From: Kordia sp. TARA_039_SRF
Lineage (GTDB): Bacteria; Bacteroidota; Bacteroidia; Flavobacteriales; Flavobacteriaceae
Reading direction: 5' to 3'
Assembly: GCA_006383075.2 (NCBI GenBank)
Contig: SMNH02000005.1
Coordinates: 124,001-188,000 of the forward strand
Length of the DNA stretch: 64,000 nt
Under the pieces are notes generated by a model. The model ran no database searches and was not told the origin of the DNA. It saw nothing but the letters and a program-made list of their open reading frames with translations. The position numbers were made by a program, and so were the translations under genes. Positions 1 to 64,000 of this stretch are shown here, piece by piece (positions within the stretch are counted from its first letter, which is position 1; every line of letters starts with the position of its first letter).

Positions 1-801
1 ATTCAAAACCTTATCAATATTGAAAAAGAGGATAAAGTAAAAGCATTCATCTGTACGCAAAACTTAAAAGACGAAGAGTATATCAATAGTCATTATGTAA
101 TTATGGCTACGAAAAAAGGACAGGTTAAGAAAACTCCTTTAGAGCAATATTCACGTCCGCGTACCAACGGAATCAACGCGATTACGATTAAAGAAGGTGA
201 CGAATTGTTAGAAGCGAAGTTGACTACAGGAAACAGTCAAGTGATGTTGGCAGTAAAATCTGGAAAAGCCATTCGTTTCGAAGAAGAAAAAACACGTCCG
301 ATGGGAAGAAATGCTTCTGGAGTGCGTGGAATTACCTTAGCAGATGAAAATGACGAAGTTGTAGGAATGGTTTCTGTAAACGATATGGAAAGCAATATTT
401 TGGTAGTTTCTGAAAATGGATATGGAAAACGTTCAAGCTTAGAGGATTACCGAATTACCAATCGTGGTGGAAAAGGAGTAAAAACCATCTCTGTTACAGA
501 AAAAACAGGTAATTTAGTAGCCATTAAAAACGTAAGTGATGAAGATGGTTTGATGATTATCAACAAATCTGGAATTGCAATTCGTATGGCAGTTTCTGAC
601 TTAAGAGTTATGGGAAGAGCAACGCAAGGTGTTCGACTCATCAATATTAAAGGAAAAGATTCTATTGCGGCGGTTGCCAAAGTTCGTAACGAAGAAGAGG
701 AAGAAGACGATGTAGTGGAAGGTATGGAAAATACGGACGCTACAGAAAATGGCACGGCAGTTGATATGAATAATGATAGTGATCAAGAATCACAAGAATA
801 A
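1..801 (+). CDS. gyrA: DNA gyrase subunit A, C-terminal part (5' end outside the window)
   Basis: The reading frame is open from base 1, so this is the 3' end of a longer gene. The protein shows the repeating blades of the GyrA C-terminal beta-pinwheel, which wraps DNA for negative supercoiling: blade-type segments such as AIRFEEEKTRPMGRNASGVRG and VRLINIKGKD recur about every 50 residues. It ends in an acidic tail rich in Glu and Asp (EEEEEDD), common in gyrase A subunits. A downstream ATG at 103 is internal and should not be used as the start. The next gene begins 40 bases after the stop and may be cotranscribed. Confidence 0.95.
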   Translation: MQNLINIEKEDKVKAFICTQNLKDEEYINSHYVIMATKKGQVKKTPLEQYSRPRTNGINAITIKEGDELLEAKLTTGNSQVMLAVKSGKAIRFEEEKTRPMGRNASGVRGITLADENDEVVGMVSVNDMESNILVVSENGYGKRSSLEDYRITNRGGKGVKTISVTEKTGNLVAIKNVSDEDGLMIINKSGIAIRMAVSDLRVMGRATQGVRLINIKGKDSIAAVAKVRNEEEEEDDVVEGMENTDATENGTAVDMNNDSDQESQE

Positions 802-841
802 TAACAAATAAAAAACCTCAATTATTTTAAACATTCACAAA

Positions 842-2128
842 ATGAAAAAGACAATTTTAATTTTTTCAGCATTGTTGATTACAGCCTTTTCTTTTGCACA
901 AAAGAAAGAACTTAGAGCCGCTGAGAAAGCATTAAAAAAAGAAAATTTAGCAGAAGCAAAAACCATTCTTGAAGGATTATCAGGTACTATACAAAGTGCA
1001 GATGCCAAGTATATAGCTAAATATTATTTCCTTACGGGAAGGACATATCAAAACATGGCAGACAAAGGAATGGACACCAACGCTTCGTTAAAAATGGCTG
1101 GTGAAGCATACAATAAATTGTTAGCTTTTGAAAAAGAACAACGGGACTTAACGTATACCAAAGAAGTTAAGCCAAGCTTACAAACTATGGTAAGTAAATT
1201 GGTAGATAAAGCTATCAATGCTCAAAATGCAAAGGAAAATGCTAAAGCTTCCGATTTCTTGCACATGGCATACACATTACAGCCAGAAAATAAGGATTTA
1301 TTATATTTTGCAGCTTCTAACTCTATTTCTGCAAAAGATTATGATACTGCTTTAGCGTATTATGAAGAGTTAAAAGATGCACAGTACACAGGTGAGCAAA
1401 CGAAGTATTTTGCTATCAATGTAGCAACTGGAAAAAAAGAATCTTTCACAGATAAAAATATCAGAGATTTATCGGTACGTTCTAAATCGCACAGCAATCC
1501 AACACAGGAAAAAACGAAGTCTAGATTGCCGGAAATCGTAAAAAATATTTCTTGGATTTATACAAATCACGTAGGTGATAATGATAAAGCATTAGCAGCT
1601 GTAGAAGAAGCTATCAAAATCAGTCCAGATGATCCTTCATTATTATTAACAAAAGGAAACTTGTATTACAAAATGGGTGATACGGCTAAGTTTAAAGAAA
1701 TCATGCAGGAAATCATTACTAAAAATCCTAATGACGTAGATTCATATTACAACATCGGTGTAATTAGCGCAGAAAATGGTGATGTAGAAGAAGCGAGAGC
1801 AGCGTACAGAAAAGTATTAGAATTAGATCCTGGTTATGTAAATGCAGCAGTAAACTTATCTAAAACTTATTTAGATGAAGCTTCTGAGGTTGTTGATAAA
1901 ATGAACCAATTAGGAAACTCATCTGCGGACAATAAGAAATTTGGAGAATATCAAGAAGAGCAAATTGCTTTGTACAAGGAATCACTCAAAGTTTTAGAAG
2001 GAATTATTGAAACAGTTCCAGAAGATGTAGGTATCTTAAAGCAATTAAAAGGATTGTACTCTTTCTTAGGGGAAGATGAAAAATACAAAAAAGTAAAAGC
2101 AAAATTAGCTGAACTTGGTGAACAGTAA
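842..2128 (+). CDS. Secreted tetratricopeptide repeat protein
   Basis: The 428-residue protein opens with a Sec signal peptide (MKKTILIFSALLITAFSFAQ), so it is periplasmic or outer-membrane associated. Several TPR-type helical hairpins are visible, for example near residues 245-330, where NDKALAAVEEAIKISPDDPSLL and VEEARAAYRKVLELDPGYVNAA have the A/G and P spacing of TPR units. TPRs bind other proteins, but the partner cannot be read from the sequence. The gene follows gyrA by 40 bases on the same strand and ends in a strong hairpin terminator. No catalytic domain is seen. Confidence 0.85.
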   Translation: MKKTILIFSALLITAFSFAQKKELRAAEKALKKENLAEAKTILEGLSGTIQSADAKYIAKYYFLTGRTYQNMADKGMDTNASLKMAGEAYNKLLAFEKEQRDLTYTKEVKPSLQTMVSKLVDKAINAQNAKENAKASDFLHMAYTLQPENKDLLYFAASNSISAKDYDTALAYYEELKDAQYTGEQTKYFAINVATGKKESFTDKNIRDLSVRSKSHSNPTQEKTKSRLPEIVKNISWIYTNHVGDNDKALAAVEEAIKISPDDPSLLLTKGNLYYKMGDTAKFKEIMQEIITKNPNDVDSYYNIGVISAENGDVEEARAAYRKVLELDPGYVNAAVNLSKTYLDEASEVVDKMNQLGNSSADNKKFGEYQEEQIALYKESLKVLEGIIETVPEDVGILKQLKGLYSFLGEDEKYKKVKAKLAELGEQ

Positions 2129-2149
2129 ATTACACTGTTTTAAAAAACT

Positions 2150-2187
2150 AAAGTCGTTTCAACAAAAATTGAAACGACTTTTTTTAT
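2150..2187 (+). terminator. Rho-independent terminator after the TPR gene
   Basis: The perfect arms AAAGTCGTTTCAA (2150-2162) and TTGAAACGACTTT (2169-2181) are separated by 6 bases and followed by a T run. It closes the gyrA/TPR transcript before the lanthipeptide locus. Confidence 0.9.
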
Positions 2188-2443
2188 GTCTTTTTTGTAG
2201 GATGATGATTTTGAAGTCCGATTTAAAGGTTAAAAAAATAATTTTTTTCTTATTCAAAAATATTCTTATAAGGTGTTTATTTCGTGCGGGTTACCATAAT
2301 GATCTCAAAATACGTTATTTTTCAACCTTTATAAAATACGAAAAAAATCTTAAATAAAACAAGTGTTTTTACTTACAATATTTATTGCTTTTGTTTCATT
2401 ATGAGTCAGTTAAAACCGTAATTTTAGTTTACCATTGCAATGC

Positions 2444-2475
2444 TGGCGAATCCGAAAAGCCATTAATAGAGTAGG
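2444..2475 (+). promoter_or_regulatory. Leader element copy 1 (hairpin + AGAGTAGG), before the lanthipeptide precursor
   Basis: The element is a TGGC/GCCA hairpin whose loop ends in CCGAAAA, then six bases, then AGAGTAGG. It ends 23 bases before the ATG at 2499. Outer TTACC (2429-2433) and GGTAA (2474-2478) could add a closing stem. The same element occurs before three other genes in this window (26929-26957, 30309-30339, 62799-62834). The variable spacer between hairpin and AGAGTAGG suggests it works as RNA in the 5' leader. I could not match it to a named RNA family. Confidence 0.65.
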
Positions 2476-2498
2476 TAACCTTATTAAATACTTGAATT

Positions 2499-2693
2499 AT
2501 GAAAAAAAATGAAATCATTAAAGCATGGAAAGATGCAAAAAGCAAAGAAGAATTATCAAACATGATTGGAGCTCCAGAAGTTAACAAAGAAGTTGTTAGA
2601 GGTGGAGCTGAAGATTCTGATTCTGCAGGATGGATTTGTACTGTTAGTGGAGAGTGCTGGGGCTTCTCTTGTAACCCATTTAGCAGAAAATAA
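2499..2693 (+). CDS. Class II lanthipeptide precursor (mersacidin / lacticin 481-like)
   Basis: The 64-residue peptide has a charged leader (EIIKAWKDAKSKEEL resembles mersacidin/lichenicidin-family leaders) ending in Gly35-Gly36, the usual cleavage site of double-glycine peptidases. The 28-residue core holds Cys47, Cys53 and Cys58 plus Ser40, Ser42, Thr48, Ser50, Ser57 and Ser62. Thr48 to Cys53 reads TVSGEC, matching the TxS/TxD/EC ring of lacticin 481, nukacin and mersacidin that contacts lipid II, with the same 5-residue Thr-to-Cys spacing. The LanM gene follows after 73 bases. Antimicrobial function is inferred, not shown. No second precursor is seen. Confidence 0.85.
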   Translation: MKKNEIIKAWKDAKSKEELSNMIGAPEVNKEVVRGGAEDSDSAGWICTVSGECWGFSCNPFSRK

Positions 2694-2716
2694 GATTCAT
2701 TCTTACGTTAAATAAA

Positions 2717-2748
2717 ATAAACGACTTCTTGTACAAGAAGTCGTTTAT
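2717..2748 (+). terminator. Perfect palindrome between precursor and LanM (attenuator or processing hairpin)
   Basis: A 32-base perfect palindrome centred on TTGTACAA forms a hairpin with arms of about 14-16 bp. It lies 24 bases after the precursor stop and 18 bases before the LanM start. It lacks a long T tract, so it more likely limits read-through or protects the precursor mRNA than fully terminates. Such hairpins are common where a lantibiotic precursor must exceed its synthetase. Confidence 0.65.
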
Positions 2749-2766
2749 ATATACACCTACACCACC

Positions 2767-5640
2767 ATGCCAATCACCATTGAAAAAAAAGACGCCATTT
2801 TTATAGATTTTTCTTCCGATAATATTCAAACTGGCTTACTAAATCTGTGTTTGCCACTTGTAAATGCTACTGTTGAAGAACTGAAAAAAAGATCGAACAC
2901 GCGATTCACAAATCGTTTTGTGAATTCACATGAAGTTGTCATCTATAATTTATTGGGAAGTCTACTGACATTATCACACAAAACACTGATTTCGAGTTAC
3001 AAGTTTCTAAAAAAGAAGGGACTATTTCCAGAAGCAACTGAAGTTGAGCGCTTAAAATCGTTTAGTGATCACTTAAAAGAGCCCGAAATTCGTTCGTTTA
3101 TATTAGAGCAATATCCATTACTGGAAAAATGGCTTATCAACGAAGCAAGTGTTTGGTTAAAACAAACCTGTGAATTGGCGGAACGACTTGAAAAAGATTA
3201 TAAAATCATTCAAGAAAAGTTTTTCAATAATCAAGAGTTGGGAGAAATTGATTACATCACCTATGGCATGGGCGACAGGCATCGCGGCGGACAATCGGTA
3301 GCGATGATTACATTTCAATCGGGTAAAAAACTCCTTTACAAACCTCGTAACTTAACTATTGACATACATTTTGGTAACTTTTTAAATGAAATAGACAAAG
3401 ATGTACAACTAGGATTTATCACGCCAAAACTTATTCAATTTGAAACCTATGGTTGGGTTGAATTTATAGCATATACCTCATGCACGAAAGTTTCTGAACT
3501 TAACGCTTATTACGAACGAATGGGAGCGTATTTGGCGGTTCTCTACACGCTAGAAGCCACAGATTTTCACTATGAAAATATCATTGCACATGGCGCGCAT
3601 CCTGTGTTAATTGATCTAGAATCGTTTTTTCATCCGTACTTTCCAACAGAAGGAACAGAAACTAATGAAGCTACCAACCAATCGGTATTGCGAACAGGAC
3701 TCTTACCGAGTAAATCGGCACCCGTAGAAGGCGCTACAGATATTAGTGGACTTACTGATGTAGCGCAAAAAGAAGGACTGTTGCCCAATATGATCTTAAA
3801 AATGGAAGGTGACACTATAGAATACGTGCGTGACAAAGGCGTTTTACTAGGCGGAAATAACATTCCAATGCTCAATGGTGAAAAAGTGTCTATCGCGAAA
3901 GAACACATGCCATATTTTAAATCAGGTTTTAAAAAAACATACAATTACGTCCTAAAAAATAAAGAAAAAGTAAAAAAAGAACTGTTCAATTTTGCCGACG
4001 ATGAGGTGCGTGTTTTGTTTAGAAATACAGTGGCGTATGTACATTTATTAGAAGAAAGTACACATCCAAAAATCATGGGAAGTGTTGAAAATGCGCAAGA
4101 GCATTTTAACATATTGGCTGAAAAAATTAGAGTCAACAAAATAGCAAAACACTTTGTGCCGCATGAAGCTGCTAGTTTAATGAAACGCGAAGTTCCGCTT
4201 TTTACCACCAAAGTAAATTCACGTCATTTATGGGTTGAAGAAGATGTGTATTTAGAAAATTTCTTTGACAGTACAGGGATTGAAACGGTATCAAACCGTA
4301 TTGATTTGATGTTTGAAGCAGATTTGAAACGACAACTTTGGATTATTGATGCTTCTTTCGAAATCAATGTTTCTGAAGAACATATCATACCAAAAGACAA
4401 ACGAATTCATCCGAGAGAAGCAAAAGCAGCACCAACGCAAAAAGAACTGCTGAACGAAAGTTTGAAAGTAGCAAACTATATTGAAAACACAATCCATCTA
4501 ACAGAAGACTCATGTAGTTGGTTGGTGTTTAAACCTGTAAATTTAGAAGGAACTACATACAGAATAGCCGAATCGTTCTATGATTTATTTAGCGGAATGC
4601 CTGGAGAAATTCTCTACTTTGCCTATTTACATGAAATTACAGGCGACGAAAAATTCAAGAAAATTGCTGTCAATGCTGTTACATATCTACAAGAAAAACT
4701 ACAAAATTCGAAAGAGGCTATCAACGTGCTAGGTTTTTACACAGGTTGGGGAAGTATTATTGACTTATACACAAAACTTGCAATACTGTGGAAAGATGAT
4801 TCGTATTTTGAAAAAATAGAAAAACTATACGAAGAAATAGACTTTGAAGCCTATTTAGAAAAAGACCAAGATTTTTCTCTAGTAAAAGGAGCGGCGGGAT
4901 TTATGGTGGCAAACATCAACTATTACAATAAAACCACTTTTGCAAAAGCCTTGGAATTGGCTAAAAAATCAGCTGCATATTTGTTGAATAAAGCTAAAAA
5001 AACAGACGATTATATAGCTTGGAAAATCATAAGTAAAGTACCAATCAGTGGACTTTCGCATGGTGCTTCGGGATTTGCACTTGCATTTGCAAAACTATAC
5101 AAAGCAACAAAAGATGCTTCTTATCTAACAATCGTTGAAAAAATCCTCAATTACGAAAAAACACTATTTATAGAAGCACAACAAAACTGGCAGGATTGTC
5201 GCGACATCATCACACAAACTTTTCCCAATCAAATCATGTGTGCAACTACTTGGTCACACGGAGCCGCTGGCATCGGTTTGGCGCGATTGGAAATGTTGAA
5301 ACTCGGAATAGAACTTCCAGAACTTAAGAACGATTTGGAAATCGCATTGCAAACAACGCTGAAAAACGGTTTTGGTGGAAAACACTCGCTCAGTGCTGGA
5401 GATTTTGGCAATCTTGAATTGCTGCTGCAATATGCTGATTACTATAATGATGAAAACGTACGGCGTCAACTGCAAAATATCTTGCGCTCACTTATGGACG
5501 ACATTTCTGAAAATGGTTGGAAAATTGGAACAAAACGAATTCAATCGTTAGGTTTAATGACAGGCGTAACGGGAATTGGATACCAATTTTTACGAATGGC
5601 ATATCCAAACAAAGTACCTTCACTATTAGTTACTTCTTAA
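2767..5640 (+). CDS. lanM: Class II lanthipeptide synthetase (LanM) with degenerate cyclase zinc site
   Basis: The 957-residue protein has the two-domain LanM layout. The N-terminal DUF4135 dehydratase (about residues 60-580) keeps its kinase-like signatures: GDRHRGGQSV near 169, LLYKPR (ATP lysine), DFHYEN at 266-271 and LIDLES. It should phosphorylate and eliminate Ser/Thr of the precursor. The C-terminal LanC-like domain begins around residue 600 (DLFSGMPGEILYFAYL) and keeps GLSHG (His765). The usual WCHG motif reads TWSHG (Ser830), and the usual LCHG motif reads LSAG (Ser876, Ala877). The three expected zinc ligands (Cys, Cys, His) are therefore absent although the fold motifs around them remain. 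Thioether formation may be spontaneous or done elsewhere. It lies between the precursor and a DoxX-like gene. Confidence 0.9.
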   Translation: MPITIEKKDAIFIDFSSDNIQTGLLNLCLPLVNATVEELKKRSNTRFTNRFVNSHEVVIYNLLGSLLTLSHKTLISSYKFLKKKGLFPEATEVERLKSFSDHLKEPEIRSFILEQYPLLEKWLINEASVWLKQTCELAERLEKDYKIIQEKFFNNQELGEIDYITYGMGDRHRGGQSVAMITFQSGKKLLYKPRNLTIDIHFGNFLNEIDKDVQLGFITPKLIQFETYGWVEFIAYTSCTKVSELNAYYERMGAYLAVLYTLEATDFHYENIIAHGAHPVLIDLESFFHPYFPTEGTETNEATNQSVLRTGLLPSKSAPVEGATDISGLTDVAQKEGLLPNMILKMEGDTIEYVRDKGVLLGGNNIPMLNGEKVSIAKEHMPYFKSGFKKTYNYVLKNKEKVKKELFNFADDEVRVLFRNTVAYVHLLEESTHPKIMGSVENAQEHFNILAEKIRVNKIAKHFVPHEAASLMKREVPLFTTKVNSRHLWVEEDVYLENFFDSTGIETVSNRIDLMFEADLKRQLWIIDASFEINVSEEHIIPKDKRIHPREAKAAPTQKELLNESLKVANYIENTIHLTEDSCSWLVFKPVNLEGTTYRIAESFYDLFSGMPGEILYFAYLHEITGDEKFKKIAVNAVTYLQEKLQNSKEAINVLGFYTGWGSIIDLYTKLAILWKDDSYFEKIEKLYEEIDFEAYLEKDQDFSLVKGAAGFMVANINYYNKTTFAKALELAKKSAAYLLNKAKKTDDYIAWKIISKVPISGLSHGASGFALAFAKLYKATKDASYLTIVEKILNYEKTLFIEAQQNWQDCRDIITQTFPNQIMCATTWSHGAAGIGLARLEMLKLGIELPELKNDLEIALQTTLKNGFGGKHSLSAGDFGNLELLLQYADYYNDENVRRQLQNILRSLMDDISENGWKIGTKRIQSLGLMTGVTGIGYQFLRMAYPNKVPSLLVTS

Positions 5641-5652
5641 AAAAAATACAAC

Positions 5653-6288
5653 ATGCTAAAAAAGTGGAAACAAAAAATATGGTTACAAATCTTTGTCATC
5701 TATACACGCTATTTAATTGGCGGAACTTTTGTATTTGCTAGTTTAATAAAAATAAAAGGAACACGTTTTACTTCCGAAAGCGGAGCTGATAATCCAATTA
5801 ACAGTTCGTGGCACCTTTTTGAAACCTTATACGAATCTGGATTATATTGGCGATTTATTGGAGTTGCACAACTTACAGCAGGATTTCTGTTGATGACACA
5901 GCGATATGCAAAACTGGGAGCGATAGTAAACCTGCCAATTATCTTGAATATTTTTATCATCACGCTTTCGTACTATTTTGCCTTTACACCAGTCATAACA
6001 GGAGCAATGTTGTTTGCAAATTTTGCATTATTAGCTTGGGATTGGAATGAATTAAAAGTGTTATTCAATCAAAAACCAACATGCTCTGAAAAGGTCCGTT
6101 TAGAAAATGATAAAATCTGGGAGCTTACAGGATTGATATTATTTTTATTTACGTTTGGCTACCGTGCTTTTGTAAATAAATATGATATTTTTTTCTGGTT
6201 CGGAGGAAGTGTCTTAATTGGATTGATTGGGCTCATCATCGGATTGAAGCGACGCAAAAAGTCACAACCAACGCTACACATTAAATAA
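5653..6288 (+). CDS. DoxX/MauE-like integral membrane protein
   Basis: The 211-residue protein has about five to six hydrophobic segments and a basic C-terminus. Its start (YTRYLIGGTFVFASLIKIKG) fits the DoxX-like membrane superfamily. It begins 12 bases after LanM, so it is almost certainly in the same transcript. In that position it could protect the producer, act in redox chemistry on cysteines, or help export. None of these is shown by a motif. It lacks the peptidase/ABC domains of LanT, so the locus has no visible exporter. Its 3' end overlaps the convergent hydrolase gene by 8 bases. Confidence 0.7.
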   Translation: MLKKWKQKIWLQIFVIYTRYLIGGTFVFASLIKIKGTRFTSESGADNPINSSWHLFETLYESGLYWRFIGVAQLTAGFLLMTQRYAKLGAIVNLPIILNIFIITLSYYFAFTPVITGAMLFANFALLAWDWNELKVLFNQKPTCSEKVRLENDKIWELTGLILFLFTFGYRAFVNKYDIFFWFGGSVLIGLIGLIIGLKRRKKSQPTLHIK

Positions 6289-7027
6289 CCTTCTTAATCA
6301 CGCGCAATCGATGTGTATGTCGATGCGTTTCTACATTGAAAATTCCAGAATGGTCAATACGATCAATTCTCACTTTTCCGTGTGCGTGAATGATGTAATT
6401 GTTCTCCATGATGATGCCCACGTGAATAATAGTGCCTTCTTCATTGTCGAAAAAAGCCAAATCGCCAGGTTCACTTTCTTCAATAAAACTCAATGCTTCT
6501 CCTTGTGTAGCTTGTTGCGATGCATCGCGAAGTAATTTGTAGCCATTCAATTTGTACACCATTTGCGTAAAGCCAGAACAATCAATTCCGAAAGGTGTTT
6601 TTCCGCCCCATAAATACGGAGCTCCTAAATACATATACGAAGTTTTGATGATATTTTCTTTCGAAATAATACCGCTAACCGTATTGCCATCATGTTTATG
6701 CGACAATAAATTCAGTGAGTTCAACACCGACCCAATAGGAATGGGCATCAAAAGCGATTCATCCGTGACAAACTCTACCAAATCGGAAGATAATACAAGT
6801 TGCTCTTTATCTTTTTCCTTGTAGATTTCTTCGGTAATTTCTATATATTGTTTGTTGTCAATCCAACCTTCATACTTATCAAATGCAATACGAATGCGAC
6901 TCCATTTTTTGCGTTGTTCCAAAACTTTAAAATGTTCTCCATACAGTACTTGCGATACAAGTTCACTCGTATCACTTGGTTCGGCACGAAGCGGAACAAT
7001 ACTCAGGTTGCAAATTCCGTATTGCAT
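6281..7027 (-). CDS. C40 (NlpC/P60) peptidoglycan hydrolase with SH3 domain
   Basis: The 248-residue protein begins with a bacterial SH3-like region (VPLRAEPSDTSELVSQVLYG through EGWIDNKQYIEI, residues 10-65). An NlpC/P60 domain follows with the catalytic Cys in GIDCSGFTQMVYK, His in IIHVGIIM and a third polar residue in HAHG. Such enzymes cut gamma-D-Glu-diamino acid links in cell-wall stem peptides. No signal peptide is visible, which is common for cytosolic recycling members of this family in Bacteroidetes. It lies 35 bases downstream of the thiolase gene on the same strand. Confidence 0.88.
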   Translation of the reverse strand: MQYGICNLSIVPLRAEPSDTSELVSQVLYGEHFKVLEQRKKWSRIRIAFDKYEGWIDNKQYIEITEEIYKEKDKEQLVLSSDLVEFVTDESLLMPIPIGSVLNSLNLLSHKHDGNTVSGIISKENIIKTSYMYLGAPYLWGGKTPFGIDCSGFTQMVYKLNGYKLLRDASQQATQGEALSFIEESEPGDLAFFDNEEGTIIHVGIIMENNYIIHAHGKVRIDRIDHSGIFNVETHRHTHRLRVIKKVI

Positions 7028-7062
7028 GTACTAAAGTCGGGTATTTTTTTTTGAATTGGAAA

Positions 7063-8241
7063 TTAAGCTCTTTCAATCACAAATGCAGAAGCACCACCGC
7101 CACCATTACAAATAGCTGCAGCTCCTATTTTTGCATCATTTTGTGCCAATACATTCAACAACGTAATCAAAATTCGCACACCAGAACAACCTAATGGATG
7201 TCCTAACGAAACCGCGCCACCATTGACATTTACTTTATCGTCTGACAAGCCTAAAATTTTCATATTTGCCAATCCAACTACTGAAAAAGCCTCGTTGAAT
7301 TCAAAGAAATCTACATCTTCAATATTTACACTTGCTTTTGCCAATGCTTTTGGAAGCGCTTTTGCAGGCGCTGTCGTAAACCATTTTGGTTCGTGTGCTG
7401 CGTCAGCATATCCTTTTACAGTTGCTAAAGGTGTCAATCCTAACTCCTCAGCTTTTTCAGCACTCATCAACACCATAGCACCAGCTCCATCATTGATTGT
7501 AGAAGCATTTGCAGCAGTTACGGTACCATCTTTCGTAAAGGCAGGACGTAAATTAGGAATCTTGTCCATTTTCACGTTTTTATACTCTTCATCTTCGCTA
7601 ACAATGATTGGCTCGCCACGTCGTTGTGGAACTTCTACAGGAACAACCTCATCGGCAAACTTTCCTTCTGCCCAAGCTTTCGCAGAACGCTCGTATGATT
7701 GTACAGCAAAGGCATCTTGGTCTTCTCTTGAAAATTCATATTCTGTAGCGCAGGCATCTGCACAAACGCCCATAGCTACATTGTCGTACACATCTACCAA
7801 ACCATCTTTCTGCATACCATCTTCCATCTTTGCAGGACCAAATTTGGTAGCTGTTCTTGCGTGGTAATAATGTGGAATTAAACTCATATTTTCCATTCCG
7901 CCAGCAACTACAATATCTGCATCACCTAAAGCGATGGCTTGTGTAGCTTGCATTACGGCTTTCATTCCTGAAGCACATACTTTATTAACCGTTGTACAAG
8001 GAACTGTGTCTGGAATTCCAGCAAAAATCGCGGCTTGTCTTGCGGGAGCTTGTCCAGTACCAGCTTGCACAACATTCCCCATAATCACTTCTTCAACATG
8101 TTCTGGAGCTAAATTTATTTGTGCCAAAGCACCTTTAATTGCTGTAGCTCCGAGTTTTGGAGCAGGTATAGTGGATAAAGCGCCTAAAAAACTTCCGATT
8201 GGAGTTCTTGCAGCTGCTACAATTACAACTTTTTTACTCAT
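7063..8241 (-). CDS. Acetyl-CoA C-acyltransferase (thiolase)
   Basis: The 392-residue protein has the normal length of a class II thiolase, which makes acetoacetyl-CoA from two acetyl-CoA or runs the reverse cleavage in fatty acid oxidation. Cys89 in VNKVCASGMKA is the acyl-accepting nucleophile. GGAVSLGHPLGCSG and the C-terminal CNGGGGAS supply the His and second Cys. A short NEAFSVV motif (EFNEAFSVVGLAN) is also present. The start ATG is preceded by about 220 bases with no gene, shared with the divergent PgpH-like gene. Substrate chain length cannot be judged by eye. Confidence 0.93.
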   Translation of the reverse strand: MSKKVVIVAAARTPIGSFLGALSTIPAPKLGATAIKGALAQINLAPEHVEEVIMGNVVQAGTGQAPARQAAIFAGIPDTVPCTTVNKVCASGMKAVMQATQAIALGDADIVVAGGMENMSLIPHYYHARTATKFGPAKMEDGMQKDGLVDVYDNVAMGVCADACATEYEFSREDQDAFAVQSYERSAKAWAEGKFADEVVPVEVPQRRGEPIIVSEDEEYKNVKMDKIPNLRPAFTKDGTVTAANASTINDGAGAMVLMSAEKAEELGLTPLATVKGYADAAHEPKWFTTAPAKALPKALAKASVNIEDVDFFEFNEAFSVVGLANMKILGLSDDKVNVNGGAVSLGHPLGCSGVRILITLLNVLAQNDAKIGAAAICNGGGGASAFVIERA

Positions 8242-8461
8242 GATTTTTGCTTATAGTTTTATAGCTGCGAATTTAATTATTTTTTAGAAGATATCCGTAT
8301 AAATTATCAATTAAGCAATAAAAGCCACTGATTTTTGTGACAAATTTAAGAGTTAAAAATCGCTCTTGGCAATCACTTTTTGCTAAACCTCAAAAATATA
8401 CACTTCAAATAGTATGTTGCGCGAAGTTTGATTACTTTTATATATTACCTATATTCGTTTA

Positions 8462-10555
8462 ATGAAGCAGCTCATCACCAAATTATATAAAAATCAATCG
8501 TTTCTGTATAAACTACTATTGCACATTTTAACCACGGTTTTAGTAGTATATCTTTTCCCGAAAGGAGGAAAATTTCAATACGAGTTTCAAAAAGGAAAAC
8601 CTTGGCAATACGAAACGTTGATTGCTCCTTTTGATTTTCCAATTATCAAATCGCCCGAAGAAATAGAAGCTGAAAAATCGCGATTGACTACGAATGCAAA
8701 AACCTATTATGAATATGATAGTGAGATAGTTGAAAAAGTACAAAACGATTTTGAAACGCAGTTCAATCAACTATTTTCATTAGATAGTTTGATAGATGCA
8801 AGCGGCTTTAAAGACTTAAAACAAAAGACGAGTCAGTTGTTGGATAATTTTTACCGAAATGGTGTTATTGCAACGGTTGACGAATCACAGTTGGATAAGC
8901 TGGTAGTGCTGATGGAAGATAATGTTGAGCGTGGAATTGTCAGTTACGATAGTTTTATAAAAATCAACAATCTTCAAGAATACATTAAAAAATTCGTGGA
9001 CAGAGCGGGATTGCAAAATTATGAAACGCTGTTATACAATCTGTTTTTTGAAATTATTGAATCGAATGTTAAGCTCGATCAGGAATATACCAATTCGGTA
9101 TTAGCAGCCGAACTTGACAAAATAGCGCCCACACGCGGAAACGTTCAAAAAGGCATTCGAATCATTGCCAAAGGAGAAGTTGTAGAAGGGCAGAAGTTGG
9201 AGCAATTAAACTCCCTTAAAAAAGAATACGAATCACAAGTTTGGAACGAATCCAATTACAATTGGATTGTTTTCGGCTACATCATTTTAGTCGCGCTGGC
9301 GTTGATGATGTTGTTGTTATTCATTCGAAAATATCGTCCAGAAATTTACGAAAACAATAACAAAGTCACGTTTATCTTCATGAATATCGTGTTTATGATT
9401 GTTCTTACGACGCTTATTGTTAAGTACAACACCAAATACGTTTATGTAGTTCCATTGTGTATTTTACCGTTAATTCTCAAAGCATTTTTTGATGCGCGAT
9501 TGGGTTTATTTGCGCACGTACTTACCGTATTATTACTAGGATTTATTGTGCCGAACAGTTCGGAATACATCTTTTTACAAATCATTGCGGGAATCGTGAC
9601 CATTTTAACAGTTTCTGAATTATACAAACGGGCAAATCTCTTTATTTCTGTCGGACAGATTACGCTAATTTACATTGTAGCTTATTTTGCGTTTTACATA
9701 ACACATGAAGGCGGTATCAAGTTTTCGGAAGTCTTTAGTATGAATGAATCGGGCGATTTGCATGTTATTTGGATATATTTTATGCAATTTATTTTGTGTG
9801 GCTTGGCGACGTTATTCGTGCAACCGCTCATTTATATTTATGAAAAGATATTTGGACTCGTGTCAGATGTGTCTTTGCTAGAACTTTCCGATACCAATTC
9901 CAAACTCTTGAAACGACTCGCTAACGAAGCACCTGGAACTTTTCATCATTCGCTTCAAGTGGCAAATCTTGCGGAAGCGGCAGCAAGTGAAATTGGCGCA
10001 AATACCATGTTGGTTAGAGTAGGAGCGTTGTATCATGATATTGGGAAAATGAATAATCCGACATTTTTTATTGAAAATCAGGCAACTTCGGTAAATCCGC
10101 ACGACGAATTAGCGCCAGATGAAAGTGCCAAAACCATTATTGATCATGTATTGGACGGCATCGAAATCGCGAAAAGCAACAAATTACCAGACAGAGTTAT
10201 CGATTTCATCCGAACACATCATGGAACGTCTACCGTATACTATTTTTACCAAAAAGCTAAAGAATTGGACGAAGACGTAGCGATTGAAAAATTTCAATAT
10301 CCAGGACCGATTCCTTTCTCAAAAGAAACCGCTATTTTAATGATGGCAGATTCGGTAGAAGCGGCTTCTAAAAGTATTAAAGAGCCAACGTCTCAAACAA
10401 TTGACAAGTTTGTAGAACGCATCATCGACAAGCAAATGGACGAGCAGCAATTTATGAATGCGGACATTACTTTAAAAGAGATTGTCACTATCAAAAAAGT
10501 CCTTAAAAAGAAGCTAAACAACATCTATCACTTACGAATTGAATATCCAGAATAA
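8462..10555 (+). CDS. 7TM-HD family phosphohydrolase, PgpH-like cyclic-di-AMP phosphodiesterase
   Basis: The 697-residue protein follows the 7TMR-HDED plan. It has an N-terminal membrane anchor (residues 15-35), an extracytoplasmic domain to about residue 260, a block of seven hydrophobic helices (about 265-470) and a cytoplasmic HD domain. The HD metal site is clear: HHSLQVANLAEAAA, then ALYHDIGKMNNP, then RTHHGTSTVYYF. Listeria PgpH, the characterised family member, hydrolyses cyclic-di-AMP, so a role in second-messenger turnover is expected. The gene stands alone, divergent from the thiolase. Confidence 0.9.
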   Translation: MKQLITKLYKNQSFLYKLLLHILTTVLVVYLFPKGGKFQYEFQKGKPWQYETLIAPFDFPIIKSPEEIEAEKSRLTTNAKTYYEYDSEIVEKVQNDFETQFNQLFSLDSLIDASGFKDLKQKTSQLLDNFYRNGVIATVDESQLDKLVVLMEDNVERGIVSYDSFIKINNLQEYIKKFVDRAGLQNYETLLYNLFFEIIESNVKLDQEYTNSVLAAELDKIAPTRGNVQKGIRIIAKGEVVEGQKLEQLNSLKKEYESQVWNESNYNWIVFGYIILVALALMMLLLFIRKYRPEIYENNNKVTFIFMNIVFMIVLTTLIVKYNTKYVYVVPLCILPLILKAFFDARLGLFAHVLTVLLLGFIVPNSSEYIFLQIIAGIVTILTVSELYKRANLFISVGQITLIYIVAYFAFYITHEGGIKFSEVFSMNESGDLHVIWIYFMQFILCGLATLFVQPLIYIYEKIFGLVSDVSLLELSDTNSKLLKRLANEAPGTFHHSLQVANLAEAAASEIGANTMLVRVGALYHDIGKMNNPTFFIENQATSVNPHDELAPDESAKTIIDHVLDGIEIAKSNKLPDRVIDFIRTHHGTSTVYYFYQKAKELDEDVAIEKFQYPGPIPFSKETAILMMADSVEAASKSIKEPTSQTIDKFVERIIDKQMDEQQFMNADITLKEIVTIKKVLKKKLNNIYHLRIEYPE

Positions 10556-10705
10556 ACAATAGTTAATTGAAAATTAAATTATTGCGAAAAAAATAGTTGA
10601 AAAACGCCAAAAAAGTACGGAAATAGTTGTGTGATACGAAAGGAACAGTTACATTTGCAACCGCAATTTCACAGTTGTACAAGTTCTTAACGAAAAAGAA
10701 ATATT

Positions 10706-10787
10706 GGAGAGGTGGCAGAGTGGTAATGCAGCAGCCTGCTAAGCTGTCAACCTTCGGGTTGCCCGGGTTCGAATCCCGGTCTCTCCG
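10706..10787 (+). tRNA. tRNA-Ser (GCU anticodon)
   Basis: The 7-bp acceptor stem pairs GGAGAGG with TCTCTCC (one G-U), the T arm carries GGTTCGAATCC and the anticodon loop is CTGCTAA, giving GCU. A small extra arm (AACC ttc GGTT) marks the long variable region of serine tRNAs. CCA is not encoded. Confidence 0.93.
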
Positions 10788-10905
10788 CTTTTTTTATTGA
10801 AAAAATCAAAGTGTAATTTCTTGAATAATTTTAAGAAATTCATTTTTCGTGGTGTAGCCTCTCGACAAAGCTCGAGATAAACTACACTATGAATTTATCA
10901 CTTTT

Positions 10906-10980
10906 CGGGGTGTAGCGTAGCCCGGTTATCGCGCCGCGTTTGGGACGCGGAGGTCGCAGGTTCGAATCCTGCCACCCCGA
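10906..10980 (+). tRNA. tRNA-Pro (UGG anticodon)
   Basis: Acceptor CGGGGTG pairs with CACCCCG. The anticodon loop TTTGGGA gives UGG, and the T arm holds GGTTCGAATCC. CCA is not encoded. It lies 118 bases after tRNA-Ser. Confidence 0.93.
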
Positions 10981-11044
10981 CACAGAAAAGTGCTAGTTTA
11001 TCAGTTAAAGCGATAAACTATACAGACAAATTGCTATATGCAAG

Positions 11045-11118
11045 GGTCGCGTAGCTCAGCTGGATAGAGCATCTGCCTTCTAAGCAGACGGTCACAGGTT
11101 CGAATCCTGTCGCGATCA
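11045..11118 (+). tRNA. tRNA-Arg (UCU anticodon), integration target of the adjacent island
   Basis: Acceptor GGTCGCG pairs with CGCGATC, the D arm has AGCTCAGCTGGATAGAGC, the anticodon loop CTTCTAA gives UCU and the T arm holds GGTTCGAATCC. Its last bases, AATCCTGTCGCGAT at 11103-11116, occur again at 14916-14929. A recombinase remnant abuts its 3' end. Confidence 0.94.
11103..11116 (+). repeat. Putative attachment core in tRNA-Arg 3' end (att repeat, left)
   Basis: AATCCTGTCGCGAT is identical to 14916-14929 in direct orientation. It is GC-richer than its surroundings, and a 14-base match is very unlikely by chance over 4 kb. Direct repeats of a tRNA 3' end are the usual scar of site-specific integration. 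Confidence 0.6.
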
Positions 11119-11121
11119 CAG

Positions 11122-11412
11122 GAGCGGACAAATTAACATTTTTGTTTTTTTGTCCGCTTTTATTTTTGCTAAAACTTATTGATAACGAACTCGTTAATTC
11201 AAACACTGAATTTACTTTTTGGGTTCGAACTACATCTTTTTTCGATCATACACGATTCCATCGGGGAACATGAGTTTTTGGAACTTTTGTTTTTCATTGT
11301 AATTTCCTAATCTCCAAATATTGTGTAAGTTACAGAGTAGTTCTAACGATAGAGTTATTACATTTACTCTGACATAAAATTTAAGGGAATTTAACAAACT
11401 GAAGCCTTTCAT
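11122..11412 (-). pseudogene. Remnant of a serine site-specific recombinase, C-terminal end
   Basis: Two frames together give the tail of a Bacteroidetes large serine recombinase. Positions 11412-11230 encode NIWRLGNYNEKQKFQKLMFPDGIVYDRK. After a frameshift, the frame running toward 11127 encodes VRTQKVNSVFELTSSLS. The pattern W-x-x-GNY-x-x-KQ-x-x-QKL-x-FP-x-GI-x-YDR followed by VRT-x-x-VNS is the familiar end of such enzymes. All catalytic parts upstream are missing. It sits directly against the tRNA-Arg 3' end, where an integrase would be expected. Recognition is from memory of the family, without alignment. Confidence 0.6.
11123..11162 (+). terminator. Terminator after tRNA-Arg
   Basis: Arms AGCGGACAAA (11123-11132) and TTTGTCCGCT (11149-11158) are followed by TTTTATTTTT. 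Confidence 0.8.
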
Positions 11413-11588
11413 AATCCTATATAAGCTTAATTGAATTATGTTATGAAATTTTCATCTACTTCAAACAATTATAAATCAATACTGTATGTGTAATCCGTAG
11501 TTGATTCGGGAAATTTTAAAGATTTAGTTTTTTATCATTGTATTATTAAAAGTAACTTATAATAATATCTTTAGAACTAGGCACATGT

Positions 11589-11956
11589 TTAGAATCCTTT
11601 AGCAAAATAATTTCTTCTAAATAAGGGAATATTCCTTTTGCTCTTTTTATCATTTCTCTTCCAGCCATTTCCAAAAACTGCAAAAGGGTAGGTTGACAAT
11701 GCATTTGTTAAGTGGTTCGCGTCATTCATTATAAATTTTACATCAGAAGCTATCATACAGAACTTTCCGATGATTAATTTATCGCCAAGGAAGTCAAAAA
11801 GGTATTTCACATTTTTTTCAAAGTTCTCTACATCTTCAAAATCGTCATAGTAGGTGTATACACCAAAAATAATATTAGGATTCTTTACAACATAAAAAAA
11901 ACAAAGTCTATAGTAATTCTTAAGAGGGAATTTTAGATTTTATCAGGGCCATTCAT
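11589..11956 (-). pseudogene. Broken xenobiotic O-acetyltransferase (Vat/CatB-like, left-handed beta-helix)
   Basis: The ATG at 11956 starts MNGPDKI. A frameshift follows, then a second frame reads KNYYRLCF, KNPNIIFGVYTYYDDFED, ENFEKNV, LGDKLIIGKFCMIASDVKFI, MNDANHLTNALSTYPFAVF. These are signatures of streptogramin/chloramphenicol acetyltransferases of the hexapeptide (LbH-XAT) family. The catalytic His context (ANH) is present, but the second half of the enzyme is gone. After GNGW another frame runs to a stop at 11546 and looks like the end of an unrelated protein (AKGIFPYLEEIILLKDSKHVPS). The gene is disrupted and possibly fused to a foreign fragment, so it cannot make a working enzyme. 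Confidence 0.65.
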
Positions 11957-11989
11957 ATTGTTTTAATTTTTTTATAGATTCTTTCTAGT

Positions 11990-12424
11990 TTATAGATTAA
12001 AGAATAGTTCTGTGAATACACCAAGAATAAAACTAACTATGGTTTTTAAAAGGGTCATAGGACTTAATTTAAAAGAATTAGAAAATGTAATCCACAAACA
12101 CAATAAAGCACAAATTGAAATGATAATTGTTCCATACAATGGCATTAAGCTGACAAAAAGACCTATTTGATTAAAAAGAAGATCTAACAAGGCAGTAAAT
12201 CCAAAAAGAGCCAATGTGAAATTTGCTTTTTTGTGTTCTTGAAAAAGATAGTAACCAGCAATTAATAGTTCAATACTTAGGACCAAAGAACCAAATTGTT
12301 TATAGTATTCTCTTTTAAAATATGCCTCAAATCCTAGAGGAAATTGAATCTTTAATATAAAGGAGATACTTAAAATAACTCCAACTATTAAAAGCAATAC
12401 TGAAATAATTTTTCTTTTTTTCAT
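11990..12424 (-). CDS. Small four-helix membrane protein of unknown function
   Basis: The 144-residue protein has four hydrophobic segments (about residues 6-24, 45-62, 70-95 and 98-118) and a last one near the C-terminus. I recognise no family. It lies inside the tRNA-Arg island in a run of four minus-strand envelope genes and is 108 bases downstream of the DUF4386 gene. Confidence 0.55.
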   Translation of the reverse strand: MKKRKIISVLLLIVGVILSISFILKIQFPLGFEAYFKREYYKQFGSLVLSIELLIAGYYLFQEHKKANFTLALFGFTALLDLLFNQIGLFVSLMPLYGTIIISICALLCLWITFSNSFKLSPMTLLKTIVSFILGVFTELFFNL

Positions 12425-12532
12425 AAAGTATTTATTAGTATTTGATTTTTATATACAATAGCTGTTTTTGAATAAAATACAGGCATTTGACCTTTCTATA
12501 TATTCCAAAGAATATCATTGTTGTGTTCCGTT

Positions 12533-13231
12533 TTAATTTAATTTTACTACATGATTAGGTCTTATTCCAAAAATTAGCAAATAACCAATCATCCAAAACT
12601 CACCAATAGTAGCTGGTAGCATTAGAAATCTATTGAAGCTAAAATCAATTCCAGCGTAGCGTATAACTGTAGAAATAAGATAGCCTAAACCACCTACAAT
12701 AATAACTCTTCCTAACCAGACAGGTAACCTTTTAGATTTGATGACTATGTATCCCATAGGAAATAGCCATAATCCGAAAAATAGCCCACCAATACCCCAG
12801 GCATTTGAAATTATATTTTGAAGAACCTGAATGAGTAGAACTTTGTCTTCCATAGTACTTATATCAGAATTTGCAACACCTATTGCTGAAGCGATTGCAA
12901 TTGCACTTATCATAATGGCCAAAGCATTTACCATTCCCCATATTGCTAGAGTCCAAGCTTCCCATTCATAACTATCTTTAAATAGTTTGTAAAACCAAAC
13001 AGCGGTAAGTGCTTGTGATAGTACGATAGCAAACTCTAGTAGCAACCTAATTCTTGCTGTGGTTTCTAATTCTACCAAATTTGTTAGCGTTTGTTCAGGA
13101 TTACCAGACACAAATATTTGAGAATGAAAGACCATAAACCCTAAAATTCCTGTAATAGCCATCATTAAATACCATACGCCAGTTATTCTAGCGGTTTTAA
13201 TGAAATTTTTCTGTTTTGTATTTACAATCAT
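12533..13231 (-). CDS. DUF4386 family integral membrane protein
   Basis: The 232-residue protein matches the DUF4386 pattern. The N-terminal ARITGVWYLMMAITGILGFMV, the central segment with LLQVLQN-like spacing (LLIQVLQNIISNAWGIGGLFFGLWLFPMG, read in parts) and the helix LPVWLGRVIIVGGLGYLIS are typical. Six to seven transmembrane helices are expected. The function of the family is not known. It is part of the island gene run. Confidence 0.8.
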   Translation of the reverse strand: MIVNTKQKNFIKTARITGVWYLMMAITGILGFMVFHSQIFVSGNPEQTLTNLVELETTARIRLLLEFAIVLSQALTAVWFYKLFKDSYEWEAWTLAIWGMVNALAIMISAIAIASAIGVANSDISTMEDKVLLIQVLQNIISNAWGIGGLFFGLWLFPMGYIVIKSKRLPVWLGRVIIVGGLGYLISTVIRYAGIDFSFNRFLMLPATIGEFWMIGYLLIFGIRPNHVVKLN

Positions 13232-13267
13232 AGATTATTTAATTTTATTATTTATATAATTTTATGT

Positions 13268-13870
13268 TTACAACCAATTAAAGCCTATTCCTATATTAAA
13301 GAGTACTGCATCTCTATGCGCATCTCCATCTAAAGACGCACGACCCAGCACTAATTTAGACTGTACATTAAGCACGAAGTTTTTCTTTTTGTAAACCTCG
13401 TATCCTGTACTTGCCATAACAGCGCAACCAAAGTTCCAATCGTCATTAACATTGTTTTTAATATCATATAGTGCTGGTGAATCTATTGCTAAACCAATTC
13501 CTCCATGAATCCACCAACGGTCTTTTACCCAATATTGTAGCGATGGAATAAAGCCTCCGAAATGCCTGTCGTTATCTTGAAATTCGTATATATTTCCGGG
13601 TAAAGAGGCAGTAATAGCGAGTCTATCATTTAACATATAGCCAAATTTTAAATCAGGAAAAACGAATGTTCCTTGGGCTTTGTCAAATGTTTGAATTCCT
13701 GCGTTATCTTCTACACTAATAATACCTCCACCAGCTACAAACTCGAAGATAAAACCATCTCTTACTGTTGTCGTTTCTGTATTTGAATCTTGTGCATATG
13801 TTATACTAGATAGGAATGCAAAGGCTACACAAGCCATTCTTACTAAAATTTGTTTTTTGATTGTTTTCAT
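13268..13870 (-). CDS. Outer-membrane beta-barrel protein
   Basis: The 200-residue protein starts with a signal peptide (MKTIKKQILVRMACVAFAFL, cleaved near TYAQ). Alternating beta strands follow and the protein ends in an aromatic strand (NIGIGFNWL), the form of small 8-stranded barrels. I chose the ATG at 13870 rather than 13885 because it starts a standard signal peptide. The function is unknown. It lies 37 bases upstream of the DUF4386 gene on the same strand. Confidence 0.7.
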   Translation of the reverse strand: MKTIKKQILVRMACVAFAFLSSITYAQDSNTETTTVRDGFIFEFVAGGGIISVEDNAGIQTFDKAQGTFVFPDLKFGYMLNDRLAITASLPGNIYEFQDNDRHFGGFIPSLQYWVKDRWWIHGGIGLAIDSPALYDIKNNVNDDWNFGCAVMASTGYEVYKKKNFVLNVQSKLVLGRASLDGDAHRDAVLFNIGIGFNWL

Positions 13871-13953
13871 TTTAATTGATGTCATAATTGTTCGTTTTTT
13901 GATTAATGAATCATAATTGATTGATGATGTCTATTTTTAATTACATGTAGTTA

Positions 13954-14541
13954 TTATTTCGAATATTCGATTAATTCCTCCACATAGTGAAAATCGCCCT
14001 GATTTTGAGTGAGTTTTATAAATGTTTTTACAGCAGGTGCATATAACCAAACTTCCGTTTCATCGGCATTATATCCTCTAGAATTGGTGGTTTTACCAGT
14101 ATATTTAATTGTATAAGCCATAAATGTTCCAGCTTCAACTGTTTCTTCCTGATATGATAATACTACAGCATCCTGACTTTGATTTCCTGTAGTTCCGTCC
14201 TGGCTTGTCCAATTGTTTTCATACTTCCAGGTTTTACCCACTTCTAAAGGCCAGTCATACTTTGGTGTTTCGCTTGTTTCTGGTTTAACAATTTCAGTAA
14301 CAGGTATTGTGTCCTTACCGATTGTTATACTTAACACACCGTTAGCATTGACTATTTTTCTTGTATCTGTTCCATCCGAGCGAACTTCTCCTTCAGTAGT
14401 CACACCTTTATACTTCCATACCCATTTTTCACCAACGGTATAATCGGTTAACGTTGGCTGCTGAGTTATGCTAGATTTAGTTTTGTCATTACAAGCATTT
14501 AGTACTACCAAAGCAAGTAATATGATAAATTGATTTTTCAT
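13954..14541 (-). CDS. Lipoprotein of unknown function
   Basis: The 195-residue protein has a lipoprotein signal (MKNQFIILLALVVLNAC, lipobox LNAC). The mature part carries YTVGEKWVWKYKG and WPLEVGKTWKY motifs, a repeated aromatic-rich beta pattern. No enzyme signature is visible. It is the first gene of the island operon-like run and the last gene before the right-hand att repeat. Confidence 0.65.
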   Translation of the reverse strand: MKNQFIILLALVVLNACNDKTKSSITQQPTLTDYTVGEKWVWKYKGVTTEGEVRSDGTDTRKIVNANGVLSITIGKDTIPVTEIVKPETSETPKYDWPLEVGKTWKYENNWTSQDGTTGNQSQDAVVLSYQEETVEAGTFMAYTIKYTGKTTNSRGYNADETEVWLYAPAVKTFIKLTQNQGDFHYVEELIEYSK

Positions 14542-14838
14542 TTTGTTGATTTTGTAATTATTAGTTTTTATTGATGATACAAATATGCAATCAACCGTGA
14601 AGCAAGAGTAAATAGTTATGAATCAAGAGATATAAAGTTTAATGCATGACTATAAATTATGAAGCAAGAGTATAAATTATGACGCATTTACTACTATTTT
14701 CGAAAAATATCCTTAGATAAATTATATTTTAGGATACATTTAATAACATTGAATATTCTTTTATGAATAACTCAATCTCCCTCAAATCCTCCACCAAAAA
14801 GTTCGAACTTTGAAGGTTCGGGGGCACGAATAAAAGGA

Positions 14839-14869
14839 AAGCAAGCTAATATAAATAGCTTGCTTTTTT
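14839..14869 (+). terminator. Hairpin terminator
   Basis: Arms AAGCAAGCTA (14839-14848) and TAGCTTGCTT (14856-14865) are followed by T's. No complete plus-strand gene lies upstream, so it may be left over from a lost gene. Confidence 0.65.
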
Positions 14870-14915
14870 ATTTTAGCGCGTTTTTCATTTTCAAAGTGGA
14901 GCTTTAAGGAAATAA

Positions 14916-14929
14916 AATCCTGTCGCGAT
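14916..14929 (+). repeat. Right copy of the tRNA-Arg 3' end (att repeat, right)
   Basis: AATCCTGTCGCGAT is identical to tRNA-Arg bases 11103-11116 in the same orientation. As at the native tRNA, a hairpin terminator follows closely (14943-14975: GGCTTTCGA gaaa TCGAGAGCT then T's). This fits the displaced original tRNA 3' end after integration. Confidence 0.55.
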
Positions 14930-15109
14930 TACGGGAATAACAAGGCTTTCGAGAAATCGAGAGCTTTTTTGTTTTTAAAAAGTATTTTTTAGTTTTCCTT
15001 TATTGAATTAATGTCGGCTGAAAAACAATGTGCTAAAAAATAAAATCTTTTAGTTTTGTTGAAATCATAAAAGGATAGATTATGAACTGATTCTGATGGA
15101 ATCAATATT

Positions 15110-15997
15110 TTATCCAAATTTCACGCTCGTCATAGTGAGTGAGCCTCCTAGCGGATTATCATTAAAAATTGTTGTAGCATCTTTTTTATCTTTAAGTGCT
15201 AGTGTGTATAGTAAGGGTAAATAATGTTCAGGTGTAGGAATTGCCAAATCAAAAGCCTTTCCTTGTTTTCTAAAATGAATCAAGTTTTGGTGATTTTCTT
15301 CTAAAATCCATTTCTTCATTTTTTCATCAGCTTCAATAGCCCAATCATAGCCATAATGTTCATTGATTTTGGCGAAATTTAATCTTCTTAAATTGTGAAC
15401 AATATTTCCACTTCCAATAATTAATATGCCTCTATCTCTTAAACGGTTTAATTGCTGGGCTAACTCATAATGTTGATTAGGAGAAAGAGAGTAATCTAAA
15501 CTTATCTGAATCACAGGAATATCAGCTTTTGGAAATAAATGTTTTACAACTGTCCAAGAGCCATGATCCAGTCCCCATTTATCGTCTAAGTGAATCGTGT
15601 TTTGTGGTTCAACTATTTTTGAAATTTCTTTTGCTAACTTAGGATGACCAGGAGCAGGATACTGCACTTCATACAATGCCTGAGGAAAACCACCAAAATC
15701 ATGAATTGTTTTAGGGTTTTCCATTGCTGTGATAAATGTTCCTTTTGTTTCCCAATGAGCAGAAATAACAACAATAGCATTGGGCTTGCTTAGATTCTTT
15801 CCTTGTTTCCTAAATTCTTTTACGAACTCATTTTCTTCAATTCCATTCATCGGTGAACCATGTCCTAAAAAGAGTACAGGCATTCGTTCTGACGGACCAA
15901 AATTTTCTGAGATACTTTCTAATTTATGCAGTGTTGATATCATAGGAATACTTAATGTGGTAATACCTGTAATTTTTAAAAACTTTTTTCGATGCAT
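15110..15997 (-). CDS. DODA-type extradiol aromatic ring-opening dioxygenase (YgiD-like)
   Basis: The 295-residue protein belongs to the LigB/DODA class III extradiol dioxygenases, best known for opening 4,5-DOPA. The family pattern is clear: VLFLGHGSPMN near residue 42, VISAHWET, DFGGFPQALYEVQYPAPG, GLDHGSW, and IIGSGNIVHNL. The His residues in GHGSP, SAHW and DHGSW are the metal and catalytic residues. An N-terminal hydrophobic stretch after RKKF may anchor or export it. It starts 2 bases after the stop of the QorB-like gene, so the two form an operon. The physiological substrate is not known. Confidence 0.88.
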   Translation of the reverse strand: MHRKKFLKITGITTLSIPMISTLHKLESISENFGPSERMPVLFLGHGSPMNGIEENEFVKEFRKQGKNLSKPNAIVVISAHWETKGTFITAMENPKTIHDFGGFPQALYEVQYPAPGHPKLAKEISKIVEPQNTIHLDDKWGLDHGSWTVVKHLFPKADIPVIQISLDYSLSPNQHYELAQQLNRLRDRGILIIGSGNIVHNLRRLNFAKINEHYGYDWAIEADEKMKKWILEENHQNLIHFRKQGKAFDLAIPTPEHYLPLLYTLALKDKKDATTIFNDNPLGGSLTMTSVKFG

Positions 15998-15999
15998 TT

Positions 16000-16869
16000 T
16001 TAACTGTATATTTTTTCTAAAAATGCTTTGGGTGTGGTTGGTTTCCTGCCTAAAAGTTTTTCGAGCGTGTTATTGGTTAATTCTAATTCGCCATTAGCCT
16101 GTGCTATAGAAAAAGCAGTGAATAGTTGAATATATTCAGATGGAACACCATGTTTTTTTAGTGTTTCTTGATACTCTTCAGGTGAAGGAGATACATATTT
16201 AATAGTTTTTCCACTAATTTCTGATATGTATGTTGCAATTTCGGTATAATCAACTCCTTTGTTATTGACAAGTGGATACACTTTATTTTCATGCCCTTTT
16301 GAAGTCAAAACTATAGCAGCAGCTTCTGCGAGTTCTTCTCTAAGTACAGCATTCGATTTACCCAATTTAGCAGGAAGCATAATGCGACCAGACTCTAAAA
16401 CCTTTTCTCCTATAAACATAGGAAGCAAGTCCATGTAGAGTGCATTTTGTAAAAATGTGTAGTTGATACCTGTTTCTTTTATCCAATTCTCAGTTTTTAA
16501 GTGAGAATCTTGTAAAAAACTAATCGCTGAATTTTCTATTTCTGTGTTTCGTATAAAAGAAGTATAGACTATATGATGAATACCAACTGCTTTTGCAGCA
16601 TTAACTACATTTAAGTGTTGAGCATCTCTGTCTTCAATTGTACTACTAGAAACAAATAAAAGTTTGTCAACTCCTTTAAAAGCGAGGACTAAAGAATCAT
16701 AATCGGTATAGTCTCCTATTTTTACTTGAATTCCTTTTTCTTCAAAAAAATCAGCTTTTTCTGGGTTTCTGATAAGAGCAGAAATATTTGATGGTTGGAC
16801 TCCTTTTTGTATTAGTTGTGCTATAGCATTTTTTCCAAATACGCCTGTGGCTCCTGTAACTAAAATCAT
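16000..16869 (-). CDS. NmrA/QorB-like NAD(P)-binding reductase
   Basis: The start at 16869 places the dinucleotide motif at the N-terminus (MILVTGATGVFGKNAIAQLI). The longer frame from 16902 adds residues not found in this family. The 289-residue protein resembles E. coli QorB (YtfG), an NADPH quinone reductase of the atypical SDR/NmrA group: IGDYTDYDSLVLAFKGVDKLLFVS and HIVYTSF are typical. It is divergent from an HxlR regulator across about 120 bases, the same arrangement as ytfG/ytfH, and cotranscribed with the dioxygenase. Confidence 0.88.
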   Translation of the reverse strand: MILVTGATGVFGKNAIAQLIQKGVQPSNISALIRNPEKADFFEEKGIQVKIGDYTDYDSLVLAFKGVDKLLFVSSSTIEDRDAQHLNVVNAAKAVGIHHIVYTSFIRNTEIENSAISFLQDSHLKTENWIKETGINYTFLQNALYMDLLPMFIGEKVLESGRIMLPAKLGKSNAVLREELAEAAAIVLTSKGHENKVYPLVNNKGVDYTEIATYISEISGKTIKYVSPSPEEYQETLKKHGVPSEYIQLFTAFSIAQANGELELTNNTLEKLLGRKPTTPKAFLEKIYS

Positions 16870-16950
16870 AAATTTCAATATTTTATTGTATGAATGATAC
16901 AAATATATTACATTTGATATATAAAGTATAGTTAGTTCTTAAGGTTTATC

Positions 16951-16971
16951 ACTATACTTTTGTATAGTATA
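16951..16971. promoter_or_regulatory. Candidate HxlR operator / promoter
   Basis: An AT-rich partial palindrome (ACTATACTTTTGTATAGTAT) lies between the divergent QorB-like and HxlR genes. Its arms ACTATAC and GTATAGT are perfect inverted repeats with a 6-base spacer. Dimeric winged-helix regulators bind such sites. Confidence 0.5.
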
Positions 16972-16989
16972 GATGTAATTATATAATAA

Positions 16990-17352
16990 ATGATTGAATT
17001 TGAATCAATTTCAGAGGTGAAAAAGTGTCCAAAACAATATGTATTGGCAATTAATGACACTTTAAACGTAATTAGTGGAAAATGGAAACTTCCTATATTG
17101 GCATCCATTCTTTATGGAAATCATAGATATAAGGACATTCAAAGCAATATTGAAAAAATTACACCCAGAATGCTCTCCAAAGAGTTAAAAGAATTGGAAT
17201 TAAATGGTGTCATTACCAGAAATGTTTATGATTCAACTCCTGTTCGTATTGAATATAGAATGACAGAATCAGGTGAAAAAATCCTCTCAGTTTTAGATGT
17301 TATGATTGAATGGGGTTTAGCACACAGAAAAGCCACTTTAGAAAATAGTTGA
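16990..17352 (+). CDS. HxlR family transcriptional regulator
   Basis: The 120-residue winged-helix protein has a Cys in the N-terminal KKCPKQYVLA segment, followed by INVISGKWKLPIL-type and RYKDIQSNIEKITPRMLSKEL-type signatures of HxlR/YtfH regulators, which often sense electrophiles or quinones by a Cys near the N-terminus. It is divergently transcribed from the QorB-like/dioxygenase operon and probably controls it. The region between them contains TATACTTTTGTATAGTATA, a likely operator. Confidence 0.9.
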   Translation: MIEFESISEVKKCPKQYVLAINDTLNVISGKWKLPILASILYGNHRYKDIQSNIEKITPRMLSKELKELELNGVITRNVYDSTPVRIEYRMTESGEKILSVLDVMIEWGLAHRKATLENS

Positions 17353-17786
17353 TACTTTCTGTAGCTAACTATCTTTTTATGACTTTTCTGTAATGTAATT
17401 TCCACTGAAACTACAGGCATAAACAATCACAAAATCATCACAGCACAAAGAGATTCCGTATTTTTGTACGACAAAAGATTTCTAGTCAAAAGATACCAAG
17501 TACAGATACTTTAATTATTCATAAACAATAGTTTGTTCTATAAATGACCAAATTTTCTTCTCATCAGTGACTTGATGATTGTTATAGAAACTATTAAAAT
17601 CGCAAATAATTTCTCCCAGTATCCTTGAAAATTCAAACTTTCAATAAAAGCTGACAAGGTATAATTCCTTTTACATTCCAACCTTTTATACACCAATTTA
17701 TAATTCCGTTATAATCATATAAAAGCGCTTTGGAATGCTTTGGCGTGACCAGAAATCTTGTATCAGTATCAATTAAAATTTACAAG
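17353..17786. other. Intergenic stretch without a confident gene
   Basis: No complete gene is seen. On the minus strand, 17640-17512 encodes a short protein-like end (EIICDFNSFYNNHQVTDEKK region followed by a stop) without a start or upstream partner, which may be a degraded gene fragment. Confidence 0.4.
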
Positions 17787-18065
17787 ATGAACTCAGTAAA
17801 ATTTATTAAAAACAATCATAGTAAAGCGCAACGATGGTGGGTTTTTGTGGTGCGACTCGTAGGCTTTTTAGTCTTTGTGATTCCACTCATTCAACCTATG
17901 TATTCGTACATGGTGATTGGCATGGAAGAAGTACAATTTTCAAAAACAAGAACCATTTTAGTCATTGTTGGATTTGTCACCTGCTCCAATGGAAAACTTA
18001 TCGGAATCGTGAATAATAACGTGGGCATGTTTATCAGACAAGCACTTAAAAAATTAATTTCTTAA
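17787..18065 (+). CDS. Small membrane protein of unknown function
   Basis: The 92-residue protein has two hydrophobic segments (VVRLVGFLVFVIPLIQPM and ILVIVGFVTCSNGKLIGIV). The frame is open further upstream to 17730, but the ATG at 17787 follows the more usual spacing and gives a basic N-terminus before the first helix. Its stop overlaps the start of the next gene (TAATG), so the pair is translationally coupled. No family is recognised. Confidence 0.55.
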   Translation: MNSVKFIKNNHSKAQRWWVFVVRLVGFLVFVIPLIQPMYSYMVIGMEEVQFSKTRTILVIVGFVTCSNGKLIGIVNNNVGMFIRQALKKLIS

Positions 18066-18625
18066 TGAAAGAGGAAACAATAGCACAAAAACAAAAATGG
18101 TATCAACGTCTTTTTGATGTATGTCAAAAATATCGCTTGTTTACCTATATTCCCATTCTGGTATTATCGATATCATCTTTTAGCTTGCGTCAAAAAAATG
18201 AAGTTTTGGTCCATCGTGTGGCACGTTTGGAAACGTTGAATGAAACTTTGGTGTCTAACATGATTCTGTATAACAGAGGTTTTGAATCCTTTCCGATGCC
18301 AATTTTTCAAAAACTCAAACGCGGAAATCGTTTTATTGCACAATATTTCAATCCCGCGTATGTGCAATTGATGGGGCATAACTTTAGCTACAATCGATAT
18401 GCGTATATCGGGAAAACAGATTATGAATATTATCCGAAACGAATGGCAGATTTGTATTATAATTATGATGTGTCAGTAGCGTTTACAGGAGTTCCCATGA
18501 AAATTGCAATCGTAATTAAAGACTCGTCAGACACCGAATTGAACGTAGACGTAATGAAGTGGCGTCAAATTCGTGAGAAAGATACCTTAATTTACGGAAT
18601 GATTATTTTAGAAAAACCAATGTAA
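18065..18625 (+). CDS. Membrane-anchored PAS-like protein of unknown function
   Basis: The 186-residue protein has one hydrophobic segment near residues 28-45 (LFTYIPILVLSISSF), a short coiled region, then a PAS-like fold: FNPAYVQLMGHNF, YIGKTDYEYYP and a C-terminal KWRQIREKDTLIYGMII. There is no kinase or cyclase output domain, so it would act as a sensor for a partner or bind a ligand. It is coupled to the preceding small membrane protein and followed by a terminator. Confidence 0.55.
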   Translation: MKEETIAQKQKWYQRLFDVCQKYRLFTYIPILVLSISSFSLRQKNEVLVHRVARLETLNETLVSNMILYNRGFESFPMPIFQKLKRGNRFIAQYFNPAYVQLMGHNFSYNRYAYIGKTDYEYYPKRMADLYYNYDVSVAFTGVPMKIAIVIKDSSDTELNVDVMKWRQIREKDTLIYGMIILEKPM

Positions 18626-18636
18626 TTAACTAAGAG

Positions 18637-18666
18637 AAAGTCCTGTTTTTTTGACAGGACTTTTCA
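18637..18666 (+). terminator. Terminator after the PAS-like gene
   Basis: Arms AAAGTCCTGT (18637-18646) and ACAGGACTTT (18654-18663) lie next to T-rich sequence. Confidence 0.8.
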
Positions 18667-18685
18667 TTTTTTTATCAGTGTAATA

Positions 18686-19606
18686 TTACTCTTCAACCCA
18701 ATTAAAATATTTAGCTTTTATTGCATCCTTTTCAGCTTCTAAATACGCTATAAACGCATTGGCAACAGGCGAAAGCGACTTATTTTTAAGCCAAACAATA
18801 TTCCACTGTGTGTGGATTGGCAATCCTTTGTATTCAATAATGCTAATATCACCATTATCGACTGCATTTTTAATCCCTAATAGTGGCATGATAGAATAGC
18901 CCAAACCTGCAATTACGGCTTGTTTTAAAGCTTCGTTGGAAGTCAATTCTATTTTTTTCTGTACAGATACATTTTTTCCATCAATAAAGGCTTCCATCGC
19001 ATTTCGTGTGGCAGAGCCTTTTTCTCGATACAACAAAGGCTCTTCTACAAAAATATTTTCAATCTTTCCTGTTCTGTGCACTTCACGTTCGTGTCCGCCA
19101 ACCAAATACAAACTATTTTTTAATAAAGGAAACGTTTCTAGTGATAAATGTGTTGGCAACACGGAAACAAGCGCAAAATCAACGCGGTTTTCTTCCAAAT
19201 CCTTTACCACATTTTGCTTATTCGTCACATCAATTGTAAAATCAATTCCTGTGTGCTGATTGACAAATCCTGATAAATAGTACGGTAACACATATTTTCC
19301 CGTAGAAACACAGGAAAGCGTCAACTTTCCAGCTAACTTTCCTTGATATTGCTTGGTTTTATGGTCAATAGTAGAAACTTCGTCCAAAATTTTCTGCGCT
19401 GTAACGGCGATTTCTTTTCCAAAATTCGTCACGTACAATTTTCGTCCTACCACTTCGGTGAGCGGTAAAGGAAATTGATCTTGAAATTTTTTAAGTTGAA
19501 TTGAAACAGCAGGTTGTGTTAAAAATAACGCTTCTGAAGCTTTGGTAATGCTCTGCTTTTTAACAATCTCCACAAAGACTTTTAGTTGGTGTAATGTATA
19601 GTTCAT
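18686..19606 (-). CDS. LysR family transcriptional regulator (CbbR/CmpR-like position)
   Basis: The 306-residue protein has an N-terminal LysR helix-turn-helix (LHQLKVFVEIVKKQSITKAS, then LTQPAVSIQLKKF). A periplasmic-binding-protein fold follows (residues about 90-295), ending with NAFIAYLEAEKDAI. It is divergent from the SbtA operon across about 80 bases, the standard place for a LysR activator of that operon. Regulators of this type for inorganic carbon transport (CmpR, CbbR) sense carbon metabolites. The link here is from position. Confidence 0.9.
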   Translation of the reverse strand: MNYTLHQLKVFVEIVKKQSITKASEALFLTQPAVSIQLKKFQDQFPLPLTEVVGRKLYVTNFGKEIAVTAQKILDEVSTIDHKTKQYQGKLAGKLTLSCVSTGKYVLPYYLSGFVNQHTGIDFTIDVTNKQNVVKDLEENRVDFALVSVLPTHLSLETFPLLKNSLYLVGGHEREVHRTGKIENIFVEEPLLYREKGSATRNAMEAFIDGKNVSVQKKIELTSNEALKQAVIAGLGYSIMPLLGIKNAVDNGDISIIEYKGLPIHTQWNIVWLKNKSLSPVANAFIAYLEAEKDAIKAKYFNWVEE

Positions 19607-19623
19607 AAATGGTGCTTATGTTT

Positions 19624-19672
19624 TTCATAATAAATATAAATAAAAATATATGAATATAAAATATAATCTTTG
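19624..19672 (+). promoter_or_regulatory. Candidate LysR site and promoter of the sbtA operon
   Basis: An inverted repeat TTCATA-N19-TATGAA (19624-19654) lies just before a Bacteroidetes-type -7 region (TAATCTTTG, 19664-19672) in the divergent region between the LysR gene and the transporter operon. Confidence 0.4.
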
Positions 19673-19687
19673 CACTGTAAAATAAAA

Positions 19688-19963
19688 ATGATGTCAAAAA
19701 CTATTGTACTCAACGATAAAATTCAAACCTCTATCCGTTCAGTTAAAGTTCGAAATGATGACGCCATCTTCTCTATAAAAATAAACAAAAATTGGCTTAC
19801 CACACTACTGAAACGTATTGCTTTTACAGGAGTTTTTACAGGATATGCATGTATAACATACCTGAGTCTCAGTATTAATGTAACGCACTTTTGGACCTTA
19901 GTAAAAGTAGGTGTGATTTTAATATTACTATCATTTTTCATGCAAATACATAACAAAAACTAA
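19688..19963 (+). CDS. Small membrane protein preceding SbtA
   Basis: The 91-residue protein has two hydrophobic segments near the C-terminal half (RIAFTGVFTGYACITYLSLS and FWTLVKVGVILILLSFFM). I placed the start at the first ATG. No family is recognised. It is first in the operon that ends with the bicarbonate transporter and may be an accessory membrane subunit. Confidence 0.6.
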   Translation: MMSKTIVLNDKIQTSIRSVKVRNDDAIFSIKINKNWLTTLLKRIAFTGVFTGYACITYLSLSINVTHFWTLVKVGVILILLSFFMQIHNKN

Positions 19964-19975
19964 ATATTGAATATT

Positions 19976-20266
19976 ATGGCAACAACAGAAGTAATGCACA
20001 AAGTAAAGCTGGTAGACGGAAAGTTTACAGCTTTGGAAGCAAAAGAAGTAATCAACGCATTAATTGACGAAAAAATCAATTTTCACAAAATCCATCGCTT
20101 GGCATTGTGTGAAGGAAATGAAAACTCTGATACTTCTTTTGACGATAGTAGAGTAGGGCAGTTAATGCGCGAAAAGGAAGATTTTAGAGAAATCTACATG
20201 GAAGCAAAAAGAGCGGGAAAACAATTACGAATTCAAGGAACATTAGAAATAGAAGTCATTGACTAA
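19976..20266 (+). CDS. Small soluble protein preceding SbtA
   Basis: The 96-residue protein has no membrane segment or signal peptide and is rich in charged residues (KLVDGKFTALEAKEVINALI, REKEDFREIYMEAKRAGK). It does not show the PII-like ferredoxin fold motifs of SbtB that I would expect, so I leave the function open. Its position between the small membrane gene and sbtA suggests a role in transporter function or regulation. Confidence 0.6.
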   Translation: MATTEVMHKVKLVDGKFTALEAKEVINALIDEKINFHKIHRLALCEGNENSDTSFDDSRVGQLMREKEDFREIYMEAKRAGKQLRIQGTLEIEVID

Positions 20267-20296
20267 AGGTAGTATATATACCTTAAAATCATATAC

Positions 20297-21259
20297 ATGG
20301 ATTTACATTTACTATTCGATAATCTAACGAATCCGGCATTATTATTTTTCGTTTTAGGAATTTTTGCAGCACAACTAAAAAGTGATTTGGAAATTCCCAA
20401 AAACTCTTCAAAATTCATTTCTTTATATCTCTTGCTCGCCATTGGTTTCAAAGGCGGGCAAGAGTTAGCTCACAGCAATTATACGGCAGATATCGGTTGG
20501 TCGCTCATCATGGGAATTGCACTGGCAATTATAGTACCTTTGTATTCCTATTACATTTTGCGACTCAAATTTACGGTTGAAAATGCTGGAGCCATCGCAG
20601 CAGCGTATGGTTCGGTAAGTGCCGTAACGTTTGTAACAGCGATTAGTTTTTTAGAGATGGAAAACATTGACTACGGCGGACACATGGTAGCAGTAATGGC
20701 GTTGATGGAAGCGCCTTCTATCATTGTAGGAGTACTTTTGATGCGTATTCACTCCAACGGAAAAAAGTCGTACGGCGAAATGCTCGGACTCGTAAAACAT
20801 GCAGTCACCAATGGAAGTGTATTGCTCATTTTAGGAAGTCTGGTCATCGGTTTTGTGGCGAGTGATGCGCAGGCAGAAGGTATCAAGCCATTTACCACAG
20901 ATATATTTAAAGGATTTTTAGCAGTTTTCTTGCTCGATATGGGAATTACCAGTGGAAAAAAAATTGGCGCACTCATCAAAAAAGGATGGTTTGCGCTCAT
21001 CTTCGCAATCTTTATCCCGATTGTGAATGGAATTACGGTAGCGTATATGTCGTCGCATGTACTGAGTAGTGATGGCGATCGTTTATTATTGTCAATTTTG
21101 GCGGCAAGCGCATCGTATATTGCAGTTCCCGCAGCAATGCGGATTGCAGCACCAAAAGCAAATCCGAGTTTGTATTTACCAATGGCATTGGCAATTACGT
21201 TTCCGTTCAACATTACGCTCGGAATGCCAATGTATATGTGGCTTATACAGCATTCATAA
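20297..21259 (+). CDS. sbtA: SbtA-like sodium-dependent bicarbonate transporter
   Basis: The 320-residue protein has about ten hydrophobic helices in two inverted halves, as in the SbtA (DUF897) family, which imports bicarbonate with sodium. Family-like segments include NPALLFFVLGIFAAQLKSDL at the start, GFKGGQEL, AYGSVSAVTFVTA and EAPSIIVGVLL in the middle, and ASASYIAVPAAMRIAAPKAN near the end. In heterotrophic flavobacteria bicarbonate import can support anaplerotic carboxylation. The gene is third in a likely operon opposite the LysR gene. Confidence 0.9.
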   Translation: MDLHLLFDNLTNPALLFFVLGIFAAQLKSDLEIPKNSSKFISLYLLLAIGFKGGQELAHSNYTADIGWSLIMGIALAIIVPLYSYYILRLKFTVENAGAIAAAYGSVSAVTFVTAISFLEMENIDYGGHMVAVMALMEAPSIIVGVLLMRIHSNGKKSYGEMLGLVKHAVTNGSVLLILGSLVIGFVASDAQAEGIKPFTTDIFKGFLAVFLLDMGITSGKKIGALIKKGWFALIFAIFIPIVNGITVAYMSSHVLSSDGDRLLLSILAASASYIAVPAAMRIAAPKANPSLYLPMALAITFPFNITLGMPMYMWLIQHS

Positions 21260-21297
21260 AAAAGAGAACTACCATTATTCACATTTGAAAAATGGCG

Positions 21298-21337
21298 CAA
21301 GTCTTACCAACCCATTGGTAAGGCTTGTTTTATTTTT
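21298..21337. terminator. Bidirectional terminator between sbtA and the esterase gene
   Basis: Arms CAAGTCTTACCAA (21298-21310) and TTGGTAAGGCTTG (21315-21327) are followed by T's on the plus strand, between two convergent genes. Confidence 0.8.
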
Positions 21338-22154
21338 GTTTAAAAATAGTTTCAAACGCAGCATATACCGCTAAATGCAAGGTGTCTCCATGATCTTGTG
21401 CTTCCAGAAATTTAAAAGCTAAGGAATACTTTTTTTCACCTTCCACATTTAGTTTATAATACAGTTCTTTTGCAGTTCGTTCCATCGTCGGACCTTCTTT
21501 TCCAACAGCAATAAAAATTGATTTTTCCTTCTGAAAAGTGGGAAGTGACATTTGCAACAGCGATTCATCATTCCACCATAAACTTGGACTCACAATGATG
21601 TAATTGTCAAACAATTCAGATTTTGTAAAGAGAATTTCTGTGGCGAGCAAACCGCCAAGCGATTGTCCGATGATGGTTTTTGTAGTTGTGGATCTATAAT
21701 TTTTAGTGATGAATGGTTGCAGTTCTTTTTCAATAAATTGAATAAACTTTTGAGAACCGCCCGTAGTTGGAAAATCTTTTTTGTCTTGTTCATTTTTGGT
21801 GGGAAACGTAAAATCGTGTTTTCTGTCGATGTTTGAAATACCAACAACAATCGATTCTGGCACCATATTAATCCACGAAAAAGAGCCAAATTGCACCAAC
21901 CCGACAATATGAATAAAATCTTCATTCAAGGAACCATCTAACAGATAAATCACAGGATACGTTGCAGCAGTTTCTTTGGCATAACTTTCAGGAAGATATA
22001 CATTCAGAATTCTGTCTTGATTTAAAATTTTTGACGAAATCGTCACGCTTTCGCCAATAGTAATCGGTTTGCTTTTAGTTTCAAGATTTTGTGCGATAGT
22101 AGCATTCTTCCACAAGAAAAAAGAAAGAATAAGTAGGAATAGTTTTGGATGCAT
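21330..22154 (-). CDS. Secreted alpha/beta-hydrolase esterase (IroE/Fes-like)
   Basis: The 274-residue protein has a signal peptide (MHPKLFLLILSFFLWKNATI) and an esterase D-type fold: VYLPESYAKETAATYPVIYLLDG, then the nucleophile elbow TIIGQSLGGLLATE (Ser), and a late DHGDT His. The family includes siderophore esterases (IroE) and carbohydrate esterases. The presence of DR-HDF-TFP (IDRKHDFTFPT) is usual for the IroE/Fes-like group. The neighbours do not say which ester is cut. Confidence 0.85.
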   Translation of the reverse strand: MHPKLFLLILSFFLWKNATIAQNLETKSKPITIGESVTISSKILNQDRILNVYLPESYAKETAATYPVIYLLDGSLNEDFIHIVGLVQFGSFSWINMVPESIVVGISNIDRKHDFTFPTKNEQDKKDFPTTGGSQKFIQFIEKELQPFITKNYRSTTTKTIIGQSLGGLLATEILFTKSELFDNYIIVSPSLWWNDESLLQMSLPTFQKEKSIFIAVGKEGPTMERTAKELYYKLNVEGEKKYSLAFKFLEAQDHGDTLHLAVYAAFETIFKQK

Positions 22155-22245
22155 GTGTAATTTTTTTCGGAAGATACTAACTTTCTTGCAAAAAAATAGA
22201 TTAGCAGAAAATTCGTTCTTTTACTCAATTTTCGGATAAATACTC

Positions 22246-22313
22246 GTCATTTCGAGCGCAGTCGAAAAAACTTAGGAAAGCCAGAGTTTCGATTTAATCT
22301 CGACTGCGCTCGA
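22246..22313. repeat. Dispersed palindromic repeat
   Basis: Arms TCGAGCGCAGTCGA (22252-22265) and TCGACTGCGCTCGA (22300-22313) are perfect inverted repeats in non-coding sequence. It belongs to the type of dispersed hairpin repeat often seen between flavobacterial genes (TCATTTCGAGCGCAGTCGA). Confidence 0.7.
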
Positions 22314-22371
22314 TTTGACACTCAGTGTAAAAGACTGATACTAATCTAAATTGATAACAAGATTGAAAAAA

Positions 22372-23112
22372 TTATGACAAACAAATACGCTCGTGTAATT
22401 TTTTCATCAAATTTTCTTTTAACTCAATGATTTCAGGCGTTTGCTCTTGACGGTGATAGTAATCAATCATCAATTTTGCATAATTGATAAATACCTCATC
22501 TGTCGGTTCTGGACACGGTTCAAAATCATAAATTTGCGTTTCTGGAAGATTGAAAAATGCGCCGCCAGTGGTATGATTTACGCGGTCATGCTCCAATTCA
22601 TAATTCTTCGCGTCTGCGGTAATATCACCTGCTTTTTCGCAAGAACCATAAATATGCAACGTCATATAACGATCTGTGGACGGATTCCCCATTTGGTGAA
22701 TCATAGCATTGACTACTTTTACAATAGAGCCTGCCGTTAAAATTTCTTTCTTTGCAAAACGCAACTGATTGTTTTTGTTTTGATAAATAAAATGATGCGT
22801 GTTTCCAAACACTTGAACCACGCCCCATTGCGTATATCCATGATTGTGAATAGAAGAATAATCACTAGGATTCCAAGACATTGCCATGATTTCAAACTGG
22901 CCGCCATCGTAAATTATTTTACGTCCGTAGCCATCTTCAATAGGATGGTCAAAATCAGCATACGCTTCCAAATCTTTTTGGGTGATTTGAGCGCGTTCAA
23001 CAAATTCCTTAATGTGCGATGCCGTGACTTTTTCTCCACTATCAATAGCATCTTGAATCCATGTTTTTAAGTTTTCTAGTGCAGGAGCTAAAACTTCTTC
23101 TTGTACCATCAT
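22372..23112 (-). CDS. Cysteine-dioxygenase-like cupin protein
   Basis: The 246-residue protein carries the cupin pattern of thiol dioxygenases: SSIHNHGYTQWGVVQVFGNTHH (two His of the iron site, read in parts), then GSIVKVVNAMIHQMGNPS (third His). Type I bacterial cysteine dioxygenases have the same HxH and H arrangement. The protein is longer than usual at both ends. It is the last gene of the N-acyl amino acid operon, 30 bases after the GNAT gene, so it may oxidise a thiol derived from that pathway. The substrate is uncertain. Confidence 0.75.
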   Translation of the reverse strand: MMVQEEVLAPALENLKTWIQDAIDSGEKVTASHIKEFVERAQITQKDLEAYADFDHPIEDGYGRKIIYDGGQFEIMAMSWNPSDYSSIHNHGYTQWGVVQVFGNTHHFIYQNKNNQLRFAKKEILTAGSIVKVVNAMIHQMGNPSTDRYMTLHIYGSCEKAGDITADAKNYELEHDRVNHTTGGAFFNLPETQIYDFEPCPEPTDEVFINYAKLMIDYYHRQEQTPEIIELKENLMKKLHERICLS

Positions 23113-23142
23113 GTCCTTTGTGTTTTTTAGTTTATTTCTCAG

Positions 23143-23643
23143 TTATTCAAATACATATTGCATGATAATCATATCAACCCATTGTCCATTTCGAAAGCCA
23201 ATTTGATGTTGACGACCTACAATTGTGTATCCTAGTTTTTCATTATATGCAATACTAGCCGTGTTTGTGGCAAAAACTTTGGCAACTAAATGTTTGTAAT
23301 TTAGCTTTTTGCATTGTGTAATTACAAATTTTTTCATTTGTGTTCCGTAGCCTTTTCCCAATTCCGTTTGCGTGAAATACACGGCGGTTTCACATGCAAA
23401 ACGATATCCTTCTCTATCACTGTAGCGTTTTATAATTCCCCAACCAATCACTTTTTCGTCTTTTGTATAGACATACAGTTTTTCTCGATTGTTAAAATTT
23501 GCTACCCAAGCTGCAATAGCTGCGCTGGTTTTAGGAGTTTCTTCCATATTGGAAGTTCCTAATGTGATGTATTCGTTATATATGTCAGCAATCACTTGAT
23601 AATCAAGTGTATTTGCTTCTCTTATGTTTGTGTTCGTTTGCAT
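23143..23643 (-). CDS. GNAT family N-acetyltransferase (phosphinothricin acetyltransferase-like)
   Basis: The 166-residue protein has the GNAT core, with the acetyl-CoA loop near ELGKGYGTQMKKFVI and the C-terminal NTASIAYNEKLGY and VGRQHQIGF motifs of the PAT/Bar subgroup, which acetylates free amino groups of amino acid-like compounds. It begins one base after the stop of the deacylase gene and so is in the same operon. An N-acyltransferase beside an N-acyl amino acid racemase and deacylase fits a D/L amino acid interconversion pathway. Confidence 0.85.
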   Translation of the reverse strand: MQTNTNIREANTLDYQVIADIYNEYITLGTSNMEETPKTSAAIAAWVANFNNREKLYVYTKDEKVIGWGIIKRYSDREGYRFACETAVYFTQTELGKGYGTQMKKFVITQCKKLNYKHLVAKVFATNTASIAYNEKLGYTIVGRQHQIGFRNGQWVDMIIMQYVFE

Positions 23644-23644
23644 G

Positions 23645-25216
23645 TCAATCGTTCAATGTCAAAACCTTTCCAGGTGTGTGGTCTTGAATTTTCGTGTTTT
23701 GAATGAGATGCGAACCGTTTACCCACAAATGTTCCACACCAGACGATAATTTTCGAGGCGATAAATAGGTGGCATTGGCTTTTACTTTTTCAGGATTGAA
23801 TAAAACAATATCTGCATAATAATCTTCTTTAATCAAACCTCTGTTTTTTAGCTGAAAAAACTCTGCTGGCAAATAGGTTACTTTATGAATGGCTTCTTCC
23901 CAACTCAGCATTTTTTCGTCAATTACATAACGCTGTAAGTATTCTGTAAAAGCTCCGTACGAACGCGGATGCGGCTGTCCAATACTTTTTGGCGCATTGA
24001 TAGGATAACTCCAAGAATCGGTACAAATCATGGCATTTTTCCATAAAACTGCCGTGTCAATATCTTGTTGATCAATACAATGATAAACTACCCACGTTTC
24101 AGTGCTTGCCGTTAAAATATCTGCCATCGCTTGTGCTAAGGAGATGTTGTTTTCTTCCGCAATTTCAGAAACATTTTTATTGTAATAATCCTTTAAATCA
24201 TCCGAAATAATCAACATGCGTGATAAATCGTAATCTTTTTGCTGAATCCAATCGGCAATGGCAGCAACGTTTTCAGCATCTTTCATTTTTTCCGCTACAG
24301 CGGGAATGCCATCTTGTAGCATATATTTTGGAATAAATGCGCGTAATTTGGTGGAAACTGCTGTGTATGGATATACGTCGCAGGCAGCTTGCAATTCGCT
24401 CGTTTTATTAAATACTTCAATTTTTTGAAGTACTTTCGGGATTTTTCCCCAGTTTTCTTTTTCCGCCGCTTTGATGTGACTGATTAACACACGAATATTG
24501 GCTTGTTTTCCGATAGTGAGTGCTTCTTCAACCGCTTCTTCCAAACCATCACGTTCGTTGCGAACATGTGAAGCATAGACGCCACCTTTTTTAGCAGCAA
24601 CTTTTGCCAGCGAGACAATTTCGTCCATATCTGCAAAACAACCAGGCGCGTAGATTAGTCCTGTAGAAATTCCAAGTGCGCCTTCGTCCATCGCTTCCGC
24701 CAATGCTGTTTTCATAGCTTCCATTTGCGAAGGCTTTAAGTTGTGCCAATCGTCCATATTTCCAGCGCGTAATGTGCTGTGTCCGACAAGCGTTGCAATG
24801 TTGAATTGTAATGTATCTTGAATGCGCTCAAAATATTCTTCCAACGATTGCCAATCAAACGGAAAACCTATTTCGTTGGATAAACGATTCATGGTTTTTA
24901 CCAAATGCTCACCAATCGGTGCTGGCGATGTACCGCAGTTTCCAAAGATTTCTGTGGTAATTCCTTGATACAATTTATGGTCTGCCGCATTGGGGAAGAA
25001 ATAACCAAAACCTGTAGAGGCATGTGGATCAATAAAACCAGGTGTTAAAAGTAAACCTGAAGCATCAATAGTTTGTTTGGCTTCTGGAGTTATAAAATTT
25101 TCATCATGATAGTGAATACACACAATACGATCATTTTGGATACCGACATTTCCAATTTTGGCAGTTTCCTTGTGTCCGGTACAAATTTTTGCGTTTTGTA
25201 TGTAAAAATCTAACAT
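23645..25216 (-). CDS. N-acyl-D-amino-acid deacylase (D-aminoacylase family)
   Basis: The 523-residue protein is an amidohydrolase-superfamily enzyme of the D-aminoacylase group. Ligands visible are the first His in GFIDPHAST, Cys in GNCGTSPAP, His in YASHVRNE and VLISHIKA, and Asp in CTDSWSYP, followed by HPRSYGAF. The usual HxH reads HAS, so the second His is lost, but the Cys/His/His site that holds the catalytic zinc in D-aminoacylase is complete. It overlaps the racemase gene by 7 bases (ATGTTAG), a sign of coupled translation. Confidence 0.88.
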   Translation of the reverse strand: MLDFYIQNAKICTGHKETAKIGNVGIQNDRIVCIHYHDENFITPEAKQTIDASGLLLTPGFIDPHASTGFGYFFPNAADHKLYQGITTEIFGNCGTSPAPIGEHLVKTMNRLSNEIGFPFDWQSLEEYFERIQDTLQFNIATLVGHSTLRAGNMDDWHNLKPSQMEAMKTALAEAMDEGALGISTGLIYAPGCFADMDEIVSLAKVAAKKGGVYASHVRNERDGLEEAVEEALTIGKQANIRVLISHIKAAEKENWGKIPKVLQKIEVFNKTSELQAACDVYPYTAVSTKLRAFIPKYMLQDGIPAVAEKMKDAENVAAIADWIQQKDYDLSRMLIISDDLKDYYNKNVSEIAEENNISLAQAMADILTASTETWVVYHCIDQQDIDTAVLWKNAMICTDSWSYPINAPKSIGQPHPRSYGAFTEYLQRYVIDEKMLSWEEAIHKVTYLPAEFFQLKNRGLIKEDYYADIVLFNPEKVKANATYLSPRKLSSGVEHLWVNGSHLIQNTKIQDHTPGKVLTLND

Positions 25217-26361
25217 GTACTTGCTATCGTTTTTTGTTCTATAGTATATTTTTCTAATAATTCGGGCTGTACTTCACAGTTTTTGACACTTTCCATGCTT
25301 ACAAAACCATTTTCCATTTCCACATTTGGTGCAATGATGTCTTCTAAAAAATACCGATCAGACGGACTTAAATCGTGTGCCCGTACGTTTGGTAAATAGG
25401 AAGCCATGCGTAAGTTGAGCGTTCTCCCGATGCCTGTTTCAAACATACCGCCAATCCAACACGGAATATTATGTTTGGCGCAATAGTGTATGATTTCGAT
25501 ACTTTTCATGACACCGCCAACACGTCCTACTTTCAGATTTACTTCATCTAGCACGCCTAAATGATGTAGTTTTATAACATCGCCGAGCGATTTGATTTCT
25601 TCATCATAACAAATAAATACCGAAGGATTTTCTTGTTTTGCTTTTAACAACAAGTCGAAACGCGTAGGAGCAAACGGTTGCTCTATCATGGTTTGATAGG
25701 TGTTTGCAAAATAGTTGAATACTTCAAAATCAGTATCACCAAAACTTCCATTCGCGTCAAAGCTTACATAGGTATCAGCCTTAAATAACAAAGGGTTGAT
25801 TTCTTCAAAGAAGTCAACACGAACATTTGGAGCTATTTTAAATTTTAAGCGTCTGTAGCCAGTTTCTAGTGCATTTTTTACCACATTTTTCATGTAGTTG
25901 AGGTCTGTGTAGAGTCCAAGAGAAATGCCCACAGGTACTTTTTGTAACGGTGTGTTTTCTAAAAGTTGAAAAGGAGAATTTCCTGTATTTTTTTCAATGA
26001 TTTGCAACGCGGCCATTTCTACGGCGGCTTTGGTAAAATTCCAACCGCGAATTTTATCGAGTATTTGGATTAAATCGCCAAAAGATTGTTCAGCCTTTAA
26101 AAACGGTACAATAAATTGATTTACAAGCGCAATAGCTCCATCAATAAATTCAGCAGAGTAGTATGGGTCAGGTCTACACGAGCATTCTCCGTAGCCTTTT
26201 ACGCCATTGGCATCAGTCCATTCTACAATCAAAGCTTCGCGAGAGTTTCGCACGCCAATTCCAGATACAAATTGTTCTTTTTGCGGAAGATTTAAGCGTA
26301 TCAAACGAATGTTCTTAAAAGAAATTGGTAGTGTGTGTATGTATTCTTTTGTTTTTGGCAT
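25210..26361 (-). CDS. Enolase-superfamily N-acyl amino acid racemase (NSAR/OSBS-like)
   Basis: I placed the start at the ATG at 26361. An upstream in-frame ATG at 26409 would add 16 unrelated residues. The 383-residue barrel has the muconate-lactonizing-subgroup set: KxK in RRLKFKIAPN, metal ligands in SFDANGS, MIEQPF and CYDEE, and a second Lys in NLKVGRVGG. The segment IGGMFETGIGR is usual in N-succinylamino acid racemases and o-succinylbenzoate synthases. Menaquinone genes are not nearby, while an N-acyl-D-amino acid deacylase and an N-acyltransferase follow in the operon, so racemase function is favoured. Confidence 0.85.
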   Translation of the reverse strand: MPKTKEYIHTLPISFKNIRLIRLNLPQKEQFVSGIGVRNSREALIVEWTDANGVKGYGECSCRPDPYYSAEFIDGAIALVNQFIVPFLKAEQSFGDLIQILDKIRGWNFTKAAVEMAALQIIEKNTGNSPFQLLENTPLQKVPVGISLGLYTDLNYMKNVVKNALETGYRRLKFKIAPNVRVDFFEEINPLLFKADTYVSFDANGSFGDTDFEVFNYFANTYQTMIEQPFAPTRFDLLLKAKQENPSVFICYDEEIKSLGDVIKLHHLGVLDEVNLKVGRVGGVMKSIEIIHYCAKHNIPCWIGGMFETGIGRTLNLRMASYLPNVRAHDLSPSDRYFLEDIIAPNVEMENGFVSMESVKNCEVQPELLEKYTIEQKTIASTC

Positions 26362-26523
26362 TCTGTCTTCGTCTATTAGGGTAGCGCGGCGTTTTTTAAA
26401 ACAATGCAAAGGTACAAAATTTCAACAGAATATTGAGGAATCGTTAAATTTATAAATAAAAATGGAAGATATTTTTAATAATCTACAAAGTTAGTAGGGT
26501 TTTGTTGTGAAATGTGTAAAAAG

Positions 26524-26563
26524 CAAGAAACAGCTTCTGTATGATGTATGAAGCCGTTTCTTG
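26524..26563 (-). terminator. Terminator after the 110-residue protein gene
   Basis: Arms CAAGAAACAGCTTC (26524-26537) and GAAGCCGTTTCTTG (26550-26563) are followed on the minus strand by TTTTT. One mismatch lies inside the stem. Confidence 0.7.
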
Positions 26564-26572
26564 AAAAATAAT

Positions 26573-26905
26573 TTATTGAGTAGAAGCAGCATAAGTTAAC
26601 TGAGGAGTTACGCCACTGGCATCACAAGGACTTTGATTTTGAATACGTACAATGTTAGGGTTATCTTGTGCTTTGACTATCACAGATGTTGAATTCCCTG
26701 AGGTAAGAGTACCAGAAGCAACGACTTTTCCAACAGAGTCATTATAAATAGCGTATTCTACATTTTGCTTACTTGGATTGGTTAGAGCAATAAATAATGC
26801 TTGTCTTGCGTCAGTAGCTATCGCTGGAGCTGCACTACTACAGTCAATTGTTCCTTGTACTACTGAACGACTTGAGATTGGTAAATAACCTTCTTTTAAT
26901 TCCAT
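26573..26905 (-). CDS. Unknown 110-residue protein under leader element 2
   Basis: The protein has no signal peptide, no membrane helix and no family I recognise. It has two Cys (one in GTIDCSSAAPA, one in QSPCDAS), alternating beta-type segments (FIALTNPSKQNVEYAIYNDS) and a Ser/Thr-rich body, as in small Ig-like or pilin-like proteins. The leader element 23 bases before its start matches that of the lanthipeptide precursor. No modifying enzyme is adjacent. It could be an exported protein or an unusual peptide substrate. Neither is shown. Confidence 0.65.
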   Translation of the reverse strand: MELKEGYLPISSRSVVQGTIDCSSAAPAIATDARQALFIALTNPSKQNVEYAIYNDSVGKVVASGTLTSGNSTSVIVKAQDNPNIVRIQNQSPCDASGVTPQLTYAASTQ

Positions 26906-26928
26906 AATTTTAAATTTATTTGGTAATT

Positions 26929-26957
26929 CCTACTCTAAAGGCTTTTCGGATTCCGCC
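26929..26957 (-). promoter_or_regulatory. Leader element copy 2, before the 110-residue protein
   Basis: On the minus strand it reads GGCGGAATCCGAAAAGCC, TTT, then AGAGTAGG, ending 23 bases before the ATG at 26905. This is the same gap as copy 1 (before the lanthipeptide precursor), with a shorter spacer (3 instead of 6 bases). Confidence 0.65.
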
Positions 26958-27116
26958 ATGATTGATTGAATAAATTTGCTAGCGTTTTATTTCTGATGTG
27001 AAAGTAGCTAGGAAATCAACGTGCGAGTAGATAAAAGGAATGAGTCGTGTGTTTTGAGTCACGAGATGGGAAATAGGAAGTATAAAGTCTGAAAACTATA
27101 GATTGTTTGCCAACAA

Positions 27117-27866
27117 CTATTTCAACGTTCGAAATTGATTGATGATTTCATCTTTATATTTTCCGCTGAGTGTGGCTTTGTGATTGCCTTCTAAAATGAC
27201 CAAATTGTCTTTGGGAATGATTTCTTCTATTTTGAGAATATTGATGATGAAGTTGCGATGTGTGCGGTAAAACTTAGCGGCATCTAACAATTCTAAAATT
27301 TTGACCAACGAAATCAGAATGACAAATTTTTCTTTTTCTGTGAGAATATTGCAATATTTTTCTTCAACTTCTATAAAAATGATTTCGTTTGTGCGTACTT
27401 TTTTGAGCGATTTTCCTTTTTTGATGAATAAATGCTCATGACTGATAACAGCGTTTTCCTCTTCCGCAGTAAAGGAATCTTCCTGAGCGTAAAATTTTTC
27501 AATGGCATTTTCAATAGCATAAATCAGCTCCAATTCGTTATACGGTTTGATGAGGTAGGCAAAAGGTTTTGTGAGTTTGGCACGATTAAAAACATCACGA
27601 CTCGTGGCACTCGTCAAAAAGATAAACGGCTTGTGTTTTACAGGATGTACATCCACAAATTGTGCAAACGAGATGCCTTCTGGACGTCCATTTAGAAAAA
27701 TATCAATGATGATGATGTCAAAATCTTTATAATGAAACATTTCGACAGCTTCTTGGAAATTTGTGGCTATTCCTGCAATGTAAAAGCCGTGATTTTCCAG
27801 CATTTGCGACAAATGTTCGCTTTGTTCTTGGTTATCTTCAACAATTAACACCTGTATTTGTTCCAT
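27117..27866 (-). CDS. LytTR family response regulator
   Basis: I placed the start at the ATG at 27866, five bases after the kinase stop. The earlier frame start lies inside the kinase gene. The 249-residue protein has a receiver domain (QVLIVEDNQEQSEHL, phospho-Asp in IIIIDIFLNGRPEG, Lys in YLIKPYNELEL). A LytTR DNA-binding domain follows (IFIKKGKSLKKVRTNEIIFI, FYRTHRNFIINILKIEEI). It is the partner of the TPR histidine kinase encoded just upstream. Confidence 0.93.
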   Translation of the reverse strand: MEQIQVLIVEDNQEQSEHLSQMLENHGFYIAGIATNFQEAVEMFHYKDFDIIIIDIFLNGRPEGISFAQFVDVHPVKHKPFIFLTSATSRDVFNRAKLTKPFAYLIKPYNELELIYAIENAIEKFYAQEDSFTAEEENAVISHEHLFIKKGKSLKKVRTNEIIFIEVEEKYCNILTEKEKFVILISLVKILELLDAAKFYRTHRNFIINILKIEEIIPKDNLVILEGNHKATLSGKYKDEIINQFRTLK

Positions 27867-27870
27867 GACA

Positions 27871-29604
27871 TCATTTTTTTGGTAGTGATAGAATGATTTT
27901 TGTGCCTTTTCCCAATTCACTTTCTATAGAAAAAGTACCGTTGTTCTTTTTTATCATCGATTTGCACAATTGCATGCCCAAACCTGTTCCGATGCTGTTT
28001 TCGTGTTGTTTTTTAGCGAGAAGCGAAGTGTCTTCAAGCAATGCCAAACGTGTGGTTTCGTCCATGCCAATTCCAGTGTCTTCAACGATAAGTTGGCAAA
28101 ATTCTGAATCATCATTTTTTGTGTAAATCGTAATAGCGTCGCCTTCATTGGAAAACTTGATAGCATTGTCAAGCACGTTTCGAAGAATGATTTTTAAGGA
28201 TTCTCTATCAGCCAATATATTTTCATCTTTCGAGACTGTGTTTTTAAAAGTTATTTCTTTGTCTGCTAATATGGCTGTGTAATTGTAAGCTACATGTTCC
28301 ACAATGGTATGCAAACCAAGTGTGGTGATTTCAAAATGTGTTTGCTTGGTTTGTAGCAGTGCCCAATTTAACAGATTGTCCAACAAAGTATACGCATTAT
28401 TCACGATGCTACTATTGTTTTGCAGTAAGTTATTCACTTCCGTAGATTTTTCTGTTTCTAGCTTGCTGATTAACTTTTTGTTGCTGGTTTTAATCGCGTG
28501 TACCGAAGAGCGTAAATCGTGACTTACAATGGAAAACAATTTATCTTTTGTGTTGTTCAAAGCGTCTAAATCTTCTTTTTGCTGTTGAATAATCTTGTTG
28601 CGTTTTACTTTTTCACGATACAAATACAAACTCACACCAAACATCACCAACAGAATAATCGCGGAATACAAATACGTATTTCGTTGCGCAATTTTTACTT
28701 TGTTGTCAGCTTTTAACACAGCAACTTCTTTTTCCTTTTTTTCAACGGCAGTCTTCTTTTCGGCTTGTGCTACAGCGTAAATTTTGTTTTGGTTGTTTAC
28801 TGAATCCTTCCATTGCATATGTTCCTTATAATATTTGATGGATTTTGGATAGTCTTTTCGGTTTTCTTCAACGATTGCCATGTTTTTTGAAGTCTTTTTT
28901 TTCGCTTTACTATTGTTAGTAGTTTTTGCGAGTTCGTAGGCTTTTAAAAAATAGGGAATAGCAGCATCGTCTTTGTACTGTTCATAATATAAATTGGCTA
29001 AATTTCCATAAGAACCTATAAGTTCTAACGTATCTTTAAATTCCTCGTACCTTTGAACACTTTCAATCAAATAGGGTTCTGCCAAAGTATATTTTTGAAG
29101 ATGAAAATAACATAAACCTATGTTGTCTTTTATAGAATTAACTTTTATCGACAAATTCGGTTCATTAAAAAGTATTTCAACTTTTTTATAATAGCTCAAC
29201 GCTTTTTCGAAATTGGATTTTTCCAGGGCTATCGAACCTAATTTTGAAAATACATTTATGTGAAAGTCAAAATCGTCAGGAATTTTTAATAGTTCATGCT
29301 CAGCATTATTATACAGTTCTTTATTAAAAAAGCTAAAACCTCTGTAAAAATGACAGTAATTACTCAGTTTTGTGGTCTCTTCATGAAGATTTAAAACTTT
29401 TCCAGTGTAAATCAGCGTAGAGTCCCATTCCTCCTGTAAAAAGAATGTAGTAGCTTTTTGGAAGTCTGTATTTGTTGAAAGTTGACGTGTCTGATTCTTT
29501 ATTTGAACAGCAAGTTGATGAGAAATCAATTTTTCTTGAGAAAAAAGAAAAACAGGAATGTATATAATTAATTGAGTGAGTATAAAGCGCAATCTTAAAT
29601 ACAT
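27871..29604 (-). CDS. TPR-containing sensor histidine kinase
   Basis: The 577-residue protein has a signal sequence, TPR repeats in the periplasmic part (about residues 40-290), one transmembrane helix (LYSAIILLVMFGVSLYLY, about 311-330) and a cytoplasmic kinase. The H box reads SIVSHDLRSSVHAIK, the N box RNVLDNAIKFSN, and the G boxes VEDTGIGMD and GTGLGMQLC. TPR-sensing kinases paired with LytTR regulators are common in Flavobacteria. It lies next to the tail-paralog genes, which it may control. Confidence 0.93.
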   Translation of the reverse strand: MYLRLRFILTQLIIYIPVFLFSQEKLISHQLAVQIKNQTRQLSTNTDFQKATTFFLQEEWDSTLIYTGKVLNLHEETTKLSNYCHFYRGFSFFNKELYNNAEHELLKIPDDFDFHINVFSKLGSIALEKSNFEKALSYYKKVEILFNEPNLSIKVNSIKDNIGLCYFHLQKYTLAEPYLIESVQRYEEFKDTLELIGSYGNLANLYYEQYKDDAAIPYFLKAYELAKTTNNSKAKKKTSKNMAIVEENRKDYPKSIKYYKEHMQWKDSVNNQNKIYAVAQAEKKTAVEKKEKEVAVLKADNKVKIAQRNTYLYSAIILLVMFGVSLYLYREKVKRNKIIQQQKEDLDALNNTKDKLFSIVSHDLRSSVHAIKTSNKKLISKLETEKSTEVNNLLQNNSSIVNNAYTLLDNLLNWALLQTKQTHFEITTLGLHTIVEHVAYNYTAILADKEITFKNTVSKDENILADRESLKIILRNVLDNAIKFSNEGDAITIYTKNDDSEFCQLIVEDTGIGMDETTRLALLEDTSLLAKKQHENSIGTGLGMQLCKSMIKKNNGTFSIESELGKGTKIILSLPKK

Positions 29605-29695
29605 ATATTTTTCTTACAAGCTAATAAAAAATAAAACACAAAAAAAGTAGCAAATGTGCATTTACTACTTTTTTTACAAATAACATGAACGAATT

Positions 29696-30280
29696 TTATC
29701 CGCCACTCGCATTTTTTACAGTAGTTACCGTTCCCCTTGCTGTTCTTGGATTGGTATGAAAAAAGAATATCTCAACAGTATTAATGTATTCTAATTTTGG
29801 CATGTTATCTTTTTCAATAAATTTTATTTGAAAGTCAGAACAGAACAAAACTTTTTCTTGATTTGGTTCCTCTAATAGAGGTGATTGTAGGATAATAGAT
29901 TTATCAACTTTTATAAATATATTTATCTTAGGAAGTCCTTCAGAATTTAAAGAGTAATCATAGTATATCTTTTCTATAAAATATTCTGGGCTATTCTCTA
30001 TTTTAATTATTTTACAAAATGTTCTTACATCGATTTTGATCGTGTTATTAGATTCAGATAAGTATTCCGCAATTGCTTCAGAAAAAAATATACCATGTTT
30101 TTTATCAAATAGTTCACAATCTGTTTCTTGAAGAGTAATTGACTGGCTTTGGCAAAATTTATAATAAATATTTTCATTAGAGTTCGTAGTTATTTCCGTT
30201 TTCTTTGAAACAATTGTTCTCATTGTTTCCATTACTTCTGGTTTTACATCATGACTTGATATTGAATTTTGCGTATTCAT
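29696..30280 (-). CDS. Tail-paralog protein A of unknown function (ends RGTVTTVKNASGG)
   Basis: The 194-residue protein has no signal peptide or membrane helix. Its C-terminus INTVEIFFFHTNP...RGTVTTVKNASGG and a central YDYSLNSEGLPKINIFI match the neighbouring upstream paralog, while the rest differs. A near-identical tail on otherwise divergent paralogs suggests a site of recognition, modification or export. Leader element copy 3 precedes it by 28 bases. An Asp/Asn beta-hydroxylase gene lies upstream on the same strand. The family is not recognised. Confidence 0.6.
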   Translation of the reverse strand: MNTQNSISSHDVKPEVMETMRTIVSKKTEITTNSNENIYYKFCQSQSITLQETDCELFDKKHGIFFSEAIAEYLSESNNTIKIDVRTFCKIIKIENSPEYFIEKIYYDYSLNSEGLPKINIFIKVDKSIILQSPLLEEPNQEKVLFCSDFQIKFIEKDNMPKLEYINTVEIFFFHTNPRTARGTVTTVKNASGG

Positions 30281-30308
30281 AAATTAAATAGTTTTTTAAT
30301 TAGTTGTT

Positions 30309-30339
30309 CCTACTCTGTTGAGGCTTTTCAGATGACGCC
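30309..30339 (-). promoter_or_regulatory. Leader element copy 3, between the two tail paralogs
   Basis: On the minus strand it reads GGCGTCATCTGAAAAGCC, TCAAC, AGAGTAGG, ending 28 bases before the ATG at 30280. It starts 17 bases after the upstream paralog's stop, so it lies between two co-directional genes. Confidence 0.6.
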
Positions 30340-30356
30340 GTTAATTGACTTTGATG

Positions 30357-30965
30357 TTATTCGCCACTGGCATTTTTAACAGTAGTTACAGTACCGCGAG
30401 AAGTTTCTGGATCTTCATCAATAAGAAAAACTTCTACAGTTTCAATACTACTTAAATCAACAGCTTGCATTTGATTGCTGCCTGTATTAAAATTAATAGC
30501 ATTGTACCAAAACTCATGTTTTTCAATGTTTCGGTGACAGTTAAATGAAACATAAAGATTCAATTGAGGCTTTCCATCAACATTCAATGAAAAATTGTAA
30601 AATAATTTTAAATCTTCATTCTGAATAGGACCGCCAGTTCTGGCAATGGCAACGATGTAAACGCCTCTAAAACGATTGCCTACATAGTAAGGGACAACTA
30701 AAGGCGGCAACATTTGATCACTTATTCTTGAAGATTTATCCAAATCGTTTAAAGGTGATTGATTGGCAGCTTCAACAATATAATATGGCTCACCACAACA
30801 TGTTGTGCTACGTTTGTAAATTTCAGTAAAGGTGTTTAAAAGGCTTTCGAATGTTTTCGTCTTTTTTGGCTCTTCCTTTTCATCACATTGGTTTTCAATG
30901 AGTTCTTCAATAAGTCCTTCCACCTTTTGTAAAATTTCTAATTTGTTAATTCTTTGGTTACTCAT
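30357..30965 (-). CDS. Tail-paralog protein B of unknown function (ends RGTVTTVKNASGE)
   Basis: The 202-residue protein has no signal peptide or membrane helix. A charged N-terminal part (KVEGLIEELIENQ...KEEPKKTKTF) is followed by a beta-rich body with YNFSLNVDGKPQLNLYV and the tail IETVEVFLIDEDPETSRGTVTTVKNASGE (read in parts). It pairs with protein A encoded 76 bases downstream. Two Cys (STTCCGEP) lie mid-protein. A perfect inverted repeat lies 30 bases before the start. The function is unknown. Confidence 0.6.
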   Translation of the reverse strand: MSNQRINKLEILQKVEGLIEELIENQCDEKEEPKKTKTFESLLNTFTEIYKRSTTCCGEPYYIVEAANQSPLNDLDKSSRISDQMLPPLVVPYYVGNRFRGVYIVAIARTGGPIQNEDLKLFYNFSLNVDGKPQLNLYVSFNCHRNIEKHEFWYNAINFNTGSNQMQAVDLSSIETVEVFLIDEDPETSRGTVTTVKNASGE

Positions 30966-30994
30966 AATTTTAAATTTTTTGGTTATTAATTTGA

Positions 30995-31036
30995 TTGTAT
31001 AGAATTGCTAGTTTGTAGTAAAGCAATTCTATACAA
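30995..31036 (-). promoter_or_regulatory. Perfect 15-bp inverted repeat before tail paralog B
   Basis: Arms TTGTATAGAATTGCT (30995-31009) and AGCAATTCTATACAA (31022-31036) flank a 12-base loop, 30 bases upstream of the ATG at 30965. It could be an operator for a dimeric regulator or a leader hairpin. It lacks the T tract of a terminator. Confidence 0.6.
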
Positions 31037-31117
31037 AGAGACGACAAATCGTTTTTCCTTTGTGGGAAATTGGAAGGAAAGCCTATTTTTTTGGAACGAA
31101 ATCGAAAAATTTAGGCA

Positions 31118-31142
31118 TAAAAAAAGCGAACCGAAGCTCGCT
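31118..31142 (-). terminator. Terminator after the beta-hydroxylase gene
   Basis: On the minus strand AGCGA (31142-31138) pairs with TCGCT (31129-31125) across an 8-base GCTTCGGT loop, followed by seven T's. It falls just beyond the hydroxylase stop, so the tail paralogs likely have their own promoter. Confidence 0.65.
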
Positions 31143-31166
31143 GTCTATTGTTGAGGAATGTAAAAG

Positions 31167-31763
31167 TTAATGATCACTTTCTTTGATAATCTCTCGAATC
31201 CAGTCGTTTGGAATCATGTCAATAGTCAAATTGACACGTTCGGTATTGCCATTATTGATGACTCTGTGTGGATCGGTTAAGCGCAAATACCAACATTCTC
31301 CAGGCTGCATCGGGACTTCCGTATCGTTTAAGAAAAACTGAATTCCTTCTTTGTTTAAAATAGGAACCGTCAAGCGAATTACAGATTTTTCAACTTCCAA
31401 GCCCAATGTCGGGTCGGTATGTTGCTGCACGACAGAATTCGGAGCCAAACGCAACAAACGCACCAACGTCACCTTTGTTTTTGCTTTAAACGTATCAATA
31501 ACGCTATTTAAGTATGGCGAATTCTTCAAATAATCGGTATCCATCCAATCGCACCATGAACCATCTGCATAGTCTGCAGCAGGTGGTGGAAATGGAAGCG
31601 AGGTATCAACGGTATGCGCTGGCGCACGAAGTGGAATCACATTATAATATTCAAATTGTTGGAGTTTTAAGGCTTCAAATTCTGCCAACATTTTTTCGGC
31701 ATCAAATGAAAAAGGAAGCTTTACTCGGTCTGTACTTGCGGTTTTTGGTGCTGCGTGTGCCAT
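31167..31763 (-). CDS. Aspartyl/asparaginyl beta-hydroxylase-like 2OG-Fe(II) enzyme
   Basis: The 198-residue protein carries the PF05118-type jelly-roll core. The pattern VVQHTDPTLGLEVEKSVIRL (iron His and Asp region), a distal His in LTDPHRVINNG and Arg in ERVNLTIDM are the expected iron and 2-oxoglutarate residues. Such enzymes hydroxylate Asp/Asn in proteins or peptides. No signal peptide is visible. The substrate is not known. The two tail paralogs encoded next to it end in a conserved KNASG, so they are candidate substrates. Confidence 0.85.
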   Translation of the reverse strand: MAHAAPKTASTDRVKLPFSFDAEKMLAEFEALKLQQFEYYNVIPLRAPAHTVDTSLPFPPPAADYADGSWCDWMDTDYLKNSPYLNSVIDTFKAKTKVTLVRLLRLAPNSVVQQHTDPTLGLEVEKSVIRLTVPILNKEGIQFFLNDTEVPMQPGECWYLRLTDPHRVINNGNTERVNLTIDMIPNDWIREIIKESDH

Positions 31764-31867
31764 GGTATCGAATTTAAGATTCCTAAAGTACTAAAAAAGT
31801 GGAAAATTGAAAATAGACAACACAATTTATCCCGCAAATCAGCAAAAATTACGTAGGTGTATTCCTA

Positions 31868-31918
31868 AAAAAGCTGTTTTAAAAATGTTTAATCAAAACA
31901 CTTTTAAAACAGCTTTTT
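31868..31918 (-). terminator. Terminator after the TonB-dependent receptor gene
   Basis: Arms AAAAAGCTGTTTTAAAA (31868-31884) and TTTTAAAACAGCTTTTT (31902-31918) are perfect, with a T-rich end on the minus strand, just beyond the receptor stop. Confidence 0.8.
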
Positions 31919-31948
31919 GTGTGTTGTCTTTGAATAATTTATATAAAA

Positions 31949-34375
31949 TTACGGTGTAGCAGTAAATCCGCCATCATCGCCTTCGTCGTCATCTCTTCCG
32001 TTGCGTTCTCGTCCTTTTTTCTGGTTGAAACGATAGGTAAACGAAAGATTAAAAGTTCGCACACGCCATTGGAATTCGCCTTCGCTTCTAAAAGTGTCTG
32101 TAAACGATTCAGAACGTCTTATACGTGAATTGAATACATCACTCACGTTAAGTGCAATCGATGCTTTGTCGTCAAATAAATCCTTACTAAACGCTAAATT
32201 CGCAGAGAACAATCCCTTACGAATATTCTGCGCATCTTCGTTTGGTCCACGATAAAATAAACGCGTTTGCCAATCAATACCGCCTGGCAAGGTTACTTTA
32301 TTGTTTACTCGAACAAACCAACTCAAGTTATCCGCGTCAAAATTCACACCGTTAAATTCACCGCGATTGTATGACTGGAATAAGTTGAAGTTTCCATTCA
32401 ATCGCCATTTGCGTGATGGATTGTACGTAAGTGTAAATTCAAAACCAAAACGGTCGTTTCTTGCTAAGTTGATAGGTGTTCTACGAATAATTGGCACTTC
32501 TTCACCGTTCAAAATGGTAGTTTGTCCTGTATCTTCGCTAATAAAATTAAATACATCGGTTGAACGTTGAAAGTAAATTGAAGAACTCAATGTAAATTTT
32601 CCAAAACGATTCAAATATCCCAAATCGACTGCGTTGGAAAAACTTGGGTCAATATCTGGATTTCCTTGAAAAACATTGGTAATACTGGAACGCGAAGGAA
32701 ACGGATTGATAAATCGCGAACGCGGTCTTCTAATTCTTCTATTATATCCTAAAGTAATGCTTTCGTTTTCTGAAAATTCGTAAGCCAAATTAATAGTAGG
32801 GAAGAAGCTTACATAATTTTTTCGCTCAAAATCGCTACTGGTTATTTGATTAATTCCAATTCGAGAATCTTCCATGCGCAATCCTAAAAGGAAGGAAAAT
32901 TTTTCGTTTATTTTGTTTCCGTACTGCGTGTAAAATGCATTTACATATTCACGATAATTCAATACGTTACTCAAATCGGTATCAGCTACAAATTCATCAT
33001 CTTCTAAAAATGCTACCAAATAATCAGTCGTTAAATCGAGAAAGTTTCCACGATATCCAAACTCAAACTGCGCAGTTTCACTAAGTGGCACCACATAATC
33101 CGTTTGTAATAACACGCGATCTTGATTTTCTACGGTACGTACTTGTTCTGCCAATTCACCATTAACCAAAATAAATGAGTTTTCAGTTTCGGTACTATTT
33201 TCAAACTGGAAATCGGCTGTTAATTTGTGACCGCTTTCTTCAAAATTCTTATCAAAATTCAAGCTATACTGCAAATTCTGATCGCCTTCCGTTTCTGGGT
33301 CAAAACGTGTACTCACATTGGTGACGTTAAAATCCGAATCATATTGAGTTAAGACATTGGTCGTTTCTCGTTCGTCATCGCTATCTCTGTAAATTAACGA
33401 AGCGGTAATGGAAGTTTTATCATTAATATACCATTCCACACCAAAATTAGTATTGAATCCTTTTCGGAAACGTTCAAAATCGCGGTCTTCATTTAAAAAG
33501 GTATTTGGATTATCACCGTTGAAATATTCTGTGAATGTTTCTGCATTCCCTGGAACTTCACGATAGTTATATCCTGAAGTCGTAAAAAAGTTAAAATCGC
33601 CCGTACGATAGTTTACATTTCCAGAAATACCATAACCTTCAGGATGTGAAACGTTGGTGGTAATAGCTCCATTTAAACCTTGCAATTTGCTTCTACGCAA
33701 AATAATATTTAAAATACCAGCACTTCCTTCCGCATCGTAACGCGCAGAAGGTGAAGTAATAATTTCTACTTTTTCAATAGCTTCCGCTGGAAGTTGTCGC
33801 AAAGCATCTGTGGAATTCAATCCAACCAATCCAGAAGGTTTTCCGTTGATTAAAATTCGAACATCGTCGTTACCACGTAGTGATACATTTCCTTCCACAT
33901 CGACAGAGACAGACGGAACATTGTCTAACACATCACTCACGGTTCCACCGCGAACTGTTAAATCTTTCCCAACATTGTATATTTTTTTATCAAGTTTGAG
34001 CTGAACAGTCGTTTTTTCGGCAATAATTTCCACAGCTTCCAACGCTTTTGAATCCATTTCTAAATAGAAATTTCCGAGCGAAGTGTTTGTACGTAATTCT
34101 TTGGCTTTAATTTCTTGTGATTTAAACGAAATAAACTCTATGGAAATATCATAAACGTCGGCTTCAACTTCAATAGAAAATTCTCCCTTCATATTGGTCA
34201 TTCCTCCTGTAACCGTACGTTTCTTCGCTACATCTTGAAGAACGATGGTTGCAAATTCTAAAGGTTGATTGGTGGATTTGTCAATGACTTTTCCTGTGAC
34301 GGTTACTGTTTTGTTTTGTGCGGAAAGGGTGAGAATGGTTCCAAAAAAGGTGAGAAAAAGTAGTATTTTCTTCAT
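31949..34375 (-). CDS. TonB-dependent outer-membrane receptor (outer membrane beta-barrel family)
   Basis: I placed the start at the ATG at 34375, which begins a signal peptide (MKKILLFLTFFGTILTLSAQ). The frame further upstream begins only at a TTG. A CarboxypepD_reg-like domain follows (VTGKVIDKSTNQPLEFATIV), then a plug with RGGTVSDVLDNVPSVSVD, VSLRGNDDVRILINGKPSGL and EIITSPSARYDAEGSAGILNIILRR (read in parts), then a large barrel. This is the OMP_b-brl_3 group common in Bacteroidetes. An Asp/Gly-rich tail ends the protein. No SusD-type partner is nearby and the substrate is unknown. Confidence 0.9.
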   Translation of the reverse strand: MKKILLFLTFFGTILTLSAQNKTVTVTGKVIDKSTNQPLEFATIVLQDVAKKRTVTGGMTNMKGEFSIEVEADVYDISIEFISFKSQEIKAKELRTNTSLGNFYLEMDSKALEAVEIIAEKTTVQLKLDKKIYNVGKDLTVRGGTVSDVLDNVPSVSVDVEGNVSLRGNDDVRILINGKPSGLVGLNSTDALRQLPAEAIEKVEIITSPSARYDAEGSAGILNIILRRSKLQGLNGAITTNVSHPEGYGISGNVNYRTGDFNFFTTSGYNYREVPGNAETFTEYFNGDNPNTFLNEDRDFERFRKGFNTNFGVEWYINDKTSITASLIYRDSDDERETTNVLTQYDSDFNVTNVSTRFDPETEGDQNLQYSLNFDKNFEESGHKLTADFQFENSTETENSFILVNGELAEQVRTVENQDRVLLQTDYVVPLSETAQFEFGYRGNFLDLTTDYLVAFLEDDEFVADTDLSNVLNYREYVNAFYTQYGNKINEKFSFLLGLRMEDSRIGINQITSSDFERKNYVSFFPTINLAYEFSENESITLGYNRRIRRPRSRFINPFPSRSSITNVFQGNPDIDPSFSNAVDLGYLNRFGKFTLSSSIYFQRSTDVFNFISEDTGQTTILNGEEVPIIRRTPINLARNDRFGFEFTLTYNPSRKWRLNGNFNLFQSYNRGEFNGVNFDADNLSWFVRVNNKVTLPGGIDWQTRLFYRGPNEDAQNIRKGLFSANLAFSKDLFDDKASIALNVSDVFNSRIRRSESFTDTFRSEGEFQWRVRTFNLSFTYRFNQKKGRERNGRDDDEGDDGGFTATP

Positions 34376-34478
34376 TTTAAGTGTTTTAAGTTTCTTTTTA
34401 GTTAGCAATTATTTTGTGTTTGACTACAAAGAAACGACAAGGTTTAATCCTTTTTGGTTAAAGTTCTGTTAAAAGAAA

Positions 34479-34500
34479 AATCCAGCAATAACGCTGGATT
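34479..34500 (-). terminator. Terminator after the ArsC-like gene
   Basis: AATCCAGC and GCTGGATT form a perfect stem with a 6-base loop, followed by TTTTTC on the minus strand. Confidence 0.75.
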
Positions 34501-34511
34501 CGGGCTTTTCT

Positions 34512-34853
34512 TTATAAAATTTTGTTAATATCTTCTGGTGGTCGCCCAATGACTGCTTTTTTATTGTGAACAACGATTGGGCGTTCAATCAATTTTGGAT
34601 GTTCAACCATCGCTTGAATGATTTCAGCATCCGTGAGTTCTTTGCCCTTGTAATTCTCCTTCCAGATTTTTTCATTCTTGCGAACAAGTTTTTCAGGCGT
34701 AATTCCCAAAAGTTGAATGATTTCAGAAAGTTCACTCACAGAAAGCGGATTGTCTAAATATTTTACAATATCAAATTCTTGTCCAGAAGCTTCCAAAATT
34801 GCTAAGCCTTCTCTGGATTTTCTACATCTTGGGTTGTGGTATATTTTTAGCAT
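34512..34853 (-). CDS. ArsC/Spx family thioredoxin-fold reductase
   Basis: The 113-residue protein has the glutaredoxin-dependent arsenate reductase pattern: IYHNPRCRKSREGLAIL at the start (catalytic Cys), the Arg-rich LVRKNEKIWKENY segment, and the late PIVVHNKKAVIGRPPEDI motif. Members reduce arsenate with glutathione/glutaredoxin or act as stress regulators. No arsenic resistance genes are nearby, so an ArsC-like housekeeping role is equally possible. Confidence 0.88.
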   Translation of the reverse strand: MLKIYHNPRCRKSREGLAILEASGQEFDIVKYLDNPLSVSELSEIIQLLGITPEKLVRKNEKIWKENYKGKELTDAEIIQAMVEHPKLIERPIVVHNKKAVIGRPPEDINKIL

Positions 34854-35016
34854 TTTTTTATTAGTTTTTTTGGTGTTAGGTGTTGGGTTTTAGTATTGAG
34901 ATTTTTTGGTGAGATTTGAAATTACAGGTTAAAATTGTCATCCAAAAGATTATCACAAGGCGAAAAAAAGTTAAAAAGTCTTGATTCTAGACTCTAGACT
35001 CTAGATTCTAAAAAAA

Positions 35017-36124
35017 TCAAAGACTATCATCATCACTTTTCTGTCCCATCGACATTAAATAAGACTTTAAAAACTCGTCAATATAGCCATCCATTACAGC
35101 ATCTACATTTCCTGTTTCATGTCCTGTACGTACGTCTTTAACCAATTTGTACGGATGCATCACATAATTTCGAATCTGCGAGCCCCATTCTATTTTCATC
35201 TTTCCGGCTTCTATATCTTCACGGGCTTCTAGCTGCTTTTTCAGCTCAATTTCATACAACTGCGATTTCAACATCTGCATCGCTCGTGTTCTGTTGTCAT
35301 GTTGCGAACGTGTTTCAGAGCATGAAATTTGTATGCCAGTTGGTTTGTGTGTCAACTGTACTTTGGTTTCTACCTTGTTGACATTTTGTCCACCAGCACC
35401 ACTAGAACGCGCGGTTGTAATTTCAATATCTGCAGGATTGATTTCAATTTCAATCGTATCATCAACTAACGGATACACGTATACAGACGCAAATGAAGTG
35501 TGTCGTTTAGCATTGCTATCAAAAGGAGAAATTCGCACCAAACGATGCACACCATTTTCACCTTTTAACCAACCAAAAGCATAATCACCTTCAATTTCGA
35601 GTGTTACGGTTTTAATTCCAGCTACATCACCTTCTTGGTAATTGAGTTCCTTGACTTTATAGCCTTGTTTTTCAGCGAACATCAAATACATTCGCATCAA
35701 CATGCTTGCCCAGTCGCAACTTTCTGTTCCGCCAGCACCAGCCGTAATTTGTAGTACCGCACTCATGCTGTCACCTTCGTCCGACAACATATTGCGAAAC
35801 TCTAAATCTTCAATTTTTGTAGTTGTTTTGTCAAAATGCGCAGTAACCTCTTCTAACGAAGCGTCACCTTCTTTGTAAAATTCATACAACACTTCCAAAT
35901 CTCCGATAAGTGTAGCGATTTCATTATAATCATTTACCCACTTTTTCTCCGTTCGGAGTTGTTTCATAATGATTTCAGCTTCTTTCGGATTGTCCCAAAA
36001 GTCAGGCGCATACGTTTTTTCCTCTTCGTTGGCAATTTCTATCAGTTTGGCATCTATGTCAAAGATACCTCCTTAACGCACCAAGGCGATTGATAAGATC
36101 TTTTATCTGATCGGATGTTATCAT
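35017..36124 (-). CDS. prfB: Peptide chain release factor 2, made by programmed +1 frameshift
   Basis: The first frame starts at the ATG at 36124 ([21 protein letters not shown]) and meets an in-frame TGA at 36061-36059. Reading resumes in the +1 frame ([18 protein letters not shown]) to the stop at 35017, giving about 368 residues, the normal length of RF2. The frameshift site CTT-TGA-C is preceded by AGGAGG (36073-36068), the standard autoregulatory signal by which RF2 levels control read-through. [12 protein letters not shown] (GGQ) and VRISPFDS (SPF) are present. The ATG at 35967 is internal and must not be used. Confidence 0.95.
36059..36073 (-). promoter_or_regulatory. Programmed frameshift signal of prfB
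   Basis: AGGAGG, then a three-base spacer, then CTTTGAC: the internal Shine-Dalgarno and slippery stop codon used by RF2 genes for +1 frameshifting. Confidence 0.93.
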
Positions 36125-36260
36125 GTTTGTTCTTTTAAGTCCTACAAAAATAAGATGTTTTATGTATATTCATAGCCTAAAATAAAAAAACCGATAGAAT
36201 CGTCAGCTTAGTGTTGTTGAGGTAAAAAAATGACGATAATCGTATTCGCTAAATAACACC

Positions 36261-38687
36261 ATGATGAACAAGTCTATTGTATTGATTTTCATTTTTTTAA
36301 TGACTTTTACGGTAAGTCATTCACAAGAAAAAACGAAAACAAAAACCTATCCTCGTGAACAATTTACAGGATTTTTTAATTTTTCGTACGAAGAGAAAAC
36401 TGATAAAATCTTTCTAGAAGTTGACAAACTAAATGAAGATTTTTTATACGTGTACTCGCTCGCAAGTGGCGTAGGCTCTAATGATATTGGTTTGGATAGA
36501 GGACAAATTGGCGACGGAGTCGTGGTGCAATTTCAAAAAATGGGGAATAAACTTATGTTGATTCAACCAAATTTGCGCTATAGAGCCAATACGACAAACG
36601 ACTTGGAACGCAAAAGTGTAGAACAAGCCTTTGCAAAATCAGTCTTGTTCGGTTTCCCGATTGTTTCTGAAAAAGACAACAGATACACTATTGAATTGAC
36701 ACCTTTTTTACTGCAAGATGCGCATGGCGTTATTGAAAGTTTAGCAGAAAAAAAACAGGGAACGTATAAAATAGATAAAACAAAAAGTGCGCTTGCTTTA
36801 AATAGAACCAAAGCATTTCCTAAAAACGTAGAATTTGAAGCTTTATTGACTTTTACAGGAAAACCTAAAGGCGGAAACATCAAAAGTGTCACACCAAATG
36901 CGTCCTTAGTTTCTGTAATTCAGCATCATTCGTTTGTGGAATTGCCAGACGATAATTACAAACCAAGAGTATTTGACCCAAGAAGTGGTGCCATTAGTAT
37001 ATCCTATTACGATTACGCTACGCCAATTCAAGAACCGATGTTGAAACGTTTTATAACACGTCATCGCTTAGAAAAGAAAAATCCGAACGCAGCAAAAAGT
37101 GAAGCGAAAGAACCTATTGTATACTATCTCGACCCTGGAACGCCAGAACCTGTGCGTTCTGCCTTATTAGACGGAGCGCGTTGGTGGAATGAAGCGTATG
37201 AAGCCATTGGATATACGAATGCTTTTCAAGTGAAAATGCTGCCTAAAGATGCTGACCCAATGGATGTGCGTTACAACGTAATTCAGTGGGTACATCGTTC
37301 TACGCGTGGATGGAGTTACGGAGCCAGTGTGGTTGATCCGCGAACAGGCGAAATTATCAAAGGACATGTAAGTTTGGGAAGTTTGCGAATTCGCCAAGAT
37401 TTTTTGATTGCGCAAGCTTTATTAGATAAACCTTTTGCGAAAAGTGACGATAATTACCAACCGATGTTGGAAATGGCGTTGGCGCGCATTCGTCAATTAT
37501 CCGCACATGAAGTTGGACATACCATAGGTTTTGCACATAATTTTTCTGCAAGTACTAATAATAGAAGTTCTGTGATGGATTATCCGCATCCGACAGTGAA
37601 AATCAAGAATGGAAACATTGATTTGTCAGACGCGTATGCGACAGGAATTGGCTCGTGGGACAAAATTACGGTGGCGTATTCCTATTCAGAGTTCAATTCT
37701 GCGGAAGCGGAAAAAGCAGGATTACAAGCCATTTTAAACAATGCCTATAAAGCGGGACATCGTTTTATTACCGACGCAGATGCGCGACCAGCTGGCGGCG
37801 CACATGCAAATGCACATTTGTGGGATAATGGAAAAAGTGCTACTGACGAATTGGAAAATGTACTAAAAGTACGTGAGTTAGCGATTCAAAATTTCTCAAA
37901 AGACAACATTCGTTCGGGTGAACCTTACACGATTTTGGAAGATGTTTTTGTGCCGTTGTATTTTTTCCATAGATACCAAACCGAAGCGACTTCCAAATTG
38001 ATTGGCGGATTGGAATACAATTACGCAACCAAGGGTGATGAACAGCTAATTACCACGGTAATTTCACCGAGAAAACAACGCGAAGCTTTGCAAGCCATTT
38101 TAAAAACCTTGGATGCAGAAACGTTGGCAATTCCAGAAGATAAACTCAATTTATTTCCGCCACGTGCTTTCGGCTATGGTCGTACAAGGGAATCGTTTAA
38201 AGTAACAACTGGTGTAGGTTTTGATGCGATAGCACCAGTAGCGACGGCAAGTGATATGACGTTGCGATTTTTGTTTCACCCAGAACGTGCGGCACGATTG
38301 ATTCAACAGAAAAGTTTGGACAAGCAGCAATTGGATTTTCTTGAAATGACGCGAACTATTTTGGATAATACCTTGTATAAAGATTACAAAGACGCACATC
38401 ATCAAGAATTGGGACATGCTGTAAATACAAACATTTTAAAACATTTGATGCATTTGGCTACAGATTCAAAATCGTCTTCAAGTGTACAAGCGCAAAGTGA
38501 ATATTTGTTACGAGAAATTTCACAAAAAATACAAACGAAAAAGTACAAAGAAGCAGCAAAACCGTATCAAATGTATTATTTGGAAATGTTGGAACAATTC
38601 AAAAAATATCCTGAAAAATTCAAACTAGAAACTTCACCAAAAATTCCAGATGGTTCTCCAATTGGAACAGATGCGTGTGGATTTTGA
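36261..38687 (+). CDS. Secreted zinc-dependent metalloprotease (DUF5117/DUF4953-type)
   Basis: The 808-residue protein has a signal peptide (MNKSIVLIFIFLMTFTVSHS) and an N-terminal DUF5117-like domain (FTGFFNFSYEEKTDKIFLEV). The metalloprotease centre SAHEVGHTIGFAHNFSAST contains HExxHxxGxxH, and a Met-turn-like SVMDYPHP follows. These are metzincin features. It stands alone after prfB, with no substrate clue in the neighbourhood. Related proteins are common in Bacteroidetes and may process outer-membrane or secreted proteins. Confidence 0.9.
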   Translation: MMNKSIVLIFIFLMTFTVSHSQEKTKTKTYPREQFTGFFNFSYEEKTDKIFLEVDKLNEDFLYVYSLASGVGSNDIGLDRGQIGDGVVVQFQKMGNKLMLIQPNLRYRANTTNDLERKSVEQAFAKSVLFGFPIVSEKDNRYTIELTPFLLQDAHGVIESLAEKKQGTYKIDKTKSALALNRTKAFPKNVEFEALLTFTGKPKGGNIKSVTPNASLVSVIQHHSFVELPDDNYKPRVFDPRSGAISISYYDYATPIQEPMLKRFITRHRLEKKNPNAAKSEAKEPIVYYLDPGTPEPVRSALLDGARWWNEAYEAIGYTNAFQVKMLPKDADPMDVRYNVIQWVHRSTRGWSYGASVVDPRTGEIIKGHVSLGSLRIRQDFLIAQALLDKPFAKSDDNYQPMLEMALARIRQLSAHEVGHTIGFAHNFSASTNNRSSVMDYPHPTVKIKNGNIDLSDAYATGIGSWDKITVAYSYSEFNSAEAEKAGLQAILNNAYKAGHRFITDADARPAGGAHANAHLWDNGKSATDELENVLKVRELAIQNFSKDNIRSGEPYTILEDVFVPLYFFHRYQTEATSKLIGGLEYNYATKGDEQLITTVISPRKQREALQAILKTLDAETLAIPEDKLNLFPPRAFGYGRTRESFKVTTGVGFDAIAPVATASDMTLRFLFHPERAARLIQQKSLDKQQLDFLEMTRTILDNTLYKDYKDAHHQELGHAVNTNILKHLMHLATDSKSSSSVQAQSEYLLREISQKIQTKKYKEAAKPYQMYYLEMLEQFKKYPEKFKLETSPKIPDGSPIGTDACGF

Positions 38688-38721
38688 TTTACGATTTTTT
38701 ATAGTATATGAATGAAATCAA

Positions 38722-38900
38722 AGCACTTCTCGATACATTTTTCCTTTCATTTCGACAAGCTCAGTGTGCAGGAAAAACACTCGAAGTGACGCTTTTTTAT
38801 GTATCAATGTTTTTTATTTTAAGACTGAAAACGTATTTCGTCAAGCTGAACTTGATTCAGCTTCTCACAAGCAGCTAAAATTTTCAGCAAAAATACTTAC
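38722..38900. repeat. Dispersed intergenic repeats (TCGAAGTGACG type)
   Basis: The stretch 38688-39060 has no gene. It holds CTTCTCGATACA, TTTCATTTCGACAAGCTCAG and ACACTCGAAGTGACG, then further degenerate copies (GTCAAGCTGAACTTGATTCAG; ATCGAAGTGACG). The first part matches, in reverse complement, the repeat at 56570-56640. Next to it (38975-39020) is a short AACAAACAAC-type simple repeat. Confidence 0.7.
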
Positions 38901-39060
38901 GTTTGTCATAGAAATCGAAGTGACGTTTTGAAAAAGTCTGATTATTTTTTGATTCATACATTAACCCACGTTTAAGAAACAACAAACAACAAACAACGAA
39001 TAACAAACAACAAATAACTCAATACTAAGACCTAATACCAAATACCCAAAACCTAAAAGA

Positions 39061-40083
39061 ATGCGAATAAACTTAATAAGCGATACTGTTACCAAACCTA
39101 CGCCAAAAATGTTGGAAGCCATGTTTGCTGCCGAAGTTGGTGATGATGTGTTTAAAAAAGATCCATCAATCAATAAGTTAGAGCAAAAAGTAGCGGAAAT
39201 GTTTAGCAAAGAAGCAGCGTTGTTTTTTCCAAGCGGAACGATGGCGAATCAAACTGCGATTAAATTACACACCAATCCTGGCGATCAGGTAATTTGCGAT
39301 AAAGATGCACATATTTACAATTACGAAGGCGGAGGTGTAAGCTTTAATAGCGGAGCTTCCTGTAAATTGATTGATGGACATCGTGGAATGTTTACTGCCG
39401 AGCAAGCCAAAGCAGCGATTAATCCGCCAGACTTTTATCACAGTCCACTTAGTGCTTTGATTGCACTTGAAAACACCGCAAATCGTGGTGGTGGCGCGTG
39501 TTGGGATTTTGCGGAGATTGAAAAAATTCACAAAGTTGCCCGCGAACACGATTTTGGTTTTCACTTAGATGGTGCGCGTTTGTGGAATGCGTTGGTAGAA
39601 AAAGGAGAAACGCCAACGCAGTACGGAAAATTATTTGATACCATTTCGGTGTGTTTATCCAAAGGATTGGGTTGTCCTGTAGGTTCCGTGTTGGTTGCGG
39701 ACGAAGAAACCATTCATAAGGCATTGCGTGTACGTAAAATTTTAGGTGGCGGAATGCGTCAGGCTGGTTATTTGGCTGCGGCTGGAATTTACGCTTTAGA
39801 CCATCACATAGAACGATTGGCTGAAGATCATGAAAAGGCGAAAGAAATCGGGAAAGTGCTTGAAAGTTTAGCCATTATCAAAAAAGTAGAACCGATTGAA
39901 ACCAACATCATCATTTTTTATCTGCAAGATGATATTGACGAACAAGCGTTTCTAGATAAATTGACCGAATTGGGAATTGATTTGATAGGTATGGGAAGTG
40001 GAAAACTCCGCATTGTAACACATTTAGACTACACTGCTGAAATGCATCAAGAGTTTCTGAAGGTAATTCAGAAAGTGATATAA
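39061..40083 (+). CDS. ltaE: Low-specificity L-threonine aldolase
   Basis: The 340-residue PLP enzyme cleaves L-threonine and L-allo-threonine to glycine and acetaldehyde. Typical segments are NLISDTVTKPTPKMLEAMFAAEVGDDVF at the start (read in parts), FPSGTMANQ, HLDGARLWNA (Asp of the PLP site) and SVCLSKGLGCPVGS (Schiff-base Lys). The length and start fit the family. It is monocistronic, preceded by repeat-rich DNA, and followed by a long hairpin before the convergent DUF1508 gene. Confidence 0.93.
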   Translation: MRINLISDTVTKPTPKMLEAMFAAEVGDDVFKKDPSINKLEQKVAEMFSKEAALFFPSGTMANQTAIKLHTNPGDQVICDKDAHIYNYEGGGVSFNSGASCKLIDGHRGMFTAEQAKAAINPPDFYHSPLSALIALENTANRGGGACWDFAEIEKIHKVAREHDFGFHLDGARLWNALVEKGETPTQYGKLFDTISVCLSKGLGCPVGSVLVADEETIHKALRVRKILGGGMRQAGYLAAAGIYALDHHIERLAEDHEKAKEIGKVLESLAIIKKVEPIETNIIIFYLQDDIDEQAFLDKLTELGIDLIGMGSGKLRIVTHLDYTAEMHQEFLKVIQKVI

Positions 40084-40090
40084 AAACAAA

Positions 40091-40181
40091 GAAGCTATTT
40101 TAGACAGTATAAAACATCATCAACTTTATGAAACCGAATCAAGTACGGTTTGACGATGTTCACTATATCTAAAATAGCTTC
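40091..40181. repeat. Long imperfect inverted repeat between convergent genes
   Basis: Outer arms GAAGCTATTTTAGA (40091-40104) and TCTAAAATAGCTTC (40168-40181) are perfect. Inside lie AACATCATCAA pairing with TTGACGATGTT and an innermost AACCG/CGGTT, making a long nested hairpin of about 90 bases. It may serve as a bidirectional terminator, but it is much longer than one needs to be. Confidence 0.65.
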
Positions 40182-40201
40182 GTTAACTTGTTATAAAAAT
40201 A

Positions 40202-40531
40202 CTATTCTGTTAAGTCTTTTGTTTCTGCGCTTCCTGCGTTTTTCTTTACAGATTCAATTCCGTTCTCCATTCCAGCTTCGCTAGCGTACATTTGACTCGT
40301 TCCAATAATTTGACCATTTCCTGCTTTTAAACTGAAATGAAACTTACCGTTTTTAGCCGTTTTACGTTCAAATTTGCTATCGTCTGTTGAATTCTTTTTA
40401 CAAGATTCAATTCCGTTTTTAGCACCACTTTTATCAGCATATCCTTGACTAGACATGATGATTTGTCCATTTTTTGCTTTTAAGTTAAAATAGAATTTTT
40501 GATTGTTTTCACTTTGGAATAATTCAAACAT
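40202..40531 (-). CDS. DUF1508 (YegP) family protein
   Basis: The 109-residue protein consists of two DUF1508 repeats: KFYFNLKAKNGQIIMSSQGY...GIESCKKNS and KFHFSLKAGNGQIIGTSQMY...GIESVKKNA. This tandem arrangement is typical of YegP-like proteins. The function is not known. It is transcribed toward threonine aldolase with a long hairpin between them. Confidence 0.9.
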   Translation of the reverse strand: MFELFQSENNQKFYFNLKAKNGQIIMSSQGYADKSGAKNGIESCKKNSTDDSKFERKTAKNGKFHFSLKAGNGQIIGTSQMYASEAGMENGIESVKKNAGSAETKDLTE

Positions 40532-40783
40532 AGTTATTTAGAGATTTAGTTAAGATGAGTAAATATATCAAAAATATATGGTAAAAGAAATGCTGATAAT
40601 GGCAATTTTAAAAGTTTATACAGGTTTTTTCCCTAAAAAATGTTGTTTACCGATAAAAATGTTGCTTTTAACTTAAATTTAAAACGACATCATGTTACCA
40701 TAATCGATTTTTTGAGTAAAGCGATAATTTCGTGTCTTAATAAACAATAATAACAATAATCGAATAATTAATCATTTAAAGAC

Positions 40784-42466
40784 ATGAGAAAAAAACTAGT
40801 ACTAGGACTAGCATTTGTTTTTGGTTCTTTTGCTTTTGGGCAAGATTTGCCAACAAATCCCGAACCAGGAAAATGTTATGTTCGTTGTGTAACGCCTGAT
40901 GTGTATGAAAATCAGGAAGTGCGTGTCATGGTATCACCAGCTTACAAAAAGTTGAAAGTTGTCCCAGCAACGTATACCAATGTAAACGAAACAGTAGTAT
41001 CAAAAGTAGCAGGTGAAGAATTGGCTGTAGTACCAGCAGTGTATGGAACCGAAACTTTTGATATGGTAACGAAAGAAGCTTCTCAACGTTTGGTAAAAGT
41101 TCCATCAACTTCAAGTAGAGAAACAGAAACTGTCGTTGTAAAAGAAGCAAGCTACAAACTGAAAATTGTTCCTGCGGTGTATGAAAACAGAACTTTTGAA
41201 GTGGTTACGCGACCAGCTTATCAAAAGGTAGAAATTGTTCCTGCAGTGTATGAAACTAGAGATGTTGTGATTCCTGTAAAGGAAGCATCGCAGCGTTTGG
41301 AAGTGATTCCTGCAGAATGGGGACAAGAAACAGTAACGTATAAAAAGAGAGAGTTTGGTTCTTCAATTAGTATTACCAAAGCATCTTTTACAGACGATTT
41401 TGAAACGGTTGAAATCAAACCAGCTGCTGCTGAATGGCAAATGAGTGAAATTCCTCCAGCTGACTGTAATTCTTCCAATCCTGACGATTGTAGATATTGG
41501 TGTTACAAAGCAATTCCTGCACAAAATGAGATTATTCCTGTAAAGCGTTTGGCGGCAGATGCTTCTTCTGTACGAACTCCTGATTGCGATCCAAATAATA
41601 ACGGTGGAAAACCATGTGGTGAAGGAACATTTACAAGAACCATTATGGTAAAGCCTGCAAGCACACGTATTATCGAAATTCCAGGTACCACTAAAACCAT
41701 TAAGAAAACTGTGATGGTAACACCGCCAACGACACGTATTATTGATGTGCCAGCGGAAGTAAAAACAATGACACGTAGAGTAATGGTAACGCCACCAACT
41801 ACAGAGCGAATTGAAATTCCAGCAGTTACGGAAACTGTTAGAAAAACAATCATTACGAATGAAAGCACGCGCGTTGAAGATATTCCTGCTGTAAGTAAAA
41901 TATACAAGAAAACTGTTATGACGCAGGCGCCAACTACAAGAACAATTCCTGTAGCACAAAAAGAAACTACGTTAAAAACTACAAAATTAGTAGAAGATGC
42001 ACGTGTCGTTGAAACAGAAGTTCCTGCAGTTTATAAAACAGTAACGAAAGAAGTATTGACTAAAAAAGGCGGATTAACCACTTGGAAAGAAGTTGACTGT
42101 AAATTCTTAACGTATAACGACTTAAACATCAACTGGAATTTAGGAAGTGCAACCTTAACGGCTGCTGCAAAGCGTGAAATTGATACAAAATTATTACCAG
42201 TATTACAAACAGGTGTATCTGTAGAAATTGCATCGCATACAGATTCTAGAGGTTCTGCAGCAAGCAACGAAGCATTGTCGCAAAGAAGAGCACAAGCGGT
42301 GACGAATTACTTAATTTCAAAAGGAATCAATCCAAGTAAAATTGTATCTAACGGATATGGTGAAAGAAGATTGGTAAACCGTTGTAAAGATGGTGTTTCT
42401 TGTACAGAAAGAGAGCATTTACAAAACAGAAGAACACAATTTAGAGTATTAGATCAAAAGAACTAA
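40784..42466 (+). CDS. OmpA-family protein with internal VPA repeats
   Basis: The 560-residue protein has a signal peptide (MRKKLVLGLAFVFGSFAFGQ). An N-terminal region holds imperfect ~20-residue repeats with the core (V/I)VPAxY (for example KEASYKLKIVPAVY, RPAYQKVEIVPAVY). A second repeat group is built on VMVTPPTTRIIDVPA. A C-terminal OmpA peptidoglycan-binding domain follows (about 440-555: VEIASHTDSRGSAASNEALS, RRAQAVTNYL). It should tether the outer membrane to the wall and extend a repetitive stalk into the periplasm or outside. A near-perfect terminator follows. Confidence 0.88.
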   Translation: MRKKLVLGLAFVFGSFAFGQDLPTNPEPGKCYVRCVTPDVYENQEVRVMVSPAYKKLKVVPATYTNVNETVVSKVAGEELAVVPAVYGTETFDMVTKEASQRLVKVPSTSSRETETVVVKEASYKLKIVPAVYENRTFEVVTRPAYQKVEIVPAVYETRDVVIPVKEASQRLEVIPAEWGQETVTYKKREFGSSISITKASFTDDFETVEIKPAAAEWQMSEIPPADCNSSNPDDCRYWCYKAIPAQNEIIPVKRLAADASSVRTPDCDPNNNGGKPCGEGTFTRTIMVKPASTRIIEIPGTTKTIKKTVMVTPPTTRIIDVPAEVKTMTRRVMVTPPTTERIEIPAVTETVRKTIITNESTRVEDIPAVSKIYKKTVMTQAPTTRTIPVAQKETTLKTTKLVEDARVVETEVPAVYKTVTKEVLTKKGGLTTWKEVDCKFLTYNDLNINWNLGSATLTAAAKREIDTKLLPVLQTGVSVEIASHTDSRGSAASNEALSQRRAQAVTNYLISKGINPSKIVSNGYGERRLVNRCKDGVSCTEREHLQNRRTQFRVLDQKN

Positions 42467-42489
42467 ACTTTATAATATAGAACTATGAT

Positions 42490-42520
42490 AAAAGGGAAAC
42501 CCAAACGGTTTCCCTTTTCT
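42490..42520. terminator. Terminator after the OmpA gene
   Basis: AAAAGGGAAACC (42490-42501) and GGTTTCCCTTTT (42507-42518) form a perfect stem flanked by A/T runs, so it can work for both convergent genes. Confidence 0.85.
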
Positions 42521-42563
42521 TGTAATTATTACGGATTAACTAATTTTTGATATGATGTTTAAT

Positions 42564-42887
42564 TTAAGAAAACATATCCATGCCAGGAATATTTGGCATG
42601 CCGTCTTTAGCAACAGCGGCAACTTCAGCTTCATGCACTTCACCAGCACGTTTGATAGCTTTGTTTACAGTAAGAATCAAATAATCTTCTAGCTGTTCTT
42701 TATCCTCTAGCAATTCATCAGCTACTTCTACAGCTTTAATTTCTCTATTTGCGGTTACTGTTACTTTCAATAAACCATCTGAACTTTGCTCATCAATCAA
42801 AACAGTGTGTAAACGCTCTTTCGTTTCTGCTACTTTTTGTTGGGTTTCTTTAAGCTTTCCCATCATTCCCATTAAGTCTCCAAACAT
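42564..42887 (-). CDS. YbaB/EbfC family nucleoid-associated protein
   Basis: The 107-residue protein has the YbaB fold pattern: [20 protein letters not shown] at the N-terminus, a central beta-sheet ([19 protein letters not shown]) and a C-terminal helix, ending in NIPGMDMF as is usual for these DNA-binding proteins. It is divergent from the S9 peptidase gene across 67 bases. Confidence 0.9.
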
Positions 42888-42954
42888 TTGTGTATAAATT
42901 AAAGGTTACTATGTACAAAATTATTAAATTGTGGACTTTTAAATAAATTTTTAA

Positions 42955-45087
42955 ATGAAAAAAAGTATCATCGTCTTTCTGATGACCGCTACACTTATAA
43001 ATTCTTGTAAAGAGCATTTACCAATTATGAAAAATGAAATACCTGTACCTACCGTTGCCAAAAAACCTACAAAACTTGAAAAACACGGCGATGTTAGAAT
43101 CGACAATTATTATTGGTTGAACGATAGAGAAAATCCTGAAGTAATCGCTTATTTAGAAGCTGAAAATGCCTATAACGACGCTATGACAGCGCACACGAAG
43201 GATTTTCAAAAAGATTTATTTCAAGAGCTTAAAGGGAGAATCAAAGAAGACGACTCTTCAGTTCCGTATAAACTCAACGGATATTGGTATATAAAACGAT
43301 ATGAAGAAGGCAAAGGATATCCAATTCACACACGTAAAAAAGGCTCGCTTGATGCACCAGAGGAAATATTGTTTGATGTCAATGAAATGGCAAAAGGGCA
43401 TTCGTATTACAAGCTAACAGGCATCAATATCAGTCCCGATAATAAACTCGCGGCGTTTGGTGTGGATACGGTGAGTCGACGTCAATACGTAATTCACATT
43501 AAAAATCTGGAAACAGGAGAAATCTATAAAGAAAAGATAGAAAACACAACGGGAAGCTCTACGTGGGCAACGGATAATAAAACCCTATTCTATGCCAATA
43601 AAGACGAACAAACGCTACGTTCGGAAAAAATATTCAAACACAAACTCGGTGACGACGTTGCAAATGATGAGGTTATTTTTCATGAAGAAGACGAAACATT
43701 TATCACCTTTGTCTACAAAACGAAATCTAGAAAATACATTGTCATTGGTTCGTATAGTACTTTGACAATGGAATACCGAATTTTAGAAGCGGACAATCCT
43801 GATGGAGAATTTAGAATCTTTCAACCGCGTGTACGAGGTCTGGAATACGGTATTTCGCATTACGGCAATCATTTTTATGTGATGAGCAATAAAGATGCAG
43901 CTATCAACTTTAAACTCTCCAAAACTCCCGAAGACAAAACAGGAATGGAGCATTGGGAGGACATCATTCCACACCGTACTGATGTTTTGTTGGAAGATGT
44001 TGAAATCTTTAAAGATTATTTAGTACTCAGCGAACGCGCTAATGGATTAAATAAAATCAGAATTATTCGTTGGGACGGAAGCGAAGATTATTATTTGCCA
44101 TTTGACAATGAAACCTATACCGCAAATACAAGTGTCAATGTGGACTTTGATACCAAAATTTTGCGATATTCTTACAATTCCATGACCACGCCAGCTTCTG
44201 TGATTGACTTTAATATGGAAACCAAAACCAAAGAAGTCAAAAAAGAACAGGAAGTATTGGGCGGAAAATTTGACAAAAACAATTATATGTCCGAGCGTTT
44301 ATGGGCTACTTCGGAAGATGGTACCAAAGTTCCGATGTCTGTCGTCTATCGCAAAGGCATCAAAAGAGATGGAAGCAATCCATTGCTGCAATACGCGTAT
44401 GGTTCGTATGGAAATACTATTGATCCGTTTTTCTCTTCTGCGCGATTAAGTCTGTTAGACAGAGGATTTATCTACGTGTTGGCACATGTGCGTGGCGGCG
44501 AATACTTAGGTCGAAATTGGTACGATGATGGAAAATTAATGGACAAGAAAAATACGTTTATTGATTTCATTGCTTGCTCTAAATATCTCATTGAGCAAAA
44601 ATACACATCGCCTGAACATTTATATGCTTCTGGCGGAAGTGCTGGTGGACTCTTAATGGGCGCTATTGTAAATATGAATCCAGAATTGTATAACGGTGTT
44701 ATTGCATCTGTTCCTTTTGTAGATGTCATCACTACGATGTTAGACGATAGCATTCCACTTACGACAGGAGAATATGACGAATGGGGAAATCCGAACCAAA
44801 AAGAATATTATCACTATATGAAGTCGTATTCACCGTATGACAATGTAGCAGCAAAAAAGTATCCAAACATGTTAGTCACGACAGGCTTGCACGATTCACA
44901 AGTACAATATTGGGAGCCTGCCAAGTGGGTTGCTAAGCTTCGCGAACTAAAAACAGATACTAATATTTTGCTATTGCATACAAACATGGATGCTGGTCAT
45001 GGCGGTGCTTCTGGACGCTTTGAAGCCTTGAAAGAAGTAGCCGAAGAATACGCGTTTTTACTAGACTTAGAGAATATAAAAGAGTAA
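42955..45087 (+). CDS. S9 family prolyl oligopeptidase / oligopeptidase B-like lipoprotein
   Basis: The 710-residue protein begins with a lipoprotein-type signal ([18 protein letters not shown], lipobox INSC). A beta-propeller domain follows, then the alpha/beta-hydrolase domain with Ser in [14 protein letters not shown], Asp in [13 protein letters not shown] and His in [11 protein letters not shown]. Oligopeptidase B cleaves short peptides after basic residues, and the full motif set fits that subgroup (ahead of the catalytic Ser, [14 protein letters not shown]). Peptides are the likely substrates, in the periplasm. Confidence 0.9.
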
Positions 45088-45102
45088 TTAAAAAATTTAA
45101 CT

Positions 45103-45110
45103 TAAATTTG
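45103..45110 (+). promoter_or_regulatory. Bacteroidetes -7 box before the cysteine-synthase-like gene
   Basis: TAAATTTG matches TAnnTTTG 61 bases before the ATG at 45171. No clear TTTG -33 box is seen, so this is a weak call. Confidence 0.4.
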
Positions 45111-45170
45111 CAAGGTTTTGCACGTTTACAAAACACAAAAAATAAAACCCTGTACAACTTAATAGTTTTT

Positions 45171-46211
45171 ATGGAACAACAAATTAATGCTTTTGATAAT
45201 GTACTCGAACTTATCGGAAATACCCCTTTGGTAAGATTAAAACACATCACAAAAAATATTAAAGGAAATTTCTATGCTAAGGTTGAGGCATTCAATCCGG
45301 GACATTCAACAAAAGATAGAATTGCTTTATACATTATAGAAGAAGCAGAAAGAAAAGGCATCATCAAACCTGGTGATACTATAATAGAAACGACTTCAGG
45401 AAACACAGGATTTAGTATTGCAATGGTAAGTATCATTAAAGGATACGAATGTATATTAGCCGTAAGTTCTAAATCTTCCAAAGATAAAATAGACATGTTG
45501 CGTTCCATGGGCGCAAAAGTATATGTTTGTCCTGCGCACGTGAGTGCTGATGATCCGCGTTCGTATTATCAAGTAGCAAAGCGAATTCATGAAGAAACTC
45601 AAGGTTCAGTATATATCAATCAATACTTTAACGAATTGAATATTGATGCACATTACAATACTACAGGACCAGAAATTTGGAATCAAACCAACGGAGCTAT
45701 CACACACTTAGTGGCATGTAGTGGAACAGGAGGAACGATTTCTGGAACAGCACGATACTTAAAAGAGCAAAACCCAGATATCAGAGTATTAGGTGTAGAC
45801 GCGTATGGTTCGGTATTGAAAAAATATCACGAAACACGTGAATTTGATGCAGAAGAAATTTATCCGTATCGCATAGAAGGATTGGGGAAAAACTTAATTC
45901 CAACTGCAACCGATTTTGATGTGATTGATAAATTCGTCAAAGTAAAAGATGAAGAAAGCGCACACAAAGCTCGTGAAATCTCCAAAACAGAAGGGTTATT
46001 TGTAGGATATACAAGTGGAGCAGCTATGCAAGCGATTGAGCAATTGGCAGAAGAAGGAGAATTTGACGAAAACAGTAACGTAATTGTCATTTTCCCAGAT
46101 CATGGTTCACGTTACATGAGTAAAGTATATAGTGACGAATGGATGAGCGCACAAGGCTTTTTTGACAGCAAAAATATTGAAGAAGCTCAAAAAATAGAAT
46201 ATATAAAGTAA
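45171..46211 (+). CDS. PLP-dependent beta-replacement enzyme, probable cysteate synthase
   Basis: I placed the start at the ATG at 45171, since the upstream extension has no family likeness. The 346-residue fold-type II enzyme has [24 protein letters not shown] (PLP Lys in STKDR), [11 protein letters not shown] and the PLP-phosphate loop [12 protein letters not shown]. This is the cysteine synthase/CBS core. The next gene is a probable cysteate fatty-acyl transferase. In flavobacteria such as F. johnsoniae a cysteine-synthase homolog next to that enzyme is thought to make cysteate from phosphoserine and sulfite for capnine. That is the favoured role; ordinary cysteine synthase is the alternative. 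Confidence 0.85.
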
Positions 46212-46240
46212 TAGCAGTTTAATCTGCCTAAAATGTTCAG

Positions 46241-46275
46241 AAGCAGCATACTAACAAGTATGTTGCTTTTTTGTT
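46241..46275 (+). terminator. Terminator between the capnine-type genes
   Basis: AAGCAGCATACT (46241-46252) and AGTATGTTGCTT (46257-46268) pair with one G-U and run into TTTTTT. It separates the two genes of the pair into two transcription units. Confidence 0.75.
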
Positions 46276-46364
46276 ATATACATTTCAAATCCTCAAATAT
46301 TTCCTCAAAAAAGTATCAATTTAACATAAACTGTCAATAATTATGTCAGACAGTTAAAAATATT

Positions 46365-46372
46365 TATTTTTG
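46365..46372 (+). promoter_or_regulatory. Bacteroidetes -7 box before the acyltransferase gene
   Basis: TATTTTTG matches TAnnTTTG and lies between the terminator and the ATG at 46445. The -33 box is poorly conserved. Confidence 0.45.
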
Positions 46373-46444
46373 CCGTTGAAGTTTTCAAAAAAACTTCATA
46401 CATTACCATAACCCGAATTGATACATATAGAAAAACTGAGATAG

Positions 46445-47704
46445 ATGAAGGATTTATTTGCTAAAATTTACAAGGACAAAGGACCACTAGGAAAATGGGC
46501 ATCACAAGCAGAAGGATATTTTGTTTTTCCGAAATTAGAAGGAGAAATTTCGAACCGAATGAAATTTCAAGGGAAAGATGTAATTACTTGGAGTATTAAC
46601 GATTACTTGGGCTTGGCTAACCATCCTGAAGTTCGTAAAATTGATGCAGAAGCTGCAGAAAAATACGGTTCTGCCTATCCAATGGGCGCACGTATGATGT
46701 CTGGTCACACCGACTTACACGAGCAATTACAAAATGAACTAGCAGCATTCGTAAATAAAGAAGCAGCATACTTATTAAACTTCGGATATCAAGGAATGGT
46801 ATCTACCGTAGATGCTTTAGTATCAAAAGACGATATTATTGTATATGATGTAGATTCTCACGCATGTATCATTGATGGTGTGCGTTTGCACATGGGGAAA
46901 CGTTTTACCTTCAAGCATAATGATATTGAAAGTTTAGAAAAAAACTTAGAAAGAGCTACAAAAATGGCAGAACAAACTGGCGGAGGAATCTTAGTGATTT
47001 CTGAAGGTGTGTTTGGAATGCGAGGAGAACAAGGAAAACTGAAAGAAATTGTAGCACTTAAGAAAAAATATAACTTCCGTTTATTTGTAGATGATGCGCA
47101 CGGTTTTGGGACTCTTGGAAAAACAGGAGCAGGAGCAGGAGAAGAGCAAGGCGTACAAGATGAAATTGACGTGTACTTTGCAACGTTTGCAAAATCGATG
47201 GCAAGTACAGGAGCATTTATTGCGGCAGACAAAGAAATTATTGATTACTTAAAATACAACTTGCGTTCGCAAATGTTCGCGAAATCATTGCAAATGCAAT
47301 TGGTAGTTGGAGCGTTAAAACGTTTAGACATGTTACGCACCATGCCGGAATTAAAAGAAAACCTTTGGAAGATTGTAAATGCATTGCAAAGCGGACTCAA
47401 AGAGCGCGGATTTGACATCGGAACGACACAAAGTTGCGTGACACCTGTGTACTTAAAAGGAAGCATTCCTGAAGCAATGGCATTGGTAAAAGACTTGCGT
47501 GAAAACCATGGAATTTTCTGTTCTATCGTAGTATATCCAGTCATTCCAAAAGGACTAATTCTCTTAAGAATGATTCCTACGGCATCACATACCTTACAAG
47601 ACGTAGAAGAGACGTTAGAAGCGTTTTCTGCAATTCGTACTAGATTAGAAGATGGAACGTATAAGCGACTTTCGGCGGCGGTTATGGCGGCTATGGGGGA
47701 GTAG
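46445..47704 (+). CDS. Alpha-oxoamine synthase, probable cysteate fatty-acyl transferase (capnine/sulfonolipid)
   Basis: The 419-residue PLP enzyme joins an amino acid to an acyl thioester with loss of CO2. Visible are the NDYLGLANHPEV start, GSAYPMGARMMSG, FVDDAHGFGTLGKTG (Asp/His of PLP binding) and TFAKSMASTGAF (Schiff-base Lys). Serine palmitoyltransferase, AONS and KBL belong to this group. In Bacteroidetes that make sulfonolipids, the cysteate-specific version starts capnine synthesis. The preceding cysteine-synthase-like gene supports that. Serine palmitoyltransferase remains possible. Confidence 0.85.
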   Translation: MKDLFAKIYKDKGPLGKWASQAEGYFVFPKLEGEISNRMKFQGKDVITWSINDYLGLANHPEVRKIDAEAAEKYGSAYPMGARMMSGHTDLHEQLQNELAAFVNKEAAYLLNFGYQGMVSTVDALVSKDDIIVYDVDSHACIIDGVRLHMGKRFTFKHNDIESLEKNLERATKMAEQTGGGILVISEGVFGMRGEQGKLKEIVALKKKYNFRLFVDDAHGFGTLGKTGAGAGEEQGVQDEIDVYFATFAKSMASTGAFIAADKEIIDYLKYNLRSQMFAKSLQMQLVVGALKRLDMLRTMPELKENLWKIVNALQSGLKERGFDIGTTQSCVTPVYLKGSIPEAMALVKDLRENHGIFCSIVVYPVIPKGLILLRMIPTASHTLQDVEETLEAFSAIRTRLEDGTYKRLSAAVMAAMGE

Positions 47705-47734
47705 TTTTTGAAGAGAATATATTATAATTTATAT

Positions 47735-47768
47735 AAAACCGTAACTTCATTTAAAGTTGCGGTTTTTT
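47735..47768 (+). terminator. Terminator after the acyltransferase gene
   Basis: AAAACCGTAACTT (47735-47747) and AAGTTGCGGTTTT (47754-47766) pair with one mismatch and are followed by T's. A near copy of the stem occurs at 50011-50036. Confidence 0.8.
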
Positions 47769-47950
47769 AGTTGGTAGATATTGAATATTCAATTTTTTGG
47801 ATACTACCTGGCATTCCCAACCGATGATGCGCTTAAAAAATCAGTCTATTTATCACTGATGCAAATCACTAAAAAATGGACACAACCCATCCACAATTGG
47901 GGATTAATTCTAAATCAATTTTTAACTATATTTGAAAAAAGGGTTCAACT

Positions 47951-48706
47951 CTAAAGAGAGCTAAACCCGTCTATATCATTTACACAAAATTTTGGACAGT
48001 GTCTTTTTTTGTTAATTAGAGAATCTTTTTTTGGATTGTAAGCGTATAGCCAGAGTTCAATTCTTCTTTTTTCTTCACGATATTCATCGCTGATATTATG
48101 TAAATTATTTATCAAACTACTTTTTTTGGGATCAATGAATGGTCCTGCTGAATATGGAAACCAGTAATCAATTTGTTTAAGTACTTGAATATTGTTCTCA
48201 TCTTTATAATCTCTTAAATAACAATAAATACTCATAGCTCTAAGAAGACCTAAATCTGTATTTGAATTGTAATCAAAATCAATACTATCCCTTTCTCTAT
48301 TTATGATTTCATAAACGTTATCATCAAAACGTGCATTTTCCTTATCAGTAGCTCCGACATCATCTGTATGTCCAACAATATAAAGAGCGTTACAATTTTT
48401 ACATTTTTCTAAATCATTTACCAATTTAGGTATTAATGAATCGTTCAAATATTTTTTGAAATTGTCTACGATAAAGGATTCTCCTGAATTAAAATAGAAG
48501 TCTTGCGTACCATCAATTTCTATATGTTCTGGATTATTATTTCTATATTCTTGAACTTGATTTTTAAGATTTTCATTTTCGTTTATAATTTCAATATTTT
48601 TATTCAATAATTTGTGCTTATCTATAAGTAAAGCAGCTGTATAGATAGAAAAAACCATAGCTAAGAAAATGAAGATTTCTGTATGTCGTAGTAAATCAGT
48701 TTTCAT
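47951..48706 (-). CDS. ZorB/MotB-like membrane protein with OmpA domain
   Basis: The 251-residue protein has one N-terminal transmembrane helix (IFIFLAMVFSIYTAALLID), a short coiled linker and an OmpA-like peptidoglycan-binding domain: FYFNSGESFI, VGHTDDVGATDKENARF, and SNTDLGLLRAMSIYCYL. The arrangement is that of MotB, TolR and ZorB, which clamp a proton-driven motor to the cell wall. It is encoded 12 bases downstream of a MotA/ZorA-like gene on the same strand. The helix lacks a buried Asp; Asp4 and Asp29 lie at its ends, so which residue would carry protons is unclear. Confidence 0.75.
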   Translation of the reverse strand: MKTDLLRHTEIFIFLAMVFSIYTAALLIDKHKLLNKNIEIINENENLKNQVQEYRNNNPEHIEIDGTQDFYFNSGESFIVDNFKKYLNDSLIPKLVNDLEKCKNCNALYIVGHTDDVGATDKENARFDDNVYEIINRERDSIDFDYNSNTDLGLLRAMSIYCYLRDYKDENNIQVLKQIDYWFPYSAGPFIDPKKSSLINNLHNISDEYREEKRRIELWLYAYNPKKDSLINKKRHCPKFCVNDIDGFSSL

Positions 48707-48718
48707 GAATAATAAAAA

Positions 48719-49906
48719 TTATTTTAAGTTATTAGGATTTATTCTATTTATGGAGTCATTAATTTCTTTTAAATCACTTCTGAGACTATGGTTTTTATAA
48801 AGATCATTAAGAATAGTAGACTTGATATCTGTTAATTTAGTCTCAATATTTTGAATATAGCTATTAGTTTTTTCAGAGTTATCTATAATTGATTTACTAA
48901 AGTCTTCACTACTTTCTATGAATACTTTGAGCTTATCATTTGTGTTTCTGAAATTAATATTTAATGATTGAATGTAACTTGCAAGAGAGTTTTTTAGATT
49001 ATCTTGAATACTTTCATAATTTTGAACCTCTTTTTGATACTCTTCTTTTAATTTTTCAAAGTATTCTTTGAAGTTTCTAATTAATTCTTGTTGATTACTT
49101 TCTTGAAGATTTTGGATGTCAACAAAAAAGGAGTTGAGAGAATTTTCATATTTTTTTTGATACTCTGATAAATTATTTTTGATTGAATTTAACGTGCCAG
49201 AAACCTCTAGTGTATATGAGCTATTTGTTTCTTTTAGCATATTTAAAGAATCATTGTATTGTTCAATGCTACTTTTTTGTTTTACCAAAAGGTCATTAAT
49301 ATTCTCTAAGTAAAATTTTGTACTATCATCATATTTTTCTTTAGTATTAAATACATCATTTGATAATTTATTAATGTTAGTACTGAGATTCTCAACATCT
49401 ATAGTCAATTGATCGACAACTTCATTTAGTTTGCTATTTTGTTCTGGCTGAGCTAATTCGCTTCCAAAATACCAACCTAATATAGAGGTTATTAATGCTA
49501 TTCCAATAGGAAATGCAACTAAGCCAAAATCAGGAGAACTTTGTTCGATATTATTATCGATTAAATTCAAAGGAACTAAACTTAAAATAGCTATAAAAAA
49601 ACCAATTAATGTTTGAATATAACCTTCTAGTTGAATGTATTCTTTATAAAATACTTTATAATCATTTATCTTTTTTTTTATAAAGATTATACTAACTTTA
49701 GCATATATATACATCAAAATAATTATAGAACACGTAATAATAAAAACTTGAATAGAATGCTCAGTTGAATTATATTCTTGTAATTTAGGACTAGTGGGAT
49801 TGGTCACAATAAGCCATAATTTATGACATGCAATACCAAAAGTGTATATTAATCCTGACGTATAAAAAAGCCAAAAGTAAATTTGATCTAATTTTTTTCT
49901 TTTCAT
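48719..49906 (-). CDS. ZorA/MotA-like membrane protein with long coiled-coil tail
   Basis: The 395-residue protein has four hydrophobic helices in the first 155 residues. The third and fourth (EGYIQTLIGFFIAILSL and FGLVAFPIGIALITSILGWY) resemble the conserved proton-channel helices of MotA/TolQ/ExbB/ZorA. A coiled-coil of about 240 residues follows (many S/N/L heptads), as in ZorA, whose long cytoplasmic tail is needed for phage defence in Zorya systems. The next gene is a ZorB-like OmpA protein. No ZorC, ZorD or ZorE is seen here, so this is a two-component motor-like unit. Confidence 0.7.
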   Translation of the reverse strand: MKRKKLDQIYFWLFYTSGLIYTFGIACHKLWLIVTNPTSPKLQEYNSTEHSIQVFIITCSIIILMYIYAKVSIIFIKKKINDYKVFYKEYIQLEGYIQTLIGFFIAILSLVPLNLIDNNIEQSSPDFGLVAFPIGIALITSILGWYFGSELAQPEQNSKLNEVVDQLTIDVENLSTNINKLSNDVFNTKEKYDDSTKFYLENINDLLVKQKSSIEQYNDSLNMLKETNSSYTLEVSGTLNSIKNNLSEYQKKYENSLNSFFVDIQNLQESNQQELIRNFKEYFEKLKEEYQKEVQNYESIQDNLKNSLASYIQSLNINFRNTNDKLKVFIESSEDFSKSIIDNSEKTNSYIQNIETKLTDIKSTILNDLYKNHSLRSDLKEINDSINRINPNNLK

Positions 49907-50010
49907 AAAAGTTTACAAATTAAAAACCAAATTGAAAAGAATTGTTGGTTTTTTTTTACGGTAAACCATAAATGTTGATATAAATCATATTTTCAAAATA
50001 AAAAATAGCG

Positions 50011-50040
50011 AAAACCGTGACTTTTAGTCACAGTTTTTTT
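50011..50040 (+). terminator. Hairpin with T run in a divergent region
   Basis: The stem GTGACT/AGTCAC, extended by AAAACC and a GTTTT, is followed by T's and points along the plus strand. No plus-strand gene ends near it. It is very similar to the terminator at 47735-47766. The rest of 49907-50178 is AT-rich with no gene. Confidence 0.6.
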
Positions 50041-50178
50041 ATGCGTCAATCTCACAGAAAAATATTTTTTAAGTCCAAAATGAATAAAATAATATACATT
50101 TTAATATTGTGTAAAGTGTTAATTTTTAGAATATTGAATTTTAATTTTTAATTTAATTAAGATTAAGTCTAAATAAAC

Positions 50179-50209
50179 TTTGAAATTAAAACTCCCAATA
50201 ATATATTTG
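50179..50209 (+). promoter_or_regulatory. Strong Bacteroidetes promoter for the imelysin operon
   Basis: A TTTG -33 box (50179-50182), a 19-base spacer and a TATATTTG -7 box (50202-50209) match the Bacteroidetes consensus, about 40 bases before the DUF4856 ATG. Confidence 0.75.
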
Positions 50210-50250
50210 CAGCGTTAAAAAAACAATACCATTAAAAAACAATCTGAAAA

Positions 50251-51456
50251 ATGAAAAAATTAGTAGTAGGAGTCTTAGCAGTAACTAGTTTTATGTTTAT
50301 TTCTTGCTCAAGTGATGATGATGGAAATGCTCCATTAGATACCAATCAAGTAATTGCACCAGCAACGTATGAATTTAGTAGAAACGGAGCTAGTACAGTA
50401 GATTACAATGGACAAACAACGCGCATCCAAATGGGAGAGGAGTTAATCACAGCGCTTAAAGATAACTCTAAAACAGAAGCAGAAATTGACGCAATGTTTG
50501 CGCATGTGGAAGGCGAAAACAACTTTAGTAACGACGATTTAAACGCTTCCAACAAAAGTATTCGTAGCAAAACTGCTGCTTCCACTGATTATTTTTCAGC
50601 AAATACAACCGATGCAAACGCTATTAAAGCCGATTTTGATGGCTGGATTGCAAACCAAGTAGCAATAGTATATCCTAATTGGAATGTAACTGCAACAGCA
50701 GGAACGGCTGGAAACTTGCAAGAATTAGGTGGCGGCTCAATTCGCTACGTGAATGGTAAAGGATTGGAATACAATCAAGCATTTAATAAATCATTAATTG
50801 GTGCATTAATGGTCGATCAAATGTTGAATAATTACCTAAGCACTTCTGTACTCGATGCAGGAAACAATCGCGCTGATAACGATGCTGATATTCTAGCAGA
50901 AGGAAAAAATTACACCAATATGGAACATAAATGGGATGAAGCGTTCGGATATTTGTACGGAACAGACAATGCTACTTCTCCATTATTAAATGAAGATAGT
51001 TTTCTAAACAAGTATCTTTCTCGTGTAGAAAATGATGCTGACTTTACAGGAATTGCTTCTGAAATTTACGAAGCTTTCAAATTGGGTAGAGCTGCCATAG
51101 TCGCTAAAAACTATGAGGTTCGTGACGAGCAAGCGGATATCATTCGCGAAAAAGTATCTGAAGTTATCGGAATCCGAGCAGTGTATTATTTACAACAAGG
51201 GAAAAACTCTTTAGCAACAAACAAAGCTGCTGCGTTTCACGATTTATCAGAAGGATACGGATTTATCTATAGCTTACAATTTACGCGCAAACCAGGAACC
51301 AACGCACCATACTTTACAAAAACCGAAGTTGACGGATTCATTTCTCAACTCATGGAAGGAAATGGTTTTTGGGACGTAACTACTGAAACCTTAGACGCTA
51401 TTTCTGACGAAATTTCAGCCGAATTCAACTTTACAACAGCGCAAGCTGGCAGCTAA
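50251..51456 (+). CDS. DUF4856 lipoprotein (iron-operon partner of imelysin)
   Basis: The 401-residue lipoprotein (MKKLVVGVLAVTSFMFISCS, lipobox FISC) then has an Asp-rich stretch (SSDDDG). The body shows the repeats of the DUF4856 domain (YEFSRNGASTVDYNGQT, and a HKWDEAFGYLYG helical segment). In Bacteroidetes this family is found with imelysin, HTTM and TonB receptors, as here, and is thought to serve iron uptake. It has its own promoter and ends in a terminator. Confidence 0.8.
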   Translation: MKKLVVGVLAVTSFMFISCSSDDDGNAPLDTNQVIAPATYEFSRNGASTVDYNGQTTRIQMGEELITALKDNSKTEAEIDAMFAHVEGENNFSNDDLNASNKSIRSKTAASTDYFSANTTDANAIKADFDGWIANQVAIVYPNWNVTATAGTAGNLQELGGGSIRYVNGKGLEYNQAFNKSLIGALMVDQMLNNYLSTSVLDAGNNRADNDADILAEGKNYTNMEHKWDEAFGYLYGTDNATSPLLNEDSFLNKYLSRVENDADFTGIASEIYEAFKLGRAAIVAKNYEVRDEQADIIREKVSEVIGIRAVYYLQQGKNSLATNKAAAFHDLSEGYGFIYSLQFTRKPGTNAPYFTKTEVDGFISQLMEGNGFWDVTTETLDAISDEISAEFNFTTAQAGS

Positions 51457-51479
51457 CACATATTATTTAGAATTGGTTT

Positions 51480-51523
51480 AAAAAAGTAGCGGATGTATTA
51501 GGTTTACAAACGCTACTTTTTTA
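51480..51523 (+). terminator. Terminator after the DUF4856 gene
   Basis: AAAAAAGTAGCG (51480-51491) and CGCTACTTTTTT (51511-51522) form a perfect stem with a 19-base loop and a T-rich end. Confidence 0.75.
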
Positions 51524-51529
51524 TTTTTG
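51522..51529 (+). promoter_or_regulatory. Bacteroidetes -7 box before imelysin
   Basis: TATTTTTG (TAnnTTTG) lies just after the terminator, 38 bases before the imelysin ATG. A -33 box is not obvious. Confidence 0.4.
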
Positions 51530-51566
51530 CAACGTTTATTTAGAATAAATAGAAATAAAAATACTG

Positions 51567-52682
51567 ATGAAGAAAATTTTCCCACTCGTAGTTTTACTTA
51601 TGATTTTTGCCTGTAGTTCTGGTGATGATACGCCAACTTCAACCAATGGAAATGGAGGAGGCGGAATAGCTTTCAATAGAGCCGCAATGCTAACGAATCT
51701 TGCAGACAATATTATCATTCCTTCATACCAAGCATTGAACACAAACCTGAATGTATTGGTTACTTCTAAAAACGATTTTATTGCAACTCCAAATCAAGCA
51801 AACCTTGATAATTTACGTGACGCTTGGCTCACAGCGTATAAATCTTGGCAACGTGTAGAAGCGTTCAATATCGGATTGGCAGAGCAAACAGCATACTACT
51901 TTCAAATGAATACGTATCCTGTAAACACTACAGACGTAGAAAACAACATCGCTAGTGGAAGTTATGACTTAACACATCCAAACAACAACGATGCGGTTGG
52001 TTTTCCAGCGTTAGATTACATGCTCTACGGATTGGATGCCATTGATGCTTCCATCGTTGCAAAATACGATACAGATGTGCAAGCAGCTAACTATAAAAAC
52101 TATTTGTCGGACTTAATAAACCAAATGCAATCGCTTACGCAAGATATCTTAAACGATTGGACAAACAACTACAGAAACACTTTTGTAGCTAGTACCGCAA
52201 ATACAGCGACAGGCGCGGCAAATATGTTTATCAACGATTATATTTTCTATTACGAAAAAGGATTGCGCGCGAACAAAATAGGAATTCCAGCAGGAAACTT
52301 CTCGGCTACGTCATTACCAGACAGAGTAGAAGCATACTACAATCAAGAAGTATCAAAAGAACTAGCACTAGAAGCCTTAGATGCTGTCATTGACATTTTC
52401 AATGGAACAAAATTCAATGGTACTACAGCAGGCGAAAGCTTTAAAACCTATTTGATTTCGTTAGACAGAAGCGACTTGGCAACGTCTATTATCAATCAGT
52501 TAAATGCTGCACGTGGAAGAATTCAAGACTTAAACGCAAACTTTACAACACAAATCAATTCAGACAATACCAAAATGACACAAGCCTATGACGCATTGCA
52601 AGTTGCCGTAGTATTGTTAAAAGTAGACATGTTACAAGCGTTTGACATTTCCGTAGATTATCAAGATGCAGACGGCGACTAA
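51567..52682 (+). CDS. Imelysin family lipoprotein
   Basis: The 371-residue protein has a lipoprotein signal (MKKIFPLVVLLMIFACSS). The imelysin helical bundle includes LRDAWLTAYKSWQRVEAFNIG near the N-terminus and GFPALDYMLYGL in the middle. Imelysin was named as a peptidase and the family is associated with iron uptake. The usual GxHxxE-type motif reads GFPALD, so the His is lost, as often seen in Bacteroidetes members, and protease function is doubtful. It heads the imelysin-HTTM-TonB operon. Confidence 0.88.
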   Translation: MKKIFPLVVLLMIFACSSGDDTPTSTNGNGGGGIAFNRAAMLTNLADNIIIPSYQALNTNLNVLVTSKNDFIATPNQANLDNLRDAWLTAYKSWQRVEAFNIGLAEQTAYYFQMNTYPVNTTDVENNIASGSYDLTHPNNNDAVGFPALDYMLYGLDAIDASIVAKYDTDVQAANYKNYLSDLINQMQSLTQDILNDWTNNYRNTFVASTANTATGAANMFINDYIFYYEKGLRANKIGIPAGNFSATSLPDRVEAYYNQEVSKELALEALDAVIDIFNGTKFNGTTAGESFKTYLISLDRSDLATSIINQLNAARGRIQDLNANFTTQINSDNTKMTQAYDALQVAVVLLKVDMLQAFDISVDYQDADGD

Positions 52683-52690
52683 ACTATAAA

Positions 52691-54109
52691 TTGTTCAAAA
52701 ACATAAGGTTGTCGCGCGTGGCAACCTTTTTTTATTCAACAGTGAATCGTTTTCAAACATATATACAACAGCAAACCAATGCAGCGCCTTTGGCAGTATT
52801 TCGTATGGGTTTTGGGTTGATGATGTGTTACGGAATCATTCGTTTTTGGGCGCATGGCTGGATAGAAAGTCAATACCTAGAACCCACATTCCACTTTTCT
52901 TACTACGGTTTTGAATGGATAAAACCATTGGGAAATTTTACGTATGTGCTCTTTTTTATCTGCGGATGCTCAGCATTGTTAGTTGCGTTGGGACTCAAAT
53001 ATCGAATCGCAATCATTACGTTTTTCCTCAGTTTTACGTACATCGAATTGATGGACAAAACTACCTATCTCAATCATTATTACTTTATTAGTATTTTGAG
53101 TTTTTTGATGATATTTCTTCCCGCGAATGCGATGTTTTCGGTAGACAATCTATGGCGAAAGAAAAACTATGAAAACATTCCCAAATGGACGATTGATGCG
53201 GTGAAATTACTCTTAGGAATTGTCTATTTCTACGCAGGATTGGCAAAAATAAATGCCGATTGGCTCTTTAAAGCGCAACCGTTAAAAATTTGGCTGCCAT
53301 CCAAATTCGATTTGCCAATTATTGGAGAAACACTCTTGCAACAAAACTGGTTTCACTATGCTATGAGTTGGTCGGGAATGTTGTACGATTTGCTCATTCC
53401 ATTTCTATTATTATACCGAAAAACACGACTAATTGCCTTTGCTCTAGTGGTATTTTTTCACGTATTTACCAGAGTATTATTCCCGATTGGAATGTTTCCG
53501 TTTATCATGATAATCAGTACGTTAATTTTCTTTGATGCGAAATTACACGTAAACATCATTTCGTTTCTCAAAAAAGGAATTCAACGTGTCATCAAGCTAA
53601 AAACAGCAAACATTCAGACGATTTCAAATTACAAAATCAAATACAAATCGGTTATCATTCCTATTGTGGTGACTTTTTTCGTGATTCAGATGGTATTTCC
53701 GTTCAGATTCATGCTGTATCCAGGCAATTTATTTTGGACAGAACAAGGATATCGCTTTTCGTGGCGTGTGATGTTGATGGAAAAACGAGGCATTTCCACC
53801 TTTAAAATTGTAGACGGAAAAACTGGAAACTTTTTCTACGTAAACAACGGTGATTTCCTCACAGAACGACAAGAAAAACAAATGAGCTTTCAACCCGATT
53901 TCATTCTCGAATACGCACACTATCTCGGTGATCATTTTACGAGCCAAGGTCATGAAAATGTGGAAGTGTACGTAGAAAGTTACGTCGCACTCAACGGACG
54001 AATGAGTCAGAAATTTATCGATGAAAGCGTGAATTTATATCAAGAAAAAGAATCATTCAAACATAAACACTGGATTTTACCATTTAACGATGAGATTAAA
54101 GGATTTTAG
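52691..54109 (+). CDS. HTTM domain integral membrane protein (gamma-carboxylase-like)
   Basis: The 472-residue protein has the HTTM layout: ten or so helices in the first 360 residues (AVFRMGFGLMMCYGIIRFW, GIVYFYAGLAKINADWLF) and a soluble C-terminal part (FRFMLYPGNLFWTEQGYRFSWRVMLMEK, read in parts). The domain occurs in vitamin K-dependent gamma-carboxylase. Its bacterial role is unclear, but it appears repeatedly in imelysin/TonB clusters. The only early start codons are TTG at 52691 or GTG at 52742. TTG lies 8 bases after the previous stop and is preferred. Confidence 0.85.
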   Translation: MFKNIRLSRVATFFYSTVNRFQTYIQQQTNAAPLAVFRMGFGLMMCYGIIRFWAHGWIESQYLEPTFHFSYYGFEWIKPLGNFTYVLFFICGCSALLVALGLKYRIAIITFFLSFTYIELMDKTTYLNHYYFISILSFLMIFLPANAMFSVDNLWRKKNYENIPKWTIDAVKLLLGIVYFYAGLAKINADWLFKAQPLKIWLPSKFDLPIIGETLLQQNWFHYAMSWSGMLYDLLIPFLLLYRKTRLIAFALVVFFHVFTRVLFPIGMFPFIMIISTLIFFDAKLHVNIISFLKKGIQRVIKLKTANIQTISNYKIKYKSVIIPIVVTFFVIQMVFPFRFMLYPGNLFWTEQGYRFSWRVMLMEKRGISTFKIVDGKTGNFFYVNNGDFLTERQEKQMSFQPDFILEYAHYLGDHFTSQGHENVEVYVESYVALNGRMSQKFIDESVNLYQEKESFKHKHWILPFNDEIKGF

Positions 54110-56516
54110 CATACTTAGTATACTTTGTTTGTTCAGTATTTCCCTTACTGCACAACAAAAAATTGCAGGAATTGTCACTTCGGCAACAACCAAGCAACCG
54201 ATTGCGAATGTTGACATTTTCGACTCAGCATCTGGAAAATTAGCCACCACAAATGACAAAGGATATTACGAATTTACCACAGAAGAAAAAGGATTAAAAA
54301 TTTTCTTCTTTTCGTATGAATATGAATTGGCGGAAAGACAAATAACAATCACACAAGATTTGGAATTAAACGTATCACTACAACCGTTAGGAGAGCAACT
54401 TTCGGAAGTACAATTAAGCATCCGCAAGAAGAAAATATTTGCGCTAAAACGTTTAAAAGATGTAGAAGAAACCGCCATTTACGCAGGAAAAAAGACGGAA
54501 GTTGTATTGGTAGAACAATCGATGGCGAACTTGGCATCGAACAACGCACGTCAAATATATAGTCAAGTGGTGGGATTAAATATTTACCAAAATGACGATG
54601 CTGGTTTGCAACTAAACATTGGTGGTCGTGGACTCGATCCGAATCGTACGGCAAACTTTAACACGCGTCAAAACGGCTATGATATCAGCGCTGATGTACT
54701 CGGTTACCCAGAAAGTTACTATTCGCCAGCGGCAGAAGGTTTGCAGGAAATTCAAATCATTCGCGGTGCAGCTTCGTTGCAATACGGAACGCAGTTTGGT
54801 GGTTTGGTAAATTTTGTGATGAAGAAACCGAATCAGGCAAAACCATTTGAATTTATCACTAGAAATACGTTGGGAAGCAACAATTTATACACGAATTTCA
54901 CAAGCGTAAGCGGAACGGTTGACAAGTTTAGTTACTATTCGTTTTTCAATTACAAAAAAGGCGACGGATTTCGTCCAAATTCTGAATTTGAATCCAAAAA
55001 CGCCTATGCGCATATCGGTTATCAATTCAACGAGCGTACAAAATTAGAAGCTGAGGTCACGTATTTGCGCTATTTGGCAAAACAAGCTGGCGGATTAACT
55101 GATGCTATGTTTGCGGAAAATCCATTTCAAAGCAATCGAGAACGTAACTGGTTTCAGATTGATTGGTTGTTATACAACTTGAAATTCGCGCATACATTCT
55201 CTGAAGACACCAACTTTACGTTTAACTTTTTTGGTTTAAATGCGGAGCGAAATGCCTTAGGTTTCAGAACCAATCGTGTAAATCAAGTAGATCCAGGCGG
55301 CGTTCGTGATTTAATTAAAGGTGATTTTAACAACTTCGGAATGGAAGCGCGTTTGTTGAGCAATTATGAAATCTTTGGAAAAAAATCGACGTTTTTAATC
55401 GGTTCAAAATTTTACAAAGCAGACAATACCGGTGCGCAAGGTCCAGGAAGTGCGGGAAGCAATCCGAATTTTGAATTTCAAACAGCAGATTTTCCAAACT
55501 ATCAAAATCAGTCCGCGTATGACTATCCGAACTTGAACGTAGCAGTTTTTGGGGAGAATATTTTTTATGTGAATGATAAATTGTCCATCACGCCAGGAAT
55601 TCGCTTTGAACATATCAAAACTGAAAGCGACGGATTTTTCAAGCGAATCAACACAGATGGTGCTGGAAACGTGATTTTAAACGAAACTGTAGATAACAGC
55701 GACGTGCGCGAGCGTTCGTTTGTATTGTTCGGATTGGGCGCGAGTTATAAACCATCAGACGCGTTGGAAATCTATGGAAATGTGAGCCAAAACTATCGTT
55801 CGGTGACGTTTACAGATATTAGTATCATCAATCCTGCATTCGCCATCAGTCCAGATATTGACGACGAAAAAGGAATGACAGTTGATTTTGGCATACGCGG
55901 AAATTATAAAAACAAAATCTCGTACGATATCGGCGCGTTCGGATTGTTCTATAATGACCGAATTGGTTTTGTGCAACGTGCGTTTTCAGACGGAAGCGTG
56001 AAAAGTGAACGTGGAAATATTGGTGATGCCGTGATGTACGGAATTGAATCACTGATTGATTTCAACCTCAACGAAATCTTCCTCAAAAACGAAGATTACA
56101 GTTTCAACTATTTCATTAACATCGCGTTAACCGATTCAGAATATACCAATTCCGAAGAAAACGGCGTAGAAGGTAATAACGTAGAATTTGTACCGAATGT
56201 CAACTTAAAAACAGGTTTGCTTTTTGGATATAAAAACTTTTTATCGAACATTCAGTATACATATCTGTCACAACAGTTTACGGACGCTTCCAATGCTGTA
56301 GAAAGTAATTTAAGTGGTGTAATAGGAGAAATTCCTGCGTATGACATTTTGGATGTTTCGGTTTCTTACACGTACAAAAACTTTAAGTTAGAAGCGGGAA
56401 TTAATAATGTGTTGGATAACGCATATTTCACACGTCGCGCCACAGGCTATCCAGGTCCAGGAATCATTCCATCGAACAATCGTAATTTTTATACGACGTT
56501 ACAAATTAAATTTTAA
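54090..56516 (+). CDS. TonB-dependent receptor, FecA-like (iron operon)
   Basis: The 808-residue receptor overlaps the HTTM gene by 20 bases. It has a signal peptide (LCLFSISLTAQQK region), a CarboxypepD_reg domain (IAGIVTSATTKQPIANVDIF), a plug (ARQIYSQVVGLNIYQNDDAG, RGLDPNR, EIQIIRGAASLQYGTQFGG) and a 22-strand-type barrel ending in aromatic TLQIKF. Position in an imelysin/DUF4856/HTTM operon suggests import of iron (citrate-like) complexes. No FecR/FecI pair is adjacent. Confidence 0.9.
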   Translation: MRLKDFSILSILCLFSISLTAQQKIAGIVTSATTKQPIANVDIFDSASGKLATTNDKGYYEFTTEEKGLKIFFFSYEYELAERQITITQDLELNVSLQPLGEQLSEVQLSIRKKKIFALKRLKDVEETAIYAGKKTEVVLVEQSMANLASNNARQIYSQVVGLNIYQNDDAGLQLNIGGRGLDPNRTANFNTRQNGYDISADVLGYPESYYSPAAEGLQEIQIIRGAASLQYGTQFGGLVNFVMKKPNQAKPFEFITRNTLGSNNLYTNFTSVSGTVDKFSYYSFFNYKKGDGFRPNSEFESKNAYAHIGYQFNERTKLEAEVTYLRYLAKQAGGLTDAMFAENPFQSNRERNWFQIDWLLYNLKFAHTFSEDTNFTFNFFGLNAERNALGFRTNRVNQVDPGGVRDLIKGDFNNFGMEARLLSNYEIFGKKSTFLIGSKFYKADNTGAQGPGSAGSNPNFEFQTADFPNYQNQSAYDYPNLNVAVFGENIFYVNDKLSITPGIRFEHIKTESDGFFKRINTDGAGNVILNETVDNSDVRERSFVLFGLGASYKPSDALEIYGNVSQNYRSVTFTDISIINPAFAISPDIDDEKGMTVDFGIRGNYKNKISYDIGAFGLFYNDRIGFVQRAFSDGSVKSERGNIGDAVMYGIESLIDFNLNEIFLKNEDYSFNYFINIALTDSEYTNSEENGVEGNNVEFVPNVNLKTGLLFGYKNFLSNIQYTYLSQQFTDASNAVESNLSGVIGEIPAYDILDVSVSYTYKNFKLEAGINNVLDNAYFTRRATGYPGPGIIPSNNRNFYTTLQIKF

Positions 56517-56569
56517 TTCAAAGATTAAAGAATTAAAAGATTCAAAAATCTTAAATAGTCAATCCAATA

Positions 56570-56710
56570 ACCGTCACTTCGAGTGTTTTTCTTGTCATTG
56601 AGCCTGTCGAAATGAAAGAAAAATGTATCGAGAAGTAATTGGTAACTTTTGATATCATAGTACTTCTCGATACAAATTTGTCGCACAAATTCACTCGAAG
56701 CGACGTTCGT
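56570..56710. repeat. Dispersed intergenic repeat (second copy)
   Basis: It contains CGTCACTTCGAGTGTTTTTC, TGTCGAAATGAAAG, ATGTATCGAGAAGT and a second, inverted part (ACTTCTCGATACA ... CACTCGAAGCGACG). The reverse complement of 56570-56640 is nearly identical to 38722-38790. Confidence 0.7.
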
Positions 56711-56838
56711 ACTCCATAAAAAATAAATCTTATAACACAATTTTAGTAATCGTAAAACAATATTTTTTAATAAGAAAAGTTTTTATTGTAAGTTAGTTCT
56801 TAACTTTTTAAAGAATATTAATTAAAAAATCATGTATT

Positions 56839-56943
56839 ATGTTAGAAAAATTTGAGCAATATGTTTCAGAAGAAGCTCTTAATTTATATGGAGGTTTGGT
56901 ACCAAAAAAAGCTGTTCTTGAATCAGAAATAGAAGGAGAGTAG
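56839..56943 (+). CDS. Candidate short double-glycine leader peptide
   Basis: A 34-residue frame reads MLEKFEQYVSEEALNLYGG, then LVPKKAVLESEIEGE. The first 19 residues look like a double-glycine (bacteriocin-type) leader: amphipathic, acidic and ending in GG. The remainder would be a 15-residue core, without Cys, Ser-poor and acidic. No peptidase/ABC exporter or modifying enzyme is adjacent. It precedes the ECF sigma locus and follows a repeat-rich stretch. It could be a natural-product or signal peptide, or chance. Confidence 0.45.
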   Translation: MLEKFEQYVSEEALNLYGGLVPKKAVLESEIEGE

Positions 56944-57073
56944 TACTGTAAGAAAAAAATATGGAGGTCGTCTAAAAAGTAAACTTTTCATCAAATTCAG
57001 GATTATTATGAAATTTACGTATGAATGATGATGTTTAATTTTTTAGATGTCTTCTTTTGGTATTAAGCTTTTT

Positions 57074-57895
57074 CTATTCCAGCGTATCAAGCAAAACTCT
57101 CGCTTCCTCATAGTTGTAATTTTCAGCATCATCTGTAAGTCCACGTAATAGTTCAATAGCCTTCTCCTTATTCTCAATTTTCAAATACAGCATTGCTATA
57201 TACCAATTTCCTCGCGAACGCTCATATGGATCATCATCTACAGAAGCTAATTTCTGGAAAGTTGCGATGGCTTTGTCATTATCATTGAGTAAATCATATG
57301 CAGCGCCGATATATAGCAAACTAGGATGATACAATTCGTCCGTTGGTGTTACTTTTTGAAAGGACGCAATCGCTTCTGTATAGTTTTTTTGTTTAAAGGC
57401 TTCTTCTCCCTGTAAAAAAGTATTTTGTTCTTGTCCTTTCTCCACAAAAGATGGCAAATCCGACCAGTTTACATAGGTTTCATAGTAGGAACGAAGCGAG
57501 ACATTTGTTTGCGTCATGTAAATCCCAAAGAAAATAATAATCGCTGCAGCAACTGCGATATAACGATAGTATTTTTTAAAAGGATTAACTTTTGTATTTT
57601 CTTCTAAATAGACTTTTTCAGCATTTCGTAAACTCGTAGATAAATCTTGATATTCACTGCTTCTCAGCTTCGATTTTAATTCAGTAATACGATCTTCATA
57701 TTGCAGTCGTTCAATGGTATGCCACTGTCCTTTGCCAATGATATCAAACAGTTGTTGCTGCAAACGAACTTCTTCTTGCAATTCAGGTTCGTTTTGCAAT
57801 CGTTGCTCAAAAGCTTCCTTTTCAGTAGCGGACAGTGTTTGTTTCAAATAACCATCAATCTGTGCTACTAACTGTTCGGTAAGTTCTATTGCCAT
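57074..57895 (-). CDS. Anti-sigma-like membrane protein with TPR domain
   Basis: The 273-residue protein has a cytoplasmic N-terminal half (QIDGYLKQTLSATEKEAFEQ and ELQEEVRLQQQLFDIIG, the pattern of zinc-less anti-sigma proteins in Bacteroidetes), one transmembrane helix near residues 109-127 (YIAVAAAIIIFFGIYM), and a periplasmic TPR part (NYTEAIASFQKVTPTDELYH, DNDKAIATFQKLASVDDD). It overlaps the sigma factor gene by 10 bases, so translation is coupled. It likely binds the sigma factor until the TPR part senses a signal. Confidence 0.8.
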   Translation of the reverse strand: MAIELTEQLVAQIDGYLKQTLSATEKEAFEQRLQNEPELQEEVRLQQQLFDIIGKGQWHTIERLQYEDRITELKSKLRSSEYQDLSTSLRNAEKVYLEENTKVNPFKKYYRYIAVAAAIIIFFGIYMTQTNVSLRSYYETYVNWSDLPSFVEKGQEQNTFLQGEEAFKQKNYTEAIASFQKVTPTDELYHPSLLYIGAAYDLLNDNDKAIATFQKLASVDDDPYERSRGNWYIAMLYLKIENKEKAIELLRGLTDDAENYNYEEARVLLDTLE

Positions 57896-58440
57896 TTCTT
57901 TAGTTTTTGAAACAGTTTATCTTGTTTTATCAAATTTATCAGTTTGGTTCTACATTTAAAAACACGTTGACGTACTGTGTTTATAGATGCGTATGCGTAT
58001 TCTTTTAAAATTTCTTCGTAGCTCAATCCATTAAAGTAACTACTTAGAATTTCTTTGCAATTATCAGAAAGCAAATCAAATTTTTCAATATAAAAGTCAA
58101 ACAATTCTTGTTCAACTATAAAAGTGCTTAATTCTTCTTCTTTATCTTCTAGTGTCAAAGCGTCCGTTTTCATTACCTTATTTTTTAAGGTTCTTTTCCA
58201 AATATTTCTACATACCACAAATAAATAGGCTTCAAACGACTGTATGGTATTTCTTTTTTCTTTTTGTGTGACGATGATATACATGAGTCCATCGTGAAAA
58301 ACATCGGAAGCATCTTGAGCATCACCTCGATTTTTTAGGACGTATGATTTTATTTTGGGAAATAATTTGCTGTAAATTTCTTTTGTAACTTTCTCATTTC
58401 CAGTGATAAGAGCGTTGATGTATCTTTCACTATCTTTCAT
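57886..58440 (-). CDS. ECF-type RNA polymerase sigma factor
   Basis: The 184-residue protein has region 2 (EIYSKLFPKIKSYVLKNRG, SDVFHDGLMYI, SFEAYLFVVCRNIWKR) and region 4 (LSDNCKEILSSYFNGLSYEE, ASINTVRQRVFKCRTKL). It starts 79 bases from the divergent S8 gene and is coupled to a TPR anti-sigma protein. A GGGTAATGA/CTTCCC pair lies in that gap and again before 62857. It is most probably the promoter recognised by this sigma factor. Confidence 0.9.
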   Translation of the reverse strand: MKDSERYINALITGNEKVTKEIYSKLFPKIKSYVLKNRGDAQDASDVFHDGLMYIIVTQKEKRNTIQSFEAYLFVVCRNIWKRTLKNKVMKTDALTLEDKEEELSTFIVEQELFDFYIEKFDLLSDNCKEILSSYFNGLSYEEILKEYAYASINTVRQRVFKCRTKLINLIKQDKLFQKLKKWQ

Positions 58441-58465
58441 AAATACAAATATGATTAAAAAAAAT

Positions 58466-58491
58466 GGGTAATGATTTCCGTGTTTCTTCCC
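58466..58491 (+). promoter_or_regulatory. Putative ECF sigma promoter, before the S8 protease
   Basis: GGGTAATGA (58466-58474), 11 bases, CTTCCC (58486-58491), then TTATATATGA. Identical boxes and spacing occur at 62757-62782. The downstream edge is 28 bases from the S8 ATG. Confidence 0.65.
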
Positions 58492-58519
58492 TTATATATG
58501 AACGCAAAAAATTAATATC

Positions 58520-59899
58520 ATGAGAAATATACAAAAACTTATTGCATTTGTATTCGCATTTCTAGTATGTGCATGTACACAAGATGACATTTTTATTGAT
58601 TCAACTAATGAAATAGAATCAACAGATTTTAGTAAAAATAATGGGCAAGGATCACTTCCGAATAATATGCCTGTTTTTGTCCAAGATGAATTAATTATAA
58701 AATATAAGGCTGGAACTCCAGATACAATGAAAGCGAGTATCCGATTTAGTCATGGAATCAATCCCAATCCGTCAGTGTCGCTACCAGGTTTCGGGTTCTA
58801 TGAAATTTGTCGATGTGAGAATCAGGACATTGAAAAATGGATTTACCCAAGTGGAGTTATTGATATAGAACCCAAGAAAGGAGTAATAGAAGAGGATATA
58901 GATGATGATGATGACGCACCTGGTATTGAACATGTAGACTATGAGTTTATCGTTGATTTTGAATTTGAAAATCCAGTAACAGGAACCGCTGATGACACAA
59001 GTTATGAAGACTATATAAAAGGTGTAAACAGCGGTGTTACGATTGCTATTTTAGACACGGGATTGGCAACTGGTTTAACCGTTTTTAACGATGGATCTGA
59101 CCCCATTCAATTTTTATATAATGCTTCAGAAACTGCTTTAGATGGAACACAAAAATCAGGATGGGATTTTGTAAATGGAGAGGCTAATACTTTTGATGAT
59201 AATCCAAATTTTCATGGAAGTATTATCGCAAATCAGATTCATAGTGCATTAGCAGCTCAAAATATTGACCATCAAATTTTGCCGATAAAAATTGCAAATA
59301 AAAAGGGTAAAATAAGTTACTTTAATTCATTATGCGGTGCATTGCGGGCTTTTGAACTTGCCGATGTTGTCAATATGAGTTTTGGGTGGTATGATGATCC
59401 TTTTGGAGATTTTGCAAATACAATTTTTGAAAGTTTGATAGAAACCTATAGCGATGTAATTGTTGTGACATCCGCAGGAAATAATGGAACAAATAATGAA
59501 CTATTTCTACATTATCCATCGTCCTATCCACAACAAAATGTAATTTCTGTTGCAGCTTATAATGAAACACTAGGAATAGCTTCTTCTTTTTCAAATTATG
59601 GAAATGGTAGTGTTGATTTTTATGCGAAAGGAGAAGAAGTTCCTTTTTATACATCTGAAGTTATAGGGACTTCATTCGCAGCACCTCAAATCGTAGTAGA
59701 AGTAGCAAAAATTATTGAAACTGAAGGACTTTCTGACGTGCCAATGGTAGATAGGGTTGCTGCTTTGGGGATTCCAGTAACAGAGTTTTTTGTTCGTTTA
59801 CGTGATATTATGACGGGTGAAGAAATCGTAGATCCAGATACAGGAGCATATATTTACATGAGTACAGTATATAATAAATATATTCCTACAAGTGATTAA
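58520..59899 (+). CDS. S8 (subtilisin-like) serine protease lipoprotein
   Basis: The 459-residue protein has a lipoprotein signal (MRNIQKLIAFVFAFLVCAC). The propeptide-like part is acidic (IEEDIDDDDDAPGIE). The subtilase domain has Asp179 in AILDTGLA, His232 in NFHGSIIA, Asn in SAGNNG and Ser385 in GTSFAAP. All catalytic residues are present. It is followed after 36 bases by the CHAT protease gene. Together with the divergent ECF sigma unit, it suggests a stress- or damage-controlled protease pair at the cell surface. Confidence 0.9.
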   Translation: MRNIQKLIAFVFAFLVCACTQDDIFIDSTNEIESTDFSKNNGQGSLPNNMPVFVQDELIIKYKAGTPDTMKASIRFSHGINPNPSVSLPGFGFYEICRCENQDIEKWIYPSGVIDIEPKKGVIEEDIDDDDDAPGIEHVDYEFIVDFEFENPVTGTADDTSYEDYIKGVNSGVTIAILDTGLATGLTVFNDGSDPIQFLYNASETALDGTQKSGWDFVNGEANTFDDNPNFHGSIIANQIHSALAAQNIDHQILPIKIANKKGKISYFNSLCGALRAFELADVVNMSFGWYDDPFGDFANTIFESLIETYSDVIVVTSAGNNGTNNELFLHYPSSYPQQNVISVAAYNETLGIASSFSNYGNGSVDFYAKGEEVPFYTSEVIGTSFAAPQIVVEVAKIIETEGLSDVPMVDRVAALGIPVTEFFVRLRDIMTGEEIVDPDTGAYIYMSTVYNKYIPTSD

Positions 59900-59935
59900 A
59901 AAATTATAGCTATTTTTAACTTAAAAATAGTTTGT

Positions 59936-62686
59936 ATGCGTGTCATTTTATGGTTGAGTTGTTTGTGCTTTGTGGTATCTGTAAGCGCACAAGATAAACT
60001 TAAAATCAAGATAGAAAATGTATTGAAATTAGAAGAAACAAGTCTAAAAATAGAACATTTTCATGCTATACTTCAACAACAAGACACTTTAGTACATACA
60101 GAAAGTTTAGGAACGCTTTATCATGAACTTAGTGATTGTTATTTCAGTCAAAAAGATTTTGATAAAGCGTTTATTTATATACAAAGAGCGATACAAATTC
60201 GTAAAAAGCATAAAGATTTAAAAGCGCTTAATAGAAGTCGGTATTGGTTAGCTGCTATTTATGAAGAAAAAGATCAGTTACAAAAACGCTACGAAACTTT
60301 TCTAGATATTATAAAGGATAATGGTACGGATAAATTTACGTATAAATCACATCGACATTTAGGAAAAATAGAAAGAGATAAAGGAGATTTCTACAAAGCA
60401 ATTTCTTTATTAGAACAAGGTTTTCTAAATAAATCTCCTCAAAACTTAAAATATGAAAATTCACTTCGATTAGATATCATAACAACCTATGCAACAAAAT
60501 ATGAAAGTACATTTGATGTTGATGATACCAATGGCGATTTACAGAAAATGGAAAGACACCTGACGATGATTGAAAAAAACGAAGTTATCGATACAGCATC
60601 CAAATTGAAACCTAGTAGAGTAGCACTGATGAACAATAGTTTAGCTGTTGTATACGATAGTTTCAAAGCATTTGATAAAGCATTAAATTGTTATACTAAT
60701 GCGCTAGATTATTATTCAAAAACAAAAGATAAGGGCGACGAATTGCAGACTATAAATAATATAGGAATTATTTATTCCAGACAAAACAAACATACACTTG
60801 CTATTGAGATGTATAATAAGGTGATTAGCGAATCTGACAATGAAGCACAACTAGCAATGGCATACAATAACTTGGGATATTATTTGCCAAATACTTCTAC
60901 AAAAAATAAAATTCCATACTTTCAAAAAGCAATTCATACCATTTTAAAACGGAAAGAATTCGAAGAGCAATCATTTACATTACCTTCCTTAGAAGAAATC
61001 GAAAAATCTGATTATAAACAAGATATATTAACCTATTTGACGGATTTAGCAAATCATTATGTCCAAGCGTTTCATCAAAATGGAGGAGAAGCCTATTTGT
61101 ATAAAGCGAAAGAAGCTGTCTTCCTAATTGATAATTTGGTGTCTTTAATTCGATACGATGTCGATTCAAATGCTTCCAAATTGTTTTGGATTGAAAAAGG
61201 GGTCGATGTATATATGCTGGCGGTTGAAATCTGCTATCATGCAAACGATATTGAAAGCGCTTTCTATTTTATGGAAAAAAACAAAGCATTATTACTGCAA
61301 GAACAGATAAAAACACTACAAACTAAATTAGCCCGAAATATTCCCGAAAAATGGTTAGAGCAAGAATATGAATTTGATTACGAGGTGCTCAATTTACAAG
61401 CACAATTTCAGCGACAACCTGACAATGATTCCATACAACACGCATTTGCAGAAAAAAAGAAGGCGCAGCAAGTTTTTATGGATTCTTTACAAATGCTGTA
61501 TCCGAAGTATGCAAAAACCAAAGAAAAAGTTGAGATTGTAGCTTTAAAAGATATCATAGAACGATACAAACAAAATGACCAAGTTTTTGTCGAATACATT
61601 TTACATGAAAAAGAAGGGTATGGACTTTTTTATGACGGAATAGCGCCAATTCTTTTTAAAATAGACAATGTAGAAACGTTTCAAAAACAACTCCAATCGC
61701 TACGAACATTGATGACAAAGCGAGTACCAGATAGTCAAGCACGAAAAGAAATGCAAACTATAGGGTTTCAACTATTTCAACAACTATTCCCATTTAAAAA
61801 TGCTTTACAACGTTTACAAAACAAACACATCGTCATTGTTGCCGATCATACCTTACAGTACATACCGTTTGAAATAGTAGCTACTCAAAACGAGGGAAAA
61901 CTCTCAAACTCTTACCTCATCAACACCACAGAAATTTCATACCTACAATCGTTTTCACTTTTTGAACAAATTCAAAAAAGACAAAACAGACCTACAAGAA
62001 AGTTGCTAGCAATTGCACCAATAGAGTTTACAAACGCAGCATTACCAACTTTGGCAAACACTACAGATATATTTACCTCTTTTGCAAACGAAACCACTTC
62101 GGTACGCTTGCAAAAGACACAAGCAACCAAAGAAAACTTCTTAAAACATAAAAACGATTTCGAAATCATTCACCTCAACACACATGGAGGTTTAGACAGT
62201 ATTTCACAGACGCCGTGGTTGGCGTTTTACGATACTGAAATAACGCTCTATGAACTTTATGGACTCGAAAATCAGGCAGAATTAGTAGTATTAGACGCTT
62301 GTAAAACGGATGATGGAGTGCATCTTTCAGGTGAAGGCATCATTAATCTTTCTAGAGGTTTCTTCTTCAACGGAGCACAGAGTGTGTTGGCTTCGCAATG
62401 GAAAGTGAATGAACAAGCAGGAAACAAAATTCTACAAACATTCTACCAAGAATTAGCAGACGGAAAATCCAAATCAAAAGCGCTGCAACTTGCTAAAATT
62501 AACTATCTCAAAAATCATGCTCAAGAACGAACCGTTCCCTACTATTGGGCAACATTCAAACTTACGGGAAGCACGGATGCAGTAGTACAAAAATCATGGC
62601 TGAATGCTAAAACTCTGCTAATTGGAATACTTATTCTTAGTTGTTTGTGCGTGTTTTTCTACTTTCGAAAGAAAATAATTAAATAG
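59936..62686 (+). CDS. TPR-CHAT caspase-like protease, membrane anchored
   Basis: The 916-residue protein has a signal peptide (MRVILWLSCLCFVVSVSAQ), TPR repeats (about residues 60-360; DKAFIYIQRAIQIRKKHKDL and DKALNCYTNALDYYSKTKD), a linker and a CHAT domain. The catalytic His750 is in IHLNTHGGLD and Cys789 in VLDACKTDDGVHLSGEG. A C-terminal helix (TLLIGILILSCLCVFFYF, about 891-908) anchors it. The catalytic part would face the periplasm. CHAT proteases act in peptide processing and bacterial cell-death-like systems. The substrate is unknown. Confidence 0.9.
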   Translation: MRVILWLSCLCFVVSVSAQDKLKIKIENVLKLEETSLKIEHFHAILQQQDTLVHTESLGTLYHELSDCYFSQKDFDKAFIYIQRAIQIRKKHKDLKALNRSRYWLAAIYEEKDQLQKRYETFLDIIKDNGTDKFTYKSHRHLGKIERDKGDFYKAISLLEQGFLNKSPQNLKYENSLRLDIITTYATKYESTFDVDDTNGDLQKMERHLTMIEKNEVIDTASKLKPSRVALMNNSLAVVYDSFKAFDKALNCYTNALDYYSKTKDKGDELQTINNIGIIYSRQNKHTLAIEMYNKVISESDNEAQLAMAYNNLGYYLPNTSTKNKIPYFQKAIHTILKRKEFEEQSFTLPSLEEIEKSDYKQDILTYLTDLANHYVQAFHQNGGEAYLYKAKEAVFLIDNLVSLIRYDVDSNASKLFWIEKGVDVYMLAVEICYHANDIESAFYFMEKNKALLLQEQIKTLQTKLARNIPEKWLEQEYEFDYEVLNLQAQFQRQPDNDSIQHAFAEKKKAQQVFMDSLQMLYPKYAKTKEKVEIVALKDIIERYKQNDQVFVEYILHEKEGYGLFYDGIAPILFKIDNVETFQKQLQSLRTLMTKRVPDSQARKEMQTIGFQLFQQLFPFKNALQRLQNKHIVIVADHTLQYIPFEIVATQNEGKLSNSYLINTTEISYLQSFSLFEQIQKRQNRPTRKLLAIAPIEFTNAALPTLANTTDIFTSFANETTSVRLQKTQATKENFLKHKNDFEIIHLNTHGGLDSISQTPWLAFYDTEITLYELYGLENQAELVVLDACKTDDGVHLSGEGIINLSRGFFFNGAQSVLASQWKVNEQAGNKILQTFYQELADGKSKSKALQLAKINYLKNHAQERTVPYYWATFKLTGSTDAVVQKSWLNAKTLLIGILILSCLCVFFYFRKKIIK

Positions 62687-62712
62687 TATAACTTCTTTAA
62701 AAACAATGTGCT

Positions 62713-62746
62713 AAGCTGATTTTTATGTGAAAAATCAGCTTTTTTC
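62713..62746 (+). terminator. Terminator after the CHAT gene
   Basis: AAGCTGATTTTT (62713-62724) and AAAAATCAGCTT (62730-62741) pair perfectly and run into T's. Confidence 0.85.
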
Positions 62747-62756
62747 ATTTTTAATT

Positions 62757-62782
62757 GGGTAATGAATTGGCTAAAACTTCCC
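62757..62782 (+). promoter_or_regulatory. Putative ECF sigma promoter, before the Hep_Hag-like gene
   Basis: GGGTAATGA (62757-62765), 11 bases, CTTCCC (62777-62782): identical boxes and spacing to 58466-58491. It begins 11 bases after the terminator arm of the CHAT gene, so it drives a separate transcript. Confidence 0.65.
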
Positions 62783-62798
62783 ATATAGATATAGATCT

Positions 62799-62834
62799 AT
62801 AAGGGGAAACTCGAAAACCTTTTAAAAGAGTAGA
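62799..62834 (+). promoter_or_regulatory. Leader element copy 4, before the Hep_Hag-like gene
   Basis: TAAGG and CCTTT enclose a loop ending CTCGAAAA, followed by spacer and AGAGTAGA. It ends 22 bases before the ATG at 62857. The stem uses AAGG/CCTT rather than GGC/GCC while the loop end GAAAA is kept, a pairing-preserving change that supports an RNA hairpin. The last base differs (AGAGTAGA). Confidence 0.5.
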
Positions 62835-62856
62835 GATAACGACAAACCATTACATT

Positions 62857-63822
62857 ATGAAAAATAAAATATCTTTTTTAATTCTATTACTAGGGTTACT
62901 ATCTGTAACAATTAATTATGCGCAACCAAATTATGGAACAAATGATCCATTAGATGGAACTTCTTCAGCATTAGGAGATGGTAATATCGTAACTTCTGAT
63001 TACTCAACAGCCTTAGGGCTTCAAAATGAAATCACAGGCTTTAATTCGTTTGCTTTTGGAAGATTCAATAAATCAATTGGAAGCTTTTCGTTTGCTTTAG
63101 GTGACTACAATGAATCGAACCAACCTTTTTCCTATACGTTTGGTAAACGCATGATAAATAATACGCCGAATTCATTTTTAGTCGGATTCGTAAAACCTGC
63201 TTTTATTGCTACCGCAAACAATTCTGGTGTAGGAACTAGAGTTGGAATTGCTACTGATGATCCACAAGCACGCTTAGATGTCCGTTTGGGAGACAAACAA
63301 GAAATCCGAATTCAATCGGAAATGGACAATACCTATGGCGGACTTTCGTTCAGAGATCATTTAGGCGGTGAAACGTGGAGAATCAGAGCGTTTAACAATT
63401 TTACGGGCGGATACAATAGTATTTTAAGTATTGTGAGCTCTCAGAAGCATGACTTATGGATTTCAGCAGGAAAAACCATGATTGGCGATTGGTTCGACTT
63501 TGATCCGTGTTCAGATTGTGACGATTATGAATTATTTGTCAAAAAAGGAATTCGTACACAAAAAATAAAAGTAGACTTAGCTGCGGGCGTTTGGGCAGAT
63601 TATGTTTTTGAAAAAGATTATGATTTAAAACCACTAGAAGAAGTAGAAGCATTCATCAATGCTAACGGACACTTACCCAATGTGCCAACAGCTTCTGAAA
63701 TTGAAAAAGAGGGCTTGAATTTGGGTGAGATGGACGCTAAATTATTAGAAAAAATTGAAGAACTTACCCTGTATGTAATTGAATTGAAGAAAGAAATTAA
63801 TGAATTAAAAAGCAAGAACTAA
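62857..63822 (+). CDS. Secreted Hep_Hag-like head-repeat protein
   Basis: The 321-residue protein has a signal peptide (MKNKISFLILLLGLLSVTIN, cleaved near YAQ). A YadA-head-like repeat region follows (SSALGDGNIVTSDYSTALGL, NSFAFGRFN, SFSFALGDYN), then a central domain and a C-terminal coiled-coil (EKIEELTLYVIELKKEINEL) with GHLPNVPTASEIEKEGLNLG just before it. That GHLP-type C-terminal module is common in flavobacterial tail-fibre-like secreted proteins. It stands behind both the ECF-type promoter and leader copy 4. Confidence 0.75.
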   Translation: MKNKISFLILLLGLLSVTINYAQPNYGTNDPLDGTSSALGDGNIVTSDYSTALGLQNEITGFNSFAFGRFNKSIGSFSFALGDYNESNQPFSYTFGKRMINNTPNSFLVGFVKPAFIATANNSGVGTRVGIATDDPQARLDVRLGDKQEIRIQSEMDNTYGGLSFRDHLGGETWRIRAFNNFTGGYNSILSIVSSQKHDLWISAGKTMIGDWFDFDPCSDCDDYELFVKKGIRTQKIKVDLAAGVWADYVFEKDYDLKPLEEVEAFINANGHLPNVPTASEIEKEGLNLGEMDAKLLEKIEELTLYVIELKKEINELKSKN

Positions 63823-64000
63823 TGGAAATCAAGAATAAAATAATATTCGCTTTATTCTTGTTTGTTGGATGGACTTCTTTTGGACAAGAAAATTTAATCC
63901 ATAATGCTGTAGTAGATCAGCCTACTTATAATGCTACACCTTTTTATGTAAGTTTAGTAGATGACTATTCACCTAAATACTATACATATTCTGGTGGTTG
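63822..64000 (+). CDS. Start of a secreted protein (3' end outside the window)
   Basis: The ATG at 63822 overlaps the previous stop (TAATG). The first 59 residues give a signal peptide (IIFALFLFVGWTSFGQ) and a beta-rich start. Coupling to the Hep_Hag-like gene implies the two work together at the cell surface. The function cannot be read from so little. Confidence 0.75.
   Translation, partial: MEIKNKIIFALFLFVGWTSFGQENLIHNAVVDQPTYNATPFYVSLVDDYSPKYYTYSGG

Follow-up and report, generated by a model that had tools for sequence, protein, structure and literature searches.

Riboswitches of the preQ1-I type are RNAs of about 35 nt that form an H-type pseudoknot ahead of a start codon. Another described system, the Rfam family RF02914 (DUF805b; class cis-reg, clan CL00115), is reportedly covered by a 2017 study of 224 candidate RNAs, and our literature search on DUF805b RNA found no paper on the function of the family. 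A loop E module beside a pseudoknot has been reported for the glutamine riboswitch (PMC12510878), and Flavo-1 has been described as a short RNA motif that is widespread in Flavobacteriaceae (PMC9723704). The Bacteroidota are reported to do without Shine-Dalgarno (SD) sequences, and how translation rates are set in these bacteria is, according to the same report, only partly known (PMC6847099).

The window analyzed here, a 64-kb stretch of DNA from Kordia sp. TARA_039_SRF, contains four copies of a short element for which a previous sequence-only reading had found no named RNA of this form. A cmscan search of the window assigned copies 1 to 3 to RF02914 (gathering score 35.6 bits; E 7e-9 to 4e-7), with copy 4 falling 1 bit under the gathering score (E 1.5e-8 for 201 bases; Table 1). 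Thus, contrary to that reading, the copies match an already named RNA family, with which they share the sequence, the hairpin and the position upstream of genes, and they are members of a catalogued family without an explained function. The 4-bp hairpin is followed, in the layout of RF02914, by the segment AGAGUAGG, with AGAGUAGA instead in copy 4, and all four copies are located shortly upstream of a gene on the same strand, a cis-regulatory layout. The four copies and their distances of 23, 23, 28 and 22 bases to the ATG are as originally reported, and so is the position of copy 3 between two same-strand genes (it begins 17 nt past the stop of the preceding one). The stem of copy 4 is compensated, as claimed, and its pseudoknot is compensated too (CUC with GAG), which had gone unnoticed. 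The hairpin itself stands as far as the stem is concerned, but the loop is partly paired with the end of AGAGTAGG and so is not simply single-stranded. The 8-mer AGAGTAGG occurs five times in the window, against 0.56 occurrences expected, a count reached in 0 of 100 dinucleotide shuffles; three of these occurrences belong to copies 1-3, the other two (10016 and 20150) are matched by neither cmscan nor our own scanner, and copy 4 reads AGAGTAGA at this place. Elsewhere in the window, a gene at 8462-10555 (plus strand), with three tRNA genes beside it (10706-11118), encodes a 697-aa 7TM receptor with an intracellular HD domain, a kind of protein known as a c-di-AMP phosphodiesterase.

Table 1. 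DUF805b leader copies and associated features in the 64-kb window
Feature	Position	Strand	Remarks
DUF805b leader copy 1	2443..2477	+	RF02914, 40.3 bits; placed by our own scanner
Copy 1, stem	2445-2447 with 2459-2461		GGC with GCC
Copy 1, loop strand	2451-2453		UCC
Copy 1, GAAAA strand	2454-2458
Copy 1, AGAGUA strand	2468-2473
Copy 1, GGU strand	2474-2476		Outer pseudoknot pair U.U, unpaired
64-aa peptide, putative lanthipeptide precursor by its neighbour LanM	2499..2693	+	Starts 23 nt after copy 1
LanM	2767-5640		TIGR03897, E 2.4e-231
110-aa protein without family hit	26573..26905	-	23 nt after copy 2
DUF805b leader copy 2	26927..26959	-	RF02914, 43.0 bits; UCC pairs with GGA
194-aa protein without family hit	29696..30280	-	Downstream of copy 3
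DUF805b leader copy 3	30307..30341	-	RF02914, 37.8 bits; UCU with GGA; intercistronic
Terminator-like hairpin upstream of copy 4	62713-62741
DUF805b leader copy 4	62801..62836	+	34.6 bits (below the cut-off of 35.6), divergent; pseudoknot CUC with GAG
321-aa protein	62857..63822	+	22 nt after copy 4; signal-peptide-like start by eye

The other known systems resemble the element in part. The preQ1-I type riboswitches are similar in size, in the H-type pseudoknot and in the place before the start codon; unlike them, DUF805b shows no sequestered ribosome site, has other conserved letters and has no queuosine genes among the targets seen. The glutamine riboswitch is alike in the loop E module beside a pseudoknot (the module being a prediction in DUF805b) but has a three-stem junction that is absent in DUF805b; no glutamine-related targets were noticed, and its model gave no match in the window at the gathering score, nor around copy 4 at E<=1. 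Flavo-1, which the sequence-only reading had named for comparison, is like DUF805b a short and widespread Flavobacteriaceae motif; it has no match in the window at its gathering score.

Further copies, on which the sequence-only reading had made its proposal depend, do exist. In the genome from which the window comes, we identified at least 32 matches to RF02914 at E<=0.001, at least 23 of them over the cut-off, in a count that scores the best 150 of 3142 first-look candidates, so that more copies are possible. The 11 genomes of the genus Kordia, this one included, contain at least 11 to 50 matches each. Within the family, at least 91 of the 149 genomes carry a match (at least 69 over the cut-off), and 58 have none among the candidates scored; in a sample of the phylum, a match is present in at least 118 of 395 genomes (at least 76 over the cut-off), both surveys scoring part of the first-look candidates. 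No RF02914 match was found in 14 control genomes. A pattern scan extends the range at least to Bacteroides, Prevotellaceae, Chryseobacterium, Aquimarina, Pedobacter, Hymenobacter and Chitinophaga.

The RF02914 model as printed contains only the 4-bp hairpin, to which the present analysis adds a pseudoknot, a loop E reading, the spacing per cistron and a case for translation; the pseudoknot may already be drawn in the Rfam seed or in the original family report. Judging from covariation, the DUF805b RNA almost certainly folds into an H-type pseudoknot, with 3-4 pairs in stem 1 (GGC/GCC type) and another helix in which N-C-Y of the loop pairs with R-G-N' after AGAGUA. In an alignment of 105 distinct Rfam-model hits, made without structure (10 of 115 loci were dropped, 4 with incomplete flanks and 6 duplicates), 97.1% of the 315 cells of this helix are standard pairs, compared to 78.9% in shuffles; 0 of 500 shuffles reach as high, and slid versions of the pairing attain at most 49.2%. 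The N-N' pair is GC in 41 rows, UA in 40, AU in 11, CG in 3 and GU in 1, and is unpaired in 9. A mutual-information scan over all column pairs placed 4-21, 11-46, 6-19 and 13-44 at the top, in this order, with N-N' ranking second, between two variable stem pairs. One of five measures, that of further pair types, was not above shuffles for the three pseudoknot pairs alone (273 of 500). Because a covariance model scores unpaired columns independently, and the printed model is without these pairs, selection of the hits by the model cannot create the pseudoknot signal. Across the phylum, a set of 250 instances collected with a regex that requires the stem and the conserved letters and leaves N-N' free gave UA 90, GC 65, AU 37, CG 28 and others 30 (9 of these GU or UG); owing to this requirement, copy 4 and a few other copies of the same genome fall outside the set (27 included vs at least 32 model matches). 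N-N' is kept in 29 of the 30 copies of this genome that were checked, once as G-U, and the sole copy without the outer pseudoknot pair is copy 1. The spacer bridged by the covarying pairs varies from 2 to 16 nt. An extra pair outside N-N' found no support (61 of 262 instances).

A candidate link is to loop E of 5S rRNA, which contains the segment AGAGUAGG as well; no 5S rRNA was found in the assembly of this organism. In the 105-row alignment, the four A of GAAAA and GAGUA are invariant, and the G is at 90% or more. The composition of the GAAAA and AGAGUA strands, which adjoin the second helix, makes it likely that they form a bulged-G (S-turn, loop E) module. Such a module is reported to consist of a sheared G-A, a G-U platform with a Hoogsteen A-U, and an A-A (PMC7583486), and G-A-A against A-G-U-A fits its strands. 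By eye, the fit extends to 104 of the 105 aligned rows, with A for G in the remaining one (L114), and to 261 of 262 scanner instances, although the scanner selects for these letters.

The genes that follow the element are diverse. In the window, the region 2499-6288 is a LanM-type lanthipeptide cluster that encompasses the 64-aa precursor, which has no Pfam or NCBIfam family hit, LanM and a 211-aa protein without family hit. The 194-aa protein is paralogous, in its C-terminal part, to the 202-aa protein encoded by the preceding gene, and a tail, TVEVF...GTVTTVKNASG, is common to two neighbouring family-less proteins (window 29696-30965, minus strand); in another Kordia (L044), the gene before the element seems, by eye, to end in a like tail, and this common C-terminal tail may be a sorting or cleavage tail. 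The 321-aa protein shows a YadA-head repeat match below the family cut-off. Among the matches listed for all downstream proteins (236 of 239, proteins with similar first 40 residues having been merged), we detected DUF2589 (7), reprolysin-type peptidases (3), caspase (3), rhodopsin (3), HU (2), DUF1842 (2), the peptide-precursor families TIGR04149 (4), CCPGW (3), class I lanthipeptide (3) and pinensin (1), and single cases of DUF805, eCIS core, Pvc16_N, tail collar, PixA, oleate hydratase and others. The regulon of secreted or specialised peptides that the sequence-only reading had proposed is therefore only partly borne out: peptides of the short leader type are common (64 of the 209 full-length downstream proteins, under a crude rule with no background control), but rhodopsins, HU, oleate hydratase, a DUF805 protein and phage genes are among the targets too, and signal-peptide-like N-termini are not enriched in Kordia (9 of 27 element genes vs 52 of 154 other ORFs), so that a secreted regulon was rejected. 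Two further candidate groupings were discarded: all rhodopsins (0 of 30 Flavobacteriaceae rhodopsin loci reach a score of 18.5, the best being 17.65, and shuffled windows in the same scan give 0 to 2 hits of at least 17), and all highly expressed genes (the ribosomal-protein stretch, C3:152001-171000, has no DUF805b match among the matches listed). Three rhodopsin genes outside those loci do carry the element, as does, by eye, a rhodopsin gene fragment; these loci are L099, L118, L132 and L207 (the fragment), with L132 and L207 from Crocinitomicaceae MAGs and one from a Bacteroidetes MAG.

The distance from the element end to the ATG has a median of 22 nt (quartiles 20-24, 5th-95th percentile 17-35; 247 of 250 instances), and an ATG ORF starts within 60 nt of 239 of the 250 elements. 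For 21 of these, copy 3 included, the stop of a same-strand ORF (90 aa or longer) is no more than 30 nt away, and such intercistronic-type elements keep the ATG distance (medians 22 and 21.5 compared). The linker is nearly free of G (3.6% in 236 linkers from all taxa vs 10.9% for Kordia ORFs), and a terminator-like hairpin was found in 0 of 237 linkers, and the linkers of the four copies in the window have none either. Both the bare linker and the intercistronic copies that keep their distance argue for translation of the next cistron over attenuation or 5' protection, and on balance the element probably acts at the translation of the adjacent cistron.

Element genes in Kordia look built for high translation. 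Their codon adaptation (27 genes) is 0.668, vs 0.588 in 154 other ORFs (p 1e-7), on a reference of 31 ORFs from a 19-kb stretch around the L14 gene whose own value is 0.731; here and below, background genes are mechanical ORF calls and p-values ignore relatedness. The difference persists when the element genes are restricted to the 17 that encode 110 aa or more (p 7e-5), when 38 short ORFs serve as the background (p 9e-6) and when the first 25 codons are left out (p 2e-6). In Flavobacterium johnsoniae, A at -3, -6, -12 and -13 has been tied to high ribosome density (PMC6847099). In a comparison of element genes taken together from several Kordia species with ORFs of the genome studied here, A is found at -3 in 50 of 58 vs 69 of 147 (p 1e-7) and at -13 in 44 of 58 vs 77 of 147 (p 0.0026), and is also raised at -12 (p 0.022) and -11 (p 0.017), with no rise at -6 (27 of 58 vs 68 of 147). 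The ORFs of the ribosomal stretch have A at -3 in 18 of 31, and the mean number of key A, out of 5, is 2.9 there, 3.6 in element genes and 2.6 in the background; with no such rise in ribosomal ORFs, these A do not simply indicate high expression. Folding of the start region is weaker in element genes (-1.5 vs -2.6 kcal/mol, p 1.5e-4), for which low GC of this region (0.195 vs 0.273) may account. All these marks are silent on the sign of the effect and would be equally expected if the element enhanced, repressed or timed translation.

The case for the translation level, together with the expression marks, favors an enhancer or ribosome-loading aid over an operator or a riboswitch. Our best reading, to which we assign a probability of roughly 40%, is that DUF805b acts on translation initiation of its own cistron, as an enhancer more probably than as a riboswitch; that its net effect is enhancement is a tentative suggestion, falling somewhat short of even odds. 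Under the mechanism that we infer, each copy would be present as a DUF805b RNA, either in the 5' portion of an mRNA or in an intercistronic stretch; ending some 22 nt ahead of the ATG, the knot would lie immediately outside the place where ribosomes land without an SD (A at -13 to -11 and -3). There, the knot would most likely help the initiating 30S subunit to load, either directly or through a bound factor, and the target mRNAs would be those meant for high output.

A translational operator, in which the pseudoknot would bind a dedicated trans-acting regulator (a protein or an sRNA) that switches peptide, surface and effector genes together, is the strongest of the alternatives, unlikely as it appears. 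The invariant strands imply a conserved partner, the copies precede many unrelated genes, with three same-strand pairs less than 1 kb apart in this genome (C1, C4 and C8, among the matches listed), and many targets encode leader peptides, lipoproteins, caspase-like, eCIS-related or DUF2589 proteins; moreover, the uneven copy number in Kordia and the family genomes without a match fit a regulon as much as an enhancer. However, the targets are functionally mixed, no regulator turned up in an unsystematic search, and the single copies in Rheinheimera and Lysobacter described below, along with the sporadic presence of the element, fit poorly unless the regulator travels along.

A riboswitch, that is, a small-molecule aptamer of preQ1-I size that shields or exposes the start region, would be in keeping with a compact H-type pseudoknot with an invariant core, and second-messenger riboswitches are known in many copies per genome. 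The glutamine riboswitch has been reported to contain loop E in a pseudoknot-interrupted junction (PMC12510878), which also speaks for this alternative. We nevertheless consider it improbable, because no expression platform is seen in the short, G-poor linker without terminator-like hairpins, the targets have no common pathway, and cmscan finds no other riboswitch family at the copies.

The DNA upstream of the element shows no conserved fixed position beyond a weak preference for A. The TAnnTTTG sequence, reported as the flavobacterial sigma-A box (PMC9723704), occurs 28 times in the 100 nt upstream, vs 15.3 in simple shuffles (highest 22), scattered with no single distance to the element. In 14 of 250 loci, most of them belonging to a single gene family, a TGGCAC/T box stands at -29 to -32 (among them the 13 loci L019, L060, L069, L071, L076-L078, L080-L083, L085 and L086, with TTGA following in 9 of the 13); these boxes appear to be sigma-54-like promoters, mostly of small secreted proteins with 'ERGVEFLIFPDGSFDFNT' or like, and a sigma-54 scan with the TTGC box showed no excess. 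In Kordia, the palindrome GTTGCAAC is located 17-19 nt upstream of the element, and GTAGCTAC about 26-35 nt upstream in other loci (together, and mostly from Kordia, L007, L030, L034, L038, L039, L046 and L226); either is a possible regulator site. At the four window copies, sigma-70-type scans gave no hit on the element strand and no more hits than shuffles in three regions, with 2 vs 1.2 in the fourth. A promoter common to all elements was rejected, the boxes being scattered or limited to one gene family and no upstream position being conserved. The boxes fit transcription starts upstream of the element, and with possible promoter sequence ending shortly before it, the 5' end of the RNA may lie between a few and some tens of nt ahead of the element. 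This proximity (the TAnnTTTG excess, the TGGCAC/T boxes and GTTGCAAC near -18 in Kordia) is what could be expected if the knot were a stabiliser at the transcript start that blocks 5'-dependent decay, an explanation that is quite improbable given that neither intercistronic copies nor a fixed ATG distance are needed for 5' protection and that the TAnnTTTG boxes are not at one distance. Finally, a promoter element or transcription-factor site in the DNA, although compatible with a conserved 8-mer, AGAGTAGG, at a regular distance from genes, is contradicted by compensatory changes that bridge the variable spacer, in pairs that exist only in the folded strand, and is effectively excluded; the earlier preference for RNA over a rigid promoter thus holds.

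Copies of the element were also found beyond the Bacteroidota. Rheinheimera maricola and a Lysobacter MAG carry one copy each, before a DUF2589 gene; the distances to the ATG are 21 and 22 nt, and the linker contains GGGAG or AAGGAG, which resembles an SD. Given its short contig (6.8 kb), the Lysobacter copy may be a case of misbinning. Among 369 gammaproteobacterial genomes, one (Rheinheimera itself) is over the cut-off and two more reach E<=0.001 below it, and among 27 DUF2589 loci of the order of Rheinheimera, the element is present only at that of Rheinheimera. A gammaproteobacterial family of the element was accordingly rejected, and the copies have the appearance of transfers in which the element was retained together with its spacing. 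The element is also present on nine viral contigs, some of them near-identical: in one (L242), it precedes a ParB-like gene followed by the terminase, and in another (L237), a gene about 600 nt before the terminase and portal; two proteins of a third locus (L238) have no PHROG hit. In addition, a 41-base query matches two unannotated gut phage records, which are candidates (83-89% over 85-88%). In Bacteroides fragilis, an abiF RNA (RF03085; L142:2012-2048, minus strand) has two DUF805b copies in its neighbourhood, one at a distance of about 1.5 kb and the other at 5 kb. A broader proposal, which we regard as decidedly doubtful, is that DUF805b is a mobile, structured ribosome-recruiting element of SD-less bacteria, a pseudoknot whose ribosome-like loop E would dock onto the initiating 30S subunit at its edge, raising the translation of any following cistron, and which would have been borrowed by phages and carried between phyla.

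The correction of the structure gives the DUF805b family a model that is open to compensatory mutation. A small RNA knot that is found as many as 50 times in one genome, set at a fixed distance from start codons, and also within operons and on phage contigs, is a directly testable handle. If it is true that DUF805b enhances or gates translation, the element would be a ready expression-control part for gut and marine Bacteroidota.
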